This document shows positions 1 through 64,000 of a stretch of DNA of 64,000 nucleotides, piece after piece; within the stretch, counting starts at the first letter, position 1, and each line of letters starts with the position of its first letter. A program made the translations under genes and the position numbers. Below the pieces are notes generated by a model. That model was given only the letters and a program-made list of their open reading frames with translations, made no database searches and had not been told where the DNA came from. The stretch is from Actinomycetes bacterium (GTDB lineage Bacteria > Actinomycetota > Thermoleophilia > RBG-16-64-13). The stretch lies in NCBI GenBank assembly GCA_024637095.1, contig JAGXFV010000028.1, positions 62,001-126,000 on the forward strand, written 5' to 3'.

Positions 1-1
1 C

Positions 2-289
2 GAGATCGAGGAGGTGATGGACGAGCCGCGGGTGCGCGAACTCCGGGCTGCCCCCATCGTCCGGAACGAGGAAGACGCTCAGGATCGCGAGCAGGTGAGA
101 CGCGCGGCGGCCGGTCAGGCCCTCGAAGCGATGCGGGAGGGGTTTGCTCTTGGGTTCGAAGCCGGCCTGGAGGCTGACGCACGGCGCTTTGGCCGGCTGG
201 GCGCTTCGCGTGGGGCTCAGGAGTGGATCGAGCGTTTCCTTGAGAAAGACCCGGAGCAGGCGGGGAGCGTGCGGCTGCTGCGCGGCTAG
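2..289 (+). CDS. C-terminal fragment, crotonase-like (enoyl-CoA hydratase type) protein
   Basis: The frame is open from the window edge (first full codon at base 2) to a TAG at 287-289, so only the last 95 residues are present. The segment GQALEAMREGFALGFEAGLEADARRFG followed by GAQEWIERFLEK resembles the C-terminal helices of enoyl-CoA hydratase/isomerase proteins, which commonly end in a pattern like alEa..fg.....eg..aFlEKR. That would make it a fatty-acid or acyl-CoA pathway enzyme, but the catalytic part lies outside the window. An ATG at 17 is probably an internal Met. The assignment rests on the tail pattern only. Confidence 0.5.
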   Translation, partial: EIEEVMDEPRVRELRAAPIVRNEEDAQDREQVRRAAAGQALEAMREGFALGFEAGLEADARRFGRLGASRGAQEWIERFLEKDPEQAGSVRLLRG

Positions 290-697
290 CTAGGCCTCGT
301 GGTGGTGCGCATGGCCATCGCCTTGATCGTGGCCGTGCTCGTGGTTCAACTCCCTCAACTCCCACTCGAAGCGTCCCTGCTCCTGCATGTGCCTCAGAGT
401 GGCCAGGGTGACGGCCTCTACCTGGTCAGCGCTCAGCCCGTACACCAGAGCGGTTAGATCCACGGTTAGGGAGGTCGCCCCTTGCGCCCGCTCTCCCCGG
501 CAACGGGGCCCCGAGCGCAAGCTGGTCAGACTCCCGTGAAAGCTCTCTCCCGAGGGCGCATCGACGTAGCACTTGAGGTGACCGATCAGAGAAGCCCCCG
601 CGGACTCGGTTCGGCGCCCCAACTCCTCGAGCAGCGCGCAGATGACCTCGTGCGGTTCAGCGAAGGCGCCTTGCGGCGGCGCAAGCCGCAGCCGCAC
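290..697 (-). CDS. Unknown protein with His-rich C-terminus, partner of CobW-like GTPase
   Basis: 135 residues from a GTG at 697. I do not recognise the fold. The C-terminus is a histidine/aspartate tail (NHEHGHDQGDGHAHHHEA), typical of metal-handling proteins such as Ni/Zn/Co chaperones. One cysteine pair region lies mid-protein. It sits 29 bp downstream of the CobW-type GTPase on the same strand, so the two are probably co-transcribed and may cooperate in metal delivery. Coding signal seems to continue upstream of the GTG (in-frame residues LIAPHS), so the true start may overlap the GTPase end. Metal binding is inferred from composition. Confidence 0.6.
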   Translation of the reverse strand: MRLRLAPPQGAFAEPHEVICALLEELGRRTESAGASLIGHLKCYVDAPSGESFHGSLTSLRSGPRCRGERAQGATSLTVDLTALVYGLSADQVEAVTLATLRHMQEQGRFEWELRELNHEHGHDQGDGHAHHHEA

Positions 698-726
698 TGA
701 ATGGGGGGCGATGAGCTCGCGGCCGG

Positions 727-1335
727 TCAGTTCGAGGCTCCGAAGGTCGCCAGCCGCCCCAGAAGCGGCAAAAAGCTATCGGGATTCTCGCTCGTGATCT
801 CACTGACCCGGGTCTGGGGGGCCAGGTCGCGCAGCGTTTTCCGCGCGGCCGCCAACTCGTCCGGGGTCGCCTCGTCCAGCTTGGTAATCACGAGTTCGTC
901 CGCTCCGCCTATCTGCGCCTCAGTGAGCGGGAGCGCTACGGCGAGCAGCATCTCCAGCCGGGTGGGATCGACAAGGCTGACAACTAGTTGATCTTGGAAA
1001 AGCTCGCCTCGACGGTGCGCCAACGCTTTGAGCACGCCCTCCGGAGCGGCGATCCCCGAGGCTTCGATTATCATGAGGTCAGGATGGTAACGCTCGACGA
1101 TTTGCTCGGCCGTCGTGACCAGACTGGATGCGATCTCGCAGCAGATGCAGCCGGCTGTGATCTCGTACACGTCAAGCCCGCCGTCGCCCAGGACCCGGCC
1201 ATCGATGCCCACCTCGCCCACCTCGTTGACGATGAAGCAGGCAGTCAGGCCTTCGTCGGTCAGCCGCTGAGCAAAGGCACGGATCAGAGTTGTCTTGCCC
1301 GAACCCAAGAAGCCGGAAAAAAGCAGAAGATTCAT
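727..1335 (-). CDS. CobW/UreG-type P-loop GTPase (metallochaperone family)
   Basis: 202 residues from ATG 1335. The Walker A loop GFLGSGKTT is at residues 8-16, the family-defining metal-binding motif CICC (in TAGCICCEIAS) near residue 65, and an ITKLD guanine-specificity motif near residue 150. This is the SIMIBI-class G3E family (CobW, HypB, UreG, YeiR/ZNG1), which couples GTP hydrolysis to delivery of Zn, Co or Ni. The protein is short and lacks the usual C-terminal CobW_C domain; the His-tailed protein encoded directly downstream may supply an extra metal site. The longer open frame upstream is rejected because it crosses the tandem repeat at 1353-1390 and the P-loop should be close to the N-terminus. 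Confidence 0.85.
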   Translation of the reverse strand: MNLLLFSGFLGSGKTTLIRAFAQRLTDEGLTACFIVNEVGEVGIDGRVLGDGGLDVYEITAGCICCEIASSLVTTAEQIVERYHPDLMIIEASGIAAPEGVLKALAHRRGELFQDQLVVSLVDPTRLEMLLAVALPLTEAQIGGADELVITKLDEATPDELAAARKTLRDLAPQTRVSEITSENPDSFLPLLGRLATFGASN

Positions 1336-1352
1336 GCGAAGATCATACGCGA

Positions 1353-1390
1353 AGTCGCGCGGGTCTACCTCCAGTCGCGCGGGTCTACCT
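1353..1390. repeat. 20-bp tandem duplication upstream of cobW-like gene
   Basis: The unit agtcgcgcgggtctacctcc occurs at 1353-1372 and again, with the last base changed at most, from 1373. It lies 18 bp upstream of the GTPase ATG, on its promoter or leader side. It could be a duplicated operator or simple slippage. Confidence 0.8.
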
Positions 1391-1624
1391 CTACTCGACC
1401 GGCTCCCAGAGCTCCGAGAATTCGCAGAGGGCGCGTCCCGAGTCGAGCCACGCATCCAGCAGGCCGCATTGCCCGGCCTCGCGGTGGCCGGTGGCCGCGG
1501 TCTTGCATGCACTTTCTGCGCACGGGGCGAACTGCCCGAGTCTCCGTTTTCTGCGCGATCGCGTGTAATCGCGGCACCAGGGGGGAAGCCCGGCTTGTAC
1601 CCGGTCTATAAAACCGCCCCACAT
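1391..1624 (-). CDS. Possible small Cys-rich protein upstream of the CobW-like gene
   Basis: A 77-codon frame. Its last ~45 codons have strong third-position G/C and encode a cysteine-rich stretch (FAPCAESACKTAATGHREAG, then QCGLLDAWLD). It ends 55 bp before the GTPase start on the same strand. The first 30 codons look less like coding sequence, no Shine-Dalgarno sequence is visible before the ATG at 1624, and the divergent glcD gene starts only 15 bp away. It may be a small metal-related protein, a truncated gene or chance. Confidence 0.28.
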   Translation of the reverse strand: MWGGFIDRVQAGLPPWCRDYTRSRRKRRLGQFAPCAESACKTAATGHREAGQCGLLDAWLDSGRALCEFSELWEPVE

Positions 1625-1638
1625 AGGTGGAGAGTCAG

Positions 1639-3066
1639 ATGAAGCCGAGCCGTTTCGTGCAGGAACTGATCGAGATCGTCGGCGAACGAAACGTCCTGTG
1701 GGACGACTACGATCTGCGGCTCTACGAGTATGACGGGTCGGTCGACCGCGCTCTGCCCCAGGCGGTGGTGCTGCCCGAGACCGCCGAGCAGGTGGCGGAG
1801 ATCGTCCGGCTCTGCGCCCGCGCTTCCGTGCCCTACACCGCCCGGGGCGGCGGCACAGGGTTGTCCGGTGGCTCGATTCCGGTCGCCGGCGGGGTGCTAA
1901 TCACGCTCGTAAAGATGAACCGGGTGCTCGAAGTCGACCTCGACAGCCTGCGCGCGGTGGTCGAACCGGGCTTGGTCAACCTGCAGCTGAGCGAAGCCGT
2001 CTCCGGGCACGGCCTCTACTACGTTCCCGACCCCTCCAGTCAGAAGGCGTGCACGATCGGCGGGAACGTGGGCGAGAACTCCGGCGGGCCTCACACCCTG
2101 CTCTATGGGGTGACCACCAATCACGTGCTGGGAGTCGAGGCGGTGATGCCCGATGGTGAACTGGTCGAATTCGGCGCCAAAGCCCTCGACCTTCCCGGCT
2201 ACGACCTGACCGGCGCCTTCGTGGGCTCCGAGGGGACCCTGGGCATCGCCACCAAGGTCACCGTGCGGCTGGTCCCCCTACCCGAAGACATCCGCACGCT
2301 GTTGGCCGTGTTCGACAGCGTCGAAGACGCCAGCGCGACTGTCTCCGAAGTGATTGGCAAAGGCATCATTCCCGCCGCAATCGAGATGATGGATCAACTG
2401 GCCCTACAGGCGGTGGAGGCCTCGGTGCACGCGGGTTACCCCGAGGATGCCGCGGCGGTACTGCTGATCGAGGTGGACGGCCTGAGCGACGGGCTGGACG
2501 AACAGGCCGAAGCCATCCGAGAGATCGCCGACGCCCACCACGCCCGCAGCGTGCGCATCGCCCAGGACGCCAAGGAGCGGGAACTGCTCTGGTCCGGGCG
2601 CAAGGGAGCCTTCGGCGCGATCGGCCGCATCAGCCCGGAATACTACGTGGTGGACGGCGTGGTTCCCCGCACCAAGCTGCCCGAGGTACTCAAGGCGATC
2701 GCGGCGGTAGGACGCCAGTACGACCTGCCCATTGCCAACGTCTTCCACGCCGGCGACGGCAACCTGCATCCGCTGGTGCTCTTCGACGCGGCCATTCCCG
2801 GCGAACTCGAGCGCACCAAAGTAGCCGGCGCCGAGATCATGCGCATCTGCATCCGGGCCGGCGGCGTGCTCTCGGGCGAACACGGCATCGGCGTGGAGAA
2901 GCGGGAACTGATGGGCGAGCTCTTCACCGACTACGATATGGAAGTCATGCTGCGGCTAAAGGCGGCCCTGGATCCGGAGGGGCTGGCCAACCCCGGCAAG
3001 ATCTTTCCCACTCCGGGCCGCTGCGTGGAGGTCCCTCGCAAACCACTGGCCGGCATCGGCTGGTAG
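1639..3066 (+). CDS. glcD: Glycolate/D-lactate oxidase FAD subunit GlcD-like
   Basis: 475 residues. ATG 1639 is chosen because GGTGGAGA lies at 1626-1633. It is a VAO/PCMH-type FAD-dependent 2-hydroxyacid dehydrogenase. Seen: the FAD-binding stretch PYTARGGGTGLSGG near residue 75, NVGENSGGPHTLLYG near 140, AFVGSEGTLGIAT near 195, and the C-terminal FAD-oxidase signature NVFHAGDGNLHP with SGEHGIGVEKR near 370-420. The length matches E. coli GlcD (499 aa). It heads an operon with glcE and glcF; together they should oxidise glycolate or D-lactate at the membrane and pass electrons to the quinone pool through GlcF. Substrate cannot be fixed from sequence. Confidence 0.92.
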   Translation: MKPSRFVQELIEIVGERNVLWDDYDLRLYEYDGSVDRALPQAVVLPETAEQVAEIVRLCARASVPYTARGGGTGLSGGSIPVAGGVLITLVKMNRVLEVDLDSLRAVVEPGLVNLQLSEAVSGHGLYYVPDPSSQKACTIGGNVGENSGGPHTLLYGVTTNHVLGVEAVMPDGELVEFGAKALDLPGYDLTGAFVGSEGTLGIATKVTVRLVPLPEDIRTLLAVFDSVEDASATVSEVIGKGIIPAAIEMMDQLALQAVEASVHAGYPEDAAAVLLIEVDGLSDGLDEQAEAIREIADAHHARSVRIAQDAKERELLWSGRKGAFGAIGRISPEYYVVDGVVPRTKLPEVLKAIAAVGRQYDLPIANVFHAGDGNLHPLVLFDAAIPGELERTKVAGAEIMRICIRAGGVLSGEHGIGVEKRELMGELFTDYDMEVMLRLKAALDPEGLANPGKIFPTPGRCVEVPRKPLAGIGW

Positions 3067-3155
3067 GGACTCGTGGCACTTTCGTCGAGATCAGCGGGTG
3101 ATGGGCAGCAACTGGCGGGCAGAAACCGGCGGGTGAACTAGGTGGTAAGCCGAGA

Positions 3156-4484
3156 ATGATAGAACAGCTCGACCTCGCGGCGCTCGAAGCCGAACTCAAG
3201 ACTGTGGCCGATGTCCGCAAACCAGACGCAACCGACTCTGATTCCTGGAGCGTCGGGGGAATCACTCCCAGCCTGGTCTGCACTCCGGGTGACTCCGAGA
3301 GCCTGGGTGAAGCTCTGGCGATTTGCGACCGGGCTGGGGCCGCGGTCGTTCCTTGGGGCGGGGGCACGCAGCAAGGCCTGGGCTCGCCTCTCGAGCGCGC
3401 CGACGTGGCGCTGGTCACCACGCAACTCGACCGCCTGATCGAGCACGAACCCGGAGACATGACGGTCACCGCCCAGGCGGGTATGACTCTTTCCGCATTG
3501 CAGGCCACCCTGGGCGAGCACGGACAGTGGCTCCCGCTCGACCCGCCACTGCTTCCGGGAGCCACCCTGGGCGGCGCGCTGGCCACCGACGTGAGCGGCC
3601 CCCGGCGCCTCAAGGAAGGCGGCCTCCGCGACCTGGTGATCGGTACGCGCGCCGCCAACGTAGACGGCAGGATCAGCCGGGCCGGCGGCAAGGTGGTCAA
3701 GAACGTCACCGGCTACGACATCAACAAGCTGCACGTGGGGGCGCTGGGCACGCTGGGAGTACTGGTGGAGGTCTCTTTCAAGGTGGCACCCCTCCCCCCC
3801 TCCGACCGCACCTGGTACTGCACCTTCGACGACCCGCGGAACGCCGGGCTCGCGCTCTCCAAGCTGCTCTGGCTACCCGTCTCCTTTGCCGCTCTCGATC
3901 TGGTCAACGCCTCCGCAGCGGAGGGTCTCGGGCTCTCCCTCGAAGGGGCATCCTGGGCGCTCCTTGCACGGGCGACCGGCTTTGGTCCGGCGGTCGAGCG
4001 GCAACTCAGCGAGTTCCGCGACGCCACCCGCGGCCGGCAGGGCTCCCACACCACGGCCGTGAACGAGCAACAGGCCAAGGAGACCTGGACGAGCTACCTG
4101 GAGGAGTCGGCCAAGAGACGCTGGTCCCCGGGCCGGCTGACCTGCCGCTTCGCCCTGCCCTCCGCGGAGTTGGGCCCTGTCGCAGCCGCCATCGCCGAGG
4201 TCGGCGGCGCAGCCGGAAAGCCCCGGATCTGGGGACACGGCACCGGGGCCCTTTTCTGGAGCGCGGAGGTACCATCCGAGGGGCGGTCCCAAATTGTAGA
4301 CCGGCTGCGAGGAGCCGCCCACGGCAGCGGCGGCCGTCTGGTGGTGGAGAACCGCGGCGGCGACCGGGGCGAGCTCGACGTCTGGGGACCGGGGGAGCCC
4401 TCTTACCGGTACATGCGGGCGATCAAGCGCCAATACGACCCACGAGGCACCCTCAACCCGGGTCGCTTCGTGGATGGGATTTAG
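3156..4484 (+). CDS. glcE: Glycolate oxidase FAD-binding subunit GlcE-like
   Basis: 442 residues from ATG 3156, with AGGTGG at 3140-3145. It has a second PCMH-type FAD-binding domain: VVPWGGGTQQGLG near residue 65, LPLDPPLLPGATLGGALATD near 130, then VVKNVTGYDINKLHVGALGTLGVLVE near 185, typical of GlcE. The C-terminal cap ends YDPRGTLNPGRFV, as in FAD-oxidase C-termini. GlcE is normally ~350 aa, so this one is longer. It starts 89 bp after glcD and is followed by glcF, whose start lies 4 bp past its stop (or overlaps it if ATG 4474 is used), indicating coupling. Confidence 0.9.
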   Translation: MIEQLDLAALEAELKTVADVRKPDATDSDSWSVGGITPSLVCTPGDSESLGEALAICDRAGAAVVPWGGGTQQGLGSPLERADVALVTTQLDRLIEHEPGDMTVTAQAGMTLSALQATLGEHGQWLPLDPPLLPGATLGGALATDVSGPRRLKEGGLRDLVIGTRAANVDGRISRAGGKVVKNVTGYDINKLHVGALGTLGVLVEVSFKVAPLPPSDRTWYCTFDDPRNAGLALSKLLWLPVSFAALDLVNASAAEGLGLSLEGASWALLARATGFGPAVERQLSEFRDATRGRQGSHTTAVNEQQAKETWTSYLEESAKRRWSPGRLTCRFALPSAELGPVAAAIAEVGGAAGKPRIWGHGTGALFWSAEVPSEGRSQIVDRLRGAAHGSGGRLVVENRGGDRGELDVWGPGEPSYRYMRAIKRQYDPRGTLNPGRFVDGI

Positions 4485-4488
4485 GGCC

Positions 4489-6009
4489 ATGAAGCTTAAA
4501 CGAGTAGGGGTGTGGGTGGCTGTGGTGATCGGAGCCACGGCCCTGGTGGCGGATTACGTGTACGACGGGCTGCTCCGCCGGAGCCTGCGCCGCCTCCTGT
4601 CGGTGGTCAGGCCCGAAACTGGAGACGGCGATCAGGCCGGGGACGGCCTGCCGGGTTCCGGCGAACCAGCGGTTTCGAACATCTCTGAGGTGCCGAAGAG
4701 CGGCGAAACCCCGATCGAGTTCCCCAACGCGGAGCTGATCCGGGCCTGCGTGCACTGCGGGCTCTGCCTGCCCTTCTGCCCCACCTACAACGTGCTCGGC
4801 GTGGAGATGGACTCTCCCCGCGGGCGCATCTACCAAATGAAACTGGTAGCCGAGGGAAAGCTCTCTCCCGATAATCCTCACTTCCACAAGCACATCTACC
4901 AGTGTCTGGACTGCCGCGCCTGCGAAACCGCCTGTCCCTCGGGGGTACAGTACGGACGCCTGGTGGAAGCCGCCCGCTCCATCATCCCCCCGCGGAGCAA
5001 CGTGGAGGAGGCCGCGCGGCGCGCCATCCTGGCCGGCGCACTCAACTCCGATCCCATCCTCGCCATGATCGGCCTGGGCTCTCGCCTCTACCAGCGAAGC
5101 GGCCTGCAGTCGCTGGTGCGCTCGACCGGCCTCCTGCGGCCCATACCCCGGCTGAATCGCATGGAGAGCATGCTGCCCGAGCTCGAGGGTTCCCTCGTCG
5201 TGGCACCGCTGCCCCCCATCGTTCGGGCCGAGGGCCGGCGGCGCGCGCGCGTGGCCTTCCTCTCGGGCTGCATCGCCGCGCAGTTCTTCCCCCAGACAAA
5301 CCGCTCCACCATCGCGGTGCTGGCCGCCAACGGCTGCGACGTGCTCACTCCGCCCGACCAAGGCTGCTGCGGCGCTCTGCAGAACCACAGCGGCGACCGC
5401 GAGACCGCCAAGAACTTCGCGCGCCACAACATCGACGTCTTCGAACGCACCGGCGCCGACTACTACGTCTCCAATTCGGCCGGTTGCGGCTCCATGCTCA
5501 AGGAGTACGGCGAACTGCTGGCAGACGATCCCCTCTACGCCGCACCGGCCGCGGCCTTTGCCGATAAGGCGCGGGACATCACCGAACTCTTGGTGGAACT
5601 CGGTCTACGGCCGCCGACACACCAGGTAGCGGTGCGCGCCACCTATCAGGACGCCTGCCACCTGCGCCACGGCCAGAAGATCAAGGACCAGCCCCGCGAA
5701 CTGCTGGCCGCCATCCCCGGCCTGGAAATCGTGGAGATGACCCGGTCCGAGTGGTGCTGCGGCAGCGCTGGTATCTACAACGTGACCCAGCCGGTGCTAT
5801 CGGAAAGCATCCTGGAAATGAAAATGGAGAACGTGATCGCCACCGGGGCCGACACAATCCTGGCGGCGAATCCGGGGTGCCTAATCCAATTGCAGCACGG
5901 CCTCCGCGAACGGGGCGTGCACATGCGGGCGGCCCACCCGGTGGACCTGCTGGCCGAGGCCTACGGAGCCGACGAGCGCCTCGATTCCAACGGGGGCGAA
6001 AGGAAGTGA
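4489..6009 (+). CDS. glcF: Glycolate oxidase iron-sulfur subunit GlcF-like, membrane-anchored
   Basis: 506 residues from ATG 4489; an in-frame ATG at 4474 would overlap glcE. The N-terminus MKLKRVGVWVAVVIGATALVADYVYDG forms one transmembrane helix, which ordinary GlcF lacks. Two 4Fe-4S motifs follow: CVHCGLCLPFCP near residue 85 and CLDCRACETACPSG near 140. Two CCG domains then appear (CDVLTPPDQGCCGALQNHSG and SEWCCGSAGIYN), as in heterodisulfide-reductase/GlcF proteins. It should carry electrons from GlcD/GlcE to membrane quinones. The added anchor suggests it fixes the complex to the membrane itself. Confidence 0.9.
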   Translation: MKLKRVGVWVAVVIGATALVADYVYDGLLRRSLRRLLSVVRPETGDGDQAGDGLPGSGEPAVSNISEVPKSGETPIEFPNAELIRACVHCGLCLPFCPTYNVLGVEMDSPRGRIYQMKLVAEGKLSPDNPHFHKHIYQCLDCRACETACPSGVQYGRLVEAARSIIPPRSNVEEAARRAILAGALNSDPILAMIGLGSRLYQRSGLQSLVRSTGLLRPIPRLNRMESMLPELEGSLVVAPLPPIVRAEGRRRARVAFLSGCIAAQFFPQTNRSTIAVLAANGCDVLTPPDQGCCGALQNHSGDRETAKNFARHNIDVFERTGADYYVSNSAGCGSMLKEYGELLADDPLYAAPAAAFADKARDITELLVELGLRPPTHQVAVRATYQDACHLRHGQKIKDQPRELLAAIPGLEIVEMTRSEWCCGSAGIYNVTQPVLSESILEMKMENVIATGADTILAANPGCLIQLQHGLRERGVHMRAAHPVDLLAEAYGADERLDSNGGERK

Positions 6010-6029
6010 CCAGAGTCACCGCCAGAACC

Positions 6030-6051
6030 GGCGCGCCCTCGGGGGCGCGCC
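6030..6051. terminator. Hairpin between convergent glcF and ATP-grasp genes
   Basis: GGCGCGCCC (6030-6038), a TCGG tetraloop, then GGGCGCGCC (6043-6051): a perfect 9-bp GC stem between two converging genes. No U-tract follows on either strand, so it is a possible bidirectional or Rho-assisted terminator. Confidence 0.5.
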
Positions 6052-6066
6052 GCGAAGCCATCCGCC

Positions 6067-7350
6067 CTACTCCACCTCGCTGAGGTCAAAATCCAGCCCG
6101 GCCAGCACCTGGTCGTGCTTCTCCAGCAGTTCCATTTCGGTTTGCGCGCCCACCAGGACGTTCGCCAACTCGAAGCTGTACATGTCCTGCCCCTGCAGGT
6201 CCCGCAGATCCTGGCCGGAATCGACCCGCAGCTTGACCCGCGTCCCGGGCACCGCCAGCGCCAAGCGCTCGATCTCCTGCTTGCCCGGAACGCCCCGCAC
6301 GTAGGCAGGCTCGAAGGTGCGTAGCATGAAGTTGGCCGCCAGAGCGTATTCCCCCGTCCATTCCAGCGTCTTCGGCCGCCGGCCTAGGGCTAGGTCGAGC
6401 ATCACCTGCAGATGCGACTCCCCATGGACCTGCTCGAACATCCAAGTATGAGCCTGCGAAACGCGAGGGTTGAACTCGAGCAACCAGACCTTGTTGGCTG
6501 TCTGATCCCAAAAGAACTCGACGTTGAAGGCGCAGTTGTCCAGTCCGATTTGCGTGACCGCCCTACCGGCCACGTCGGCCATGCGGAACTGGATTTCCTG
6601 AGGCAGCCGCGAAGGGTACTGGTAGCGGGCAAACGAGGAGCGGCCCGCCTCGCGAATGCTGTCCACCACCCCGTAGATGACCGGCTCCCCTTCGTAGACG
6701 TAGCCCTCCAGGGTGCACTGGCTGCCCCCGATGACGCTCTCCGCGAGACAATCCTCCTTCATCGCCAGGAACTGCCCGCCGATGTGGAAGGTGTCCAGCA
6801 GATAGCGGAAGGGCTCGTTCATGAAAGCGACGCCCTCCCGCAGGCGCTCCACGGCCGCTTGAAATTCGACGTAATCGTGGATCTCGAAAGCCAGGTAACT
6901 GCGGAAGGACTTGAAGGGCTTGATCCAATACGGCGGAATCAGTGGGATGCTCTCCCAGGCGGTTTCGTCGAAGGGGTCGAAGGGGTGAAAGGCCGGGATG
7001 TTGTTGGGAATCACCCTATGCTGCTCCAATCGACTCCAGTATTTGTGCTCGCACTTGATGACGCTTTCCAGGCTGGGACCGGGAAGACCGAAGCGCTCGG
7101 CGAGTATGGGCACGAGGTCGGTGCCGGGGAAGTCGTAGAAGGAGCAAACCCCGCTGGGCTCCTCGGGGTGCTGCTCTATGGTCCGCACCGCCTTGTCGAT
7201 CAGGAACTCCATATCATAGCGCTCGACATCGCGGATGTCGCTGATATCGAGCGCAGGATGAAACTCGCACTTCTGCCCGCTGGGCAAACGCTCAAGCATC
7301 TCCAGGTTGAACTGGTCGAGTCCGACGACAAAGACGTGCTTCTTACCCAT
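6067..7350 (-). CDS. ATP-grasp domain ligase of unknown substrate
   Basis: 427 residues from ATG 7350, preceded by AAGGGAG. It has ATP-grasp architecture: an N-terminal Rossmann-like part, lysines for ATP contact (PPYWIKPFKSFRSYLAFEI near 140-160), and a metal/ATP loop AFNVEFFWDQTANKVWLLEFNPRVSQAH near 280, where the E and N of EFNPR are the usual Mg2+ ligands. This arrangement resembles carboxylate-amine ligases such as carbamoyl-phosphate-synthase-like and amino-acid or peptide ligases. The gene ends an operon-like pair with the CocE-type hydrolase 9 bp upstream, suggesting linked synthesis and cleavage of an acyl or peptide bond. The substrate is unknown. Confidence 0.82.
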   Translation of the reverse strand: MGKKHVFVVGLDQFNLEMLERLPSGQKCEFHPALDISDIRDVERYDMEFLIDKAVRTIEQHPEEPSGVCSFYDFPGTDLVPILAERFGLPGPSLESVIKCEHKYWSRLEQHRVIPNNIPAFHPFDPFDETAWESIPLIPPYWIKPFKSFRSYLAFEIHDYVEFQAAVERLREGVAFMNEPFRYLLDTFHIGGQFLAMKEDCLAESVIGGSQCTLEGYVYEGEPVIYGVVDSIREAGRSSFARYQYPSRLPQEIQFRMADVAGRAVTQIGLDNCAFNVEFFWDQTANKVWLLEFNPRVSQAHTWMFEQVHGESHLQVMLDLALGRRPKTLEWTGEYALAANFMLRTFEPAYVRGVPGKQEIERLALAVPGTRVKLRVDSGQDLRDLQGQDMYSFELANVLVGAQTEMELLEKHDQVLAGLDFDLSEVE

Positions 7351-7359
7351 GGGTCTCCC

Positions 7360-9432
7360 TTAGATATGATCGCGAGGAATCAGCTCATCCCAGCTTTTGG
7401 AATAGATGCGAGTATCCGCTTCGTAGGCGTCGAGGGTTGCCTGAATCCGGAAATGGGTGCGGGTCGAGGTGAGCACAGTGTGCGTTTTGGTGGTGATCGC
7501 CCAATCCCCTCGCCGCAGAGCGCGGTCGCTCAGCACTTCCCCCCGGACCGTCGCGTAGTTGTTGCCGATGTAGGAGAATCGCTCGTTGGTGTCCCGCCGC
7601 ACCTCGAGACCGATATCGTCCAGCCGGTATTGCTCGGCGTTGTTCGTGATGTTGAGCGACACCTCATTGGTGGCCAGGTTGTGCACCACGGTCCACTCAC
7701 GGTGGGCCGGCGCCAGCAGCGTGGTGGACAAACCCGGCGCCGCCTCCGGCTCTCCCAGATCGCGTAGAGTAAAGTCCGACTCGCGGGGCTGGCGGCAGGG
7801 CAAGAGCAGTTTGGCGTCGTCCAGATAGAGCGTTATACGGGGCGGCTCCGGGGCCGGCCAGGCCAGCGGCCAATAAGAGGTGGAAACGCCCAATCGAATG
7901 CGGTTACCCGCCGGGAAGCGCTGCGCGATTTGGTTGAGGCGAACCCGCACCCGGTAGCGCTCGCCCGGGTAGATCTCCTCCGGCTGCTCATCGCTCTCAC
8001 GATGGGTGAGGTTGAGCAGCCCGTAGGTCACCCGGGTCGCGGTATCGTCGGGCGCTACATCCTCGAGGCGGACCGCTATCTGCGCAACGGGCTTGTTGGC
8101 GCTCAACTCCAGCTCCACCCAGGGCGAGCCCAGGATCTCGAGATCGCTCCGCAGCGCGGGAGACTCGAATACCAGGGCGCCGCCATCCTCGGCGCGTTGG
8201 TCCTGCGGCAGGTCGGTGACCTCGGCATAGGAGGTCCATTTGCCCGCGAAAAGCCCCACCCGCAGAGGAGACTGCAGGTCGAGGGTCGGGGTCCCGTTGA
8301 GTCCACTTCGGGCCGGCTCACCCTCGTCTCCCGGCAGGCCGGGCTCTCCCCCGCTCCCGATCTGCTCGTCCTCCATAAGGATCACCCCGGGAGTCAAGCG
8401 GAAGGCCCGCTGGCGCACGTTGTCGGAGGGCCAGGTAGGCTCAGCCACCCAGCGGCCGGGGTGGGTGGGATCCAGGGGCGACACCGTGTCCAATTGCCAG
8501 GCGCGCAGCACGGGGTCGTCCTCCACGCCGTTTTCGATCCCCTTTAACCAGCGATCGAACCAGCGAACCGTCTCGTGCAGAAAGTTGATCCTCGGCCCAG
8601 GGCCCCCCATGTGCGGGTACTTGTGTCCCCAGGGCCCCACCAGCGCCTTGCGCGGAACCTTCAGGTTCTCCATCAGCCGGAACACCGTGTTGGAGTAGCC
8701 GTCAGCCCAGCCGCTGACCGCGAACACCGGCACCTGCACACAAGAGAAATCCTCGCAGACCGAGGCATGGGTCCAATAATAGTCGCGGCGCTGATGCTCC
8801 AGCCAGTTCTTCAGCCAGAGCCCGCTACCCTCGAGCCGCTCCAGCCACATATCGCGCCAGCGTTCGCCCACCACCTGGGGATCCGGTGGCAGGGAGTTGT
8901 AGGCGAACATGGTGGAGGACCAGGAGAGATTGTCGCCCAGCAAGCATCCGCCCATGTAGTGCACGTCGTCGCGGTAGCGGTCGTCCGAAGAGCAGACCGT
9001 GACGATGGCTCCCAGTTCAGGCGGTTGAAGTCCGGCCAGCTGCAGGCCGTTGAAGCCGCCCCACGACAGGCCGAAGATGCCAACCTTGCCGCTGCACCAG
9101 GGTTGCGCCGCCAGCCACCTGAGAATATCGAGTCCGTCCGACAGCTCCTGATGCAGGTACTCGTCCTTGAGCACACCCTCGGAGTCACCGCTGCCGCGGA
9201 TGTCGACGCGGACACCGGCGTAGCCGTGTCCGGCAAAGTAGCCGTGTATCTGGGCGTCCCGCTGGGCCTTGAAGTCGCGCTTGCGGTAGGGGATGTACTC
9301 GAGTATCGCCGGCACCGGGTGCTCTTCGGCGTCCTCTGGTAGCCAGATCTTGGCGGCGAGTCGGGTACCGTCGGGCATCGGAATCCATTGATAGTCGATC
9401 ACTCGGTACGGCCGCAGCTCGCTGCTGATCAC
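7360..9432 (-). CDS. CocE/NonD-type serine hydrolase (X-Pro dipeptidyl-peptidase S15 fold)
   Basis: 690 residues from GTG 9432, with AAGGAGCGGG upstream. The N-terminal alpha/beta-hydrolase domain has the nucleophile elbow IFGLSWGGFNGLQ near residue 120, the acid in SGWADGYSN near 240 and the histidine in LVGPWGHKYPHMGG near 270. A galactose-binding-like beta domain typical of the family follows to about residue 540. A further ~140-residue C-terminal beta-rich segment (HREWTVVHNLATNE to the end) goes beyond the usual 550-600 aa. Family members hydrolyse esters, beta-lactam esters or N-terminal dipeptides. It is paired with the ATP-grasp gene. Confidence 0.87.
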   Translation of the reverse strand: MISSELRPYRVIDYQWIPMPDGTRLAAKIWLPEDAEEHPVPAILEYIPYRKRDFKAQRDAQIHGYFAGHGYAGVRVDIRGSGDSEGVLKDEYLHQELSDGLDILRWLAAQPWCSGKVGIFGLSWGGFNGLQLAGLQPPELGAIVTVCSSDDRYRDDVHYMGGCLLGDNLSWSSTMFAYNSLPPDPQVVGERWRDMWLERLEGSGLWLKNWLEHQRRDYYWTHASVCEDFSCVQVPVFAVSGWADGYSNTVFRLMENLKVPRKALVGPWGHKYPHMGGPGPRINFLHETVRWFDRWLKGIENGVEDDPVLRAWQLDTVSPLDPTHPGRWVAEPTWPSDNVRQRAFRLTPGVILMEDEQIGSGGEPGLPGDEGEPARSGLNGTPTLDLQSPLRVGLFAGKWTSYAEVTDLPQDQRAEDGGALVFESPALRSDLEILGSPWVELELSANKPVAQIAVRLEDVAPDDTATRVTYGLLNLTHRESDEQPEEIYPGERYRVRVRLNQIAQRFPAGNRIRLGVSTSYWPLAWPAPEPPRITLYLDDAKLLLPCRQPRESDFTLRDLGEPEAAPGLSTTLLAPAHREWTVVHNLATNEVSLNITNNAEQYRLDDIGLEVRRDTNERFSYIGNNYATVRGEVLSDRALRRGDWAITTKTHTVLTSTRTHFRIQATLDAYEADTRIYSKSWDELIPRDHI

Positions 9433-9504
9433 GGCGTCACCCGCTCCTTCCTAGCTCTGTCGAACCGGCATCTCGGTCCCGCCTATGCCCGCGACGCGTA
9501 CCCG

Positions 9505-10290
9505 CTACTCGAAATCATCCGACTCTTCGCTGGTGTAGAAGAGATAGAGGTCGTCACCCGCCGGCCAATCCTGGCTCAGACTGAGCAGTTGAACCTCAGC
9601 CAGTTCGCGGGCCCTCGCGGCCGAAGCCTTCAGAGCGTCCAGCTGCTCGGTCACACCGCGCTCATCCAGCAGGAATTTGGCCTGCGCAAAGAGGCGGGCG
9701 CTACCGTAGAGCAACACGCCTTCCTGCAGGATCTTGCAGGCGACCATCTTCTTGAAGTCGTCGAACTCGACCTGTTCGCGCAGGCGCGCGAAAGGCTTGA
9801 CGATGTAGTCGATCTCCTCCCTGACCGCGGGATTGATCAGGTGTCGGTACTTCTGCTGGTAGACGGCGTCGTCGAGTTCCTGGGCCAGGTTTTCGGGAGC
9901 GCCGTCGCCAAGGACCACCACGAGATCGACGTCTGAGCCCCGGACCATCCGGCCGGTGCTCCTTTCCGGACGGGGAACGTCATGAGCCATGCCGTAAACG
10001 ATGTCACCCGCCAGCAGCACGAAGAATCGCCCCTCGTCCTCTCCCCCTCCCCCGCCCGAAACGCGCGCCGCGACAGCCTCAACCACATGATGCGCGAGCC
10101 GGAGCTTCTCCGCCGTTACTTCGGCGATGTGGGCGGCAACGGCGGTGGTGCGTGTCTCGAGCGCCGTCGGTTCCCCGGCGAGCCCGACAACGGTGTAGGT
10201 CAAGAACTCCCGCAGGATGGAGGGAGAGAGCCGGGCGTATCCCTCGACGTTCTGATCGAGCCGCAGGTAGCGCCTTCCCACCCGCCGCAA
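9505..10290 (-). CDS. Nucleotidyltransferase-domain protein, 5' end probably frameshifted
   Basis: The only usable start in this frame is TTG 10290, giving 261 residues. The nucleotidyltransferase signature is split: GDIVYGM near residue 95, then RMVRGSDVDLVVVLGD with the two metal-binding aspartates near 120. Helical C-terminal part. Upstream of the TTG the same frame continues back to about 10444 with clear coding bias, encoding a winged-helix-like stretch (SLEGRVLALLGERGPLSG and following) but no ATG/GTG/TTG. A GTG at 10493 opens the adjacent frame and ends in TAG at 10443-10445. A -1 frameshift, or a sequence error, near 10445 would join them. Substrate unknown. Confidence 0.75.
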   Translation of the reverse strand: MRRVGRRYLRLDQNVEGYARLSPSILREFLTYTVVGLAGEPTALETRTTAVAAHIAEVTAEKLRLAHHVVEAVAARVSGGGGGEDEGRFFVLLAGDIVYGMAHDVPRPERSTGRMVRGSDVDLVVVLGDGAPENLAQELDDAVYQQKYRHLINPAVREEIDYIVKPFARLREQVEFDDFKKMVACKILQEGVLLYGSARLFAQAKFLLDERGVTEQLDALKASAARARELAEVQLLSLSQDWPAGDDLYLFYTSEESDDFE

Positions 10291-10506
10291 CGACAGACGC
10301 TCGAAAAGCAGGCAGGCCTTCCAGAGGCAGAAAGGATCCGCGGCCAGGGAATCGCGCAGCTCCAGGCCACTCAGGGGTCCCCGCTCGCCCAGCAGAGCGA
10401 GGACCCTACCCTCAAGGCTGTCCGGGCTCGTGTCCGTCCTGCCTATCCCAGCAGGCCCGAGTCGGGATCGCGGGCGAAGGTCACCTTATCCACCGGATCG
10501 TAGGGG

Positions 10507-11856
10507 CTAGCCGATAGCGGATTTGACGACGTCGGCCACGGCGCGGGTGTGTCTCTCGGTCTCTTCCGCGGTGGGTCCTTCGACCATCACCCGGCACATG
10601 TTCTGCGTTCCCGAGTAGCGCACGAGCACCCGGCCCTGATCGCCCAGTTCCGCTTCAGCCTGCGCGATGGCCTCGACGATCTCGGGGACGGTATCGATCG
10701 GCGGCTTGCTCTTGACGTCCACATTGATCAGCTTCTGCGGGAAGACGTCCATCTGCTTGGCAAGCTCCGAGAGCGGCCTATCCGCCTTGAGCATGGCGGC
10801 CACCAACTGCAGGGCGGTGAGGATCCCGTCTCCGGTGGTGTGGTGCTCCAGGAAGATCATGTGTCCCGAGTCCTCGCCGCCGATAACGGCGCCCAGGCGC
10901 TGCATGTCCTCCAGCACGTAGCGGTCCCCCACCTTGGAGGCGTGGTGCTCAAAGCCGTACTTCTTGCAGGCCACGCTCAGACCCATGTTGCTCATGATGG
11001 TGGAGACCAGCAGGTCGTTCTTCAGCCGGCCCTCCGCTTTTAGCATGTTGGCGCAGATGATCAGGATCTGGTCACCGGTGATCTCGTTGCCCTGCTCGTC
11101 CACGGCGATCAACCGGTCGCCATCCCCGTCGAAGGCCAGGCCTACGGCCGCTCCCGCGTCCAACACGGTCTTGCGCAGGCCCTCGGTGTGCTGCGAACCG
11201 CAGTTGTCGTTGATGTTGAGCCCGTTGGGAGAGTTGTGGATGACGGTGATATCCGCGCCGAGCTCCCCAAAGACGGCGGGCGCCACCTTGTAGGTAGCCC
11301 CGTTGGCCACGTCCATGGCTATCTTCATGCCCTCGAGGGTGAGAGAGCGGGGGAAGGAGTTCTTGAGAAACACGGTGTAGCGACCCGAGGCGTCGTCCAT
11401 GCGGAACGCTCGGCCCATCCCGCTCGGCGGAGGCACCATCTCCGGCAGCTTGCCGCCCAGAATCAGATCCTCGATCTCCTCTTCCTGCTGATCGGAGAGC
11501 TTGTAGCCCGAGCCCGCGAAGATCTTGATGCCGTTGTCTTGGTAGGGGTTGTGCGAGGCCGAGATGACGAGTCCGGCATCCGCGCGCATGCTCTCGGCGA
11601 TGAAAGCGACACCCGGCGTGGGCAGGACGCCCACCAGGTACGGTACGCCCCCCATCGAGGTAACGCCTGATTCCAGGGCGCTTTCCAGCATGTAGCCGGA
11701 GATCCGGGTGTCTTTGCCGATGATGACCGTGGGAACGTGATCCTCTTTCTTCATCACGTGCGTAACGGCCTGGCCCACGGCGAACGCCATGCCCGCGTCC
11801 ATCGGGGGGCGGTTGGCCTCACCCCGAATCCCGTCTGTGCCGAACAATCTGGCCAT
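10507..11856 (-). CDS. glmM: Phosphoglucosamine mutase GlmM
   Basis: 449 residues, ATG 11856 with GGGAGGAAA upstream. It converts glucosamine-6-phosphate to glucosamine-1-phosphate for peptidoglycan precursor (UDP-GlcNAc) synthesis. Seen: FGTDGIRG at residues 5-12, the phosphoserine loop VISASHNPYQDNGIK near 100, the metal loop AFDGDGDRLIAVD near 243, sugar-binding GGEDSGHMIF near 328 and phosphate-binding RYSGTQNMCRVMVEG near 415. The length is normal. It lies 26 bp downstream of a beta-helix GlmU-like gene, an operon for GlcNAc-1-P chemistry. Confidence 0.96.
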   Translation of the reverse strand: MARLFGTDGIRGEANRPPMDAGMAFAVGQAVTHVMKKEDHVPTVIIGKDTRISGYMLESALESGVTSMGGVPYLVGVLPTPGVAFIAESMRADAGLVISASHNPYQDNGIKIFAGSGYKLSDQQEEEIEDLILGGKLPEMVPPPSGMGRAFRMDDASGRYTVFLKNSFPRSLTLEGMKIAMDVANGATYKVAPAVFGELGADITVIHNSPNGLNINDNCGSQHTEGLRKTVLDAGAAVGLAFDGDGDRLIAVDEQGNEITGDQILIICANMLKAEGRLKNDLLVSTIMSNMGLSVACKKYGFEHHASKVGDRYVLEDMQRLGAVIGGEDSGHMIFLEHHTTGDGILTALQLVAAMLKADRPLSELAKQMDVFPQKLINVDVKSKPPIDTVPEIVEAIAQAEAELGDQGRVLVRYSGTQNMCRVMVEGPTAEETERHTRAVADVVKSAIG

Positions 11857-11882
11857 GCGTTTCCTCCCGCCTCTCCGCCTCT

Positions 11883-13103
11883 TTATCGTCTCTCGGTGAA
11901 AGCATCAGCCAGTCCGAGAATCTCACCTGCCCGGCCGCTAAACGAATCGACCACCTGCTGCAGCCACTCCACCCCAGCGCGCGAGACACCAGGAGTCAGG
12001 CCTTGGATGGTGGCGATGTAGTCCGCAGTCGTGCCCTCCGTCGCCCCGGCGAAGGCTTTCAGGAAGTCGTCCCTACCCGCGGGCGGGGGGTCCTCGTCAA
12101 ACAGTGCGCAGGCCGTCGCCACGCTATCATGCAGCCGGGAGCCGTCCGCGCCCGCCTCGCCCGGCGCCCTCTCGGCCATGGCGAGCAGGCGCTTACCCCG
12201 CTCCTTCTTCGCCAGGTCCAGCATTTCCAGCGCCCCCTCGTACACATGCGTTCCCAGTTCCTGCGCCGCGAAGAAGGGCCGGCGCACGTGCCGGTACCAT
12301 TCTTCCAACGCGACCAGGTTGGCCAGGTAGAGCACGTTGTTCACCAAAGTGCGGTTCAGTTGCCGGGAAGCGTGAGGGGTAAAGTCCCGCTCGAGGTCGT
12401 GGCGGGCCCCGGAGACGATCAGCTTACCGTCGGCGAGCACGTCGCGGCGCAGTACGGAGCCCGCCGCCACCACGGTGCCGTAGCCGACGCGCAGGGGACC
12501 CACGGCGCCGCCCTGCCCCCCCAAAAAGATGCGGGGCTGATCGAGCATGACGCCCCGGGGCACGTCCCCGAAGAGCGAGGCCGTCGTCTTGTTGCCGTCC
12601 GGGGTGAAATTGAAGTGGACGTAGGAGCTGCCCACCTCGCTGTGGTCCTTTCGGCTGGTGCCGCCGGACATATAGCAGTCGCAGAAGTTGATCAAGCTGC
12701 CCAGGGTGACAAAAGGAAAGAGGATGGTCTGCTTGAGGCCCACGGTATGCGCGCCGTTGGCCTCCTCCTCGAGAAGCGATCCTTCCCGCACCTGCGCGCC
12801 CGGACCCATGTTGGCCTTCTCCAAAAAGACCGCCTTCTTGAAGGAGCCGCCATTGAGCTCCACCCCGGGACCCAGCCGGCAGTCGTCCAGCGTGACCGGC
12901 CCCTCGGCGCCGAGCTTGACCCCGGCGGAGATGACCGTGTTCGACCCGTAGATGCGGCAGCCGGGATAGAGGACCACCCCCTCTCCGGAGATGCGGTCGA
13001 GGTCGACCTCGTCGCCGATATCGAGCGAAAGCGGATTAGGTATGGCGAGGCCCTTCTCGAGCAACCGCTCGACCTTGTCGTAACCCCTGGGTCGTACTTC
13101 CAT
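11883..13103 (-). CDS. Left-handed beta-helix protein, GlmU-acyltransferase-like, without nucleotidyltransferase domain
   Basis: 406 residues. ATG 13103 is chosen with GAAGGGAAGA upstream, giving MEVRPRGYDKVERLLEKG. Residues ~35-260 form hexapeptide repeats of a left-handed beta-helix (GVVLYPGCRIYGSNTVISAGVKLGAEGPV, VGYGTVVAAGSVLRRDV), as in the C-terminal half of GlmU and other UDP-GlcNAc pyrophosphorylase-related proteins. There is no N-terminal G-x-G-T-R-M nucleotide-binding motif, so it cannot be a full bifunctional GlmU. The C-terminal ~140 residues are helical. Its position before glmM suggests a role in GlcNAc-1-P or UDP-GlcNAc formation, but acetyltransferase activity is not demonstrated here. 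Confidence 0.8.
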   Translation of the reverse strand: MEVRPRGYDKVERLLEKGLAIPNPLSLDIGDEVDLDRISGEGVVLYPGCRIYGSNTVISAGVKLGAEGPVTLDDCRLGPGVELNGGSFKKAVFLEKANMGPGAQVREGSLLEEEANGAHTVGLKQTILFPFVTLGSLINFCDCYMSGGTSRKDHSEVGSSYVHFNFTPDGNKTTASLFGDVPRGVMLDQPRIFLGGQGGAVGPLRVGYGTVVAAGSVLRRDVLADGKLIVSGARHDLERDFTPHASRQLNRTLVNNVLYLANLVALEEWYRHVRRPFFAAQELGTHVYEGALEMLDLAKKERGKRLLAMAERAPGEAGADGSRLHDSVATACALFDEDPPPAGRDDFLKAFAGATEGTTADYIATIQGLTPGVSRAGVEWLQQVVDSFSGRAGEILGLADAFTERR

Positions 13104-13307
13104 GGTCTTCCCTTCGCGCACCGCACCGGACAGAAAACAGCGACTGCTCATAATACAAAGGAAGCGGGGCCGGGGGGAGGGTGCGCCTCCAGGCAAGGTG
13201 GATGGGGACGCACGTGAGCGGTGATGGCAAGCCTGTTCATGGGTCAGGGCCGTACGGACCGCGATGGTTCGCACCGCTCCCCTAGGCAAGCGGTTCCGCC
13301 CGTCGAA

Positions 13308-13715
13308 CTAAAGAACTGCCCGCACCGCCTCCATCAGTCGGCCGGCCTGCTCAATGGCGCGGGTGGCTTCTTCCTCGGTGAATGCCTCCGACGGGGTGAT
13401 GCCGGGGAGGGCGTCTGGATACCTGGTGGGAATGTAGAGCTTATCCAGGGCGGCGGCCAACGGAAGAAGCGCTTCCACGTCGAGGTTCGTCCGGCCCGGA
13501 GGCAGTTCCCCCAAGAGACGGACCGCGGAGTGTCCCCATGGATCCAGGTCCAGCCGGCGCCACAAGCCCTTCAGCGCCTTCTCCCCCGCCTGCTGCCCGT
13601 GGAAGGCGGCAAGGGCGTGATGACCGGCCTGCCTCAGCACCCTCGCCGCCGCGAGATCGTCTTCCGCCTGCGCCAGCCACCGCTCAGCCTCCTGCCGCAG
13701 CTTGTCTTGGCTCAC
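13308..13715 (-). CDS. HEPN-domain protein, toxin partner of an MNT/HEPN pair
   Basis: 135 residues. Four-helix HEPN fold: an early ERWLAQAEDDLAAARVL helix, AAFHGQQAGEKALKGL near 40, and the late signature DKLYIPTRYPDALPG near 95, typical of this HEPN branch (an R-Y-P-D form rather than the classical RxxxxH RNase motif). Its start overlaps the stop of the MNT gene by 4 bp, so translation is coupled. In characterised MNT/HEPN systems the HEPN protein is the toxin, an RNase inactivated by AMPylation by the MNT partner. The pair lies just outside the left end of the mobile element. Confidence 0.85.
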   Translation of the reverse strand: MSQDKLRQEAERWLAQAEDDLAAARVLRQAGHHALAAFHGQQAGEKALKGLWRRLDLDPWGHSAVRLLGELPPGRTNLDVEALLPLAAALDKLYIPTRYPDALPGITPSEAFTEEEATRAIEQAGRLMEAVRAVL

Positions 13716-14098
13716 CGGATCACACCCTCGCCATGAACGACGACGCCCTCAGAGAGAGCCCGTCGGACAAACGGCCGCTCCCGCATCTCGTCGAGCTCCT
13801 CCGGTGTGTAGACAAAAACCTCCACAGCCATCCCGCCCACGGCCTCGGTCAGGGGGAGCAGGTAGCGCTCGACGCGAGCCAGAAAGGGCTCTTCGGTGTG
13901 CTCGACCACGAGCACGTCGACGTCACTCCGCCGGCTGGGATTCCCAACCGCCCAGGAACCGAAGACCCAGGTCCGGTCGGCCCCGAGTCGTTCGGCGATT
14001 GAGGCCACGGCGGCGAAGACGTCGTCGCGGGTGGGTAGATCTCGCTCCTCTGCTTGCCGAGATTGAAGGTCCGTGGCATCTCCTCTTACTGGTCGCAT
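13712..14098 (-). CDS. MNT-type minimal nucleotidyltransferase, antitoxin partner
   Basis: 128 residues. The nucleotidyltransferase signature GSWAVGNPSRRSDVDVLVVE is at about residues 47-66: the GS motif and the DxD pair that bind metal and ATP. It precedes the HEPN gene with a 4-bp ATGA overlap. MNT proteins of these pairs are reported to AMPylate and silence their HEPN toxin. The start is uncertain; residues 1-22 could be trimmed to a start nearer DLPTRDDVFAAVAS. Together with 13308-13715 it forms a two-gene toxin-antitoxin or defence module. Confidence 0.85.
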   Translation of the reverse strand: MRPVRGDATDLQSRQAEERDLPTRDDVFAAVASIAERLGADRTWVFGSWAVGNPSRRSDVDVLVVEHTEEPFLARVERYLLPLTEAVGGMAVEVFVYTPEELDEMRERPFVRRALSEGVVVHGEGVIR

Positions 14099-14259
14099 CC
14101 CGCTCGTTTCGCTTCAACTCTAGCACCCCGCGTCTGGCCGATGCCGCCGAACTGACTGGGGGCCGCGCGGCCGGATCCCGATCGCAGCGGGCAAGAAGCA
14201 GGGGCGGCCAATTCTCTTACGGAAGAACGAGACCGAGCTGATCTGGCGATTGCTCGACG

Positions 14260-14278
14260 TTCGAGGCCTTGCCTCGAA
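14260..14278. repeat. Perfect 8-bp inverted repeat in host flank of the element
   Basis: TTCGAGGC, CTT, GCCTCGAA. It lies about 95 bp outside attL, in the sequence that would have been downstream of tRNA-Thr before insertion. It may be a remnant tRNA transcript terminator, though no U-tract follows. The rest of 14099-14371 shows no convincing gene. Confidence 0.45.
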
Positions 14279-14371
14279 ATACATCGGGCTCTGCAGGGAT
14301 CACTGCGTTACCTGGCCGGGATTCTCGAGTGGACGCGGGTTGATGAACCATCGGTCCGCCCATTCTAGGAA

Positions 14372-14386
14372 TAAGCCGACGAGGGG
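14372..14386. other. attL core, left 15-bp direct repeat of the element
   Basis: taagccgacgagggg is identical to 24694-24708 within tRNA-Thr. This copy is a tRNA fragment not attached to any tRNA gene. Immediately inside it, CAAAGGA-CCA-TCCTTTG (14394-14410) is a perfect inverted repeat that may belong to the recombinase binding site. Confidence 0.85.
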
Positions 14387-14393
14387 GCTGATA

Positions 14394-14410
14394 CAAAGGA
14401 CCATCCTTTG
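14394..14410. repeat. Perfect 7-bp inverted repeat next to attL
   Basis: CAAAGGA (14394-14400), CCA, TCCTTTG (14404-14410), 8 bp inside the left attachment core. Serine integrase attP sites contain imperfect inverted repeats around the crossover, so this is a candidate half-site element. It is not proven. Confidence 0.5.
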
Positions 14411-14533
14411 CACCAACTGGTGAACCGGCCCTGCCAGGCTTGCATTTCACCAGACCCCCAGGTCGCTAACGCCCGCTAGGGTTTTCAGGTACGGTGGCCC
14501 CCTGTACTTTCCAGACGACAAGGGAGTCTACTC

Positions 14534-14716
14534 GTGAGTTTCAAGAAGGTCGCTCTCATCCTTCTCGCCCTCGTCCTCTCCCTCGCCTCGGCCATCCTAC
14601 TCGGGGGCTTCGTGGGTGTCATCTTCTACAGTTCTCAGAACATAGGTACCAGCGTCGTTATCATAATTTTGACTATCTCCCTCTTCCCCCAGTTCCGTCG
14701 GCTCCTGCGCGTTTGA
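14534..14716 (+). CDS. Small two-helix membrane protein at the left end of the element
   Basis: 60 residues from GTG 14534, with AAGGGAG at 14520-14526 (good spacing). Two hydrophobic segments: residues ~6-30 (VALILLALVLSLASAILLGG and on) and ~38-53 (TSVVIIILTISLF), ending in a basic FRRLLRV. No family is recognised. It is convergent with the EVE-nuclease gene and lies in the cargo position. It could be a small holin-like or toxin-like protein, or an accessory membrane factor; no function is claimed. Confidence 0.6.
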   Translation: MSFKKVALILLALVLSLASAILLGGFVGVIFYSSQNIGTSVVIIILTISLFPQFRRLLRV

Positions 14717-14755
14717 CCCCGAAGGACGACCTGGCCTAGGGGCGCTAGCCGAGGC

Positions 14756-15871
14756 TTAATAGCCAGGCTGGGCTGACTCCGAGAACTCGTCTAGGAACTC
14801 CGGCTTCATGTGCTGGAGGTAGCCGCGGAGCTTCTCCTCGTTTCGCTTTAGCTCGCTATACGGAATGAACTGGCAGTGTTCGTAAAGAGGCGGCTTCATT
14901 CTGGCGAAAGTGGGACGCGCTATTTCCGTCAGTACCTTGTCCCGCCGGTTGTCTGGCGCGACGATGTAGAGCCGAATGTTGATGTTGGGCTGCATCGCGA
15001 CCAGATCGGACATCCGCAAGAGGCCAGAGTAAATGGCAGTGCTGTGTTCAACCTCAAACGCTGCCTCAATAGCGTTCCCTCGCAGCCAGAGGACGTCTAT
15101 CAGTTCAATCGTCCGGTTCGTCGCCGGGTCGAACTGGGCCGGGAGGCTGTCTCTCATGCCAGGGAACTCGCCGAACGGCTGGCCTGCGTACTGCCGGTGC
15201 CGGTCGTTCTTGGCTACCCAGAGATCGAAGCCCATCTCGCTTCCCAGCTTTAGGAGGACCCATTGGATCTCCTCGTGGGTCACCTCCTGTTCCGTCTGGG
15301 CGGGTTCCAGTGACTCTTCCGGCTCGGGTGCCGGTTCGCTGACTTCTTCGGGAATCGTGACCGGCCCTTGCGTAGAGTCGAACGTCCTCGGCTTACGGCC
15401 CCACTTCCGCGCATTAACCTCGCGCACGACCGGGTGGCGCTGGGCGTCAGCGAGGGCCTTCATTACCTCCTGCGCGTCCTCTTCTTTTTCACGGGTGGGT
15501 GAGCTGCGGAAGTGACCAGTCCAGGCCATGGAGCTTTCGGCGTTCTGGAAGTAAGAAAGCCGGTCGCGCATAAGCTGCACGGGTATGGCGTGCTCCGGCT
15601 GGAGTGCAATCAGGACCTTAACGGGCAGCCTACTGGGATAGATCTGGTCCTCCCAGATCGGCTCGTCCGACCTGAAGGGCTGGCCGGTAACCTCTAGGGC
15701 ACCTATCCAGCGGGAAACTCCGGTGATGTAGCAGAGGAGAATGTCTCCCGGCTTCATCTTCTTCACCCTGTTCCAGCGGCCTTCGGGATACCCGCTCACT
15801 TCCCCGCCAGCCGCCAGGAACTCTTCCCAGGTCTTTCCTGTAAATAGGTCCAGCCAGTAGGACGGTGACAA
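14756..15871 (-). CDS. EVE-like domain fused to PD-(D/E)xK-like nuclease, candidate modification-dependent restriction enzyme
   Basis: 371 residues from TTG 15871, preceded by AGGGAGGT, which supports this rare start. Residues ~1-115 resemble the EVE/PUA-like fold (YWLDLFTGKTWEEFL, MKPGDILLCYITGVSRWIGALEVTG, then SRLPVKVLIAL). A proline/glutamate-rich linker spans ~160-195. The C-terminal half has a nuclease-like core: IELIDVLWLRG, then IEAAFEVEHSTAIYSGLLRMSDL (an aspartate followed by an ExE strand, as in PD-(D/E)xK variants), then NIRLYIVAPDNRR. EVE domains recognise modified bases and are often fused to nucleases in type IV-like restriction. I infer a defence cargo gene. Catalytic residues need alignment. 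Confidence 0.72.
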   Translation of the reverse strand: MSPSYWLDLFTGKTWEEFLAAGGEVSGYPEGRWNRVKKMKPGDILLCYITGVSRWIGALEVTGQPFRSDEPIWEDQIYPSRLPVKVLIALQPEHAIPVQLMRDRLSYFQNAESSMAWTGHFRSSPTREKEEDAQEVMKALADAQRHPVVREVNARKWGRKPRTFDSTQGPVTIPEEVSEPAPEPEESLEPAQTEQEVTHEEIQWVLLKLGSEMGFDLWVAKNDRHRQYAGQPFGEFPGMRDSLPAQFDPATNRTIELIDVLWLRGNAIEAAFEVEHSTAIYSGLLRMSDLVAMQPNINIRLYIVAPDNRRDKVLTEIARPTFARMKPPLYEHCQFIPYSELKRNEEKLRGYLQHMKPEFLDEFSESAQPGY

Positions 15872-15932
15872 CGCAACCTCCCTGCAAGAGTCCGGGGCTT
15901 TGACTCATGCTATCGCAGTGCCGCTGCCGTCA

Positions 15933-16265
15933 CTAGCAACCCCCGACCAGCGCGATGAGGAACAGGCTAAGGGTCAGGAAAACTAGCGTGATGGCAAAGC
16001 CGAGTCCAACGATCGTGCCTATGACTTGGACCGGCAGAGTTAGCCAGCGGGGGATTCTCTGCCCGAGGGGGGCGGGCTTCTCCTCAATCGAGAGCCGGAT
16101 TACTCGGTCCTCCAGGCTCTCCAGAATTGCCGTCAGGTCCTTAGGCTCGTAGTAGCCTTGGTAGCCGGTCTTTAGGTACCAGTCTCCCTCCTGGTCACGG
16201 GCAAGAACCGCCTCTCCCCGAAACCTCCCCGGCTTTACCTCTCTCCTGGGTTGCTGGTCGCCCAT
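15933..16265 (-). CDS. Small membrane protein of the element, unknown
   Basis: 110 residues from ATG 16265 with GGGAGGAGA upstream; a longer frame to 16328 is less well supported. A soluble N-terminus (basic, with DWYLKTGYQGYYEPKDLTAILESLED) is followed by a long hydrophobic stretch, LPVQVIGTIVGLGFAITLVF and on, to the C-terminus (one or two transmembrane helices). No family recognised. It lies between the EVE-nuclease and the terS-linked small genes on the same strand. Confidence 0.62.
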   Translation of the reverse strand: MGDQQPRREVKPGRFRGEAVLARDQEGDWYLKTGYQGYYEPKDLTAILESLEDRVIRLSIEEKPAPLGQRIPRWLTLPVQVIGTIVGLGFAITLVFLTLSLFLIALVGGC

Positions 16266-16324
16266 CCTGTCTCCTCCCTGGACGCGATCTCGTGCAGCAG
16301 TCAAATAGCTGCGGGCCTCCCTTG

Positions 16325-16534
16325 TCAATGATAGCCCCGGGCGATGGGCCGCGCCTCGACCAGCTCACTGATGATAATGGCCGGGGCACAGGTGCAATCC
16401 AGGTTGGCGTCACGCTTCGCCGGGCACTCCCGGCCATGGGCCACGGTGACTATACGGGCGCGGCCCTGGCGGCCCTCGCTGCGGATCTCGGCCAGTGTCT
16501 TTGCCAGGGCGCGATTTATCTCCTTGGGCGTCAT
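16325..16534 (-). CDS. Small Cys-containing phage-type protein, unknown
   Basis: 69 residues from ATG 16534 with TGGAGGA upstream. The ATG overlaps the stop of the upstream gene by 4 bp, so it is translationally coupled. It contains HGRECPAKRDANLDCTCAP near residues 33-51, three cysteines and a histidine that could bind a metal. Small proteins of this kind are common in phage and satellite operons. Function unknown. Confidence 0.62.
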   Translation of the reverse strand: MTPKEINRALAKTLAEIRSEGRQGRARIVTVAHGRECPAKRDANLDCTCAPAIIISELVEARPIARGYH

Positions 16535-16794
16535 TCTTCCTCCAGTTGAATCGCCCTGGCGGCAATTGCCAAGACCTCGTCGGCACCGGGTGAATAGTTG
16601 CCATCGTGAGTGAAGATCCCCTCACTCCGCTGCGATAGCACGAATCCAGAGGCAGCTGGGTCGAATGGATCGACGCACCCGCCGACCACCCTGGCCAGCT
16701 CCAGGGCGCTGGAGTAGCGTGGGGCCAGGGTCCGGGCCTTGGTCAGCAGGGCGGTCAGAGCAAGAGACCGGGTCTTTGCTTGTTCGGGGGTCAT
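16531..16794 (-). CDS. Small protein of the terS-linked operon, unknown
   Basis: 87 residues, ATG 16794. It is coupled at both ends: its ATG overlaps the stop of the terS-like gene by 4 bp and its stop overlaps the next start by 4 bp. The predicted fold is mixed, with helices at both ends (TPEQAKTRSLALTALLTKAR; VLAIAARAIQLEEE). No known domain. Confidence 0.62.
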   Translation of the reverse strand: MTPEQAKTRSLALTALLTKARTLAPRYSSALELARVVGGCVDPFDPAASGFVLSQRSEGIFTHDGNYSPGADEVLAIAARAIQLEEE

Positions 16795-17243
16795 GCGGGA
16801 TTCCTCCTGCCGGTTCTCCGGCGCTGGAGGGCGTTCTGCCGTCCAGCTTCGGATCGGGACTTCTTCGGGTTCAGCGCCTCGATGAGCTTGGCCAGCAGAC
16901 CACGCTCGGCGCGGATCTCGCTCAGCAGCGGCTGGGGCACGGGCTGGCCGCGGCTTCCCTTCACCGTGAGTGGCAGGCTCTCCAGTTCGGCCTCCAGCGT
17001 GGTGAGCCGGTCGACCAGGCGGCAGGCTTCCACCAGCAGCTCGATCTCGCCTTGTCCGAAGTTAGGGTTGCTCTCGGTAAACGCGTTCCAGAGCCGCTGG
17101 CCACGCTCACCAAGGTCGTCCGGCAAGGATGGGTCGCCCTCCGGCTCGGAGTTCCCCGGTGGGGACCCGGTCAGCTCGTCGATCCAGGCTTGGTCGTCGG
17201 TGTTGAGTCCCACCAGGGCGGGGATATTGTCGTCAGAGTGCAT
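16791..17243 (-). CDS. Terminase small subunit-like protein (P27-family type)
   Basis: 150 residues. ATG 17243 is chosen; GGAGG lies 5 bases upstream, and ATG 17246 would be too close. The core matches the P27-type TerS pattern: LGERGQRLWNAF near 45, GEIELLVEACRLVDRLTTLEAELES near 63-90, SRGQPVPQPLLSEIRAERGLLAKLIEALN near 98-128, and a basic C-terminal tail (RRRTGRRN). TerS recognises pac/cos DNA for packaging. No large terminase gene is nearby, so this fits a satellite TerS that redirects a helper phage's packaging. Family assignment is by pattern only. Confidence 0.7.
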   Translation of the reverse strand: MHSDDNIPALVGLNTDDQAWIDELTGSPPGNSEPEGDPSLPDDLGERGQRLWNAFTESNPNFGQGEIELLVEACRLVDRLTTLEAELESLPLTVKGSRGQPVPQPLLSEIRAERGLLAKLIEALNPKKSRSEAGRQNALQRRRTGRRNPA

Positions 17244-17419
17244 CATTACCTCCAATATAGGTTAATTGCAATATAGTTTGCAGCGCCCGTCGAGTGCTAA
17301 GCCCCCCGTTACGGCAGAGGCCCCCCGGTGCGGGGTCTCCCCACCCCTTGGTGCTGGGTCCAGGCCATGGGTCGCGCCGGGGCTGGTCTCCCTCGCCTCG
17401 TGCTGATTGTCACGAGTGG

Positions 17420-17672
17420 CTAGGCGTCCTGGTTCTCGGTGGCCAGGGCGCAGATGCCACAGTACGCAGCCAGGTTGCTCGGATCGAGTGTTGCCGCCAT
17501 CGACCAGCCTAACCAGCGGCTTGACCTCGCTGGCCTGACCTCCGCAGGCTCGGCACTCATGGCCGTCGCGCCGTAACACCTGGCGCTTGATCGCCCGCCA
17601 GGATCGGTCGCGGCCATTCTTCTGCTTCCATGGCCTCGGCTGGTCGTCGGTGTAGTTGGGTCGAGTTGACAT
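17420..17672 (-). pseudogene. Decayed HNH endonuclease gene (frameshift, catalytic His missing)
   Basis: The reading starts at ATG 17672 (GGAAGGA upstream). Residues 25-60 look like an HNH N-terminus: WRAIKRQVLRRDGHECRACGG, then ASEVKPLVRLVDGGN. At about 17492 the expected continuation moves to the +1 frame, where LDPSNLAAYCGICALATENQDA then stops at 17420-17422. Joined, the two give the usual HNH layout with two CxxC zinc pairs, but the EVDHIVPL motif is EVKPLVRL, so the catalytic histidine is gone. HNH genes often sit beside terS in phages. A sequence error could explain the frameshift but not the lost histidine. Confidence 0.65.
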
Positions 17673-17847
17673 CGTTGGGTCCTTCCATGCGGATATGGGC
17701 CAGCCTTCTGGCAAGCCAGGGGGGTGATATGCATTGACGGGGGCCGTGTTCATTCGACGGGGGTGTGCTTCGTGACGGGGAGGGCTAACCAGCGCGGCAC
17801 AGGTCACAGCGTCCTCGGGCGGATGGATCTGTTGATGGTCTGCCGCA

Positions 17848-17879
17848 CCCTGGCTGGGTGAGTCCAGGCCCAGCCAGGG
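17848..17879. repeat. Perfect 11-bp inverted repeat (hairpin 1)
   Basis: CCCTGGCTGGG (17848-17858), a 10-nt loop, CCCAGCCAGGG (17869-17879). It lies in the 338-bp stretch without an intact gene between the HNH remnant and the 246-aa gene. No U-tract. Transcription or packaging roles are possible. Confidence 0.8.
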
Positions 17880-17902
17880 CGGGCAGATGTCAGGGAGGGC
17901 TA

Positions 17903-17936
17903 GACCCTAGGCCACCCGGGGTAGGGGCCTAGGGTC
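17903..17936. repeat. Perfect 11-bp inverted repeat (hairpin 2)
   Basis: GACCCTAGGCC (17903-17913), a 12-nt loop, GGCCTAGGGTC (17926-17936), 23 bp from hairpin 1. No U-tract follows on the transcribed minus strand. The pair may act as a Rho-type terminator, an operon-boundary structure or a protein binding site. Confidence 0.8.
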
Positions 17937-18010
17937 GCCTCGTTGGGTTCCGGGGCCAGGAGGGCTCCGCTCTATTAGCGGGATTACGGGACCCTTGGAA
18001 AGTCCCTCGA

Positions 18011-18751
18011 TTACTCCTGGTTGGAGCCAACCAGTTCGGTCTGCTTCCAGGCGGCTGGATCTGCCGGGTCCGGGATGTCCGTCAAGTAGCTCGGCTTGCG
18101 GTGGACGTAATCGGTGAGGGCGTCCAGTGCGTCCCTGGAGCTGACTTTCGGGCCGCGCAGATCCTTGGATGGGGCGTGCTTGCCCTGGACGAAGCTGGTC
18201 AGGCTGATGCCGTTCACCATGGTGGTGTTCAGCCGGGTCTTGTGTGGTTCCATCCCCGAGGCCAGCTTATCCAGCAGGGTGACAGCCCGGACCATCTGTT
18301 GCTTCTGGCCCAGCTTGCCCCCGAATCGCTCCAGCTCGGCGGCGGCTTCCCGCTCGGCAGCGTCGGCTAGGTCGAGTAGCGTGGAGCGCCACTCCTGCCA
18401 GCCCTCACCGATTGCGGTCAGTAGCTCTCGGCGCTTGTTGATGCCGATGTTGTAGAGGGCGTCGGCCTTGGCTTCCAGGTCGACCACACCGGACTCCAGG
18501 GCCGGGGCCTGGCGCTCGGGGATCTGCTTGCCATCTTCCAGCGCGGCCTGGATGCTCTCGACATCCTCTGTCGCGGCCTTGGTCAGATTGCTCCGCGCAG
18601 CCATCGCCTGGCCGTGAGTCTTGAGCGCGTCGGTCTCGGCTTCCAAGAACGCCTGCCACGCGGTCTGGATGTCCTCGGGCGCGGTCTCCCGCGGGGGGAG
18701 GTCGTCGACGAAAGACCCGAGGCGGGTGAAGTCGGAATGTGTTCTGTTCAT
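18011..18751 (-). CDS. Coiled-coil protein of the element, unknown
   Basis: 246 residues from ATG 18751. Mostly helical with extensive coiled-coil-like stretches (ETDALKTHGQAMAARSNLTK; LDLADAAEREAAAELERFGG), and a less structured C-terminus with PSKDLRGPKVSSRDALDALTDYVH. No catalytic motif is visible. It follows the 112-aa gene with a 1-bp gap, so the two are co-translated. The position between excisionase-like and terS-like genes suggests a structural or packaging-interference role, but this is a guess. Confidence 0.6.
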   Translation of the reverse strand: MNRTHSDFTRLGSFVDDLPPRETAPEDIQTAWQAFLEAETDALKTHGQAMAARSNLTKAATEDVESIQAALEDGKQIPERQAPALESGVVDLEAKADALYNIGINKRRELLTAIGEGWQEWRSTLLDLADAAEREAAAELERFGGKLGQKQQMVRAVTLLDKLASGMEPHKTRLNTTMVNGISLTSFVQGKHAPSKDLRGPKVSSRDALDALTDYVHRKPSYLTDIPDPADPAAWKQTELVGSNQE

Positions 18752-18752
18752 G

Positions 18753-19091
18753 CTAGTGGTCCTCTCTGTTGAGTCGGGGTGGGTTCTTGACGGTGCGGTC
18801 TACGTTGTCGGTCCTGGTGCCACCGTAGGGGACCAGGCTTGCCAGCTCAGCTGGGCTATGGGCCTCGGGTAGGCGGGTGCCGCCAGCACCGGAGCGAGGC
18901 TTCTCCAGAGGGCGCTGGGGGTTGTTCGGGTCCATCGGGACCGGGGACAAACTCTGGACCTCCTCGTTGGCCAGTCGGTCTCGGTAGTTCACGGACGATT
19001 CAAGGGCGGCACGGGCCAGGGCGGCGGGGGTCGCGGCCTCCGGTGTCACCGGCTGGACGCCGGGCTTGAGGGCTTCCTTCGGTCGGCTCAT
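18753..19091 (-). CDS. Small hydrophilic protein of the element, unknown
   Basis: 112 residues, ATG 19091 with GGAGGGAA upstream. Proline-rich and mostly disordered by composition (ALKPGVQPVTPEAATPAALA; PMDPNNPQRPLEKPRSGAGG). No domain recognised. It is in an operon between the excisionase-like gene (20 bp upstream) and the coiled-coil gene (1 bp downstream). Confidence 0.58.
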   Translation of the reverse strand: MSRPKEALKPGVQPVTPEAATPAALARAALESSVNYRDRLANEEVQSLSPVPMDPNNPQRPLEKPRSGAGGTRLPEAHSPAELASLVPYGGTRTDNVDRTVKNPPRLNREDH

Positions 19092-19111
19092 AGTTCGTTC
19101 CCTCCTCGGAG

Positions 19112-19387
19112 TTAGTTGCCGAATCGTCTATCGACGAGGGCGGCGAGTGACGCGGGGTCGGGGGTGTCGCCGGTCTTTGTGGCCAGGCCGATGTCCCGGA
19201 GCCGCTGGATGTAGGCGGGGTAGACCTTCTCCAGGAAGTCCTCCCTAGCCATCACATAGCGGTTCCCGTGGATGTAGCCCGGCAGCTTTCCGGCTTCGAT
19301 GTCGGCTTCAATCTCGCCGCGGGATTGGCCAGCGTAGGCTGCGACCTCGGTGGCGGGGATCTGGGCGCGGAATCTGGATGTTTTCAT
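19112..19387 (-). CDS. Small excisionase-like DNA-binding protein
   Basis: 91 residues from ATG 19387. The N-terminal half reads like a winged HTH of the excisionase/AlpA type: IPATEVAAYAGQSRGEIEADIEAG near 10-33, then KLPGYIHGNRYVMAREDFLEKVYPAYIQ. Such proteins act as recombination directionality factors or transcription regulators. It is the first gene to the left of the iteron region, so it may be transcribed from there and could also bind it. A second small HTH gene lies at 21463-21660; which one is the directionality factor is unclear. Confidence 0.55.
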   Translation of the reverse strand: MKTSRFRAQIPATEVAAYAGQSRGEIEADIEAGKLPGYIHGNRYVMAREDFLEKVYPAYIQRLRDIGLATKTGDTPDPASLAALVDRRFGN

Positions 19388-19420
19388 GGGAGTGAACCTT
19401 TCTTTTTCGTCTGGGTAGAA

Positions 19421-19680
19421 GTGGTGTAGGGTGGTGTAGGCGGGGTGTAGGGTCGCCTACACCCTGTTTTTGGCTTAACCATGCGGCCTTAGCCAGCCTG
19501 GTGTAGGGGTGTAGGGAAATCACGAGTACACCGCTATACATAATATAGGGAGTAGGTATCTATATACTTTGTCTTTTAACAAAAACCCTACATCCCTACA
19601 CTGGAGGGTCTCAGCCCGCTGGTAGAGCCAAATCTGAGGTGTAGGGACCCTACACCCGACCCTACACCACCCTACACCCT
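19421..19680. other. Probable replication origin: iteron cluster with AT-rich core
   Basis: The 9-mer GGTGTAGGG, or its complement CCCTACACC, occurs at about 19423, 19433 (8 of 9), 19444, 19456 (complement), 19500, 19508, 19586 (degenerate), 19594 (near), 19638, 19648, 19660 and 19670. Left copies are mostly direct and right copies mostly complementary, flanking an AT-rich core at about 19517-19585. It lies directly beside the primase-helicase gene. Directly repeated sites plus an AT-rich segment beside a Rep/primase gene are the hallmark of iteron origins of plasmids and P4/PICI satellites. The whole 19388-19691 gap is otherwise gene-free. Confidence 0.85.
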
Positions 19681-19691
19681 GGTTAGGCTTC

Positions 19692-21395
19692 CTAACTAAC
19701 GGAGCGGAGCCGACGCGGCACCCTGGGGTCGCCCTGGTCGCTCAGCCACTCGGCGCGAATCGGGGGAAAGACATACTCAACACCGTGCTTGGTGCGCTTG
19801 TCCTCCAGCCCCACCTCGCGCAGGAGCTTGCCAAACTCAGAGAGCGCGGGGATGAAGTTGCCTCGTCCCTGGGATTCGTACCACTCGCGGGCGATGCCGT
19901 ATATCTTGGTGGCCGACATCGGCGACCATGTCTCCCTGGGCTGGTCCTGGTCGGTGACCTCGCGCAGGAAGGCTATAACGGGGTTGGAATCTTCCTTCCA
20001 TTCGCCACGGGCCTCGATGACTTCGGGCGGCTCCACTGATAGGCCGCGCTCCAGGTACTCCTGGAGACCGTCCACCATCTTGCGGAGCATGGCCTGGCCA
20101 GCTTCACGCTTGAGCCTGGCCTTCAGCGTCGTGTCCTGCTCGGCGTCCGGGATGCTCACTTTGAAGTCAAACGGCACCATCCGACGCCAGGTGCCGGAGT
20201 CGGTGGTGTTTATACGCAGCCGGTGGTTGGTGGCAATCCAGACCTTGAAGGAGCGCGGGAAATTGAGCGGGTCCTTGTGCTTGCGATCAGCACTCACGGT
20301 CGTGGAGGATGCGATCTCCTTCACCGTCGACTCGTCGAGCGTCCCCTTGCCGGGGTCGCTGGTGACCACCAGGCGCTTACCCTGGAGGACGGCGATGCCC
20401 GCGGCGTGTCGGTCGCTGCGGCGGTTGATCAGTTCCCTGGATGACATATAGCTCCCGTAGGTGGGTCCAACGGATTCCACGGCAAGCTCCAGGAGGGTGG
20501 TCTTGCCGTTGGCCGCGGTCTCACCAATCAGCGTGAAGAACTTCTCTTCTGAACTGGAACCAGTCAGCGAATAGCCAAGGGCGCGGAACAGATAGGCCAC
20601 ATACTCGTCCCGACTCTTCCGCTGGTCCTCGGGGGTGTCCCCAGTGAACAGCTCGGGCGGCTGGACCTTCTCCAGAAAAGCGTCCAGCTCCTCGTTCTCG
20701 GCCTCGGGGTCGAAGTCGAAGGGAATGACGCCGGTGTTCATATCACCTGGATGATGCTCCCTCCAGGTGAGGGTCCCGGCCTCGAAGTCAACTACTCCAA
20801 CCTGGTCCTGGAAGGGGATTAGGTGGGCGGGGTCCAGTTCGTCGATGGTGACCTGGAGACTGGGGAAGGTCTGGAGCCACTCGACCATTCGCCTAATGCC
20901 AACAATCGTCTTGACCTTCTTGATTACCTTCATGTAGAGGCCCCAAGACTCCTTGGTGACCTTCTTCACCTCATCCGGTGACATGTCCCCACTCATGTAG
21001 TGCCGTTCCAGTTGAAAATACCCAGTATCTTCCAGTTGGCATAGGAGATACTCGACGAACTGGCTGATCGCGGCCTTCTTCGGGTCCGCCTTCCAGCACT
21101 TCTTGTCCCATTTTAGCCAGTGATCAAGTTCCGGGCAGTATCGCCAGCAATCACTTTGCTTCAAGAACTGCATCAGAGTCCAGCCTAGGCCAGTCTCATC
21201 AGGTTGGACGAGCTTCCAAACGCCGTTGTCTATGACGTCGGCCACCTCTTCAACTTCGCCAGTAGGGTGAGCTGGCGCGGGTGAGCTGCCTGGTAGATCC
21301 GCTTCCCCTGGGGGATCATAAGGAGACCACTCTGGCGTCTCATCGGGAGTTAGGGTTTCCTGCACCTCCCGGGGTGCGTCATTCGTTGTGGACAT
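19692..21395 (-). CDS. P4/D5-family phage/plasmid primase-helicase
   Basis: 567 residues from ATG 21395. The first ~60 residues are Pro-rich. A D5_N-like region follows (~65-230). The superfamily 3 helicase domain is at ~280-470: Walker A GETAANGKTTLLEL near 288, SRELINRRSDRHAAGIAVLQGKRLVVTSD (Walker B region) near 320-345, then SFKVWIATNHRLRINTTDSGTWRRMVPFDF (sensor and arginine finger) near 390-420. The C-terminus has a winged-helix-like segment. Family members unwind and initiate replication at iteron origins; the iteron cluster lies immediately downstream. A classical N-terminal prim-pol motif is not obvious, so it may be helicase only. Confidence 0.88.
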   Translation of the reverse strand: MSTTNDAPREVQETLTPDETPEWSPYDPPGEADLPGSSPAPAHPTGEVEEVADVIDNGVWKLVQPDETGLGWTLMQFLKQSDCWRYCPELDHWLKWDKKCWKADPKKAAISQFVEYLLCQLEDTGYFQLERHYMSGDMSPDEVKKVTKESWGLYMKVIKKVKTIVGIRRMVEWLQTFPSLQVTIDELDPAHLIPFQDQVGVVDFEAGTLTWREHHPGDMNTGVIPFDFDPEAENEELDAFLEKVQPPELFTGDTPEDQRKSRDEYVAYLFRALGYSLTGSSSEEKFFTLIGETAANGKTTLLELAVESVGPTYGSYMSSRELINRRSDRHAAGIAVLQGKRLVVTSDPGKGTLDESTVKEIASSTTVSADRKHKDPLNFPRSFKVWIATNHRLRINTTDSGTWRRMVPFDFKVSIPDAEQDTTLKARLKREAGQAMLRKMVDGLQEYLERGLSVEPPEVIEARGEWKEDSNPVIAFLREVTDQDQPRETWSPMSATKIYGIAREWYESQGRGNFIPALSEFGKLLREVGLEDKRTKHGVEYVFPPIRAEWLSDQGDPRVPRRLRSVS

Positions 21396-21462
21396 CGGTT
21401 CATCCTTTTCGTGTCGGTTATTAGCATGGACATCTCCTCGGTCTTTGTGTTAGTTCTAGTGG

Positions 21463-21660
21463 TCACTGAGTGGGGTTCTTCCGCGCATCACTGAGCCAGC
21501 GCAGAACGTCAGCGAGTTCGTAGCGGACTACGTTGGTAGATAGCTTGTGATAGGCCGGACCCTTCCCAACCTTGCGCCAGTAGCGCAGCGTGTTGCGATT
21601 GGTGCCGGTCATCTCCGCGACTTCGGCGGTGGTGAGCATGGCCTTTGGTACATCGTTCAT
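21463..21660 (-). CDS. AlpA/excisionase-type small HTH protein
   Basis: 65 residues. ATG 21660 is chosen, with GGAGGAAG upstream. A MerR-like helix-turn-helix domain fills the protein: AMLTTAEVAEMTGTNRNTLR, then YWRKVGKGPAYHKL, with the wing VVRYELADVLRWLSD. These HTH_17/AlpA proteins act as excisionases or activators in P4-like satellites and integrative elements. It sits directly upstream of the primase-helicase gene on the same strand and may control it. Confidence 0.78.
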   Translation of the reverse strand: MNDVPKAMLTTAEVAEMTGTNRNTLRYWRKVGKGPAYHKLSTNVVRYELADVLRWLSDARKNPTQ

Positions 21661-21710
21661 TGTGGGACTTCCTCCCTTCCTTAATGGGTGTGTTGGTAAG
21701 AGGGCGCACG

Positions 21711-21740
21711 AAAAAGACACCTCCGGCTGGAGGTGCTTTT
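21711..21740. terminator. Bidirectional intrinsic terminator
   Basis: CACCTCC (21718-21724), GGCT, GGAGGTG (21729-21735), flanked by AAAAA on the left and CTTTT on the right, giving a U-tract in both directions. On the minus strand it would end transcription from the sigma-like gene before the AlpA-like gene. The remaining gap to 21954 has only a short hairpin (21882-21899, GAGGGG/CCCCTC). Confidence 0.75.
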
Positions 21741-21954
21741 GGATTTGGTCGTGTCTACAGTGAACCGGGCTGAGTCGCCACCCCTGACGACCAGCCCCGG
21801 CCACCGACACGAAAGAAGTAGGATGTCCAGCACCTGGACCACCACATCACAGGTGCCGGGCCATCCACACTATGGAGGAGCGAGGGGAAAAGACCCCTCT
21901 ATGGTAGTAATCGAATAGCGAGTGGTCATTGTTGACGGTTTCGCCGAAAACTTT

Positions 21955-22923
21955 CTATGCGGCGGCGGCACGTTCCAGCACGTCCTCCAGGCCCCCCACT
22001 GGCTCCGCTGGCTCATCCAGCGACTGGATGTACCCGGCGAGGCGATCCACCAGCCGGGCGCGGCGGGCCGCCAGCGTCGGCCTCGGGATGCCGGTGACCT
22101 TGCTGATCTCGGCCTGAGTGGCCTGGACCCGGCCCAGTCCCAGCGGACTGAGGACCAGGATGGCATCGGTCACGGCTTCCGGCGTCGGGAAGTGGTCCCA
22201 GGGTAGCAGCGTGTGGCGGCCCCACTCCTGAACGACCAGGTCCAGCCTATCCCGCACCTTCCACCAGGGAGGATGCTCCGGCCAGTAGTCCAGCGCGACC
22301 TCCTCAATGGGCCGCGGGGTAGTGTCCTGCTCGATCTCTTCGCTGGCACCGCGGCACTGGTGGCACTGGTTGGCCAGGTTGTACTGGCTGAGCTTCGTGG
22401 TGCAGCCCTCGATGGTGCAGATCCGGCCCGCGGGCATCATCTCCCGCTTGTGCCTCTCCAGCGCCGGGCCATAGTGAGTGGCTGAGAGCTGATCGCTGCC
22501 GTGGGTCTCGTGATAGTCGCCGGGCGCTTCGCCGTCCTCTTCATCGCCAGCCCATTCTGGGATCTCATCCAGGCGCAGCTCACCGGGCTGGAATCTCCAG
22601 ATCGTGTCCCATTCCTTGCGGCTCTGCTGATTGGTGAACCGTTGCAGCCGGTCGAGGACGTCGCACTTGATCTGGGTCCAGAATAGTTCGGGACTGATGT
22701 CCTCCGGCTGGACGGTCATCATGGCCTCAGTCAGGACCATGCGGGCTTCGTCCTGGAGTTCATCGGCCAGGTAATCGAGGTGGCGGCGGGTAGCCCACTC
22801 ACGGGCCACCCGGTTCACCTCCCCGGTGAAGCGATTGAGTAGGGCTTTGACGGCGGAGGGGTTGCCCTCGCGGGCAGCGGCCAGGTCCTGGCCGAAGGTA
22901 GGTGTGGCAACTGTGGCGGTCAT
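21955..22923 (-). CDS. Sigma-factor-like protein with inserted zinc finger and C-terminal HTH
   Basis: 322 residues from ATG 22923 with CCGGAGA upstream. The N-terminus (AAAREGNPSAVKALLNRFTG through LFWTQIKCDVLDRLQRF) resembles sigma region 2. The middle has a zinc-finger-like CTIEGC ... CHQC (four Cys and a His) near 170-190. The C-terminus has an HTH resembling region 4: ATQAEISKVTGIPRPTLAAR near 270-290. It is divergent from the integrase with a 280-bp shared promoter region. It may be an element-specific transcription initiator or anti-repressor. The sigma assignment is weak in detail; DNA binding is likely. Confidence 0.6.
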   Translation of the reverse strand: MTATVATPTFGQDLAAAREGNPSAVKALLNRFTGEVNRVAREWATRRHLDYLADELQDEARMVLTEAMMTVQPEDISPELFWTQIKCDVLDRLQRFTNQQSRKEWDTIWRFQPGELRLDEIPEWAGDEEDGEAPGDYHETHGSDQLSATHYGPALERHKREMMPAGRICTIEGCTTKLSQYNLANQCHQCRGASEEIEQDTTPRPIEEVALDYWPEHPPWWKVRDRLDLVVQEWGRHTLLPWDHFPTPEAVTDAILVLSPLGLGRVQATQAEISKVTGIPRPTLAARRARLVDRLAGYIQSLDEPAEPVGGLEDVLERAAAA

Positions 22924-23203
22924 GGGGGTCTCCGGGGTCGAGGGGCGTAAAGATCTATATACCTAGTAGAACGTATGCGGGCAGAAAAGGTAACATACTG
23001 GCTCAACGTTTCCTTGAGGCTCGTGCTGGAGAACTGCGTTGGTGGTACCTAGATTCTACTAGTATACCTCGGAGAGGTTACTCCAAGCTGGATCTACTGG
23101 GATCACGGCCACCTTTGCCTTACCGCTCGTGTCAGACTGGCGCGGATTCGTCCGGTGGTCTAAACTATTACCGAAGTCAGCCGGTCTGGCAGGGAGGTTC
23201 TCG
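22924..23203. promoter_or_regulatory. Divergent promoter/operator region between sigma-like gene and integrase
   Basis: A 280-bp gene-free, AT-richer region. CTAGTAGAA (22963-22971) is repeated inverted as TTCTACTAG (23054-23062), and GGTACCTAG...CTAGTATACC (about 23044-23068) is an imperfect palindrome. Such spaced operators fit a lysogeny-type switch. No precise -35/-10 is assigned. Confidence 0.5.
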
Positions 23204-24730
23204 GTGCCAAAGCAGATAGCCATTTACGCCCGCGTTAGCTCACAGGAGCAGGCGCAGGGCTTCTCCATCGACGAGCAGATCCGGCGCGGCCAGATGTACG
23301 CCGAACTGCACAACCTCGCATCGGTGGAGATCTACCAGGACCCTGGCTTCACGGGCACGAATCCGAACCGGCCCGCGTTCCAGCAGATGATGTCTCAGGT
23401 CAAGGCTGGCCAGATCTCGGACATCGTGATCTCCAGGCTCGACCGGCTACACCGCAACCTCGGCGATCTACAGGCCACCATCGCCAGCCTGGAGAAGCAC
23501 GGGGTAACTCTTCACGGCATCAACGAGAACCTCGACACGAAAAGCGCCGCGGGAAGGCTGTTCGTCAACATCATGGGCAGCTTCGGTATGTACTTCTCGG
23601 AGCAGCTCTCCGAGCGGGTGGTGGCCGGGCATCGTGAGGCCCAGCGGCAGGGTAGCTGGACGAACCATGCCCCCGTCGGTTACGACCTGGTCGACGGCCA
23701 GCTGGTGGTCAATGAGGACGAGGCCCAGCGAGTGCGGCGGGCGTTTGAGCTGGCGGCAACAGACGCTTCCCTCGCCGAGATCTCCGCGGCCACCGATTTC
23801 TCCCGCGCCTACGTAGGCTACCTGCTTCGCAACCCGGCGTATCTCGGCCTGGTCTACGAACGCCTCGCCGATCTCCCCCGCAACCGGCCCAGCCAGCTCC
23901 TACGGGAGCGCGAGGACGTTCACGAGGGGAGACACGAGGCCCTGGTGGAGGACGAGACGTGGGACGTGGTGCAGGACGTTCGGGGTGCCCGCTCAAATGC
24001 AGGCGAGGACGCTACCCGCCACCCCTTCTCGGGAATCCTTCGGTGTGAATGCGGGGCCGCGATGGAACTGCACCAGGCGAAGCCCGGCGTCTATACCTAC
24101 CGCTGCACCAAGCGGACCCTCCATAAGAGCCAGCGCATGGTCGAGCAGACCCTTCTCGCTTATCTGGACACCGTGCGCGAGGACACCGAGACAATGGAGG
24201 AGATTCGACAGGCCCTAAAAGACGAGGGTGCCGCAGCCCACCAGCGAGTGGCCGGTCGGCTTCCACAGGCGAGGCGAAAGCTCACCGAGGCTCGGACTGC
24301 CCGCGACCGCTGGAGCGACGCATACGCCCGCGGGGTGACTGACGAGGAGACCTTCCAGGCACACCAGCCGAAGATCGCCGCCGATCTGCGCGAAGCAGCA
24401 GAGGAGCTGGCCATGCTGGAGAACGTCGAGCAGTCGGTCGAGGTCCAGAAGGCGGAGTTTGAGGAGTTCGTCGAGACGCTCCTTGAGATGCCCTTGATTT
24501 CCACCCTGTGGGACTACTGGGACCAAGCAGAAAAGGGCGTCCTCCTGCGAAGCCTGCTGCTGAGGGTGACCGTGCAGAAGGACAGCCTCATCGTCCAGCC
24601 GCTCCAGGGACCAGCGGTGGAGCTTAACTACGTCGAGACGAGAGGCCGCAAACCCTCTAGTGGCGCGGGTTTAGGAAAGGTTGGTAATACGTCTAAGCCG
24701 ACGAGGGGACTCGAACCCCTAACCTGCTGA
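23204..24730 (+). CDS. Large serine recombinase (integrase) of the element
   Basis: 508 residues. GTG 23204 is preferred over an earlier in-frame start because AGGGAGG lies at 23191-23197. The resolvase catalytic domain begins IAIYARVSSQEQAQGFSIDEQ, with catalytic Ser12 in YARVS; DIVISRLDRLHRN near 70 carries catalytic arginines, and GMYFSEQLSERV near 120 follows. A recombinase domain and a zinc-ribbon-like ILRCECGAAM ... YRCTKR region near 280 follow, then a coiled coil (LTEARTARDRWSDAYARG and on). The last residues (KPTRGLEPLTC) are encoded by the attachment core and tRNA-Thr, so the C-terminus depends on integration state. Confidence 0.93.
   Translation: MPKQIAIYARVSSQEQAQGFSIDEQIRRGQMYAELHNLASVEIYQDPGFTGTNPNRPAFQQMMSQVKAGQISDIVISRLDRLHRNLGDLQATIASLEKHGVTLHGINENLDTKSAAGRLFVNIMGSFGMYFSEQLSERVVAGHREAQRQGSWTNHAPVGYDLVDGQLVVNEDEAQRVRRAFELAATDASLAEISAATDFSRAYVGYLLRNPAYLGLVYERLADLPRNRPSQLLREREDVHEGRHEALVEDETWDVVQDVRGARSNAGEDATRHPFSGILRCECGAAMELHQAKPGVYTYRCTKRTLHKSQRMVEQTLLAYLDTVREDTETMEEIRQALKDEGAAAHQRVAGRLPQARRKLTEARTARDRWSDAYARGVTDEETFQAHQPKIAADLREAAEELAMLENVEQSVEVQKAEFEEFVETLLEMPLISTLWDYWDQAEKGVLLRSLLLRVTVQKDSLIVQPLQGPAVELNYVETRGRKPSSGAGLGKVGNTSKPTRGLEPLTC
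24694..24708. other. attR core inside tRNA-Thr
   Basis: taagccgacgagggg, the second copy of the 15-bp repeat. It covers the tRNA discriminator, the acceptor 3' strand and part of the T stem, so insertion leaves the tRNA intact. Confidence 0.85.
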
Positions 24731-24768
24731 TTACAAATCAGCTGCTCTGCCAGTTGAGCCACGTCGGC
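24696..24768 (-). tRNA. tRNA-Thr (anticodon UGU)
   Basis: 73 nt on the minus strand. Acceptor stem GCCGACG/CGTCGGC; D arm GCTC...GAGC; anticodon arm GCTGA-TTTGTAA-TCAGC, with UGU at loop positions 3-5; T arm AGGGG-TTCGAGT-CCCCT; discriminator U. No CCA is encoded. It is the integration site of the adjacent element and remains complete. Confidence 0.95.
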
Positions 24769-24816
24769 GCGGGCGGTCGGACAAGCATCAGGATTGTAGG
24801 GCGCGAAGCCGCTGTC

Positions 24817-24844
24817 GACAAGCCGCCGCCGACAAGCCGCCGCC
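24817..24844. repeat. 14-bp tandem duplication downstream of the tRNA-Thr region
   Basis: gacaagccgccgcc at 24817-24830 and 24831-24844. No gene is visible in 24769-24967 apart from this repeat and the leader of the cytochrome gene. Confidence 0.75.
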
Positions 24845-24967
24845 CAGACTTCGTGATTCCTTTCGCTTGGATCGTGGGCGGTCTGGGTAGCACTCAGCTC
24901 ACGCGGAAGATTGCGGGAGGGGCACCTTCGCGTGGAGCGTAATCACGCAGGACAGGGAGGATTAATA

Positions 24968-25597
24968 GTGAAGAGCACAAGGATGATGGTCGTCGTCGCG
25001 ATCGCCGCGGCTGCCGTGCTACTCCTGAGCGGAGTGGCCGTGGCCCAGACGTTCCCCGATGTCGACGAATCTAACGTCCACTCCGAGGCGATCGAGTGGG
25101 CTGCCGAGAACAGCATAGTGCAGGGTTATGAGAATGGCAACTTTGGTCCCTTCGACAACATCACGAGAGGCCAGGCCGCCAGCATGTTCATGCGCTATGA
25201 GGACTACCGCATGGAAGACGTCGACGCCCGCCGTGGCTGCGAAGATTGCCACGCCGGCCCCTACAGCCTCGCCAATGAAGTTCCCGACGGCCACGCGGCG
25301 ATGCCGGCCGACGCCGACATCAACACCTGCCTCTTCTGCCACCGGATCGATCCGGACGGCACCGGCAATATCGCGAACATCTCGCTTCGCGACATCGTGC
25401 ACCCCGTGCACATGGGCAGCAAGACCTTCGCCTGGGAATTCATGGGCAACTGCTTCAGCTGCCATAACGTGGACGCCAATGGTCAGTTCGACGTGCTTGC
25501 CGGCGCGGTGGACACCGACCCGAGTGGCATCCCCGACGAGATCCCGATTCCCCAGCAACAGGATCCGGTCGCACCGGAGATGAACGGAATAGGCTAG
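24968..25597 (+). CDS. Exported SLH-domain triheme c-type cytochrome
   Basis: 209 residues from GTG 24968 with AGGGAGG at 24954-24960. Signal peptide: KSTRMM, then VVVAIAAAAVLLLSGVAVAQ, cleavage after AQ. One S-layer-homology-like unit follows (FPDVDESNVHSEAIEWAAEN, then GNFGPFDNITRGQAASMF) at ~28-75. Three haem-binding CxxCH motifs come next: CEDCH near 89, CLFCH near 118 and CFSCH near 152, with extra histidines (DIVHPVHMGS) that could be distal ligands, as in OmcA/MtrC-type cytochromes. It should be anchored to the wall through SLH and carry electrons outside the membrane. Confidence 0.85.
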   Translation: MKSTRMMVVVAIAAAAVLLLSGVAVAQTFPDVDESNVHSEAIEWAAENSIVQGYENGNFGPFDNITRGQAASMFMRYEDYRMEDVDARRGCEDCHAGPYSLANEVPDGHAAMPADADINTCLFCHRIDPDGTGNIANISLRDIVHPVHMGSKTFAWEFMGNCFSCHNVDANGQFDVLAGAVDTDPSGIPDEIPIPQQQDPVAPEMNGIG

Positions 25598-25632
25598 GAC
25601 AGAAGTCCGAAGCGTTCCCCAGGTAACTCGGT

Positions 25633-25659
25633 TTGGGCCCGCCCCTCTCGCGGGCCCAA
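25633..25659. terminator. Strong hairpin between convergent cytochrome and sigH genes
   Basis: TTGGGCCCGC (25633-25642), 7-nt loop, GCGGGCCCAA (25650-25659): a perfect 10-bp stem 36 bp after the cytochrome stop. A pyrimidine-rich run (cctcttccttctc) follows on the plus strand, but not a pure U-tract. It probably serves both genes. Confidence 0.65.
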
Positions 25660-25738
25660 CCTCTTCCTTCTCACCCACGAGACGAGGCGCGCAATGCGCC
25701 CTGATTCTCCGCACAAACGCGCCCGGGCAGGGGAGTCT

Positions 25739-26389
25739 CTAGGGCAGAACCTGCCGGCTCTCCAAGTGTAGCGTCACCTTGCGCTTGATGCGCTGCAGGG
25801 CGTTGTCCACCGTCTTCGTGTCGTGCTCGATCAAGCCCGCGATCTCCTCGTAGGAGCGACCCTCCAGGTAGTAGCGCAGAACGTGGGACTCGAGCGGGCT
25901 GAGCATGTTGATCAGGCAATCGGTGAGACTGGCCAGTTCTTGGGCGCTGATCACCTGCTGCACCGGGTCGCTCGTTCTGCCGGAAGGCAGGAGATCCGCC
26001 AGAGTGCGGTCCTCGTAGTCGCCCCGACTCGGTGAGTGACTAAAGCTGATGTAGGTGTTCAGAGGCGAATGCTTCTGGCGCGAAGCAGTCTTGATGGCGG
26101 TTATGATTTGGCGGGTCACGCAGAGCTCGGCAAAGCTGCGGAAGCTGGCTTCTCGCTCGGTGCGGTAGTCGCGGATAGCCTTATAGAATCCGATGTAGCC
26201 TTCCTGAATAAGGTCATCGGTGTCGCCCCCGGCGATGAAATAGCACTTCGCCTTCATCCGGACGAAGTGGTGATACTTCGTCAGCAGCCGCTTGGTGGCC
26301 TCGGGGTTACCAACCTTTGCGAGGCGAACGAGGGTCTCATCGTCGTCGAGATCACAGAAAAGCGCATCAGCGTGGGCGTGCTCCGCCAT
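25739..26389 (-). CDS. sigH: RNA polymerase sigma factor, SigH family
   Basis: 216 residues from ATG 26389. Region 2: EATKRLLTKYHHFVRMKAKC, then GGDTDDLIQEGYIGFYKAIRDY, at ~30-75, a Group 3 sigma pattern shared with Bacillus SigH. Region 4: LSPLESHVLRYYLEGRSYEEIA, then GLIEHDTKTVDNALQRIKRK, at ~165-208. It lies directly after yacP and rlmB, the same order as in Bacillus and Clostridia, which supports sigma-H rather than another alternative sigma. In Bacillus SigH controls the transition state and early sporulation; the role here is unknown. Confidence 0.9.
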   Translation of the reverse strand: MAEHAHADALFCDLDDDETLVRLAKVGNPEATKRLLTKYHHFVRMKAKCYFIAGGDTDDLIQEGYIGFYKAIRDYRTEREASFRSFAELCVTRQIITAIKTASRQKHSPLNTYISFSHSPSRGDYEDRTLADLLPSGRTSDPVQQVISAQELASLTDCLINMLSPLESHVLRYYLEGRSYEEIAGLIEHDTKTVDNALQRIKRKVTLHLESRQVLP

Positions 26390-26419
26390 CCCTACCGACC
26401 CTCCTTTAGGCCTGTGATC

Positions 26420-27025
26420 TCAACCGGAACCCGAATCGTCCTCCAAGCCCTCCCTCAGAGCTTCAAGGCGCCGTATTGATTCGGCGTCCAGCCTATCCTC
26501 CACTCGCTGACCCATTGTAGTGCAATCTTTTGAAATTGCAAGCTTTGTTGTGGATCTCTGAAGATCGTCTACAAACTGGCGTGAGGACCGCCGGATCACG
26601 TTGGTGTGAAAGGTGGTTTTCTGAAGTCCATAATCGGATGTAACCACGACTATACTCTCTCGATCTCTCAGCCCGTAGGCCTCGCGCTCAATGATGGAAT
26701 CTGCCGAGCGGGAAAAGGAACCGTACACCACCTGCACCGTCCCGGAAGTGGCGGTAACCTGTTCTTCCTTGGCCTTCGAGTCGAAGACGATCAAGGCGTG
26801 GTCCCCGGAAGAGCCCATGAAGCTGGTGATGCGGTCGATCAGCCGCCGCCTTTCGATCTCGAGTTCGTCCGGGGAGAACTCGGCGTGGGATCCGGGACCA
26901 CCGCTGTCTCTGCGGCGTTGCCGCTGTCGCCGGGCGCGTCTGGCGGAACCGGAGTCAGCATTTCTCCCGGCAGCGTTGTGCAACTCGTGTAGCACGTTGT
27001 AGCCGTCGATCAGGTATAGAGCCAT
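26420..27025 (-). CDS. yacP: YacP-like NYN-domain RNase
   Basis: 201 residues. ATG 27025 is chosen because LYLIDGYNVLHELHN must be N-terminal; the longer open frame runs into rlmB. NYN/PIN-like fold: catalytic Asp in IDGYN at residues 5-9, IVFDSKAKEEQ near 95, and VVVTSDYGLQKT near 140 with another acidic site. A low-complexity basic insertion (SARRARRQRQRRRDSGGPGS) lies at ~28-50. Family members (Bacillus YacP/Rae1) are endoribonucleases, and Rae1 cleaves mRNA on ribosomes. It lies 7 bp after rlmB. Confidence 0.87.
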   Translation of the reverse strand: MALYLIDGYNVLHELHNAAGRNADSGSARRARRQRQRRRDSGGPGSHAEFSPDELEIERRRLIDRITSFMGSSGDHALIVFDSKAKEEQVTATSGTVQVVYGSFSRSADSIIEREAYGLRDRESIVVVTSDYGLQKTTFHTNVIRRSSRQFVDDLQRSTTKLAISKDCTTMGQRVEDRLDAESIRRLEALREGLEDDSGSG

Positions 27026-27032
27026 GGACGGG

Positions 27033-27824
27033 CTAGCCGGCTTCGTTGGCGGCGGCGCCCCGCTGGCGCCGCGCTTCGAACACCAGAACCGCCGTAGAGA
27101 CACTGACATTAAGCGAGGCCACCTGCCCCGTGAGCGGGATGGCGACCAGCACATCGCAGGCCTCCCGCAGTCGCTTGCCCAGACCCTCCCCTTCCGAGCC
27201 CATGCAGAAGACCACCTTCCCGGTGTAGTCCGGGGCCGTGTAGTCGACGTCGGCTTGGGCTTCGGCGCCGTAAATCCAGTAGCCCGCCTCCTTGGCCGCC
27301 AGCACGAAATCGGTGAGGTTGCGTACCCGGGCCACCGGCACGTGCTCGCTGGCCCCGGCGGAGGCCTTGACCGCCGCGGGTGTCACCTCGGCGGAACGAT
27401 GTCGCGGCAGCACCACGGCCGCACCGGCCGCCTCGGCGGTGCGTAGCACAGCGCCCAGGTTGTGCGGGTCTTGCACCCGGTCGAGCACGATCACCAGGTC
27501 GCCGGTGTCGAGTATCGTCTCTTCGTCCATGTACGAAAAGGCGTCGACCTCAGCCGCGAACCCCTGGTGCTCCTCGGCGCCGGCCAGCTGAGTCAAGCGG
27601 TCGCGTTCGAGGATCTCCACCGGGGCGCGTCTCGCCCCCAAGTCCGCCCGCAACTCTTCTGCCCGCAACTCTTCTGCCCGTCCTCCCGAGCTCAGCCAGA
27701 GGCGGTGCACCTCGCGCCGGCCCCGCAACGCTTCCAGCACCGGGTTGCGTCCGTAGATCACCTCGCGTCCGGCGTGCCGGTTGCCACTGAACTTCGGTCC
27801 CTTGCCTGCTCCGTGCTGACTCAT
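27033..27824 (-). CDS. rlmB: 23S rRNA 2'-O-methyltransferase, RlmB/TrmH (SPOUT) family
   Basis: 263 residues from ATG 27824. An N-terminal substrate-binding domain (VIYGRNPVLEALRGRREVH) comes first, then a SpoU knot: motif 1 LDRVQDPHNLGAVLRTAEAAG near 115, motif 2 VVFCMGSEGEGLGKR near 205, motif 3 VAIPLTGQVASLNVSVSTAVLVFE near 228. The residues RAEELRAEELRAD reflect a 15-bp in-frame DNA duplication. It methylates 23S rRNA (G2251-type). It is coupled to cysS (5-bp gap) and yacP. Confidence 0.92.
   Translation of the reverse strand: MSQHGAGKGPKFSGNRHAGREVIYGRNPVLEALRGRREVHRLWLSSGGRAEELRAEELRADLGARRAPVEILERDRLTQLAGAEEHQGFAAEVDAFSYMDEETILDTGDLVIVLDRVQDPHNLGAVLRTAEAAGAAVVLPRHRSAEVTPAAVKASAGASEHVPVARVRNLTDFVLAAKEAGYWIYGAEAQADVDYTAPDYTGKVVFCMGSEGEGLGKRLREACDVLVAIPLTGQVASLNVSVSTAVLVFEARRQRGAAANEAG
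27646..27675. repeat. 15-bp in-frame tandem duplication within rlmB
   Basis: gcccgcaactcttct at 27646-27660 and 27661-27675, giving a repeated AEELR unit in RlmB. It keeps the frame and lies in the linker between the two domains. Confidence 0.85.
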
Positions 27825-27829
27825 GCGGG

Positions 27830-29362
27830 CTAGACCAGGGGGACGAGCTTGAATCCGCCGGGAACGTCCCGCACTTCGTACCCCTGCTCGGTGATGGCGG
27901 CACGCAGGCGATCGGCTTCGGCGAAGTCACGCTCTGCACGCCGACGCTGCCGGTCCTCGGCCATCCGGATGATTTCTGCCGGGAGCTGGAACTCCACACG
28001 GGTGACTGCCTCGAGCCCCAGAACGTAGAGAAGCTCAGCGAGAGCGTTGCGGACTTTCTCGGCAGCCGTCTGGCCCAGTGCTCGGGAAGCCAGAGCGCTG
28101 TTCACCTTCCGGGTCAACGCGAAGACCTCTCCCAGCGCACCGGCGGTATTGAGATCGTCCGCCATCTCCTGGACGAAGGCCGCTTGGTGCTGCGCCAAAG
28201 AGGTCAGGATGGCCTCGTCGGCGGGGCCGGGCGTCTCCGAGACGGCAGGGGAATCGTCGGCGGAGCGGGCCTTCCCCGAGGCGTCGGCGGGGCCGTCCGG
28301 CCCCTGATAGTCCCCGAGGGTGCGGAACTGATTGCGCAGCCGCTCCACCTGCTGGCGCGCCTCGTCCAGAACCTCGCGGCTGAACTCCATTGGGCTGCGG
28401 TAGTGGCTGCTCATGAAGTAGAGGATCAGCACGTCCGGCTCGTACTCCTCCAGCGCGTTCCGCAGCAGGAAGATGTTCCCCAGGCTCTTCGACATCTTCT
28501 CTTCCTGGGTCAGCAGCATGCCGTTGTGGGCCCAGAAGCGCACGAAGGTCTCGCCCAGCGCGGCCTCGGACTGAGCCACCTCGTTCTCGTGATGGGGGAA
28601 GATCAGATCGCGGCCGCCGCCGTGGATGTCGAAGCCGGCGCCCAGGTACTTGAGGCTCATGGCCGAGCACTCGATGTGCCAACCGGGTCGGCCGGGTCCC
28701 CAGGGTGAATCCCAGGAGGGCTCGTCCGGTTTGGCGCCCTTCCACACGGCGAAATCCAGCGGGTCCTGCTTGTCCTCATCGGGAGCGATCCGGACGCCGC
28801 TGCGCATCTCCCCGGTCTGCTGCTTGGAGAGCTTGCCGTATCCCCCGAAACTGGACACGTCGAAATAGACATCGCCCCCGGCCGCGTAGGCGTGCTCCCG
28901 CTCGACCAGCCTGCCGATCAGCTCCAGGATCTCAGGTATGTGCTCGGTGGCGCGCGGCTCGATGTCGGGACGGCCGAGGCCAAGCTTCTGGGTGTCCTCG
29001 ACGTACGCGTCGCTGAACTCCTCGGCGACGTCCTTCCAGCTCCGCCCTTCTTGATTGCCCTTGGCGATGATGCGGTCGTCGATGTCGGTGATGTTCTCGA
29101 CCAAGGTCACTCCCCAGCCCAGCGACTCGAAAAAGCGCTTGGCCACCAGGGAGATGACGAACGGACGCGCGTTACCCAGGTGGATGTAGTTGTAGACCGT
29201 GGGGCCGCAGAAGTACATGGTGACGTGGCCGGTGTCGCGCGGAGTGAACTCGACCTTTTCCTGGCGCAGCGAGTCGTAGACCCGAATCTCGGCCAGGGCA
29301 GCCTGGGCGAGCTCGGGGGTGAAGCGCGGGGGCGCCTCGGGCGATTGACGTAATTCGGACAT
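27830..29362 (-). CDS. cysS: Cysteinyl-tRNA synthetase
   Basis: 510 residues, with an N-terminal extension of about 25 residues before IRVYDSLRQEKVEF. Class I aaRS: zinc-binding Cys in MYFCGPTVYNYIHLGNAR, with HLGN as the HIGH motif, near 50; WHIECSAM near 233 and HHENEVAQSE near 262 (further Zn ligands); KMSKSLGN near 290. A linker of low-complexity sequence (DGPADASGKARSADDSPAVS) lies near 355-375. It overlaps gltX by 1 bp. It charges tRNA-Cys. Confidence 0.95.
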   Translation of the reverse strand: MSELRQSPEAPPRFTPELAQAALAEIRVYDSLRQEKVEFTPRDTGHVTMYFCGPTVYNYIHLGNARPFVISLVAKRFFESLGWGVTLVENITDIDDRIIAKGNQEGRSWKDVAEEFSDAYVEDTQKLGLGRPDIEPRATEHIPEILELIGRLVEREHAYAAGGDVYFDVSSFGGYGKLSKQQTGEMRSGVRIAPDEDKQDPLDFAVWKGAKPDEPSWDSPWGPGRPGWHIECSAMSLKYLGAGFDIHGGGRDLIFPHHENEVAQSEAALGETFVRFWAHNGMLLTQEEKMSKSLGNIFLLRNALEEYEPDVLILYFMSSHYRSPMEFSREVLDEARQQVERLRNQFRTLGDYQGPDGPADASGKARSADDSPAVSETPGPADEAILTSLAQHQAAFVQEMADDLNTAGALGEVFALTRKVNSALASRALGQTAAEKVRNALAELLYVLGLEAVTRVEFQLPAEIIRMAEDRQRRRAERDFAEADRLRAAITEQGYEVRDVPGGFKLVPLV

Positions 29363-30849
29363 CAGCTGGGCGACCCCGTCGATCCTGTCGGCTCGGCCAA
29401 CTCCGCAACCCGCCGGGCCGACTGCGCCCGCGCGAGGATGCGCTCGCGGGAAAGCCCGGATACCAGATAGAAGAGTTCGGGACCGGATTCGCGGCCGGTC
29501 AGCGCCACCCGTAGCGGCATGAAGACGGCCCTGCCCTTGAGCCCCTGCTCCTTGGCCCGCCCTCCGACCTCCTTCATCAGTTCGTGGCCCTGGTCGAGCG
29601 TGAGGAACTCCGCTTCGCGAGCCGCGCGGGCATCGTGCATTATCTGCATAACCGCCGCCACGCCGGGCGAACGCAGCTTTTCCACCAGCGCAGATTCGGC
29701 CGGGTCCATCTCTTCGATGAAGAGCCTGGCGAACTCGGGGGCGTCCTCCAGGATCACCAAGTTCGCCTGCAGCGCCGCGTTAGTCACGTTTCGTTGGTCG
29801 GGGTCGAGTTCGATGCCGACCTCATGCAGGTAGGGCCGAGTGAGCTCCGCCAGCTCTTCCACGGGCAGCTCGCGGATGTAGAGGCCGTTTAGCCAGTTGA
29901 GCTTGTCAATGTCGAAGATCGCCGGGCTCTTGGAGACGCGGCCCATGTCGAATGCCTCGACCAGTTCCTCCAATGTGAACTTCTCCCGCTCGTCGCCAGG
30001 ACTCCAGGAGAGGAGCGCCAGATAGTTGACCACCGCGGGCGCCAGATAGCCCATGTCGCGGAACTCCCCAATCGAGGTGGCGCCGTGGCGCTTGGAGAGC
30101 TTGCCTCCGTCCGCGCCGTGGATCAGCGAGTGATGCCCGTACTCGGGAGCGTCCTCGCCGAGCGCTTCGTAGAGCATCAGCTGCCGGGCTGTATTGGTGA
30201 TGTGGTCCTCGCCGCGGATGACGTGGGTGATTTTCATGCCGGCGTCGTCGATGACCACCGCGTAGTTGTAGGCGTAGCCGCCGTCGGTGCGCTTGATGAT
30301 GAAGTCGCCGATGACCTCGGAGGAGAAACTGATGGGTCCGTGGATCAGATCGCTGAAGGGCCAGTCCCCGGCGGGCACCTTGAACCTGACCGTTGCCTCT
30401 TCCCCGGCGGCGAGCCGCTGGGCCACCACTTCCGGAGGAATCCCCAGACAGAGGCGGTCGTACTTGGGCATCTCTCCGCAGGCGAGCTGCTCTTCCTTCA
30501 GCCGGTCGAGGCGCTCCTGCGTGCAGAAGCAGTGGTAGGCGTGGCCCGTGTCGAGCAAACGCCGGACGCCGTCCTCGTATAGCTCTCCGCGCTCGCTCTG
30601 CCGGTAGGGGCCGTGATCGCCGCCGGCGTCCGGACCCTCGTCGGCGGAAAGGCCGAGCCAGTGCAGATCACGGACGATGCTCTCCTCGTACTCTTGGCGG
30701 GAGCGCTTGACGTCGGTGTCCTCGATGCGCAGCACGAAGGTGCCCTCGTGGTGCCGGGCGAAGAGGTAGTTGTAGAGAGCCGTGCGGGCACTGCCGATGT
30801 GGAGTGTGCCCGTTGGGCTGGGTGCAAAGCGAACTCTTACTTTATCCAT
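29362..30849 (-). CDS. gltX: Glutamyl-tRNA synthetase
   Basis: 495 residues from ATG 30849. HIGH-type motif in FAPSPTGTLHIGSARTALYN near 8-27, zinc-site-like CFCTQERLDRLKEEQLACG near 108, GEDHITNTARQ near 215, and KLSKRHGATS (KMSKS equivalent) near 250. Long class I GluRS. Gene order gltX-cysS is typical of Firmicutes. The product feeds translation and C5 haem synthesis. Confidence 0.95.
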   Translation of the reverse strand: MDKVRVRFAPSPTGTLHIGSARTALYNYLFARHHEGTFVLRIEDTDVKRSRQEYEESIVRDLHWLGLSADEGPDAGGDHGPYRQSERGELYEDGVRRLLDTGHAYHCFCTQERLDRLKEEQLACGEMPKYDRLCLGIPPEVVAQRLAAGEEATVRFKVPAGDWPFSDLIHGPISFSSEVIGDFIIKRTDGGYAYNYAVVIDDAGMKITHVIRGEDHITNTARQLMLYEALGEDAPEYGHHSLIHGADGGKLSKRHGATSIGEFRDMGYLAPAVVNYLALLSWSPGDEREKFTLEELVEAFDMGRVSKSPAIFDIDKLNWLNGLYIRELPVEELAELTRPYLHEVGIELDPDQRNVTNAALQANLVILEDAPEFARLFIEEMDPAESALVEKLRSPGVAAVMQIMHDARAAREAEFLTLDQGHELMKEVGGRAKEQGLKGRAVFMPLRVALTGRESGPELFYLVSGLSRERILARAQSARRVAELAEPTGSTGSPS

Positions 30850-30888
30850 GGGGAAAATCCTACCATCTTGGCCCGAAGGCCAAGCCCC

Positions 30889-31854
30889 TCAGCGCTTTGA
30901 GGTGAGACAGCCGTCGGCCGGATCGATGGGCTCATCGCCGAGCACGGGGTCGATATGCACGGAAACGTCATCTACCTCGGGGATGTCGAGCAGCGCGAGA
31001 CGCACTCGCTGCTCCGCGTCGTGGACGGCAATCAGGCTCTCGTTGCGGTCGACCTCGAGGTGAAAGCTGACGTGCAGTTCGGGACCGCGGAAGTAGGTCT
31101 TGAGATCGTGAACAGCCCGCACCAGGCCCACGGAGCAGGCAATTTCCATCACCTGCTCCTCGATTTCCGCCGGCGCCGACCGTCCCACAATGTAGCCAAT
31201 GTTCTCCCAGAGCACCTCGACGGCGGTGCGTGCGACGAAGAGCGCTACCAGCAGGCTGAAGATCGGGTCGGCGGCGGGATATCCAAGAATTGCGGCCAGG
31301 TAGCCGATCAGCGCCGCCAGGGAGGCCAGTACGTCGGCGGCGGCGTCGGTTCCCACCGCGGCGAGCGCCGGCGAGTGCATCTGCGTCGCGCTACGTCGCG
31401 CGCGCAGCGCGACGTAGGCTTTGGCGGCCATGGAGAAGAGCAGCACCAGGATCGGCCAGACACTGGTTTCGATCTCTCCCGGGTTCCTCAGACCTTCGAC
31501 CCCGCGCATCACCAGTTCCCAGGCCACGAAAGCGATGGCCAGGCCGATAACCAGGCTGATCAGGGGTTCGAGCGCGCGGTGGCCCTGTGGGTGGCCGCGG
31601 TCCGCCGGTTGGAGTGAGAAGCGCATGCCCACCAGCAGCACCAGGCTATATGCGGTGTCGGCCAGCGAATTCACGGCATCGGCGGTCACCGCCAAGCTTC
31701 CGGTCGTCACCCCGACCGCCCCTTTGACCACCATCAGCACCGCATTGACGATGAGGTTGAGGAGGGTGAACCGTCGGGAGATCTCGCGCTTTTCGATCAG
31801 TTGATGGTGGCGCTTGGCCTCAACCAGATTGTCTTCGCGCATCAGCGCGGGCAC
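30889..31854 (-). CDS. Cation diffusion facilitator family transporter
   Basis: 321 residues from GTG 31854 with AAGGGAG upstream. Six transmembrane helices (~28-215) are followed by a cytoplasmic domain (PAEIEEQVMEIACSVG to end). TM2 reads TADAVNSLADT (N-xxx-D) and TM5 GTDAAADVLAS (D-xxx-D). Zinc CDFs normally have histidine in TM5 (HxxxD), whereas Mn types have DxxxD, so Mn2+ or Fe2+ export is suggested. It is inserted between ispF and gltX on the same strand and is the only gene foreign to the conserved block. Confidence 0.88.
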   Translation of the reverse strand: MPALMREDNLVEAKRHHQLIEKREISRRFTLLNLIVNAVLMVVKGAVGVTTGSLAVTADAVNSLADTAYSLVLLVGMRFSLQPADRGHPQGHRALEPLISLVIGLAIAFVAWELVMRGVEGLRNPGEIETSVWPILVLLFSMAAKAYVALRARRSATQMHSPALAAVGTDAAADVLASLAALIGYLAAILGYPAADPIFSLLVALFVARTAVEVLWENIGYIVGRSAPAEIEEQVMEIACSVGLVRAVHDLKTYFRGPELHVSFHLEVDRNESLIAVHDAEQRVRLALLDIPEVDDVSVHIDPVLGDEPIDPADGCLTSKR

Positions 31855-31920
31855 AGCGGCTCCCTTGGAGGCGTCGGTCGGAGACGGGCGTCTACGGCCT
31901 GATGCGTGTGCGTCGGCCGG

Positions 31921-32394
31921 TTAGGGGTGGAACACCAAGGCTACGGCATAGGCCATGATACCCTCGCGCCTGCCGGTGAATCCCAGACCCTCGGTGGTGG
32001 TCCCCCGGATGCCCACCTGCTGCGCCTCTATGCCCAGAGCCCGGGACACCCGGCTGCGCATTTCTTGGCGGTGAGGCGCGATCTTGGGCGTCTCGCAGAC
32101 GACCACCACGTCCAGGTTGGCGACCCTCATCCCCCGCTCATCGAGCAGCTCCCCCACGCGTTCCAGCAGGCCGATGCTATCCGCGCCGGAGAAGGTCGGG
32201 TCGGTGTCGGGGAAGTAGTGACCGATGTCTTCCAGGCCGGCGGCGCCCAGGAGAGCGTCCATCACCGCGTGGGTCAACACGTCCGCGTCGCTGTGGCCGG
32301 CGAGTCCGTCCCTCTCCCGCAGGCGCACGCCGCCCAGGACCAGCGGTCGGTCGGCGGCGAAAGCGTGGGCGTCGACCCCCATGCCCACCCTCAT
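31921..32394 (-). CDS. ispF: 2-C-methyl-D-erythritol 2,4-cyclodiphosphate synthase
   Basis: 157 residues. ATG 32394 is chosen; its ATGA overlaps the ispD stop. Seen: MGVDAHAF (DxH metal motif) near 5-12, HSDADVLTHAVMDALLGAAG near 34, GLEDIGHYFPDTDP near 54, and a C-terminal RGTTTEGLGFTGRREGIMAYAV. It makes MEcPP in the MEP isoprenoid pathway. Normal length and coupled to ispD. Confidence 0.95.
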   Translation of the reverse strand: MRVGMGVDAHAFAADRPLVLGGVRLRERDGLAGHSDADVLTHAVMDALLGAAGLEDIGHYFPDTDPTFSGADSIGLLERVGELLDERGMRVANLDVVVVCETPKIAPHRQEMRSRVSRALGIEAQQVGIRGTTTEGLGFTGRREGIMAYAVALVFHP

Positions 32395-33092
32395 CGGCGC
32401 TCCGCGAGAATGAACTCGGCCAGGCGCACGTCCAGGGAGCGAGTCACCTTGAGGTTCTCGGCGAGGCCCTCGACCAGCGCGACCCTGCCGCCTAAGCGCT
32501 CGACCAGGGAGGAATCGTCGGTGGCCGAGCGCAGCACCTCTTCCTCGGCGGCGTAGGCCCGCCGCAGCGTCTCGGCCCGGAAGATCTGGGGAGTCTGGGC
32601 CTGCCACACCCGGCCCCGGGCCGGTGTCTCGCGCACGACACCAGCCCCGTCGACCAATTTGATGGTGTCGATGCTCGGGATGCCCAGGATCACGCCGTCC
32701 AGAGTCTCGTCCGCGGCCAAGCGGTGCTTGGCGGCCCCGATCTCTCCGCAACCGATCAGCGGGCGGGCGCCGTCGTGAACGCCCAGCAAAGCGAACGGCC
32801 CCGCCGCCGCGAGCGCGTCCAGGCCGTTCCGCACCGAGATGGAGCGCTCGAAGCCGCCACCCACCACGTCCACCACCTTGTCGAAGCGCTCGGCGACGAT
32901 CTCCCGCGTGCAGTAGCTCACGTCCTCGGAATTGACCACCACCACGAGCGCATCAACCTCTTCGCACGCGTCGAGCGCCGCGATGGTGCGTTGGACCATG
33001 GGGACGCCGAGGAGGGGCAGGTACTGCTTGGACCCGTCCAGTCCGAGCCGGGTACCGTGACCCCCCGCGGTGACCACCAGTCCCAGAGTCAC
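32391..33092 (-). CDS. ispD: 2-C-methyl-D-erythritol 4-phosphate cytidylyltransferase
   Basis: 233 residues. N-terminal CTP-binding loop VVTAGGHGTRLGLDGSKQYLPLLG at 6-29 (the usual AAGxGxR is TAGGHGTR), VHDGARPLI near 103, and ARGRVWQAQTPQIFR near 157. It forms CDP-ME in the MEP pathway. It overlaps ispF by 4 bp downstream and the PIN/TRAM gene by 4 bp upstream. Confidence 0.95.
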   Translation of the reverse strand: MTLGLVVTAGGHGTRLGLDGSKQYLPLLGVPMVQRTIAALDACEEVDALVVVVNSEDVSYCTREIVAERFDKVVDVVGGGFERSISVRNGLDALAAAGPFALLGVHDGARPLIGCGEIGAAKHRLAADETLDGVILGIPSIDTIKLVDGAGVVRETPARGRVWQAQTPQIFRAETLRRAYAAEEEVLRSATDDSSLVERLGGRVALVEGLAENLKVTRSLDVRLAEFILAERR

Positions 33093-34132
33093 GAGGCCAA
33101 CTTGGAGAAAACCATCTTGCCTGAGGGATTCTGCAGCACCGACGTGACCTCGACTTCCACGTCCTGCCCCATCTTACGACGGCCGCCCTCGACCACGACC
33201 ATGGTGCCGTCGTCCAGATAGGCAACGCCCTGGTCTTGTTCCTTGCCCTCGCGGATGACGTGCACCGCCAGACTCTCCCCGGGAAGCACCACCGGCTTCA
33301 CGGCGTTCGCGAGCATGTTGACGTTCAGCACGTCCACGCCCTGTATCTGGGCGATCTTGTTGAGGTTGTAGTCCGTGGTCACGATGCTGGCCCCGATATC
33401 CTTGGCCAGCTTCAGAAGCTTGGCGTCGACCTCGCTCAGATTGGGATAGTCGCGGTCGGTGATCACTACGCGATCGTAGGCGGCCTGCAGCGAGCGCACC
33501 GTCTCCAGCCCCCGCCTTCCCCGGGCCCGTTTGAGCGGTTCGGCGGAGTCGGCTATCGACTGCAGCTCCTCCAGCACGAACTCGGGAATGACGATGTCAC
33601 CCTCGATGAAGTGGGTCGGCACGATGTCACCTATGCGGCCGTCGATTATCGCCGAGGTATCAAGGATCTTCCCCGCGGGATGGTCCTCCGATTCTTCGAC
33701 CTCCCGGCTGCGCACTCCGAGCATCCGGCTGATATCTCCGTGCCGGCGATAGGCGAGATACGAGAAGATGTAAGCCGTAAGGGCGAAGATGACCGGGGGC
33801 AAGAAGACGCCCACCACCGGCAGATCCTTGACGGCAAGACTCCCCAGAGCACCCACGGCGAGACCCAAAAGCAGGCCCACGCTGGTGACGATGAGGGCGG
33901 CCCCGCTGATTTTGGCGGTCGCCCGGTCGAGGCCCGAACTCATTCTGACTACCTGGCGACCCAAGAGGCCACCGAGAACGGCGCCGACGAGTCCGCCCGT
34001 GAGTACAGCCAGGCTTATGAGAAGGACGTTAGTAACATCGGATAAAGACGTTTGACCCAGGCCCAGGCTGACCAGTTGGTAGCCGGCGACCCCGCCGAGC
34101 ACGGCAAGAATCACTCGCAGGAGCAAAACCAT
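33089..34132 (-). CDS. Membrane PIN-TRAM domain protein (YacL family)
   Basis: 347 residues. ATG 34132 is chosen for the excellent upstream AAAGGAGGT. Four transmembrane segments span ~1-125 (VLLLRVILAVLGGVAGYQLV; NVLLISLAVLTGGLVGAVLG; and two more). The PIN nuclease domain has KILDTSAIIDGRI (catalytic Asp) near 150 and VITDRDYPNLSEVDAKLLKLA near 230, with IVTTDYNLNKIA near 255. A C-terminal TRAM domain follows from EGKEQDQGVAYLDDGTM. Bacillus YacL is the relative. A predicted membrane RNase of unknown target. Confidence 0.9.
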   Translation of the reverse strand: MVLLLRVILAVLGGVAGYQLVSLGLGQTSLSDVTNVLLISLAVLTGGLVGAVLGGLLGRQVVRMSSGLDRATAKISGAALIVTSVGLLLGLAVGALGSLAVKDLPVVGVFLPPVIFALTAYIFSYLAYRRHGDISRMLGVRSREVEESEDHPAGKILDTSAIIDGRIGDIVPTHFIEGDIVIPEFVLEELQSIADSAEPLKRARGRRGLETVRSLQAAYDRVVITDRDYPNLSEVDAKLLKLAKDIGASIVTTDYNLNKIAQIQGVDVLNVNMLANAVKPVVLPGESLAVHVIREGKEQDQGVAYLDDGTMVVVEGGRRKMGQDVEVEVTSVLQNPSGKMVFSKLAS

Positions 34133-34203
34133 CGACACACCTCCTTTCTTGCGCGTGTCCAGTCGCCTCGGCATCGAGGCGTATGTGGTTGTTGAATCGA
34201 AGG

Positions 34204-34722
34204 CTATTCTTCTTCCTCTACTGAGAAATCGGCGTCCTCGCAGATCTGCTCCAGAATCACCTCCAGGAATTGCATGGCATCGGCCTCGGGTACCGCCTTC
34301 GCATACATCAGCTCCGAAGCGAGGATCTTCTTTACCCGGCCGAACATCTGCTTCTCACCGGTGGAAAGACCCTTGTCCGAATCGCGCAGCGCCAGGTTGC
34401 GCACCACCTCGGCCACCTCGAAGATGTCGCCGGTCTTGATCTTGTCCCGGTTGTGCTTGTAGCGGCGGTTCCAATTCTGCGGCATCTTGGAGGGATCACC
34501 GCGAAGCACCGCTTCGACCTCTTCGACCAGAGCCTCGGGAACCACCGCGCGGATGCCCGCCTGTTCCGCCGCGTCCGAAGGCACCATCACCGTCATGTCG
34601 TTGTGGATGATGCGGATCTTCAGATAGACCTTGCTCTCACCGGCGAGGTCCTTATCCATGACCTCGAGGACCTCACCGGCCCCGTGATGGGGATAGACCA
34701 CGTGGTCTCCTACCTTGAACAA
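34204..34722 (-). CDS. carD: CarD/CdnL-family RNA polymerase-binding regulator
   Basis: 172 residues from TTG 34722 with AAAGGAGAGG upstream. N-terminal RID domain (FKVGDHVVYPHHGAGEVLEV) that binds the beta subunit, and a C-terminal helical DNA-binding domain (NWNRRYKHNRDKIKTGDIFEV, with the Trp that stabilises open complexes near 85). It stabilises RNAP open complexes at housekeeping promoters. The order disA-carD-PIN/TRAM-ispD is seen in Clostridia and, in part, in actinobacteria. Confidence 0.92.
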   Translation of the reverse strand: MFKVGDHVVYPHHGAGEVLEVMDKDLAGESKVYLKIRIIHNDMTVMVPSDAAEQAGIRAVVPEALVEEVEAVLRGDPSKMPQNWNRRYKHNRDKIKTGDIFEVAEVVRNLALRDSDKGLSTGEKQMFGRVKKILASELMYAKAVPEADAMQFLEVILEQICEDADFSVEEEE

Positions 34723-34755
34723 ATGCCTCTCCTTTCGTTGCTTATCATGCGCCCA

Positions 34756-35835
34756 CTAGCCGTAGCGCTCCAACAGGTTGAGCTCCCGTAGCCGCAGGAA
34801 GCCCTCCTTGATGTCGTGTGCCCGCGCGGAGCCCACCCCGTCCACGTCGGCGAGCTCCTCCGTCGTCGCCTGCATGATCTCCTCCAACCGGCCGAACTCG
34901 GCCACCAGGTTGGCGATGACCGATTTGGGCAGGCGCGGGATCTTGCGCAACATACGGTAGCCTCGGGGCGAGAGTTGATGCTCGAAGGCATCCACCTCGT
35001 GGAATCCCAGGATTCTGGTAATCGGGTCGAGGGTGAGTAGCTCCTCGTTGGAAAGGGTCGACAGATCGGCCGCCGCCTCGTCCACGAAAAGCCCTGCTTC
35101 TTCCGGCACGTAGTCCATCAGCACAGCGCGCAGGTCCTCGCGCACGTCGACCATCAGCTCCTCGAGCTGCATCTCGATCAAGCGGCCCTGCGACCCCAGC
35201 TCGATGATGTATCGCTCGATTTCGCGGGCGATTCGCAGCACCATCTCGGAGCGTTGGACCACGCTGAGCACGTCGTAGAGGGTGACCGCGTCCTCGAACT
35301 CCAGGGCGCTCAGGGAAGTCGACACCTGACTGAGCCGTGACTTGTACTTCTCCAGCGCCTGCAGGGCCTGATTGGCCTTGGAAAGGATGACTCGGATCTC
35401 CTCGAGCACGTAACGCATGCTGTCCACATAGAGAGTCAAAACGTCGCGGGCCGCGGAGATCGAGATGACCAGCGCGTCGATCTGCTTGGCCACTCGTTCT
35501 GCCGTGCGGTGCCGGGTGCCGGTCTCGCTGGAGTAGATCGCGGGATTTGGGACCAGTTGCACATTGGCGTGCATCATCTGGCTGCCGTCTCGGTTCAGGA
35601 TGATGGCGCCGTCCATCTTGGCCAACTCGTAAAGGATCATGGGGCTGAAGTCGACGTCGATGGAGATGCCGCCCGAGATGAGCGGAGCAACCTCTTCCTC
35701 GTCGGCAAGTACCAGGAGGCCCCCAGTACGTGCCCGCACGATGTTGTCCAAGGCCTCCCTAATCTGGGATCCCGGCGCCACCAGCTGCATGGCTTCGATC
35801 AGCCGGTCCGAAGTGATCAAGTGACGCTTAACCAA
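34756..35835 (-). CDS. disA: DNA integrity scanning diadenylate cyclase DisA
   Basis: 359 residues. DAC domain with KMDGAIILNRDGSQMMHANV near 73 (DGA catalytic) and ETGTRHRTAERVAKQ near 105 (RHR). Long helical spine ~145-285 and a C-terminal HhH DNA-binding domain (LEEIMQATTEELADVDGVGSARAHD near 315). It synthesises c-di-AMP and senses branched DNA. It overlaps the radA stop by 8 bp; RadA is a known partner. Confidence 0.95.
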   Translation of the reverse strand: MVKRHLITSDRLIEAMQLVAPGSQIREALDNIVRARTGGLLVLADEEEVAPLISGGISIDVDFSPMILYELAKMDGAIILNRDGSQMMHANVQLVPNPAIYSSETGTRHRTAERVAKQIDALVISISAARDVLTLYVDSMRYVLEEIRVILSKANQALQALEKYKSRLSQVSTSLSALEFEDAVTLYDVLSVVQRSEMVLRIAREIERYIIELGSQGRLIEMQLEELMVDVREDLRAVLMDYVPEEAGLFVDEAAADLSTLSNEELLTLDPITRILGFHEVDAFEHQLSPRGYRMLRKIPRLPKSVIANLVAEFGRLEEIMQATTEELADVDGVGSARAHDIKEGFLRLRELNLLERYG

Positions 35836-37198
35836 TGAGCTCCTCCACTGCTTCCCGCACGCTTGTCACCGGCACGAGTTCCAACTCGCGGGGCAAGGCG
35901 GTTCCCAACCGCTCGAGTTCCGCCGCCGTGCGCTTGGCCACTGCCACCCGCGTGTATCCCCGACGGGTGAGCTCCGCGACGCGGCGCTCCGCCCGATTGA
36001 CGTGCCGCACCTCTCCGGTCAGACTGACTTCTCCCAGCGCCGCCGCACCGGACCGAAGTGGCTTGTCCCGCCAGGCCGAAGCCAGGCTGAGCGCCACCGG
36101 GAGGTCGGCGGCCGGATCGTCCAGCGTAAGCCCTCCGGCTACGTTCAAGAAGACGTCACAGTCTCCCAGCGCGAGACCGGCGCGCCGGGAGAGCACGGCC
36201 ACCAGCATGGCCAGCCGGTTACGGTCGACCCCCCGCGTCACGTGGCGCGGCGAAGGGAAACCCGTGGGCACCACCAGCGCCTGGACTTCCGCCAGGAGGC
36301 AACGGCTGCCCTCCAGCGCCGCCACCACCGAAGCGCCGGGGAGCGCCTGCGCCGATTCCAGAAAGAGCTCGCTGGGGTCCTCCACGCCCTCCAAGCCGCG
36401 GTCGGTCATCTGAAAGACCCCGACCTCATTGGTCGAGCCGAACCGGTTCTTCACCGCCCGCAGAATCCGGTAGTCCTGCCCGCGCTCGCCCTCGAAGGCC
36501 AGCACGGAGTCGACCAGATGCTCGAGCACCCGAGGACCGGCCAAGTCGCCGGACTTGGTCACGTGTCCCACGAGGACCAGGGCGATGCCTTCGGTTTTCG
36601 CCACGCGGACGAGTTGTCCTGTGACTTCGCGTATCTGCGAAACCGACCCCGGGGCCGACGACAGTTCCGCCGACCAGAGCATCTGCACCGAATCCACCAC
36701 GCAGACCTGAGGCAGATGTTCCTGCAGACAAGCAATGACCGCGCCCGCCTCGGTTTCGGTGATCATGCGCATGGACGTGGCGCCTGGCGAGATGCGGTCG
36801 GCCCGCATGCGGACCTGCTCCGGGGATTCCTCTCCAGAAACGAGAAGAACCGACACCTGCGCCCGATCCAGCTGAAGCATGGCCTGTAGCAGCAGGCTGC
36901 TCTTGCCGATTCCCGGCTCTCCGCCCAGGAGAACGACCGAGCCGCGCACCAGACCGCCTCCGAGAACCCGGTCGAACTCCCCCACTCCGGTGGGAATCCG
37001 CTCGCCTTGGCCGGCGACGACCTCCTGCAGGCGGAAGGGTGCCGCGGCCGGAGCCGGACGGCGCCCTCCCTTCACCTCTCGCGAGACGACCTCTTCGACC
37101 AGAGTGTTCCACTCCCCACAGTCCGGGCAGCGGCCAAGCCACCGAGGACTCTGGTAGCCACAGTTGCTGCAGACATGGAGGCTTCTGGTCTTGGCCAC
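35828..37198 (-). CDS. radA: DNA repair protein RadA
   Basis: 456 residues. N-terminal zinc finger CSNCGYQSPRWLGRCPDCG at 10-28, RecA-like Walker A GGEPGIGKSSLL near 95, KNRFGSTNEVGVF near 252 (RadA signature), and a Lon-like C-terminal domain. A hexameric branch-migration helicase in recombination. It is followed by disA with an 8-bp overlap and lies 17 bp after clpC. Confidence 0.95.
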   Translation of the reverse strand: MAKTRSLHVCSNCGYQSPRWLGRCPDCGEWNTLVEEVVSREVKGGRRPAPAAAPFRLQEVVAGQGERIPTGVGEFDRVLGGGLVRGSVVLLGGEPGIGKSSLLLQAMLQLDRAQVSVLLVSGEESPEQVRMRADRISPGATSMRMITETEAGAVIACLQEHLPQVCVVDSVQMLWSAELSSAPGSVSQIREVTGQLVRVAKTEGIALVLVGHVTKSGDLAGPRVLEHLVDSVLAFEGERGQDYRILRAVKNRFGSTNEVGVFQMTDRGLEGVEDPSELFLESAQALPGASVVAALEGSRCLLAEVQALVVPTGFPSPRHVTRGVDRNRLAMLVAVLSRRAGLALGDCDVFLNVAGGLTLDDPAADLPVALSLASAWRDKPLRSGAAALGEVSLTGEVRHVNRAERRVAELTRRGYTRVAVAKRTAAELERLGTALPRELELVPVTSVREAVEELIG

Positions 37199-37215
37199 CT
37201 GGCTCTTCCCGTAAC

Positions 37216-39693
37216 CTATTTGACCTCTTCGCCGACCAGTATCTCGGACCGGTCCAGCACCTCGCTGATAACGAGTTGGTCGCCGTCACGAGTCATCACA
37301 ACAGTGCTGCCCGAGGGGATCTCTCCCGAGAGCACCTTGTCGGCGATCATGTCCTCCACGTAGCGTTGGATCGCACGGCGCAGAGGCCGAGCGCCCATCG
37401 CCGGGTCGTAGCCCACCTCGACCAGGAACTCCTTGGCTTCCTGGGTGAGCTCCACATTGAGGCCGCGATCCTTGAGCCGATCGCGGATACGAGCCATCAT
37501 CAGTTCGACGATGCTCATGATCTGATCCCGGCTCAACTTGTGGAAGACGATGATCTCGTCGATCCGGTTGAGAAATTCCGGCCGAAACACTTTCTTGAGC
37601 TCGCCCATGACCCGGCTCTTCATCTCGCCGTAGTCCATGCCGCCCTCCATGATGGGCTCGCCGAAGCCGAGCACCTGGCCCTTGGAGATGGTGGCCGCAC
37701 CGATGTTGGAGGTCATGATCAGGATCGTGTTGCGGAAGTCGACCGTGCGTCCCTGCGCATCCGTCAGCCGTCCGTCCTCCAGAATCTGGAGAAGGATGTT
37801 GAAGACGTCGGGGTGGGCCTTCTCGATCTCATCGAGGAGCACCACTGAATAGGGACGGCGGCGCACCGCTTCGGTCAGTTGACCGCCCTCCTCGTAGCCC
37901 ACGTATCCGGGAGGCGAACCCACCAGCCGGCTCACCGCATGCTTCTCCATGTACTCGGACATGTCGATCTGCAGCAACGCGTCCTGGTCGCCGAAGAGGA
38001 ACTCGGCGAGGGTGCGCGCCAGTTCGGTCTTACCCACGCCCGAGGGGCCCAGGAAGACGAATGAGCCACCGGGCCGCTTGGGGTCCTTGAGCCCCGCCCG
38101 CGAGCGGCGGATGGCCTTGGAGACCGCGTTCAGTGCCTCGTCCTGACCCACCACCCGCTTGTGCAGCTCTTCCTCCATGCGGAGCAGCTTCTTCGTCTCG
38201 GCTTCGGTCAGCTTCACCACTGGGATGCCGGTCCACATGGCAACGATCTCGGCGATCTCGTCTTCGCCGATGGCGGCGCGGACGCCTTCCTCGTCGTTGC
38301 TCTTCCAGCGCTCTTCCATCTCTTTCTTCTCGTTGATCAGACGGCGCTCCCGGTCGCGCAGGTTGGCCGCCTTCTCGAACTCCTGCCCCTCGATGGCCGC
38401 TTCCTTTTCCTTGCGCACCGTCTGGATGCGCTCTTCGAGCTCGCGGTAGTCGGGCGGCGCGGTCATCGTCTGGATGCGTTTGCGCGATGCCGCTTCGTCA
38501 ACCAGGTCGACGGCCTTGTCGGGCAGAAAGCGGTCGCTGATATAGCGGTCGGCCAGGTAGGCCGCGGCGTCGATGGCCTCATCTGAGATGCTGATGCGGT
38601 GGTGGGCCTCATAACGGTCGCGCAGGCCCTTGAGGATCTCGCTGGTTTCTTCCACCGAAGGCTCACGCACCATTATCTGCTGGAAGCGCCGCTCCAGGGC
38701 CGCGTCACGCGCCAGGTACTTGCGGTACTCGTCCACGGTGGTGGCACCGATTGTCTGAATTTCGCCGCGCGCCAGCGCGGGCTTGAGAATCGAGGCTGCA
38801 TCGATGGCGCCCTCGGCCGCACCGGCGCCCACCAGGTTATGGATCTCGTCAATGAAGAGGATGATGTCGCCGCGCTCGCCGATTTCCTTCATCACCTTTT
38901 TCAGGCGCTCCTCGAACTCGCCGCGGTACTTGGAACCCGCGACCAGGGCGCCCAGGTCGAGCGTGAAGATCTGCTTGTCCTTAAGCAGTTCGGGCACATC
39001 GTGCTCGGCAATGCGCTTGGCCAAGCCTTCGACCACGGCGGTCTTACCCACGCCGGGCTCGCCGACCAAAACCGGGTTGTTCTTGGTGCGTCGCGAGAGG
39101 ATCTGCATGACCCGCTCGATCTCGGTTTGCCGGCCGACTACCGGGTCCAGCTTGTCTTCTTCGGCGTATTTGGTCAGATTACGGCCGAACTGCTCCAGCA
39201 CTTTGGAACCCTTCTTGCCGCCGGGCGCAGCGCCCTCGGTTTTCTGACCCCGGCGCGTGGGGCCGGAGAGAACGCGCATGACTTCCTGCCGGATGCGGTC
39301 GGCATCGGCGTCCAGGTCGTTGAGGATGCGGGCGGCGACGCCCTCGCTCTCACGAACCAGGCCGAGCAGGATGTGCTCGGTACCGATGTAGTTGTGGCCA
39401 AGCGATAGCGCTTCGCGCAGGGCCAGTTCCAGCACCTTCTTGGCTCGAGGGGTGAAGGGGATCTGACCTTGAGCCTCGTGCTCGCCCTCCCCCACGATGC
39501 GCATGATCTCTCCGCGGACGTCTTCCAGGGAAACTTCCAATCCGCTGAGCACACGGGCCGCGACGCCGTCGCCCTCGCGCAAGAGGCCGAGCAGCAGGTG
39601 CTCGGTGCCAATATAGTTGTGCTTCAGCTCCCGCGCCTCTTCCTGGGCGAGAACTACCACCTGTCGCGCGCGCTCGGTAAAGCGTTCAAACAT
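37216..39693 (-). CDS. clpC: AAA+ chaperone ClpC
   Basis: 825 residues. Clp_N repeats ~5-145, AAA-1 Walker [14 protein letters not shown] near 215, a UVR-like motif ([19 protein letters not shown]) in the M domain near 430, AAA-2 Walker [17 protein letters not shown] near 550, and C-terminal D2-small. It unfolds substrates for ClpP; in Bacillus it recognises arginine-phosphorylated proteins made by McsB. It lies immediately after the mcsA-mcsB pair. Confidence 0.96.
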
Positions 39694-39697
39694 CGTC

Positions 39698-40726
39698 CTA
39701 CTCTCTCCTGTCTAGCGTCCGGGCGGACCCGAAGGCCTGTCGCATCAATCGTGCGCGAACTTCGTCAAAACGGGGATCATCAACCTCGGCGTCGGGCTCC
39801 CCGAGTTCTTCCATGGCGATATGGCCGGGTTGCACTCGCCGCATGAGGGCGAAGGCGGAGGCGGGGGTGAATCCGTCGAGTCCGATCACTCCCATATCGA
39901 CTCCGCTCTGCACCGCGGATATCAGGCCGAGGGCTTCTTCGGCCGTCATCGACCAACCTTGCTGAGCCACGCCCAGGGAGCGCCCGACGTAATCCCGCAC
40001 TTGCACGGGATTCTCTTCGAGCAGCCGCTTTCTCATGGCGTGCTCCTGCTCACCCAGCTGGCGGGAAACCGCATCTACCTTCTCGGCGATGCGCAGTTCG
40101 GCCCTACCCATGCCCCCCTTGTTGGAAACTTGGAAAAGCCCACCAGCCCCGCCCCAGACCGGGCTAAGCGTGATGCCCTTGCCGATCAATTTCACCGCCA
40201 CCGAACCCAACTGGCCGGTGACCATCAAAGCCGGAAGGTGAACCAGCGAGTGGGCGCGCAGCCCGGTCCCGGCATCCTCGGCCCGTGCGGTGAGATAACC
40301 CCAGCGCTCGTCGTAAGCAAATCCCAGCCCGGACTCCAGAACGTCGTCCAACTCATCAAGCGTACTCCACAGACCGGACAGAACCTCGCCGGCGCGGGAG
40401 ACCATCAGCCGGATGTGGTCGCGGCCGTTGACCTCCAGCGAGGCGATGCCCCCGCGGTATAGGCCGAAGCCCTTCCAAGGATCGGTCTCGCGGGAGAAGA
40501 CGGGCGTCATCAGCCCGCGCTCAACCAGATAGGCCCGCAGTCCCGGGGAGAGCGAATCCATGGGCGTGAGTTCCCAATCGCCGGGATCGGCACAGGTCTC
40601 GAGCACCCTCTCGACCCGCTCGAGAAACTCGCTCAACTGAGCTTCTTCGGCGGCATGGGGAAACGGCAGCACCGAGTCGTTGCGCGACATCTCGAGCCCA
40701 CCCGCGAATACCAGGTCCGTGCTCAC
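39698..40726 (-). CDS. mcsB: McsB-like protein, probable inactive arginine kinase
   Basis: 342 residues from GTG 40726, coupled by 4-bp overlap to mcsA. The phosphagen-kinase fold is recognisable ([43 protein letters not shown]). The signature residues of active McsB are altered: the NEEDH motif reads NGRDH (residues 100-104), the CPTNVGTG loop reads RAEDAGTG with the Cys absent (148-155), the N-terminal SSRIRLARN reads EMSRNDSVL, and the VRGLYGEGSE region reads [12 protein letters not shown]. Family comparison is from memory. It is therefore predicted to be a pseudokinase adapter for ClpC rather than an arginine kinase. Confidence 0.8.
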
Positions 40727-41295
40727 TTCTCCTCCGCGACCAGTTCGGCCAACTCCGCGATGCGGTCACGCACCCCGGCGGCCTCTTCGTATCTCTCGTC
40801 ATCGACCAATTCCTTGAGCATGTGCTCCAGGCGCACCACCTCGCGGCGCTGCTCCAGGTCAGGCTGGTCATGCGACGGCTGCTTGCCCACGTGCCCCGCA
40901 GCTTCGCTTCCCCCGAGCGCCGCTTCGATATGACGGCTGAAGGCCTGATAGCAGGCAGGGCAGCCAACCATGCCCTTCTCCTCGACATCTTTGAGCGTGG
41001 AACCGCACACCGCGCACATCGACTTCCGGGACGAGGCCCGCGAATCAAACAGAGGCGCCGGACGGCTCAACAGCGAACCAAACATGCCGGCGAGGGCGGT
41101 GGGGACCGCAAAGAAGATATCGGCGTCCGTGCCGCCACCTGCCGCCTCCTCGGCGCAACTCTGGCAGAGATGCGCGTGGGCGAATTCCCCGTCCTCGATA
41201 CGGATGATGTGGATGGTGCCGGGTTCGGTGCCGCAGGAATCACACTCCTGGGCGTGGTCCTGACCGAGCTCCCATTCGGATCCGTCGGCGAACAT
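40723..41295 (-). CDS. mcsA: McsA-like zinc-finger/UVR protein
   Basis: 190 residues. Four CxxC pairs: CDSCG near 18, CQSCAEE near 44, CAVCG near 94, CPACY near 112. A C-terminal UVR motif (LKELVDDERYEEAAGVRDRIAEL) near 155-182 contacts ClpC. McsA activates McsB and regulates ClpC in Bacillus. It has no CtsR gene before it. A 5' UTR hairpin (41321-41336) precedes it. Confidence 0.9.
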   Translation of the reverse strand: MFADGSEWELGQDHAQECDSCGTEPGTIHIIRIEDGEFAHAHLCQSCAEEAAGGGTDADIFFAVPTALAGMFGSLLSRPAPLFDSRASSRKSMCAVCGSTLKDVEEKGMVGCPACYQAFSRHIEAALGGSEAAGHVGKQPSHDQPDLEQRREVVRLEHMLKELVDDERYEEAAGVRDRIAELAELVAEEK

Positions 41296-41316
41296 AAGGC
41301 ACCTCCCTTCCTGTGC

Positions 41317-41336
41317 AAAAGCCCGCTCCCGCGGGC
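41317..41336 (-). terminator. Terminator hairpin in the mcsA leader
   Basis: On the minus strand: GCCCGC, GGGA loop, GCGGGC (41336-41321), then TTTT (41320-41317), 22 bp before the mcsA ATG. It is either the end of the lysS operon transcript or an attenuator in the mcsA leader. The 41337-41572 gap has an AT-rich promoter-like segment (TTGAGG, 15 nt, TATAGT, about 41415-41441, minus strand) and no gene. Confidence 0.6.
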
Positions 41337-41572
41337 CTGCCGTCGTCTTGGATCATCAGCCTCGAATTCTCAAGCGAAAAGCCCTGCACATAGGCACAAA
41401 CCGGGGCCTCTTCACTATAACAATTGTAGCACACCCTCAAGCGGCGGCCCGAAGCCGTACGGATACCCGTAGGAGGTATGTTACTCCGTTTTTGGCGAGA
41501 GGTGCTGAGGGGTGGCGCGAGGTGGCGGGTGCCAATCCGAGTTTCAGAGGTCGGGCAGGAGTTCTGCGGTAT

Positions 41573-43063
41573 CTAAGCCCCTGGCGGGAAAGCCTCCGGG
41601 CGCAACTGGGGGAACAGCACGGCGTCGCGAATCGAATCCACGCCCAAAAAGAGCATTACCAGACGGTCGATGCCGATTCCCAGTCCGCCGGCCGGGGGCA
41701 TCCCGTACTCCAGCGCGCGAAGGAAGTCCTCGTCCACAACGTGGGCTTCTTCGTCGCCCATCGCCTTGTTCGCCGCCTGCTGCTCGAAGCGTCGGCGCTG
41801 GTCCAAGGGATCGTTGAGCTCGCTGAAGGCATTGCCGATCTCCCACCCGGCGATCACCGGCTGGAAGCGCTCCACCAGCGAGTCGTCGTCGCGGTGCTCC
41901 TTGGCCAAGGGGCTGAGCTCGACCGGGTGGTCGATCACGAAAACGGGGCGATCGAATGTGGACCACACCAGTTCCTTGAGCGCCTTGTCCACCAGAAGCC
42001 CGAAGGTCTCACGGCGTTCGACGTCGACGCCTTTGGCGCGAAGGGCTTCGCGCGCAGCTTCGGGGCCCTCACGCATCTCGGCCAGACCAAGGCCCAGATG
42101 CTCCTTGAGAAGAGAATCCACGGTCAGCCGCGGCCACGGCGGGGTCAGGTCCCACTCGCGCTCCCGAGCCGTGATTACCTGCGTGCCCAGCACCTCGGCG
42201 GCCAGGGCGGACACCATCTGCTCCACCAGCTCCATGATCTCGCGGTAGTCCACGTAGGCCCAGTAGAGCTCCATCATGGTGAACTCGGGATTGTGGATCG
42301 AGGAGATGCCCTCGTTGCGGAAGTTCTTGCCGATCTCGAACACCCGGTCGAAGCCGCCCACCAGAAGACGCTTGAGGTATAGCTCGGGCGCGATCCGCAG
42401 ATAGAGGTCGGCGTCCAGGGCGTTGTGGTGGGTCTGAAAGGGCCGGGCGAGTGCGCCGCCGGGCAATTGCTGGAGAATCGGCGTCTCGACCTCCATGAAT
42501 CCGCGGTCCTCCAGATAGCGGCGCATGGCCGAGATCAGGCGGCTTCGGAGAACGAAGGCCCGCGCTACCTCCGGGTTGACGATCAGATCGGCGTAGCGCT
42601 GGCGATAACGCGTCTCCACGTCCTGGATTCCGTGCCACTTCTCGCCGGGAGCGCGTAGGGCCTTGCTGAGGAGTGTCCAGGAGTCCGCCATCAGGGAGAG
42701 CTCGCCCCGGCGCGTGCGGAAGACCCGGCCTTCACAACCGATGATGTCGCCCAGGTCGAGCGAGGTGAAGCGCTCGAAGGACTCCTGCCCCAACCGATTG
42801 ACGTTGGCGAAGATTTGGAGGTCCGCTCGGCCGTCGCGCAGGGTCAGGAAGGCGGCCTTGCCGTGCTCTCGCCGCGACATCACCCGGCCGGCCACCCGAA
42901 AACGGTCCTCGGTCTCCTGACCGTCTTTCAGCCAGTCATAACGGCCAACGATGTCCTCCAGAGGCTGACGGGCTTGGTAGCGGCGGGCGTAGGGCTCGAC
43001 CCCCGCCGCGCGCAGGGCCTGGACCTTCTCCGCCGGTCCCATTCGGGCCGCGGATTCCTCCAC
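41573..43063 (-). CDS. lysS: Lysyl-tRNA synthetase (class II)
   Basis: 496 residues. OB-fold anticodon domain ~50-150 (RVAGRVMSRREHGKAAFLTL), class II core with motif 2 FRNEGISSIHNPEFTMMELY near 250 and motif 3 GGLGIGIDRLVMLFLG near 460. It charges tRNA-Lys. Its GTG start overlaps the greA stop region by 1 bp, and it lies at the end of the fol-nad-coaX-dus-greA chain. Confidence 0.95.
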   Translation of the reverse strand: MEESAARMGPAEKVQALRAAGVEPYARRYQARQPLEDIVGRYDWLKDGQETEDRFRVAGRVMSRREHGKAAFLTLRDGRADLQIFANVNRLGQESFERFTSLDLGDIIGCEGRVFRTRRGELSLMADSWTLLSKALRAPGEKWHGIQDVETRYRQRYADLIVNPEVARAFVLRSRLISAMRRYLEDRGFMEVETPILQQLPGGALARPFQTHHNALDADLYLRIAPELYLKRLLVGGFDRVFEIGKNFRNEGISSIHNPEFTMMELYWAYVDYREIMELVEQMVSALAAEVLGTQVITAREREWDLTPPWPRLTVDSLLKEHLGLGLAEMREGPEAAREALRAKGVDVERRETFGLLVDKALKELVWSTFDRPVFVIDHPVELSPLAKEHRDDDSLVERFQPVIAGWEIGNAFSELNDPLDQRRRFEQQAANKAMGDEEAHVVDEDFLRALEYGMPPAGGLGIGIDRLVMLFLGVDSIRDAVLFPQLRPEAFPPGA

Positions 43064-43542
43064 TAGACGCTCTCGATCTTTACGATCTCGTACTTGATGG
43101 CGCCGGCCGGAGCGGGCACCTCGACTACGTCGGCCACCGCGTGGCCGAGAACGGCCTGACCGAGAGGCGATTCGTTGGAGAGACGCTGTTGAGTTGGGTC
43201 CGCTTCGGCTGAGCCAACCAGGAAATAGCTGAATTCTTCGTTGGTCTCTAGATCGCGGATGGTCACCCTCGTACCCACGTTCACTTCGTCCGTGGTTACG
43301 TCCGTGGGCTTGATCACCCGCGCCCGGCGAAGCCGCTCCTGCAGCATGGCGATGCGCTGCTCGAGCATGCCCTGGTCGTTTTTGGCGTCGTCGTACTCCG
43401 AATTCTCGGAGATGTCTCCGAACTCACGCGCCTCACGGATCCGTTCGGCGATTTCGGCCCGCTTCTCGGTGGAGAGGTGCTCGATCTCCTGTTGAAGCTT
43501 GGCCAGTCCGTCCTCCGTGAGGAGCACTTCCTTGTTGGGCAC
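43063..43542 (-). CDS. greA: Transcription elongation factor GreA
   Basis: 159 residues. GTG 43542 with AGGGAGGG upstream is chosen; the longer frame to 43614 runs into dus. N-terminal coiled coil (LTEDGLAKLQQEIEHLSTEK) with the acidic tip DISENSEYDDAKNDQG near 45, and a C-terminal FKBP-like domain (LLNESPLGQAVLGH-like SNESPLGQAVLGHAVAD near 125). It stimulates RNAP transcript cleavage. Confidence 0.95.
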   Translation of the reverse strand: MPNKEVLLTEDGLAKLQQEIEHLSTEKRAEIAERIREAREFGDISENSEYDDAKNDQGMLEQRIAMLQERLRRARVIKPTDVTTDEVNVGTRVTIRDLETNEEFSYFLVGSAEADPTQQRLSNESPLGQAVLGHAVADVVEVPAPAGAIKYEIVKIESV

Positions 43543-43610
43543 GTGAACCCTCCCTGCAAAATGGTCAATCCAAATGAGCGAAGCATTATAGGGAGGGGAT
43601 ACCTCGGATG

Positions 43611-44615
43611 TCAAACGGCCTGAGGGCCGTTACTTCCGGGCAATCTCCCCAACGCCTCCACCAATGCCTGATAGTCCGGGCATGTACGGAGCTCATGCGC
43701 AATCGTCCCCGGCACTGGATAAGGCTGTAGATACCAGGTCAAGTGTTTTCTAATCCACCGGGTTGCCCGCTCTGGGCCGAGATCCTCACGCGCCCGCGCT
43801 AGGAGCTCGAGCAGGTCCGCCACTGCCACGGCCAGCGCGGGCCGCTCACGCGCACGGCCTTCCAGGAGCTCATGGATCAGCCAGGGGTTGCCCAACGCTC
43901 CCCGGGCGGCCATCAACGCGGTCGCCCCGGACTCGGCCAGGATTGTGCGCGCGATCTCCCAAGAGTAAACATCGCCCGACGCGATCACCGGCACGGAAAC
44001 GGCTTGAACCACCCGAGCCGTCAACTCGTGGTCCGCCCGCCCGCGGTAAAATTGCGTCGCCGCCCGGGGGTGCATCGCAACGGCCGCGACGCCGGCGTCC
44101 TCCAAGCGGCGCGCCAAGTCGACGGCGTTTGGCTCCTCGGGGGTCAGGCCGCTGCGGATCTTCGCAGTGACGGGAATTCCCCGGGGCGAGGCCGCCCCGA
44201 CCACGGCGGCCGCCACCGCGGCAGCCCGCGCCACGTCTGCGCCCAGGGCGCATCCCGCGCCGCCGCGGGTGACCTTGCGCACCGGGCAGCCCAAATTGAG
44301 GTCCAACAGGTCGGGCCGCTGTTCCCGCTCCAGCACCAACCGAGCGGCCTTTCCCATGACTTCGGGCTCGTCGCCGAAGAGCTGCACAGCCACCGGCCGC
44401 TCCTCCTCGGCAAAGTCCACGTACTCCTCGGTCCGGTGGTTGGAGTAGATGAGGCCGTAGGCGCTCACCATCTCGGTCACGACCAGCCCCGCCCCGTGGC
44501 GCTTCAGGTGCCGCCTGTAGGCGCTGTTGGTGATCCCCGCCATAGGAGCGAGGACGACGCGGTTGGGGATGGCGAGCCCACCGATCGAGAAAGGCCGCGA
44601 AAGCTCGGACACCAT
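43611..44615 (-). CDS. dusB: tRNA-dihydrouridine synthase (DusB-like)
   Basis: 334 residues. TIM barrel with FMN: VLAPMAGITNSAYR near 22 (active-site region), DLNLGCPVRKVTRGGAGCAL near 97 (Cys general acid), VTAKIRSG near 148, VIASGDVYSWE near 210. It reduces U to D in tRNA. Located between greA and coaX as in the Bacillus dusB-lysS cluster. Confidence 0.92.
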   Translation of the reverse strand: MVSELSRPFSIGGLAIPNRVVLAPMAGITNSAYRRHLKRHGAGLVVTEMVSAYGLIYSNHRTEEYVDFAEEERPVAVQLFGDEPEVMGKAARLVLEREQRPDLLDLNLGCPVRKVTRGGAGCALGADVARAAAVAAAVVGAASPRGIPVTAKIRSGLTPEEPNAVDLARRLEDAGVAAVAMHPRAATQFYRGRADHELTARVVQAVSVPVIASGDVYSWEIARTILAESGATALMAARGALGNPWLIHELLEGRARERPALAVAVADLLELLARAREDLGPERATRWIRKHLTWYLQPYPVPGTIAHELRTCPDYQALVEALGRLPGSNGPQAV

Positions 44616-44645
44616 CTCAAGGAAGCCGCGGGCAGGCCACGGTAA

Positions 44646-45410
44646 TCAGCGGTTGCGCTCGGCGATGATCCGCAGGCCGCGGAGGGTGAGGTAAGGGTCG
44701 TGGTGCTGGATGGTCTCGGTATGGCGGCTGATCAGCCCGGCGAGCCCGCCGGTGGCCACCGTGACCGCTCCTCCCCCAAGCTCCGCATCCATGCGGCGCA
44801 CCAGGCCGTCGACCTGCCCGGCGAAGCCGTAAATCACGCCGGCCTGCAGGCTCTGAACCGTGGACTTGCCGATCACGGTTCCCGGGTCCTTCAGCTCCAC
44901 CGAGCGGAGGCGGGCCGCCCGGGACACCAGCGCGTCGAGCGCGGTAAGCACTCCAGGAGCGATGGCGGTACCCAGATACTCGCCGAGTTGCGAGACGGCA
45001 CCCACCGTCGTGGCGGTGCCGAAGTCCACCACTATGACCGGGCCGCCGTGGGCGTCAAAAGCGGCCACGCCGTCGGCGATCAGGTCGGGGCCCACTTCGT
45101 CGGGATTGCTGGTCTTCACCGGCATGCCCGTCTTCACCCCGGGCCCGACCACCAGGGGTTCCAGTTCGAGGTATCGCTCGCACATCTTGCGGTACTCCCA
45201 GATGAGGGCCGGCACCACGGAGGCCATGGCGAAGCGCTCAACGTGCCCGGGACTCAGGTCCTCCAAGCGCAGCAGGCCCTCGACCACTACCGCAAGCTCG
45301 TCGGCGGAACGATGGCTCTCTGTGGCGATCCGCCAATCGCGCACGAGTTCGGCTTCGCGGAAGAGCCCGAGCACGGTCTGGCTGTTGCCTACGTCGGCGG
45401 TCAGCAGCAT
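44646..45410 (-). CDS. coaX: Type III pantothenate kinase
   Basis: 254 residues. ASKHA fold: LLTADVGNSQTVLGLF near 2-17 with catalytic Asp, GPGVKTGMPVKTSNPDEVGPD near 88, IVVDFGTATTVGAVS near 122, and TVIGKSTVQSLQAG near 180. It phosphorylates pantothenate in CoA synthesis and is not feedback-inhibited. It lies 21 bp downstream of nadC. Confidence 0.94.
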   Translation of the reverse strand: MLLTADVGNSQTVLGLFREAELVRDWRIATESHRSADELAVVVEGLLRLEDLSPGHVERFAMASVVPALIWEYRKMCERYLELEPLVVGPGVKTGMPVKTSNPDEVGPDLIADGVAAFDAHGGPVIVVDFGTATTVGAVSQLGEYLGTAIAPGVLTALDALVSRAARLRSVELKDPGTVIGKSTVQSLQAGVIYGFAGQVDGLVRRMDAELGGGAVTVATGGLAGLISRHTETIQHHDPYLTLRGLRIIAERNR

Positions 45411-45431
45411 GCTCCGTCCTTTCGCGCCGGG

Positions 45432-46322
45432 TCAGTCAAAGGTCGCGCCCGGTTGGTCAAAATCCAGGGCCAAGTCGACCGGAGGGGCCCCCGCTGTGAG
45501 CGCGCTGGTGGAAACCACGTCGATGCCCGATTCAGCGATGGCCCGGATGGTATCGCGGGTGACTCCCCCCGAGGCTTCGAGCAGGACCTCAGGCCGCGAG
45601 GCGCGTGCGATCCGGACGCAGACGGCGAGCTCCTCCGGCCCCATGTTATCCAACATGATGATGTCGGCTCCGGCCGCCAACGCTTCCCGCAGGCCCGACT
45701 CATCCTCGACCTCGACCTCGATGCGCATGCCGAAGGGCGCCTGTTCCCGAGCCTTCCCGACCGCGGCCGAGACGCCGCCGGCCGCCACCAGGTGGTTGTC
45801 CTTGATCAGCACCTGGTCGAAGAGCCCGAAGCGGTGGTTCCCCCCACCGCCGTGACGCACCGCCCGCTTCTCCCACAGCCGCAGCCCCGGAGTGGTTTTG
45901 CGCGTGTCGACAACCAGCGCACCCGTGCCGGCGACGGCTTCGGCGAAGCGCTTGGTCTGAGTCGCCACTCCGCTCAGATGAGTCAGGAGATTCAGCATGG
46001 TGCGTTCCGCCGAGAGCAGGGAGCGCGCACGGCCTTCGAGGATCGCCGCCGTCTGACCACGCTCGATCAGCGAGCCCTCCTCGGCCAGCAGCCGGAAGCC
46101 GGCGTCCGGGTCGACTTCCGCCAGCACCGCGGCCGCGAGCGGGGCCCCCGAGAAGATGAGGGCCTCGCGGGCGACTACCCTTGCCGAAGCACGACGGTCG
46201 GCCGACACCGTCCAGGCGGAGGTGACGTCCCCGTAACCGGCCAGGTCTTCGCGCAACGCCAGGCGGATGAGGTCGCGGCTGAGCGGGTCCACCGTCACTG
46301 CCGGTTGCGGATTCTCAGTCAT
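45432..46322 (-). CDS. nadC: Nicotinate-nucleotide pyrophosphorylase (quinolinate PRTase)
   Basis: 296 residues. N-terminal alpha/beta part, then the barrel: NLLTHLSGVATQTKRF near 130, VVDTRKTTPGLRLWEKRAVRHGGG near 152-175, LIKDNHLVAAGG near 188, and EVEVEDESGLREALAAGADIIMLDNM near 208. It converts quinolinate and PRPP to NaMN. The start overlaps the nadB stop by 4 bp. Confidence 0.95.
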   Translation of the reverse strand: MTENPQPAVTVDPLSRDLIRLALREDLAGYGDVTSAWTVSADRRASARVVAREALIFSGAPLAAAVLAEVDPDAGFRLLAEEGSLIERGQTAAILEGRARSLLSAERTMLNLLTHLSGVATQTKRFAEAVAGTGALVVDTRKTTPGLRLWEKRAVRHGGGGNHRFGLFDQVLIKDNHLVAAGGVSAAVGKAREQAPFGMRIEVEVEDESGLREALAAGADIIMLDNMGPEELAVCVRIARASRPEVLLEASGGVTRDTIRAIAESGIDVVSTSALTAGAPPVDLALDFDQPGATFD

Positions 46323-47947
46323 TCCGGCACCACCTCCGGGTCCCAGCCCAATCTCGCCCGCACGTGCCGCTGCCAGTTCTCCTCGTCACGCTCAGGAAAA
46401 TCCGAGCGCAGGTGCACGCCGCGGCTCTCTTCCCTTATCCCGGCAGCCGCCAGCAGCAAACGGGCGACCGTCAGGAGATTGTAGAACTCGAACTCCGTGG
46501 CCGCACAGCCGGGCGGCTGCAGCTCCGCTTCCAGCTCGGCCAGAGTGCTTAGCGCCTGTTGAAGGCTCTCGCGGCTCCGGACAATTCCGCCGTTGCGGGA
46601 CATCTCCAGCCGCAGCCGCTGGGTGGCCGCCGTCGTCGCGGCCTCGTCGTTGCCGCGACGCGACTCCGTGGGCAGGTCCAACTTCACCTTGCGCACCGAG
46701 GGCTCGGCCCGTTCGAGCAGCCGGTTCAGGTCACGCACCACTCGATCGCCAAACACCAGCCCCTCCAGCAATGAGTTCGAGGCCAGGCGGTTGGCTCCGT
46801 GCACACCCGTGCTGGAAACCTCACCGGCCGCGTAAAGGCCGGGCACCGTGGTGCGGCCCCAGAGATCGGTCACCACTCCACCAATGTAGTAGTGGGAGGC
46901 CGGGGAGACCGGTATGCGCGCGCGGCAGAGATCGAAGCCGCGCTCGGTAAGCCCCCCGCACACGGTGGGAAAGCGCTCATGCAGGAAGTCGCAGGGCAGA
47001 TGGGTGGCGTCCAGTTCGACGTGGTCGACTCCGTCACGCTCCATTACTTCCTTCATTCGCCGCACCACCACGTCGCGCGGGGCGAGCTCGGCCAGCGGAT
47101 GGACTCCTTCCATGAACCGCGTTCCGGCGCCGTCCACCAGCCGCGCCCCCTCGCCGCGAAGCGCCTCGGTGAGCAGCAGCGTGGGATTCTCGTCCGAATG
47201 GAGGGCCGTGGGGTGAAATTGCATGAACTCCAGGTCGCGCATGATCGCGCCGGCCCGCCAGGCCATGGCGTGCCCGTCACCGGTGGCCACAAGGGGATTC
47301 GTGGTGTTGGCGTAGATCTGACCGGCCCCGCCGGCGGCGAGCACGACGGCGCGGGCCAGGCTCACCGTAAGCTCGCCTTCGGGACCCAGAGAGAGGGCGC
47401 CCACGCAGCGCCCGTCCGCAATCAGCAGGTCGAGGACGAACTCTCCCTCGTGCACCTCCACCCGACTGCCCGAAATCAGCGCCTGAATCAGGGCGCTGCC
47501 GATCACGCTGCCGGTAGCGTCGCCGCCGGCCCTCACCACCCGGGGAACGGAGTGGGCTCCTTCCGAGGCAAGCACCAACTCGCCCGCCCGCCGGTCAAAG
47601 CGGGTGCCCAGGTGCTCCAGTTCACGCACCCGTTCCGGCCCCTCCTCCACGAGGATGCGCACGGCCTCCTCGTCACAGAGGCCGGCTCCGGCTTCGAGGG
47701 TGTCGGCAAAGTGCAGTTCTGGCGAGTCGAACGGCCCCATCGCCGCCGCCACGCCACCCTGCGCCAGAAAGGTGGTGGTGTCTTCCAGGCCAGCCTTGGT
47801 GAGAATCGCGACGTTCCAGCGGCGGGCGGCTCCCACCGCAGCGGTCAGTCCGGCGATACCCCCACCGATGACGAGCACGTCGTAGCTCGAGTAGCGCAGA
47901 TCGCCGTCGCCGCAGGCAGCCAGGTAGTTGCGCGGCGCCGGGCCCAT
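46319..47947 (-). CDS. nadB: L-aspartate oxidase
   Basis: 542 residues from ATG 47947, 1 bp after the nadA stop. FAD-binding GGGIAGLTAAVGA near 27, FLAQGGVAAAMGPFDS near 60, AVVLAAGGAGQIYANTTNP near 212, MQFHPTAL near 240, and GLYAAGEVSSTGVHGANRLASNSLLEGLVFG near 375. It oxidises L-aspartate to iminoaspartate. The substrate is passed to NadA. Normal length. Confidence 0.95.
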   Translation of the reverse strand: MGPAPRNYLAACGDGDLRYSSYDVLVIGGGIAGLTAAVGAARRWNVAILTKAGLEDTTTFLAQGGVAAAMGPFDSPELHFADTLEAGAGLCDEEAVRILVEEGPERVRELEHLGTRFDRRAGELVLASEGAHSVPRVVRAGGDATGSVIGSALIQALISGSRVEVHEGEFVLDLLIADGRCVGALSLGPEGELTVSLARAVVLAAGGAGQIYANTTNPLVATGDGHAMAWRAGAIMRDLEFMQFHPTALHSDENPTLLLTEALRGEGARLVDGAGTRFMEGVHPLAELAPRDVVVRRMKEVMERDGVDHVELDATHLPCDFLHERFPTVCGGLTERGFDLCRARIPVSPASHYYIGGVVTDLWGRTTVPGLYAAGEVSSTGVHGANRLASNSLLEGLVFGDRVVRDLNRLLERAEPSVRKVKLDLPTESRRGNDEAATTAATQRLRLEMSRNGGIVRSRESLQQALSTLAELEAELQPPGCAATEFEFYNLLTVARLLLAAAGIREESRGVHLRSDFPERDEENWQRHVRARLGWDPEVVPE

Positions 47948-47948
47948 C

Positions 47949-48863
47949 CTACCGGCCTATCTCCACCATCCGCTGAACCGCAAGCAGGGCCTTTTGCCTG
48001 ATGTCCTCGGGCACCGTGATCACGGGCCCCCCCGCGCGCAGGGCCTCGACCGCCTTGCGTAGCGTGGTGAGCTTCATGTTAGGGCAGACGGCGTTTCTGG
48101 TGGCCAGATAGAACTTCTTGCCCGGCACGTCCTGCTCCAGTCGGTGGATCATGCCCGCCTCGGTGCCGATGATGAACTCCTGAGCCTCGTCCTCGCGACA
48201 GAAGCGGACCATCCCCGAGGTGCTCTCCACCGCGTCCGCCATCAGACTGACCTCGATACGGCACTCGGGATGGACCACCACCTTGGCCTGCGGATGAGCC
48301 TCCTTGGCTTCGAGGATATCGCTCGGCTCGATAAGGTCGTGAGTGGGGCAGTAACCCTCCCAGAGAATGATGTCCCGCCCCGTCTTGCGCGCCGTCCAAG
48401 CACCCAAGTTGCAGTCGGGAGTGAAGATGATCTCCCGGTCCGCGGGTATCGACCGCACCACCTTCTCCGCGTTCGCGCTCGTGCAGCAGACGTCCGAGAG
48501 CGCCTTGACCTCGGCCGAGGAGTTGACGTAGGTGACCACCACGGCTTCCGGATGCTTGTCCTTGAGGGCCTGCAGTCCGACCGGATCGACCATGCCCGCC
48601 ATGGGACAGCCCGCGCGCAATTCAGGCAGGATGACCTTCTTTTCGGGAGAGAGGATGACCGCCGTCTCGGCCATGAAATCGACTCCGCAGAAGAGAATGG
48701 TGTCTTCCTCGGCATCCGCCGCCTGCCGCGATAGTCCCAGCGAATCCCCCACGAAATCCGCGGCGTCCTGCACCTCGGGCCGCTGGTAGTTGTGCGCCAG
48801 GACGACGGCGTTCTTTTCGCGGGCGAGCGCCTTCAACTCCTCTTGCAGCGCGCTGTAGTCCAT
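47949..48863 (-). CDS. nadA: Quinolinate synthase A
   Basis: 304 residues. NADA fold with cluster Cys in [11 protein letters not shown] near 125 and later cysteines ([20 protein letters not shown]). [22 protein letters not shown] near 24-45 is the substrate site. A 4Fe-4S enzyme that condenses iminoaspartate with DHAP. It is first in the nadA-nadB-nadC run. Confidence 0.95.
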
Positions 48864-48876
48864 GTTTCTCCTGGTA

Positions 48877-49422
48877 TCAAGCTCGGAGGTCGAGCATCTC
48901 CCTGCGCGTCACCCGCTGATCCTCCAAATGCTCCAGCGCGTCCTCTACGGTCACTCCGTCGGGGAGTTCGAGTTCGGGCGCCAACTCGGCAAGCGGCTCC
49001 AGCACGAAGCGCCGCTCGGTCATTCTGGGGTGAGGTAGCTCGAGCCGGTCGAGGTGAAGCGTGCGGCCATCGTACCAGAGGATGTCCACGTCTAGCGGGC
49101 GCGGGCCCCAGCGGTTTTCGGTCCTCACCCGGCCGGCGTCCCGTTCGATGCGGTGAACCGAGGAGAGCAGGCCACATGGGTCGAGGGCGGTCTCGATCTC
49201 GACGACCAGGTTGAGAAAATCGGCCTGCTCTTCGAAACCAACCGGCGCGGTCTGATAGAGATGAGAGAAGGCCACCACCCGCGTCTCTTCGAGCGCATCC
49301 AACTCCTCAATGGTGTGCGCCAGGATGCGGCGGGAAGGGCCTTCGTTCGAACCGAGGCCGAGGAAGACCCGAGAGCGTTCCCGCCCGGTCTCCGGATCCG
49401 GCATGATCATGTGTGCTTCCAC
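48877..49422 (-). CDS. folK: 6-hydroxymethyl-7,8-dihydropterin pyrophosphokinase
   Basis: 181 residues from GTG 49422, which overlaps the folB stop; ATG 49410 is an alternative start. HPPK motifs: [12 protein letters not shown] near 20, [11 protein letters not shown] near 68, and [15 protein letters not shown] near 105, with [21 protein letters not shown] near 130. It pyrophosphorylates the pterin for FolP. Confidence 0.92.
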
Positions 49423-49781
49423 TATCTGGTTACCTCCACGGCTACACCCACGGAATCCACGGAGCGAGGGATCGGGGGACGTGGCTTCCTCACCCGAACC
49501 TCGGCCCGGTCCACGGGGAACTTATCCATCAAGGCGTCTGCCACCGACCGGGCAAGCGCCTCGAGTAGATTGAACGAGCGGTCGGTCGCAGTTTCGTAGA
49601 TGACCTCGACCACCTCTCCGTAATCCACAGTGTCTTCCACTCTGTCCGAGCGGCAGGCGGGGCACCGCTCAAGGGTCAGACGAATGTCGAAGACAAAGGG
49701 TTGGCCGATGGTCTTCTCCTCCGAGAGGACTCCGTGGTAGGCGTAGATCTCGAGCCCGTTTACCTCGATCAAAGCCTCCAA
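49422..49781 (-). CDS. folB: Dihydroneopterin aldolase
   Basis: About 119 residues. The TTG at 49781, right after the folP stop, is my choice; TTG 49772 is also possible. Typical FolB pattern: IEVNGLEIYAYHGVLSEEKTIGQPFVFDI near 5-33, DYGEVVEVIYE near 55, NLLEALARSVADALMDKFP near 70 and VRVRKPRPPIP near 95. It forms hydroxymethyldihydropterin. An extra Cys pair (CPACRSDR) is unusual in this family. Confidence 0.88.
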   Translation of the reverse strand: MEALIEVNGLEIYAYHGVLSEEKTIGQPFVFDIRLTLERCPACRSDRVEDTVDYGEVVEVIYETATDRSFNLLEALARSVADALMDKFPVDRAEVRVRKPRPPIPRSVDSVGVAVEVTR

Positions 49782-49782
49782 C

Positions 49783-51003
49783 CTACGCCGCCGCCGGATT
49801 TTGGGGAAAGACGGCGCGCACGAGTTCCACGGCCTGAGCGTTGGCGGCCACGTCGTGCACCCGCACGATGTCGACGTCGGATAGAGCCCCCAGCACCGTG
49901 GTGGCCACGGTGGCATGCACCCGGTCTTTCGGCTCGGGTAGCCCCAGGATCTCCCCCAGGAAGCGCTTTCGCGAGGTCCCCAGCAGCACCGGGCGCCCCA
50001 GCGAGCGGAAGGTATCCAGATTGCGGATCAACTCCAGATTGTGCCTGAGCGTCTTGCCGAAGCCAATCCCCGGGTCGATCAGTAGGTTGTCCTCCGAGAG
50101 CCCCCTGTCAACGGCGTAGTTCAGGCGCTCTACGAAGTAATCGTAGACCTCGTCCACCACGCCGTCGTAGACCGGATTCTCCTGCATGGTCCCGGGTTCG
50201 CCCAACATGTGCATCAGCACCACAGGGCATCCAGCGTCCCGGACCACGTCGACCAGTCCCTCGTCCATGCTGAGGGCAGAGACGTCGTTGATCATGAAGG
50301 CCCCCGCTTCCAGCGCGCGGGCTGCCACCTCGGCCTTGTAGGTGTCCACCGAAATCGGGGCGGGTAGATCGCCGGCCAGCGCCTCCACCAGGGGAAGCAC
50401 CCGGCGGAGCTCCTCCTCTAGCGGCACCCGATCGGAGCCCGGACGGGTAGACTCGCCGCCGATATCGACGATGGCCGCACCCTCCTCGACCATCCGATAG
50501 GCCTCCCGGATGGCTACGTCCGAAGCGAAGAAATCTCCGCCATCGGAAAAGGAGTCGGGCGTAACATTTAGGATGCCCATGACCACCGGCCGCAGACTCA
50601 GGTCGAGCCCGGGATGGGTGGATGGCCGGCCTCCGTCACTGTGCCTGAGCACGGCCTCCAGCGAATCGGCCAGCGCCTTCAGGCCAAAAGGCTGAGCGCG
50701 CAACTTGGGGAGCAGCTTCCCGTACTGGGCCAGCGTACCCATGATCAGGCAGTTGGCCCGCTCGGCGCCCAATTCGTAGACCGCTCGGGAGGTGGCCACC
50801 TCGCCTCCGCGCGACAGCATCTCCTGCTTGAGGATGTTGGCGGCGCGGACGTCCAGGTCGCGGACGCGCACCACGCGGAAGAGTGCCTTCTCGTTCATGA
50901 TGCGGACCCCGGGACCCGACACCTCGAGTTCCGTCATCGCGCGCCGGGCCTCTTCCCGATCGCGGATCGCCACCACGTGCGGATGGCCGGCGGTGGGAAT
51001 CAT
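49783..51003 (-). CDS. folP: Dihydropteroate synthase with N-terminal extension
   Basis: 406 residues. The catalytic TIM barrel begins near 136: VMGILNVTPDSFSDGG, then IVDIGGESTRPGSD near 178, ISVDTYKAEVA near 215 and LIDPGIGFGKT near 298. The first ~120 residues form an extra domain (NILKQEMLSRGGEVATSRAVYE; CLIMGTLAQYGKLLPKLRAQ) seen in some Clostridia-like FolP proteins; its role is unknown. It condenses pABA with hydroxymethyldihydropterin-PP. Confidence 0.93.
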   Translation of the reverse strand: MIPTAGHPHVVAIRDREEARRAMTELEVSGPGVRIMNEKALFRVVRVRDLDVRAANILKQEMLSRGGEVATSRAVYELGAERANCLIMGTLAQYGKLLPKLRAQPFGLKALADSLEAVLRHSDGGRPSTHPGLDLSLRPVVMGILNVTPDSFSDGGDFFASDVAIREAYRMVEEGAAIVDIGGESTRPGSDRVPLEEELRRVLPLVEALAGDLPAPISVDTYKAEVAARALEAGAFMINDVSALSMDEGLVDVVRDAGCPVVLMHMLGEPGTMQENPVYDGVVDEVYDYFVERLNYAVDRGLSEDNLLIDPGIGFGKTLRHNLELIRNLDTFRSLGRPVLLGTSRKRFLGEILGLPEPKDRVHATVATTVLGALSDVDIVRVHDVAANAQAVELVRAVFPQNPAAA

Positions 51004-51011
51004 GAAGCCTC

Positions 51012-51641
51012 CTAGGAGGAAGAGGAATCTATCAGGGCGAGCACTTCGGCCCGCGTGGAAGCGTTGTTGCGGAACACGCCGCGGACGGCGCTGGTGACGA
51101 TCTGCGTGCCTTCGGCCCGCACTCCGCGCATGGTCATGCAGAGATGCTCCGCTTGGATGAGCACCAGCACCCCGTTGGGCTCCAGCGCGGCCACCAGAGT
51201 GTCGGCAACCGTCGTCGCCAGGCGCTCCTGGAGTTGCAGCCGGGCCGCGGCCACCTTGACCAACCGGGCCAGCTTGGAGATCCCGGTGATCTTGCCGTGC
51301 CGGGAAGGGATGTAGGCCACGTGGGCCTTGCCGATGAAGGGCGTCAGATGATGCTCGCAGATAGAGTGGAAGCTGATGTTCTTGACCAGCACCAGCTCTT
51401 GATGCTCATCGGAGGCCATGGGTTCGACGATCCCGCTCAGGTCGACGTGAGTGCCGGCCAAGACCTCCTGGTACATTAGCGCCACCCGTTCCGGGGTGTC
51501 ACGCAGACCCTCGCGCTCGGCGTCCTCGCCCACGCCCTCGAGTATCAGGCGGACGCCACGCTCGATCTTTCCCAGGTCCATCTCACGCGAAAGACCGGCG
51601 CCCGGGGCCCCGGTCTTTTCACTGGCAATCGCTTCGGCCAT
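51012..51641 (-). CDS. folE: GTP cyclohydrolase I
   Basis: 209 residues from ATG 51641. FSICEHHLTPFIGKAHVAYIP-like stretch (HSICEHHLTPFIGKAHVAYI near 113, zinc Cys/His), KITGISKLARLVKVAAARLQLQERL near 137, and LIQAEHLCMTMRGVRAEG near 175 (second zinc Cys). It makes dihydroneopterin triphosphate, the first step of folate synthesis. It lies 9 bp before the folP start. Confidence 0.95.
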   Translation of the reverse strand: MAEAIASEKTGAPGAGLSREMDLGKIERGVRLILEGVGEDAEREGLRDTPERVALMYQEVLAGTHVDLSGIVEPMASDEHQELVLVKNISFHSICEHHLTPFIGKAHVAYIPSRHGKITGISKLARLVKVAAARLQLQERLATTVADTLVAALEPNGVLVLIQAEHLCMTMRGVRAEGTQIVTSAVRGVFRNNASTRAEVLALIDSSSS

Positions 51642-51649
51642 ACTCAGAC

Positions 51650-53638
51650 TTACTCTTCGTGCGGCGCGCGGACGGCGGCAGCGGGTCCCGGAGCGTCGGC
51701 CAGCCGCTCGCGGTCGCGGTCGCGGTCGCGTTGGCGTTCGCGTTCGCGTTCCTGCTCCCGTGCCTGGCGCTGGCGCTCGCGGCTCTTGCGCTCTTCGGCT
51801 CGGCGGGCCGACTTCCCGTCGCGCTCGCGGAAGACTTCTTCGGGATCCTCGCCCGCCAGCAGGCGGAGGAATTCCTCGCGATCGATGGTCTCTCGCTCGA
51901 TCAGCAGCCTGGAAATGAGATCCAGATCCTCGCGATGCTCGGAGAGTACCTGGCGCGCGGTAATGTGCGCGTCCTCGATCACCCGGCGAATCTCGAGGTC
52001 AATCTGCTCGGCGGTCTCCTGCGAGTATTCCTGGGCCATGCCGAGCTCGCGGCCCACGAACGGCTGATTGGACTCGTGGCCGAAGGTCCGTGGTCCTAGC
52101 GCCTCGCTCATCCCGTATTGGGTGATCATCCGACGGGCGGTCTCGGTGGCCCGCTGCAGATCGTTCGAAGCCCCGGTGGTGATGTCGTCGAACTGCACCT
52201 CTTCAGCCACCCGTCCGCCCAGCATATGGGCGAGCTTGTCCATGATCTCGCCCTTCTTGACCATGAACTTGTCCTCGGTCGGCAGCGTGATGGTATAACC
52301 CAGCGCCTGCCCCCGGCTGATGATCGAGACTTTGTGCACGGGGTCGGAGCCCTTGAGGTAGTGGGCCACCAGGGCGTGGCCGGTCTCGTGGTAGGCGGTG
52401 ATCAGGCGTTCTTCCTCTCCCAGTAGCCGCGATTTCTTCTCCGGACCGGCGATCACGCGCATGATCGACTCTTCCATCTCGTCCATGTCGATCACTCGTT
52501 TGCCGTTGCGGGCTGCGAGGAGCGCCGCCTCGTTGACCAGGTTGGCCAGATCGGCGCCGGTGAATCCCGGCGTCTGCGCGGCCAGCAGGTCGAGGTCGAT
52601 ACCCTCGCCAAGCGGCTTACCCTTGCTGTGCACCTCGAGAATGGCCTTGCGGCCTTCCTTGTCCGGCCTGTCGACCACTATCTGCCGGTCAAAACGGCCG
52701 GGACGCAACAGGGCCGGGTCGAGGATGTCGGGACGGTTGGTTGCAGCGATCATGATGATGCTCTCGTTGGCCTCGAAACCGTCCATCTCCACCAGCAGTT
52801 GGTTGAGGGTCTGCTCGCGTTCGTCGTGGCCACCGCCGAGGCCGGCGCCGCGGTGCCGGCCGACCGCATCGATTTCGTCCATGAAAATGATGCAGGGCTG
52901 ATTTTGCTTGGCCTGCTCAAACAGGTCGCGGACCCGGCTGGCGCCGACGCCCACGAACATCTCCACGAAGTCCGAACCGGAGATACTGAAGAAAGGCACG
53001 CCCGCCTCGCCGGCAACCGCCCGGGCGAGCAGAGTCTTGCCGGTTCCCGGAGGGCCGAAGAGCAGCACGCCCTTGGGCACACGCGCTCCCAGGCTCTGGA
53101 ACTTCTTGGGGTTCTCCAGGAACTCCTTAATCTCGTGGAGTTCCTCGACCGCCTCCTCGGCGCCGGCCACGTCGGCAAAGGTCACCTTGGGCGAATCGAC
53201 GCTCAGGCGCTTAGCCTTGGACTTGCCGAAGCTCATCACCTTGCTGCCGCCACCCTGCATCTGGTTGAGGATGAAAAGGAAGAAGACGACCATGATCAGT
53301 ATCGGGGCGAAAGTACTGAGCAGCGCTACCCACACGGACTGCTGTTCGGCGTCGGTGGTGAAAGGCACCTCGTTCGCGGCCAGGAAGGCCTGGATGTCGA
53401 AGTTCTCCCAGTAGGCAAAGGAGAAGGTCTCCTCCGTATCGGCGATCTTGCCCTCGATCAACTGAGAGTTCGTCTTGACGACGACTTCGGTTATCTGCTG
53501 GTCCTCGACGAGCTGTTGCAGCTCTTGAAAGGTCAGTTGACCCGCGTCCTCTCCGCCGTAGAACATGTTCTGAACGAAGAAGGCGAGCAGGATGATGATC
53601 AGGATGGGAAAGGCTGCGCTCTTAAAGAAACGGTTCAA
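51650..53638 (-). CDS. ftsH: ATP-dependent zinc metalloprotease FtsH
   Basis: 662 residues from TTG 53638. Two TM helices ([39 protein letters not shown]). AAA domain Walker [21 protein letters not shown] near 195, SRH region, and the zinc site [14 protein letters not shown] near 420 (HExxH). The tail from ~610 is a highly charged Arg/Glu/Asp run ([20 protein letters not shown]). It degrades membrane and regulatory proteins. Confidence 0.95.
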
Positions 53639-53763
53639 TCCAACTCCAGAGGATTCCCGTCTACGGGGGTTCGATCGGGCCGAGGAATCGTACCACAGAC
53701 CAGGGGTTTCTTCCGGCGAACTCCGGGTCCCAACGCCGGTTGGCTACCCATGCCTTGCGGCTT

Positions 53764-54294
53764 CTACGGCCCTGCCGTCGATTCGTCCGGCTCGAGGATT
53801 CCGATGTAGGGAAGGTTGCGGTAGCGTTCGGCAAAATCCAGGCCATAGCCGACCACGAACTCGTTGCCGATCTCAAAACCGGTGTAGCGGCAGGGAAGCG
53901 AGGTCTTGCGCCGGCCCGGCTTGTCCAGCAGGGTCACGATCTCTAGGGAGGCCGGCTTGCGCGAGCTGAGGTTCTTGGTCAGGTATTTGAGCGTGAGGCC
54001 GGAGTCGATCACGTCCTCGACGATCAGCACGTGCCGGCCCTCGATGTTCATGTCCAGGTCTTTGAGTATCCGCACCACTCCAGAACTGTCGGTGGAAGAC
54101 CCATAGCTGGAGACGGCCATGAAGTCCATCTCCAGATCGATGTCGAGCCGCCGAGCGAGATCCGCTACAAAGAACACGGCGCCCTTCAGCACGCAAACGA
54201 GCACGGGATTCATCTCGGCGTAGTCCTCGGATATCCTCGCGGCCAGATAGTCCAACCTGGCCTGCAGTTCTTGTGCGGAGATAAGAGTTTTCAA
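53764..54294 (-). CDS. hpt: Hypoxanthine-guanine phosphoribosyltransferase
   Basis: 176 residues from TTG 54294, which directly follows the tilS stop. PRPP loop VLIVEDVIDSGLTLKYL near 99-115 (DD replaced by EDVIDSG), LVCVLKGAVFFVADLAR near 31, and FVVGYGLDFAERYRNLPYIG near 148. It salvages hypoxanthine and guanine. In Bacillus tilS-hprT-ftsH occur in the same order. Confidence 0.93.
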   Translation of the reverse strand: MKTLISAQELQARLDYLAARISEDYAEMNPVLVCVLKGAVFFVADLARRLDIDLEMDFMAVSSYGSSTDSSGVVRILKDLDMNIEGRHVLIVEDVIDSGLTLKYLTKNLSSRKPASLEIVTLLDKPGRRKTSLPCRYTGFEIGNEFVVGYGLDFAERYRNLPYIGILEPDESTAGP

Positions 54295-55878
54295 CTATAC
54301 GTTTTGCTCATTCAGAGGAACCAGACCTCCTTCGGCCCCCAGACGGAGGACGCGTTTGGTCGACCGGCCGATTCTACCGCGCTCGGCGGTCAGATATCCA
54401 GCCATCCAGACTATGTCTTCCCCGCACAGCACGAGCGGGAGGCGCGCGCGCAGCCGCGCCGGGATGCCAAGATCCACCATAACATCCTGTAATTTGCGCC
54501 GGCCCGGAGAGCCCAGGGCCCGGAAACGGTCGCCCGGGAGCGCGGCGCGAACCGCGAGATATTCGCCACCGGAGTGCCTTCCGTCTTGCTCGTGGCCCTC
54601 CCCCGATCCGGGCGTGACGGGCAATCCGAGAGCATCGGCGTCCAGGTAGGTCTCCCACCGCACGTCGGGGGCACGATATCCGGGAACGATCTGGGCCGTG
54701 ATAGTCAGGTCGCCCCAGGTGGCGCGTCCTGGCAAAGGCAAGGGGGTTGGCGGCGGCGTGCCGTTCGCCGCCAATGCGGCCCCTGACGTGCCCGGGGGGG
54801 CCCCTGCGGGAGCGCCCAGCCCCGCGGCTCCCCCGGGGGCGCCCGCCGCAGCGTCCGCGGCTGCCGGCGCCAGCACGCGCAGCCATTGGTAATCACGGAT
54901 GGCCACCCAACCCCCGGGTAGCGTGACCAAGCGGCCGGCTGTTCCCCGAACCAGGCGGTCGACGGCCGTGACCAGCTCCTCGGAGGGTTGAAAATCAGGC
55001 ATGCGCCCAAGGAAGCGGTGAAGCAGCAGATGCCGCGCCCCTCGGGGAAGACGTGAGAGCCGCGGCAATGAGAGCGCCGGGCCGAACTCCGGCGCAGGGT
55101 CGCGGAATCCCAGTTCCTCGAGGAGCTCGTCCGCCAAAACCTGCAGCAGATCCACTCCCTCGGCAGCGACCTCGGCCGCGCGGGCCGCGGTTTCGACGGC
55201 TCCGGGCAGAGCAGCTTCCCACGCCGGGATAACGCCCGCGCGCAGACGGCTTCGCGCGTAGGCAGGGTCGACGTTGCCGCGGTCCTCGGCGAAGGAAAGC
55301 CGCTGTTCCTCGCAATAGCGCGCCGTTTCCCAACGGCGCACGCCTAGCAATGGGCGCACCCAGACTCCCTGCCGCGGCCGCATGCCGGCGAGCGCCGAGA
55401 GTCCCGCGTAGCGCCCCACTCGGTAAAGCAGCGTCTCCACCTGATCGTCAAGGGTATGGCCCAGGGCAATCTGGGCTTCGGTTCCCGCGGACTCCCGCAG
55501 ATCGAGCGCCGCCCGCCGACGCAGGTCGCGGGCGCGTGACTGAAGGTTTCCTTCCTCCTTGGAGAGAGGAGCGGCCACCACGGTGAGCGGCACCTCCAGA
55601 CGCCCGCAGAGAGCTCTGACGAGCCGCTCGTCGGCTTCGCTCTCCGGGCCACGCAGTCCGTGATTGACGTGAAGCGCCCGGAGCCGCGAACGCGATGTCT
55701 CGGGCACTGCGCCGGTGGCGAGCAGGTGCAACAGGCAGGTGGAGTCCTGGCCTCCGGAAACCATCACCACAAGTGCATCCGCCTCGATGAGCGAACGGGC
55801 CTGCCCGTACTCCCGGACGCGCTGTCGGACCTTGCGCGCGAACGGTCCGATCGGGGTGGATGCGTGATCTCTTGCCAT
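54295..55878 (-). CDS. tilS: tRNA(Ile)-lysidine synthetase TilS
   Basis: 527 residues. ATG 55878 is chosen; the open frame continues upstream over the divergent acuC gene and is not coding there. PP-loop VMVSGGQDSTCLLHLLATG near 39, ALGHTLDDQVETLLYR near 138. An Ala/Gly/Pro-rich low-complexity linker (~50 residues) spans ~360-415 between the central and C-terminal domains, longer than usual. It modifies the C34 of tRNA-Ile(CAU) to lysidine. Confidence 0.9.
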   Translation of the reverse strand: MARDHASTPIGPFARKVRQRVREYGQARSLIEADALVVMVSGGQDSTCLLHLLATGAVPETSRSRLRALHVNHGLRGPESEADERLVRALCGRLEVPLTVVAAPLSKEEGNLQSRARDLRRRAALDLRESAGTEAQIALGHTLDDQVETLLYRVGRYAGLSALAGMRPRQGVWVRPLLGVRRWETARYCEEQRLSFAEDRGNVDPAYARSRLRAGVIPAWEAALPGAVETAARAAEVAAEGVDLLQVLADELLEELGFRDPAPEFGPALSLPRLSRLPRGARHLLLHRFLGRMPDFQPSEELVTAVDRLVRGTAGRLVTLPGGWVAIRDYQWLRVLAPAAADAAAGAPGGAAGLGAPAGAPPGTSGAALAANGTPPPTPLPLPGRATWGDLTITAQIVPGYRAPDVRWETYLDADALGLPVTPGSGEGHEQDGRHSGGEYLAVRAALPGDRFRALGSPGRRKLQDVMVDLGIPARLRARLPLVLCGEDIVWMAGYLTAERGRIGRSTKRVLRLGAEGGLVPLNEQNV

Positions 55879-55886
55879 ATGGTAAA

Positions 55887-55899
55887 CATTACAGTAATG
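55887..55899. promoter_or_regulatory. Palindrome in the divergent tilS/acuC promoter region
   Basis: CATTAC-A-GTAATG, a perfect 6-bp inverted repeat 9 bp upstream of the tilS ATG in the 120-bp gap before acuC. A possible operator or overlapping promoter element. Confidence 0.35.
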
Positions 55900-55998
55900 G
55901 ATCGCAGGGACCCCGAGCGATCGGGCCGAACCGCGGCGGCTCACATAAAGCGCCCATACCTGACCTTCGACCACCAACGTTCCTGGGGGAGTACGCAC

Positions 55999-57207
55999 AT
56001 GACAGCAGGCCGGCCAGGCGGCGGTTCGCACCCGCGAGACGAGCTGCTCGTCTTTTACAGCTCGGATCTGGAGGCGTACAACTTCGGGCGCAGCCACCCA
56101 CTCCAACCGGAGCGCTACCAGCTCACCATGGAACTCATCGAGGGCCTGGGGCTGCTTGATGGCCCCGGCATCGAGGTGGTCCCGCCGCGGCACGCCCTGA
56201 CCAGCGAACTGCTGAAGATCCACAGCTATCCCTATCTGCAGGCGGTCCGACGTGCGCAGAACATCGCCAAAGAGAAGGCCGAACACGTCGACCTGCGTTT
56301 CTTCGGCCTGGGTAACGCCGACAACCCCTATTTCCCCGCCATGTACGAGGCCAGCTCTCTGGCCGCAGGCGCCAGCCTGCAGGCCATGGAGGCGATTCTC
56401 GAAGGCAAGACCAGCCGGGCCTACAACATGGCCGGCGGCCTGCACCACGCCGGAAGAGATCTGGCCTCCGGCTTCTGCATTTTCAACGACGCTGCCCTGG
56501 CGATCAACCGGGCCCTGGAAGACGGTCTGCGGGTGGCCTATGTGGATCTGGACGCGCACCACGGAGACGGGGTCCAGGAGCTCTTCTACGCCGAACCCCG
56601 GGTGCTGACCATTTCCATTCACGAATCCGGACGCTTCCTCTTCCCGGGCACGGGAGACATGGAAGAGCAGGGCAACGGAAAGGGCTACGGCGCGGCCATC
56701 AACATCCCGCTGCCGCCTCGTTCGGGCAACGGGGCCTACATCTTCGCACTGGAGGCCATTATCGAGCCGGCGCTGCGCGCCTTCCGGCCGGAGGTTCTGG
56801 TCACGCAGACGGGTTGCGACTCTCACTGGAGCGACCCTCTCACCCACCTCGGGGCCACGTTGGAGCTCTATCCAGTTCTCGGGCGCCGGCTACACCAGCT
56901 GGCGCGAGAGATCACCGAGGGCCGCTGGCTGATTCTAGGTGGCGGCGGCTACGACCCCCTGAGCATTACGCCGAGGGCCTGGGCCGGCTTTATGGCGGGC
57001 GCCCTGGGACACAATCCTCCGCCCAGCGCCCTGCCCACCTCCTGGCTGGACCACGTTCGGCGGCAGGGCGCCGAAGTGCCCGATTCACTGCTGTCCGATC
57101 CCGGGCCCCGCTTCGAGCCACTGGGAGCCTCCGTCGTGGTGCACTTGGCCAAGTTGTTCCGCGACGGCCTGATCAAGAATCTCGCCGCGGGAAGCCTTTC
57201 AGCCTGA
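55999..57207 (+). CDS. acuC: AcuC-like histone deacetylase family protein
   Basis: 402 residues. ATG 55999 is chosen, with GGGGGAG at 55985-55991. HDAC-family Zn enzyme: NMAGGLHHAGRDLASGFCIFND near 148-170, VDLDAHHGDGVQELFY near 186 (Zn Asp and His), TQTGCDSHWSDPLTHLG near 270, and LILGGGGYDP near 310 (Tyr). AcuC deacetylates acetyl-CoA synthetase in Bacillus; other relatives act on acetylpolyamines. The gene is alone and divergent from tilS. Confidence 0.85.
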   Translation: MTAGRPGGGSHPRDELLVFYSSDLEAYNFGRSHPLQPERYQLTMELIEGLGLLDGPGIEVVPPRHALTSELLKIHSYPYLQAVRRAQNIAKEKAEHVDLRFFGLGNADNPYFPAMYEASSLAAGASLQAMEAILEGKTSRAYNMAGGLHHAGRDLASGFCIFNDAALAINRALEDGLRVAYVDLDAHHGDGVQELFYAEPRVLTISIHESGRFLFPGTGDMEEQGNGKGYGAAINIPLPPRSGNGAYIFALEAIIEPALRAFRPEVLVTQTGCDSHWSDPLTHLGATLELYPVLGRRLHQLAREITEGRWLILGGGGYDPLSITPRAWAGFMAGALGHNPPPSALPTSWLDHVRRQGAEVPDSLLSDPGPRFEPLGASVVVHLAKLFRDGLIKNLAAGSLSA

Positions 57208-57223
57208 GGTTCGCCTCATCAAC

Positions 57224-57253
57224 TTGCGCACGGTCAAGGAGTACGAGTACAAT
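57224..57253 (+). promoter_or_regulatory. Promoter of the ferredoxin gene
   Basis: -35 TTGCGC (57224-57229), 18-bp spacer, -10 TACAAT (57248-57253), 34 bp before the ferredoxin ATG. A good sigma-A type match in an intergenic region. Confidence 0.5.
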
Positions 57254-57287
57254 GTGCGCGTTTGTGAGCCCCAATAGGAGGAACAGA

Positions 57288-57476
57288 ATGGCCACGCCCA
57301 AAGTCGATCCGGATCTCTGCACCGGCTGCGGCATCTGTGAAGACATTTGCCCCGACGTGTTCGAAGTGCAGGATGACGGTCTGAGCCACGTCATCGATCC
57401 AAACGCGTGCGACGACGCCGACTGCTGCGAAGAGGCTGTCGATGAGTGCCCGGAGGCTGCCATCAGCATGGAGTAG
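57288..57476 (+). CDS. Small 4Fe-4S ferredoxin
   Basis: 62 residues from ATG 57288, with AGGAGGA at 57277-57283. CTGCGICEDICPDVFEV near 11-27 gives a CxxCxxCxxxCP motif, and a later DADCCEEAVDECPEAAI supplies a fourth or extra cysteine. A single-cluster (possibly 3Fe/4Fe) ferredoxin, an electron carrier for a P450 or oxidoreductase. It is a single-gene unit with its own promoter and terminator. Confidence 0.93.
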   Translation: MATPKVDPDLCTGCGICEDICPDVFEVQDDGLSHVIDPNACDDADCCEEAVDECPEAAISME

Positions 57477-57501
57477 GCCTTCGCCGCTCTCGAGCTTCTT
57501 C

Positions 57502-57525
57502 AAGGCCGCCGCCGGGCGGCCTTTT
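57502..57525 (+). terminator. Intrinsic terminator of the ferredoxin gene
   Basis: AAGGCCGCC (57502-57510), GCCG loop, GGCGGCCTT (57515-57523), with TTTT at 57522-57525. Located 25 bp after the ferredoxin stop. Confidence 0.9.
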
Positions 57526-57621
57526 CTCTGCCCCTCGAGGTGACCCGCTGATCGCTGCTCGTTTCGGTCAACCGCGACCGGGTAGAGGCAACAGGGCCGC
57601 CCGAGGACCGCAGGAGGATTG

Positions 57622-57897
57622 GTGGATCGAGAGCTTCAGAGCGCCTATGGTGTACGCCCGTACCGCCCCCGGTATTGGGTCTCCTTCAGCCCGGAACCCA
57701 GTGAGAACGTGATCGCGCCGCGACCGCTGATCGTGGCGTTGGAGCCCGAAGTCCGGGGAACCTGGCGGGTGCGCGTGCAGTTTCAGGGAGAGGACGTCTA
57801 CCTGACCAACGGCATGGAATACCCCGAGGCCCTGGAGTCGCTGCTCGCCGCCTTCGAGTGGATGAACCAGGAGAAGCCCCAGCAGTTGCACGCTTAG
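57622..57897 (+). CDS. Small conserved-looking protein, unknown
   Basis: 91 residues from GTG 57622 with GGAGG at 57613-57617. Beta-rich: YWVSFSPEPSENVIAPRPLI, then EVRGTWRVRVQFQGEDVYLTNG, and a C-terminal helix ALESLLAAFEWMNQEKPQ. It reads like a small standalone beta domain. Not recognised. Convergent with the FGGY kinase (13-bp gap). Confidence 0.7.
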   Translation: MDRELQSAYGVRPYRPRYWVSFSPEPSENVIAPRPLIVALEPEVRGTWRVRVQFQGEDVYLTNGMEYPEALESLLAAFEWMNQEKPQQLHA

Positions 57898-57910
57898 CGG
57901 CGCGCTCCCC

Positions 57911-59431
57911 TCAGTTCGCACTCTCCCGATCCGCATAGAGCTTGGCATAAGCAGAGGCCCGTGTCGGGTCGGGCCGGACCAGTTCCCCCTCGTGCCGCAG
58001 GCGTGGCTCCGGCAGACCCAGGGCCCGCAGCGCCACAACCGCCGCACCGCGTAGAGAAGCCTCTGGCACCGAAGATACTCTGAGCGGGCGCCCCAAGCCG
58101 TTGGCCAGCAGCCGCAGCCAACCGGGCGAGCGGGTGGCCCCTCCGGATAGCACCATTTCTAAAGGCCCGGACCATCCTTCGAGCTCTTCGATGCTCCGCC
58201 TGAGGCCCAGCACGGCGGCCTCGAGCAACGCCCGCAGCAGCTGTTCGGCCGTCGTGTCGGTACGAAGGCCCGAGATCGAACCGCGGGCCTTCACCGGCCA
58301 GTGCGGACTGCGTTCCCCGGCCAGGGAGGGGTCTACCACCAACCCATGGTCACCGGGCCGGCTGTCACCAAACACCTCTGCCACCAGGTCGACGCCCTCG
58401 CCCAGCGGCCCCTGCTGCCGAGCGGCTCTGGGATCGCGGAGGGCCTCGAGGAAGAGGACCCTTCTCCCCCAACCAATCAGATTGCCGGCGTTTGACCGGG
58501 CGACCCCAACCACGGCGCGGTCTTCCTCCAGCAGGTAGGCAAAGAGGGCCCGGGGCAACGGCCTGCCCGCGCGCTGGGAAAAGGGAATCACCACCCGAGC
58601 AGCCGCGCTGGTGCCCACGGTGAGGCCGGCTTCGCCGGCGCAGGCGACGCTTCCCACCACGGCCGCGCCTCCATCGCCCGATGCGGGGGTCCAACGGGCA
58701 TTTCGGAGGACCGGCCACCGGTTGGCGAACGGCTCTCGCAGCCGAAGCTCGGAACCCAGATACAGACCGTCCCTGACCCGCGGAAGGGTTTCGGGGCGCA
58801 ACTCGAGCAGGCGACACAGCTCCAGATCCCACCCGCGGCGCGACTGGTCGTAGAGGCCGCTTCCCGATGCCATCGAGGGAGAGGCCGGCACTTGGGGACC
58901 AAACCAGCGGATATGCAGGAACTCGCCGAGAGAGGCCCAGCGAGCCACCCTATCGAACACCGCCCGTTCTTCCTCGCGCAGCCGAAGCAGACGGGTGGGT
59001 GGGAGCGCCGGGTGAATCGGCGCGCCGGTGCGGTCGTGAAGAGCGTCGAGATCGGAAACCCGCGCCCGTAGACGCAGCGCCTGGGCCACCGCCCGTCCGT
59101 CGAACCAGGTGGACAGGGCCGTCAGCGGGTTCCCGTCCCGGTCCAGGCCCACCAGGCCGTGCCAGGCACAGGTCAGAGCCACGACCTCGGGAGCCTTCTC
59201 CCCCAGGATTCCTTCCGCGTCGGCGAGCGCCCTGTCGAGCAGCCTCTCCACCTCTGCCGCCAGCAGGTCCGCATCCGCAGTTCCGTCCGGGCGGACGGGC
59301 ATGCCCGCGCGGAGGGCCCTTTCAAGAGGCTGGGCCTCCTCGCCGAAGAACTGAACTTTGGCGTTGGTGGTCCCGACATCGATGGCCAGGACGATGCAGG
59401 TATCCTTATGAGGCGACTGTCCGTCAATCAT
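57911..59431 (-). CDS. FGGY-family carbohydrate kinase (gluconokinase/xylulokinase-like)
   Basis: 506 residues. N-terminal ASKHA phosphate-1: VLAIDVGTTNAKVQFF near 14, LTCAWHGLVGLDRDGNPLT near 85, C-terminal adenosine motif MVLSGGATRSPGWLRLLANGLG near 430, and ASLRGAAVVALRALG near 468. It phosphorylates a sugar or polyol of unknown type; the N-terminal pattern is closest to gluconokinase. Single gene. Confidence 0.87.
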   Translation of the reverse strand: MIDGQSPHKDTCIVLAIDVGTTNAKVQFFGEEAQPLERALRAGMPVRPDGTADADLLAAEVERLLDRALADAEGILGEKAPEVVALTCAWHGLVGLDRDGNPLTALSTWFDGRAVAQALRLRARVSDLDALHDRTGAPIHPALPPTRLLRLREEERAVFDRVARWASLGEFLHIRWFGPQVPASPSMASGSGLYDQSRRGWDLELCRLLELRPETLPRVRDGLYLGSELRLREPFANRWPVLRNARWTPASGDGGAAVVGSVACAGEAGLTVGTSAAARVVIPFSQRAGRPLPRALFAYLLEEDRAVVGVARSNAGNLIGWGRRVLFLEALRDPRAARQQGPLGEGVDLVAEVFGDSRPGDHGLVVDPSLAGERSPHWPVKARGSISGLRTDTTAEQLLRALLEAAVLGLRRSIEELEGWSGPLEMVLSGGATRSPGWLRLLANGLGRPLRVSSVPEASLRGAAVVALRALGLPEPRLRHEGELVRPDPTRASAYAKLYADRESAN

Positions 59432-59451
59432 CGCTCGGAGGCCTACCCCGG

Positions 59452-59757
59452 ATGAGCTCCCTTTTACGCCGCTTCCTCGATCTGCTCAACGGCCGCCGCG
59501 AGGGAGACCACCTGCTCTTCAAGACCACGCGCGCACCGTTCCAGGCGCCCGAATGGGCGGCGGGCCGGGTGGTCGTGCGGGAAGATAGCACCTTCGTAGT
59601 CACCCGCTGGGTAGAGCGGGGGCGCATCAGCTTGTCCCGAGGGGGCTCTGTCCACGAATGGGAGGTTCGCGGGGTACCCGCTTCTGAGGAAGAAATCTCG
59701 GCCGATGTGATCGACGAGGCGGAGCGGATTCTTAGAAGGCGAACCCGGGACGAGTGA
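59452..59757 (+). CDS. Small protein of unknown function
   Basis: 101 residues from ATG 59452, with CGGAGG at 59436-59441. Charged, with a central beta-like region (EGDHLLFKTTRAPFQAPEWA; GRVVVREDSTFVVTRWVERG) and a C-terminal acidic helix (SADVIDEAERILRRR). No family recognised. Its stop lies inside the first unit of the 15-bp minisatellite. Confidence 0.6.
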   Translation: MSSLLRRFLDLLNGRREGDHLLFKTTRAPFQAPEWAAGRVVVREDSTFVVTRWVERGRISLSRGGSVHEWEVRGVPASEEEISADVIDEAERILRRRTRDE

Positions 59758-59818
59758 GCCCGGGACGAGCGAGCCCGGGACGAATGAACCCGGGACGAAT
59801 GAGTCCCGGACGAATCTC
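59744..59818. repeat. 15-bp minisatellite, 4-5 units
   Basis: CCCGGGACGAGTGAG and variants at 59744, 59759, 59774, 59789, with a degenerate fifth at 59804. It lies across the stop of the preceding gene and runs up to the stop of the convergent 3D-domain gene. Each unit is 15 bp, so it stays in frame. CCCGGG makes each unit partly palindromic. Confidence 0.9.
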
Positions 59819-61022
59819 AGTCGTAGACCGTTACCGTCAGGTGTTTGATGCCCCAATCGAGCGCCTCGTCCCGCGAGGGGAGCCACACGTCGACCACATT
59901 GCCCTTGACGGCAGAGCCGGTATCCGCGGCGATGCCCTCGCCGTAGCCGGGCACGTAGAGGCGGGTTCCCAGCGGGATGACCCTCGGATCGACCGCGATG
60001 ATGCCGTAGCCTACGGGCATTCCCGTAGCGGTGGTTCCCGGTAGTGCGTATGCGGTGACCTTGGCTTCTATTTGCCTGCCACCGCTACGCGGCGCTCCGG
60101 CGCTCACCGGATTCGACCGCACCGTTCCCTCGGAAGCTGCCGGGGGCGCCTTCGTGCCGGAATCGCCGTTGGTGGAACCCGCGCTGTTTGAGCCGCCTCC
60201 GGAATCGGCAGCCTGCTCGGAGTCCGCGCGCGAATCGCCGCGTGCAGCCACCTGTTCACGGTTGAGGGTGGCCATGCGCTCCCTCGCTTCCTCCACCTGG
60301 GTCCGTGCCTGCTCCAGCCGGCCTCCGAGTTCTGCGACCAAAGCTTCCTGTTCCGAGGCAGACTGTGCCAGCTCCCGGCGCGACTCCTTCAGCGACTCGA
60401 GGCTTTTCGCCTCCTCGGCGCGCAGGCTCTCCAGTTCAGCCACCGCCCGACCTTCCGCGTCCCCTTTCGCCTTCACCTCGTCCAGGAGTTGGGCCTCGCT
60501 GTCCACCACGCGGCCAAGCAGTCGGGCCCTTTGGAGCAGTTCCCCCAGGTCCTCGCTGGTGAAAAGCAGCTGCAGCCAGCCGACGCTACCCGACTTGTAA
60601 CCCTCTCTCAGCCGATCCGCCAGGCGGGCCCGCACGGCCCCCGCGTCTTCACGAGCCTGCTCCCGCCGACCCGCCGCCGCCTCCGTTGCTTGCTCCAGTT
60701 CGGTCACGCGGGCATCGACTGCCGCCGTCCGGTCCTCTGCCGCCTGGAGGCGGCCTTCCAGAAGCATCAAGCTCAGAGAGGCCTGATCCTTCTGCGCATC
60801 CAAATGCTCCACCCTGCTCTGCGCGGCGGCCTCGTCGCTCGGCGCCGCGAGGGCGGTGGGCGGAGCGCGGAGCAGCCAAAGGGTTCCCGGGAGGACCACC
60901 AAGGCCGCAGCGACGAAAAGCAGGGTGAGTCCTCTGGCCCCTCGCCTGACCGAAACGGCCCAACGAGGGGATGGCGAAAGCGAAGGGAGACCGGGATTTG
61001 CCGCGAGGCGTAAGGAAGACAT
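59817..61022 (-). CDS. Exported coiled-coil and 3D-domain cell-wall protein
   Basis: 401 residues from ATG 61022; the Shine-Dalgarno is weak. One N-terminal TM/signal segment (GLTLLFVAAALVVLPGTLWL), a long coiled coil to ~255 (VEHLDAQKDQASLSLMLLEG and on, CwlO-like), a disordered Ser/Gly/Ala linker (~265-310), then a C-terminal 3D domain: GYGIIAVDPRVIPLGTRLYV, GYGEGIAADTGSAVKGNVVD, VWLPSRDEAL. The 3D domain carries three conserved Asp residues as in YocH/Rpf2-type peptidoglycan lytic enzymes. Confidence 0.86.
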   Translation of the reverse strand: MSSLRLAANPGLPSLSPSPRWAVSVRRGARGLTLLFVAAALVVLPGTLWLLRAPPTALAAPSDEAAAQSRVEHLDAQKDQASLSLMLLEGRLQAAEDRTAAVDARVTELEQATEAAAGRREQAREDAGAVRARLADRLREGYKSGSVGWLQLLFTSEDLGELLQRARLLGRVVDSEAQLLDEVKAKGDAEGRAVAELESLRAEEAKSLESLKESRRELAQSASEQEALVAELGGRLEQARTQVEEARERMATLNREQVAARGDSRADSEQAADSGGGSNSAGSTNGDSGTKAPPAASEGTVRSNPVSAGAPRSGGRQIEAKVTAYALPGTTATGMPVGYGIIAVDPRVIPLGTRLYVPGYGEGIAADTGSAVKGNVVDVWLPSRDEALDWGIKHLTVTVYD

Positions 61023-61060
61023 TGAATGGTGAATGGTATCAAACCCTGGACGAAGGCGAC

Positions 61061-61095
61061 AAAAACGGCCGGCCCGCGAAGCGCGGAGCCGACCG
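61061..61095 (-). terminator. Intrinsic terminator after the BON-domain gene
   Basis: Minus strand: CGGTCGGC ... CCGCG-CTT-CGCGG ... GCCGGCCG, then TTTTT. A long GC stem with one bulge and one mismatch, placed 24 bp after the BON gene stop and before the 3D gene start. Confidence 0.82.
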
Positions 61096-61118
61096 TGTGC
61101 CTAGCCCGAGTGGTACCG

Positions 61119-61682
61119 CTACCTCTGCAACCCCGAGACCTCGTCCCGTTCGTTATGGGCTTCCAACTGGTTGTCCACTTCCTTGACTCCGCGGATGGAA
61201 TTCGTGGTCGATAACACCTTGTCCATCTCATCCTCGAGAACGGGTCCGCGAAGGGTTACTTTGCCCTCGAGGGCCGAGACTTCGAGCGAGCTGACGTTCG
61301 ACGCCACCCGACCGAGTTCGGAACGCACCCGCCCTACCAGCGTGGCGTCGTCCACCGGCTCGTCGGACATCCGCGCCTTGGTCTCGTGCATCGCGCCCTG
61401 GGCCACGTTGCGCATGTGCTTGGATTCGCCCTGGGCAAAATCGCCGGCATCGCTGCGATATTTGCCGAGCTTGTCCGTCACAAACGAGCGCCGCCTGGCG
61501 CCCCGGCCGGGATCGAGGAAGTACATGAGACCGGCGCCGAGGGCGCCTCCAAAGAGGTAGCGCGAGAAACGGCGAACAAGCCCCGGCTTCTCCTCGTGGC
61601 GCTTATCGTCGTCGCCGCGCAGACCGAACAGACCCCGGACAACCCCGGCCATGCCCAGCCACTTGAATAGAGACTTCTTCAT
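61119..61682 (-). CDS. BON-domain protein with membrane-proximal glycine-rich segment
   Basis: 187 residues from ATG 61682, with AGGAAGG upstream. N-terminal basic segment (KKSLFKWLGMAGVVRGLFGL), a possible TM (YLFGGALGAGLMYFLDPGRG) around 45-65 with a YFLDPGRGARRRS motif common in actinobacterial membrane proteins, and a C-terminal BON domain (VGRVRSELGRVASNVSSLEV, then EGKVTLRGPVLEDEMDKVLS, near 118-165). BON domains bind membranes or lipids. Adjacent to the cytochrome-b5-like gene. Confidence 0.82.
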   Translation of the reverse strand: MKKSLFKWLGMAGVVRGLFGLRGDDDKRHEEKPGLVRRFSRYLFGGALGAGLMYFLDPGRGARRRSFVTDKLGKYRSDAGDFAQGESKHMRNVAQGAMHETKARMSDEPVDDATLVGRVRSELGRVASNVSSLEVSALEGKVTLRGPVLEDEMDKVLSTTNSIRGVKEVDNQLEAHNERDEVSGLQR

Positions 61683-61728
61683 GTTCAAAACACCTTCCTG
61701 TGCCGCTTACCCGTGCAGAAGAACTGAG

Positions 61729-61971
61729 TCAATCGCCCGCCAGTGTCCCCACCACGGGGAAATCTTCCATGACCTCGTCCCGGTGTGGAGCGATGCCCAT
61801 CGATTCGCTGAGATCTCTCCCGGCCAGATGCTCGGATTCGTGTTCCCCATCCGACCACATGAAGCTGTCGGTCACGTCGTAGACCTTACCTTTGTAAGCC
61901 ACGTAGGCCTCGGCACCGTCCCGCCCGTCGTACTCGGCCAACTCTTCTTTGGAAAAGACCCGATCGGCCAT
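61729..61971 (-). CDS. Cytochrome b5-like haem/steroid-binding protein
   Basis: 80 residues from ATG 61971. The pattern FSKEELAEYDGRDGAEAYVA, then YKGKVYDVTDSFMWSDGEHE and EHLAGRDLSESM, matches a small cytochrome-b5-like domain, with His in GEHESEH as a possible haem ligand. Function unknown; it may bind haem or hydrophobic ligands. Single domain, no signal peptide. Confidence 0.85.
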   Translation of the reverse strand: MADRVFSKEELAEYDGRDGAEAYVAYKGKVYDVTDSFMWSDGEHESEHLAGRDLSESMGIAPHRDEVMEDFPVVGTLAGD

Positions 61972-62168
61972 AGAACCCGCTCCCTTTGTAGTTCAAAGAC
62001 ACCTCAATTGATTCCCGTATTGGATAGCAGCAAACAGTTTGGGGCACGACGCCCTGGTCGATGACGTGCCGCCACGAGACTGGAGAGGCTTGGGTCACAG
62101 GCGCAAAGCAGGCTGGGGCCCGAGGTGCAAATGCACGCGGCCGCGTGGGGCCGATTGCCATCCGCCGG

Positions 62169-63968
62169 CTACTCGGCGCCGCGCTCCTTGGCGGGTGCGC
62201 ACGGCACCTCGCGTAGGTTGAAGGCTGAGTCGATCAGCGACACGTGAGTGAAGGCCTGCGGGAAATTGCCCAGCAGGCGTTTGCCGACCGGATCGTACAT
62301 TTCCGAGAGCAGATGGAGATCGTTGGTCAGCGAGAGCAACCTCTCGTAGAGCTTGACCGCCTCGTCGAGGCGACCCATCAGCGCCAGGCAGTCCACCAGC
62401 CAGAAGCTGCAGGCCAGGAAGGCGCCCTCTCCTGGGGGCAGGCCGTCGATATGCTCCGTGTCCTGCTGCTCGTAGCGGAGCACCAAGCCGTCCCGGCAGA
62501 GCTCCCGCTGGACCGCTTCGACCGTCCGCTCCACCCTGGGGTCGCTCGCAGGCAGGAACCCCACCAGGGGGATCATCAGCAGGGCCCCGTCCAGCCCTTG
62601 GGACCCATAGAACTGGGTAAAGATACCCCGCTCTGAATCGTACCCCTCGGTGCACACCTCCTCGTGGATCTGCCTGCGCAGACGCTTCCATTTATCCACG
62701 GGGCCTTCGAGCCCATAGGACTCAACCGCTTTGACCGCCCGGTCGGCGGCGACCCAGGCCATAACCTTCGAGTGGGTAAAGTGGCGGCGCGGCCCCCGGA
62801 CCTCCCAGATGCCCTCGTCGGGTAGCTCCCAGTGGCCCTCGAGGAAGTCCATCAGGGCGCGCTGGACGGCCCACGCATTGGGCTCCGGATCGATTCCCCG
62901 GTGCCGCGCGTCGTGCATCGAGTCCATCAGCTCGCCGTACACGTCGAGCTGGAACTGATCAACCGCCCCGTTGCCTATCCTCACCGGCTGAGCGCCTTCG
63001 TAGCCGGAGAGCCAAGGCAGCTCCATCTCCGGTAGACGACGCTCCCCTGCCGGCCCGTAGAGGATCTGCAGGTCACTGGGGTCTCCCGCGACCGCCCGCA
63101 CCAGCCAATCCCGCCAGGCACGCGCTTCGTCGACATAACCCCCGAGCATCAGCGCGTCCAGGGTGAAGGTGGCGTCGCGGATCCAGCAGTAGCGGTAGTC
63201 CCAGTTGCGCACCCCGCCCAGCCGCTCCGGTAGCGAGGTGGTGGGCGCCGCCACGATTCCCCCGGTGGGCGCGTAGGTCAGCGCTTTGAGAACCACGAAG
63301 GAGGTCTTGACCACATCCTCCCACGGGCCCTCGTAGGCGCAGCGGTCGTACCACTCCCGCCACCAACCCTCGGTGTCCGCCAGGGCCGCCTCTGGGTCGA
63401 CGTCGGCAGGCGGATGGTGATGGGAGGGGTACCAAGTGAGCACGAAGGCAACCCGGTCCCCCGGCTCCACCGCGAAGTCCGCCTGGTGAACCATGTCCGC
63501 GGACCTGAGCTCGATATCCCCCACAAGCCTCAGCGCGTTCGGTCCGCCGATGGCGGTCAGCGCCTTGCCCTCGCGCCTCACCCAGGGCACGGTCTTACCG
63601 TAGTCGTAGCGAGGGTTGAAGAGGGTGTGCATGGGGACCCGGCCCTCGAGTCCCTCCACGATCCGCACCACGTCGGGCTCTTCTCCGCGGGGAGGCATGC
63701 AGTCGATCAGCCGAATGAGGCCCTCTTCGGTGCGCATCTCGGTCTCGAGGATCAGGGTTCCCCGGCGGTAGCGCCGCTCGACCCAGGTCACCTCTCCCCG
63801 AGGTCGGATTTCCCAACGGCCGTTGTCAGAGGTGCCCAGGAGCGAAGCGAAGCAGGCTCCGGAATCGAACCGGGGGAAACAAAGCCAATCGATGGAGCCC
63901 AGTTTGCTCACCAGGGCCGCGGTCTGGGTGTCGCCAATCAGCCCGTAATCCTCGATGGGAAGTGACAC
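62169..63968 (-). CDS. GH15 family glucoamylase/trehalase-like enzyme
   Basis: 599 residues from GTG 63968, with AAAGGAGGAGGA upstream. N-terminal beta-sandwich (IEDYGLIGDTQTAALVSKLG; DWLCFPRFDSGACFASLLG) followed by the (alpha/alpha)6 barrel: TSLPERLGGVRNWDYRYCWI, then RDATFTLDALML near 240-272, and EGAFLACSFWLVDCLALMG with the catalytic Glu near 520. Actinobacterial GH15 proteins of this kind are often trehalases or glucodextranases. It probably acts in trehalose or glucan degradation. No signal peptide is visible, so it is cytoplasmic. Confidence 0.9.
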   Translation of the reverse strand: MSLPIEDYGLIGDTQTAALVSKLGSIDWLCFPRFDSGACFASLLGTSDNGRWEIRPRGEVTWVERRYRRGTLILETEMRTEEGLIRLIDCMPPRGEEPDVVRIVEGLEGRVPMHTLFNPRYDYGKTVPWVRREGKALTAIGGPNALRLVGDIELRSADMVHQADFAVEPGDRVAFVLTWYPSHHHPPADVDPEAALADTEGWWREWYDRCAYEGPWEDVVKTSFVVLKALTYAPTGGIVAAPTTSLPERLGGVRNWDYRYCWIRDATFTLDALMLGGYVDEARAWRDWLVRAVAGDPSDLQILYGPAGERRLPEMELPWLSGYEGAQPVRIGNGAVDQFQLDVYGELMDSMHDARHRGIDPEPNAWAVQRALMDFLEGHWELPDEGIWEVRGPRRHFTHSKVMAWVAADRAVKAVESYGLEGPVDKWKRLRRQIHEEVCTEGYDSERGIFTQFYGSQGLDGALLMIPLVGFLPASDPRVERTVEAVQRELCRDGLVLRYEQQDTEHIDGLPPGEGAFLACSFWLVDCLALMGRLDEAVKLYERLLSLTNDLHLLSEMYDPVGKRLLGNFPQAFTHVSLIDSAFNLREVPCAPAKERGAE

Positions 63969-64000
63969 TCCTCCTCCTTTGTGCCCTGCTTTTTGGGCGC

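Follow-up and report, generated by a model that had tools for sequence, protein, structure and literature searches.

An EVE-nuclease fusion gene in a phage-satellite-like element encodes a probable modification-dependent restriction endonuclease

Introduction

Among proteins that join an EVE domain to a nuclease, biochemical work exists for the EVE-HNH branch, and we know of no tested EVE-PD-(D/E)XK enzyme. Proteins of the latter kind have been predicted as type IV restriction enzymes from many genomes (Bell, Wolf and Koonin 2020, PMC7641849). VcaM4I, an EVE-HNH enzyme, flips 5mC and 5hmC; its base pocket consists of the hydrophobic or aromatic residues P24, W82, and Y130, and restriction of T4gt served to test both the pocket and the catalytic residues (PMC7897488). 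For P4 satellites, a trend for the cargo to spare the helper phage has been reported, based on a handful of interactions (PMC9122126).

The fusion described here is encoded in a 64,000-nucleotide stretch of DNA, which is referred to below as the window. It shares its domain architecture and its predicted role with the putative type IV enzymes of PMC7641849; however, it sits in a phage-satellite-like element. VcaM4I and TspA15I (PMC7897488) likewise consist of an EVE domain fused to a nuclease, and VcaM4I also has its EVE domain at the N terminus and its nuclease at the C terminus, whereas the protein of the window has a predicted PD-(D/E)XK-type ExE nuclease where those enzymes have HNH, and its EVE domain is nearer to PH1033 and UPF0310. 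The C-terminal nuclease is homologous to the PADLOC REase_II profile and to plasmid proteins annotated as type II restriction endonucleases, but no match in the plasmid records covered 80% of the full EVE-nuclease query, and the two plasmid homologs inspected (L040 and L041) have other N-termini. Like the P4-like satellites (PMC9122126), the surrounding element is small and carries a defence-type cargo gene, but it belongs to a different element family, with a serine integrase at tRNA-Thr, a D5 primase, and a terminase small subunit (TerS). To an architecture and role that had been predicted already (PMC7641849), the present case adds a further family member, its satellite setting, and evidence of module swapping.

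Results

The open reading frame proposed in the initial annotation was recovered with exactly the same boundaries, on the minus strand and with a length of 371 residues. The gene starts with TTG, preceded by a GGAGG site 5 nt ahead, and its product is divided as follows.

14756..15871, minus strand: gene for the predicted EVE-PD-(D/E)XK nuclease fusion (371 aa, TTG start)
15437..15871, minus strand: EVE domain, residues 1-145 (family profile, Foldseek, alignment)
15278..15436, minus strand: linker, residues 146-198 (residues 163-193 modelled with pLDDT <50)
14756..15277, minus strand: nuclease module, residues 199-371 (profile, alignment, model)

The related-locus search returned four full-length relatives, found in Anaerolineae, Neomarinimicrobiota, and Planctomycetota bins, which align over 356-367 residues at 51-58% identity. 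Because full-length homologs at this level of identity occur in several phyla, we regard 14756-15871 as a real gene and not a chance open reading frame. A search of 396 genomes from the phylum of the host added six long matches with 31-56% identity, one of them with an internal stop. The EVE-nuclease had no match among the INPHARED phages or in a single-sequence search of viral contigs, and profile searches of the viral contigs recovered three members (L042, L043, and L044). Broken EVE-nuclease genes were seen in a member of the host's family (L052; G010:C1:68886-74532, ~8.9-14.5 kb of the locus), where a single 6-kb stretch contains EVE fragments at two sites as well as a piece of the C-terminal half.

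Evidence for the N-terminal half came from profiles as well as from modelled structure. The Pfam EVE model matched it weakly (E 0.016, below the cut-off), and NCBIfam PRK00809 matched at 4.9e-7, which does not reach that model's own curated cut-off. A search of PDB sequences with a 13-member family profile returned PH1033 (2.6e-11) and MJECL36 (1.6e-9). In the AlphaFold2 model, ten-residue pLDDT means ranged from 69 to 96 across residues 1-150, and Foldseek matched the EVE half to PH1033 (1.8e-10), MJECL36, many YTH domains, and the EVE-HNH enzyme VcaM4I (3e-5). By profile and structure comparison, the predicted EVE fold in residues 1-145 is clear, and the N-terminal EVE/PUA-like pattern noted initially from the sequence is borne out by both, as is the proposed linker between the halves, where residues 163-193 form the low-confidence stretch. 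In the family alignment, the aromatic character of Tyr28, Trp75, and Tyr78 (Y28, W75, and Y78) is kept in most members, and the family profile aligns W75 with a tryptophan in a YTH protein that reads methylated RNA; these observations together make an aromatic base pocket in the EVE half plausible. Recognition of modified cytosine over other bases was not supported, as the EVE half is about equally close to the YTH domains, which are 6mA readers, and to the EVE domain of VcaM4I, a 5mC reader.

The nuclease half was recognized through a type II restriction endonuclease profile, PADLOC REase_II, which matches residues 198-342 at 1.7e-19. Residues Q203, D223, D259, E273, and E275 are invariant in the alignment of the full-length family, and D24, D60, E74, and E76 of the isolated domain (corresponding to D223, D259, E273, and E275) are invariant across 16 diverse relatives. 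The invariant D259...E273-x-E275 motif falls in the IDVLW...FEVEHS core that had been picked out as nuclease-like, so that this core is supported by both profile and conservation and the presumed catalytic residues D259, E273, and E275 are intact in the alignment. We take this D...ExE pattern to be similar to BamHI-type active sites. Homologs of the nuclease half were found in 175 plasmid records, and many of those listed are annotated as "type II restriction endonuclease."

Modelled in isolation (pLDDT 90, pTM 0.87), the nuclease domain has a helix-strand-strand-strand-helix-strand (alpha-beta-beta-beta-alpha-beta) core with one extra helix ahead of the second strand. The top Foldseek matches in the PDB include the nucleases BsaWI, EcoT38I, PspGI, Can2, EcoO109I, and MspJI, the best being restriction enzymes but all non-significant, and a profile of the nuclease half gave only chance matches among PDB sequences. 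Because the best fold match has an E value of only 0.02, a PD-(D/E)XK fold is a reading consistent with the model rather than proven by it. The comparison of predicted structures thus supported the EVE part of the annotation, with PH1033 at 1.8e-10, and did not reach significance for the nuclease part.

The nuclease module also occurs behind other, non-EVE N-termini, namely in L005, L006, L007, L010, and L040, and EVE sequence is likewise absent in the stretch read of L041. Since the module is joined to such varied N-termini, it is likely to be a general cutter, with specificity residing in the N-terminal domain. In L006, the gene next to the module with its other N-terminus encodes a C5-methyltransferase (4.1e-60).

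The neighbours of the EVE-nuclease genes are diverse. In L051 (379-5415), the gene is immediately upstream, on the same strand, of an AAA_5 (McrB-like) gene and McrC (PF10117, 3.7e-59). The EVE-nuclease of L047 adjoins Cmr genes of a type III-B CRISPR system, that of L050 has a second EVE protein close by, and that of L043, on a viral contig, adjoins genes for tape-measure and neck proteins. In L049, the gene borders a type ISP and BbrUII/HgiDII-like restriction-modification (RM) island with Vsr. The C5-methyltransferase of that island was considered as a partner of the EVE-nuclease and rejected: it forms a co-directional cluster with the BbrUII/HgiDII-like protein and Vsr, and the EVE gene is on the opposite strand. 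The EVE-nucleases of L001, L002, L004, and L048 appear solitary, mainly from reading the translated neighbours. Overall, a methyltransferase or methyltransferase-like gene lies within ~5 kb at 3 of 14 loci (L049, L003, and L044), the neighbours at the remaining loci having mostly been assessed by eye and several contigs being short.

Two neighbouring proteins are recorded here in their own right. At L042 (9098-9505), a small protein whose gene overlaps the last 4 bases of the EVE-nuclease gene has a nuclease-like GIDVIG...WIIEVKG motif of its own and no Pfam match. At L044 (5059-7548), ~450 bases upstream of the EVE-nuclease on a 124-kb viral contig, an 829-residue protein contains an NPPYG methyltransferase-like motif and has no Pfam or NCBIfam match.

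The gene lies within a 10.3-kb element inserted in tRNA-Thr and flanked by an 18-nt att repeat, with 17 of 18 positions identical; from position 11 kb of the window to the tRNA, there is no other exact match of at least 14 bases to the tRNA region. The features of the element are as follows.

14372..14389, no strand: att repeat, left end (17/18 identical to the tRNA-Thr 3' end)
16791..17255, minus strand: TerS (phrog_1496, 5.8e-18)
17262..17807, minus strand: HNH protein (weak match)
19692..21395, minus strand: D5-type primase-helicase (profile match)
21463..21810, minus strand: MerR/excisionase-like HTH protein (profile match)
23129..24730, plus strand: large serine recombinase (integrase), last codons within tRNA/att
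24694..24711, no strand: att repeat, right end, inside tRNA-Thr (24696-24768, minus strand)

The element has an integrase with att repeats at a defined site, together with a primase and TerS. No capsid, portal, tail, or large terminase subunit (TerL) gene was recognized in it, and small ORFs without matches remain. The EVE-nuclease is the terminal gene at the element's end, downstream of the HNH and TerS genes and on the same strand. The satellite proposed initially is upheld by the serine integrase, att repeats, D5 primase, TerS, and lack of recognized structural genes, and the proposed cargo position agrees with our finding that the EVE-nuclease is the last minus-strand gene inside the att-bounded region. 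The view of a phage-satellite-like element with the EVE-nuclease as putative accessory cargo holds on this gene content. The primase had no match in viral contigs; PF03354, the sole TerL family searched, had no match in the host or the sister genome, and no helper was found.

Three further observations concern the element and its border. The integrase reading frame terminates inside the tRNA-Thr gene (24694-24730), and the attachment site thereby supplies its final codons. Positions 19421-19684, which separate the primase gene from the small gene next to it, contain short direct and inverted repeats clustered around CCTACACC, including an 18-nt inverted pair that matches perfectly and is spaced 220 nt apart; these iteron-like repeats mark a possible replication origin for the element. 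A HEPN protein and nucleotidyltransferase pair of the HEPN/MNT toxin-antitoxin type is encoded at 13308-14098, immediately beyond the left att repeat, in a stretch that is missing at the corresponding site of the sister genome.

The sister species (G001) is collinear with the window, at 83-89%, as far as 13180 and then from 24695 onward. Only 640 unrelated bases lie between these flanks in G001, and therefore the element is absent there. The sister genome has two small satellite-like elements of its own: L077, at tRNA-Leu, with an integrase, a helicase/primase, and a TerS homolog 44% identical to that of the window, and L078, at tRNA-Phe, with an integrase and a primase. Both integrases are phrog_1-type. 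No match to the EVE-nuclease was found in G001. These loci and the missing EVE-nuclease would fit satellites that share a backbone and may differ in their cargo gene.

No methyltransferase was found among the element's scanned ORFs, and the adjacent cognate methyltransferase of a classical type II RM system is thus not seen there. The host genome, searched with PF00145, PF01555, and PF02384, has an N6/N4 and an N6 methyltransferase and no PF00145 C5-methyltransferase match. A C5-methyltransferase is present in 4 of the 12 carrier genomes searched, which makes indiscriminate cutting at 5mC unlikely in those four.

Discussion

We propose that the EVE-nuclease is a single-chain modification-dependent (type IV-like) restriction endonuclease carried as cargo of the satellite-like element, with a probability of roughly 0.7. 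This reading is favoured because no methyltransferase was found in the element's scanned ORFs, no C5-methyltransferase match was found in the host, and relatives are located in defence islands and on phage contigs. The contexts of these relatives favour cleavage of modified-base DNA, which is plausible for the family. The EVE domain would scan incoming DNA and bind a modified base that is presumably flipped out, and the putative PD-(D/E)XK module would cut near the bound base, with D259 and E273-x-E275 holding metal ions. The enzyme may in this way protect the host and the satellite against phages with modified DNA. The initial proposal that the enzyme spares the helper has no support, and it seems doubtful to us that the protein is a selective weapon that cuts only phages with modified bases and lets a helper with unmodified DNA pass, protecting the host without harming the satellite's vehicle.

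A conventional type II enzyme, whose EVE-like domain reads a short unmodified sequence protected by a host methyltransferase encoded elsewhere, would account for the C5-methyltransferase beside the nuclease module of L006, for the methyltransferases or methyltransferase-like genes near the full-length relatives of L049, L044, and L003, and for the N6/N4 and N6 methyltransferases of the host. However, no methyltransferase was found in this mobile element, which must survive in new hosts; moreover, the C5-methyltransferase of L049 clusters with the BbrUII/HgiDII-like protein and Vsr, most relatives look solitary, and VcaM4I uses its EVE domain to read modified bases, so we consider a type II enzyme unlikely.

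PH1033 and MJECL36, the nearest EVE domains of solved structure, carry only a UPF0310 annotation, and the search with the EVE half that returned them also matched YTH RNA readers, as would be expected if the domain read modified RNA (e.g. tRNA or phage mRNA) and led to cleavage or abortive infection instead of DNA restriction. The nuclease half, however, falls in a family that annotation and clustering both place among DNA restriction endonucleases, and McrBC, RM, and C5-methyltransferase genes are among the neighbours, which leaves an RNA target improbable, more so than a type II enzyme. Very unlikely is a function in the satellite life cycle, in which the enzyme would attack or process helper-phage DNA rather than serve general defence: although the gene follows the HNH and TerS genes on the same strand, the sister genome, one of whose elements has a homologous TerS, gave no EVE-nuclease match, and most homologs sit in chromosomal contexts and not in satellites.

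As putative modification-dependent restriction endonucleases, the proteins of this family are of interest for their clear boundary between reader and cutter and for their natural relatives with the same cutter on other N-termini. Members are found in a satellite, on phage contigs, and beside McrBC genes. The family would offer a compact subject for determining the base recognized by an EVE domain and for discovering nucleases that act on modified DNA.

Follow-up and report, generated by a model that had tools for sequence, protein, structure and literature searches.

Can McsB serve ClpC without acting as an arginine kinase? Work on B. subtilis has not settled whether the adaptor and kinase roles of McsB are separable (PMC5506225, PMC7235348). 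We analyzed a 64,000-nucleotide stretch of actinobacterial DNA (the window) encoding an McsB homologue that appears to lack a working active site. A natural McsB of this kind, held by selection beside McsA and ClpC, makes the question directly testable. We propose, with a probability of roughly 0.6, that this protein (pseudo-McsB) is an McsA-bound pseudokinase that serves as a scaffold or adaptor for ClpC.

The locus and its distribution

Pseudo-mcsB lies at 39698..40726 on the minus strand (342 amino acids, GTG start). Its product matches the PF00217 profile with 102 bits (cut-off 22.4) and falls below the two NCBIfam McsB cut-offs (153.3 against 500 bits and 190 against 385; NF053707 and NF002194). 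The first 4 bases of the gene overlap the end of mcsA (40723..41295, minus strand), and clpC (37216..39693, minus strand) starts 4 bases past its end. McsA (190 amino acids) has a UVR motif and four CxxC pairs, which make up two zinc fingers; its NF053706 score, 98.1 vs 210 bits, is below the curated cut-off. ClpC (825 amino acids) has both GTEH motifs in its N-domain. The gene order mcsA-mcsB-clpC, claimed in a first-pass annotation of the window, is thus present here, and it recurs in 16 of 16 family loci from named records. The wider order lysS-mcsA-mcsB-clpC-radA-disA is found in the family loci to the extent of their contigs. The annotation had also proposed looking for a second McsB, and a profile search of the window's genome found no other PF00217 protein, leaving pseudo-McsB as the sole member.

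The DNA upstream of these genes has some features of its own. Two family loci carry extra DNA separating lysS from mcsA, 5.4 kb in L075 (3982-9416) and 1.2 kb in L076 (1885-3053). In the window, the lysS-mcsA gap contains a hairpin, GCCCGC-GGGA-GCGGGC followed by TTTT (41336-41317, minus strand; read by eye), just upstream of the mcsA ribosome-binding site. It is a possible attenuator. An Rfam search of the whole window returned one tRNA only, and the hairpin had no match. A perfect TTGACA-18-TATAAT promoter match (43614-43585, minus strand) sits at the start of the listed greA ORF, which probably places the real start of the gene further downstream.

Within the class, PF00217 proteins were found only in the window's own family. 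A profile search detected one in 17 of 249 sampled genomes, all of them in the family, and in none of the 231 sampled genomes outside it. The single family genome (of 18) without a match is 78% complete. The 17 positive genomes carry 18 pseudo-McsB copies. One genome bin, G008, has two differing copies (L009 and L019), each with an mcsA; because its contamination is 7%, this bin is probably two organisms. The stop in the L009 match is at the protein end, and L009 was omitted from the family alignment A1. The family's named records are Actinomycetota genomes assembled from metagenomes; several bear the label Thermoleophilia or Gaiellales, and one is Actinobacteria bacterium RBG_16_64_13. Four CxxC pairs are present in McsA at all 16 named-record family loci. 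In a class sample of 120 genomes, strong McsA matches occurred in 14 genomes, only in the family, and weak matches in four non-family genomes covered just the C-terminal part of the model, where the UVR motif lies.

Our B. subtilis control genome, which we assumed would match the PF00217 and CtsR profiles, matched neither; the control copy may lack the locus. The sensitivity of the PF00217 search was judged instead from the 33 of 296 phylum-sample genomes in which it found a match (the match in G253 was not fetched).

Loss of the kinase active site

We found that the four catalytic motifs are altered as the first-pass annotation had reported. Active-site residues (R29, R31, E120, E121, R125, C167, R176, R207 and E212) are numbered as in B. 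subtilis McsB. The SSRxRLARN motif (SSRIRLARN in the annotation) reads AGGLEMSRN (residues 8-16; 40679..40705, minus strand); the equivalents of R29 and R31 are lost, and only R34-N35 (R15-N16 here) survives. NEEDHIR has become NGRDHIR (residues 100-106; 40409..40429, minus strand), the change from NEEDH to NGRDH (residues 100-104) removing E120 and E121 and leaving R125. In the remnant of CPTNVGTGLR (residues 148-157; 40256..40285, minus strand), RAEDAGTG replaces CPTNVGTG (residues 148-155) and C167 is lost. A shortened lid loop, PVWGGAGG (residues 189-196; 40139..40162, minus strand), replaces RGxYGEGSE (RGLYGEGSE in the annotation). The sequence here begins SPVWGG, with S188 aligned to R207; E212 is also lost, and four residues are deleted.

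These losses are common to the family. R29, R31, E120, C167, R207 and E212 are kept in 0/18 aligned family copies, the E120 position is G in 18/18, and the same 4-residue lid-loop deletion is present in 18/18. Because the same losses recur in all 18 copies, and none of the 231 genomes sampled outside the family has a PF00217 protein, the pattern is beyond chance. The E121 position is E in three copies, D in two and another residue in 13. A set of 19 intact McsBs has 45 columns with at least 90% invariance; of these, 30 are kept in the family, 13 are lost and 2 are intermediate. Nine of the 13 lost columns fall in the four catalytic motifs. Fourteen rows from other Actinomycetota families (the window's family and a second eroded family, f16, set aside) keep R29 (14/14), R31 (13/14), R207 (14/14) and E212 (13/14), and 12 of the 14 keep at least 8 of 10 key active-site residues.

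Of the lost positions, E120/E121 and E212 have catalytic roles in the known phosphagen-kinase mechanism. We take R29, R31, R125, R176 and R207 to be the five ATP arginines of guanidino kinases, as in arginine kinase. A catalytic role of the cysteine C167 is described in published work. B. subtilis McsB gave no phosphorylation in vitro after any one of the substitutions R29K, R31K, R34K, R125K, R176K, R207K and R337K (PMC7235348).

Could the protein still phosphorylate arginine, using catalytic residues from elsewhere in its own sequence or from McsA? R34 is kept in 18/18 copies, R125 and R176 in 15/18 each and E121 in 3/18, in line with such an activity. However, the losses come together, taking the catalytic acids, the cysteine, three arginines and part of the lid, and three of the arginine substitutions that singly kill the B. 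subtilis enzyme (R29K, R31K and R207K) are at positions lost here. We regard a retained kinase as very unlikely. The distribution of low-molecular-weight phosphatases (LMWPc) also argues against it. A search for a YwlE phosphatase, proposed in the first-pass annotation, found no LMWPc of the YwlE type in the window's genome. LMWPc was present in 3/18 family genomes and 9/19 f16 genomes, compared to 12/14 McsB-bearing genomes outside the families f1 and f16. As a sign of lost tagging this contrast is only suggestive, because LMWPc is not YwlE-specific and some genomes are incomplete. Pup ligase was found in 0/18 family genomes; therefore, pupylation is no substitute for arginine tagging in the family.

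We compared these losses with the phylogeny of McsB. The tree included 64 of 66 rows (fragments L097 and L104 were dropped) and was built after the columns of the catalytic motifs had been taken out. The window's family formed one clade (support 100/100). Its nearest neighbours were seven McsBs of other actinobacterial families, mostly intact, with weak support (90/75); the deep branching order is uncertain, with long branches and skewed composition. The f16 family, in which 29 of 35 genomes have a PF00217 protein, was a separate clade (support 100/100) of 27 rows, 6 intact, 16 eroded and 5 intermediate. Active sites in f16 are graded, from 10/10 down to 2/10 key residues kept (L055-L059, L099, L100 and others), and its McsA CxxC pairs are intact wherever McsA is in reach. 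One more actinobacterial row, L061, is eroded. On the best tree, at least 5 changes are required to account for the intact and eroded labels, a count in which 6 of the 64 rows were unscored. Because of this count, and because f16 is a separate clade, the kinase site would most simply have been lost on the stem of the window's family and separately in f16. Outside the phylum, a Verrucomicrobiales McsB homologue (L084, 6105-6947) lies between mcsA and clpC, has a largely eroded active site with 4/10 key residues kept, and sits on a very long branch.

Some candidate indicators of kinase loss did not discriminate between lineages and were rejected. The first-pass annotation had pointed to the lack of ctsR. 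The gene is indeed absent from the genome, and a profile search found CtsR in 0/18 family genomes. A link to kinase loss did not hold up, since none of the 33 McsB-bearing actinobacteria sampled from other families has CtsR either, even where the active site is intact; its absence is uninformative. The two GTEH motifs of ClpC, presumably phospho-arginine sites, are kept in readable actinobacterial ClpC whether the lineage is an intact or an eroded one, and count neither for nor against. In that comparison L067 goes out of frame part-way, L082 and L083 are misread frames, and the first site of L084 reads GAEH. The R96-like loop residue of McsA, a position taken from a reading of the loop and not from an alignment to B. 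subtilis McsA, is variable in intact lineages too. Finally, R190, R194 and R337, which concern phospho-arginine-linked oligomers of B. subtilis McsB (PMC8370763), are mostly missing in intact-site actinobacterial McsBs as well.

Fold, selection and possible role

The first-pass annotation had claimed that the fold persists and had proposed a structural alignment as a check. The nearest solved structures are McsBs of Geobacillus, B. subtilis and S. aureus. A model predicted from the family alignment (mean pLDDT 85.3, pTM 0.85) matched 6fh3_A with a Z score of 31.8 and an rmsd of 3.0 (316/342 residues aligned), in agreement with the claim. Because the match extends over 316 residues, the phosphotransferase and dimerization domains are both predicted to be kept.

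Contacts described for the S. aureus complex are partly retained. In that complex the C-terminal zinc finger of McsA touches the McsB loop Y147-Y153, and heterodimers are joined by an R262-E277 salt bridge (PMC12467219). By alignment, the loop corresponds to YDERWGY in pseudo-McsB (residues 138-144; 40295..40315, minus strand). The inter-subunit salt bridge corresponds to R249 (39980..39982, minus strand; B. subtilis R272) and E264 (39935..39937, minus strand; B. subtilis E287). In B. subtilis numbering, G162-Y163-L164 in the contact-loop region, R272 and E287 are invariant in 18/18 family copies. A second S. aureus contact, F261-R271, is not kept: G248 is invariant, and W occupies the R position (R281 equivalent) in 16/18 copies. 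Near the C-terminus, FDEVRA (residues 320-325; 39752..39769, minus strand) is a remnant of the R337-D-x-x-R341-A phospho-arginine pocket, with D338, R341 and A342 kept and R337 lost.

We found that pseudo-mcsB is maintained under purifying selection. In three genome pairs, dN/dS for mcsB was 0.060 (window vs congener), 0.156 and 0.139. The corresponding values were 0.097, 0.121 and 0.127 for mcsA, 0.026, 0.027 and 0.038 for clpC, and 0.053, 0.065 and 0.101 for radA; mcsB evolves faster than clpC and radA in all three pairs. A decaying gene or an assembly artefact would fit the deep divergence of the protein, whose best NCBIfam McsB score is 190 bits against a cut-off of 385. However, the frames are open in 17 genomes from different projects, dN/dS is well under 1, and the mean column identity of pseudo-McsB across genera is 64%. 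This family-wide conservation led us to reject decay, to which we assign a negligible probability.

The protein thus combines a kinase fold, lost catalytic residues and a sequence held by selection. Because purifying selection acts on a protein that throughout the family lacks catalytic and ATP-binding residues yet keeps the fold, the conclusion that the ORF at 39698-40726 (minus strand) encodes an McsB pseudokinase is well supported. Judged from the residue losses, it would be unable to bind ATP or to phosphorylate arginine in the manner of McsB.

What might such a pseudokinase do? Twenty-two residues reach at least 94% conservation within the family yet are rare in intact McsBs. They include E98, G101, P189, W191, G193 and G196 round the former active site, and a G71/M73/T74 stretch. 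Their conservation is the evidence for the main rival to an adaptor, in which the old kinase cleft has been rebuilt as another binding site or enzyme. Such a protein would keep McsA and ClpC as partners but would now be a ligand sensor or catalyze a different reaction. We consider a rebuilt cleft unlikely: no known alternative motif was recognized in pseudo-McsB, and of the ATP arginines R125 and R176 are each kept in only 15/18 copies and R29, R31 and R207 are gone.

We favour instead a scaffold or adaptor for ClpC. Pseudo-McsB, which keeps the McsB fold and its C-terminal dimerization domain, would most likely pair with McsA through the second zinc finger of McsA. The resulting McsA-McsB complex, co-translated with ClpC and with pseudo-McsB as its scaffold, would bind ClpC. 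It would then deliver clients to ClpC or gate ClpC activity, in either case without phospho-arginine tagging.

The adaptor role is supported because McsA and ClpC are co-conserved and because kinase-inactive McsB differs from absent McsB in B. subtilis. Published work describes a kinase-independent effect of McsB C167S: the half-life of MgsR was 12.3 min with kinase-inactive McsB and 17.7 min with McsB absent (PMC7235348). The same paper indicates ClpX, rather than ClpC, for MgsR; therefore, these data support a general kinase-independent adaptor role and not ClpC delivery specifically. Against this, an older view is that the adaptor activity of B. subtilis McsB and its stimulation of ClpC depend on kinase activity (PMC5506225). 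The first-pass annotation had suggested a pseudokinase acting as a ClpC adapter. Its pseudokinase part stands on the catalytic loss, the fold and selection. The adapter part is consistent with the operon, McsA, the contact loop, the salt bridge and the C167S results, and from these we infer McsA binding, ClpC binding and an adaptor role. An altered activity, the other suggestion in that annotation, is the less probable reading.

The close spacing of the genes, with a 4-base overlap of mcsA and mcsB and only 4 bases from the end of mcsB to clpC, would also suit a protein that delivers no substrates and chiefly keeps ClpC (or McsA) in check or in place. It might, for instance, be a brake that is translated together with ClpC and released on stress. 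In unstressed B. subtilis, McsB is held by ClpC through translational coupling and ClpC inhibits the McsB kinase (PMC5506225). That regulation, however, mostly concerns an active kinase, and we think a brake quite unlikely.

A broader proposal, which we judge evenly balanced, is that McsB can do without its kinase role, which Actinomycetota have given up on more than one occasion (fully in the window's family, by graded steps in f16), with a kinase-free McsA-McsB-ClpC scaffold kept under selection as a phospho-arginine-independent adaptor system. If this is true, the scaffold role of McsB would be a function in its own right. The graded f16 series offers intermediates for the question of separability. 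We found no earlier description of a natural McsB pseudokinase in the open-licence literature.

Comparison with known systems

Pseudo-McsB resembles the McsBs of Bacillota (B. subtilis, G. stearothermophilus and S. aureus; 6fh1, 6tv6, 8gqd) in its full-length fold with a dimerization domain, its mcsA-mcsB-clpC operon, its McsA-contact loop, its R272/E287 pair and its D338-x-x-R341-A remnant. Unlike them, it has a shortened lid loop and has lost R29, R31, E120, C167, R207 and E212; it lacks R190, R194 and R337, it has no ctsR, and it scores far below the NCBIfam McsB cut-offs.

Other Actinomycetota McsBs (for example L037, L039, L045 and L050), some of them the nearest relatives in the tree, have the same operon without ctsR. 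In contrast to pseudo-McsB, their active-site residues are mostly intact. The eroded f16 McsBs (L055-L059 among them) have likewise lost kinase residues and have McsA and ClpC alongside. However, f16 lost different residues, has no lid deletion and includes intact members in its clade.

The closest experimental parallel is B. subtilis mcsB-C167S, an McsB without kinase activity that keeps an adaptor role in the view of its authors (PMC7235348). That allele is a laboratory point mutant, whereas the loss described here is natural, involves multiple residues and is common to a whole family.
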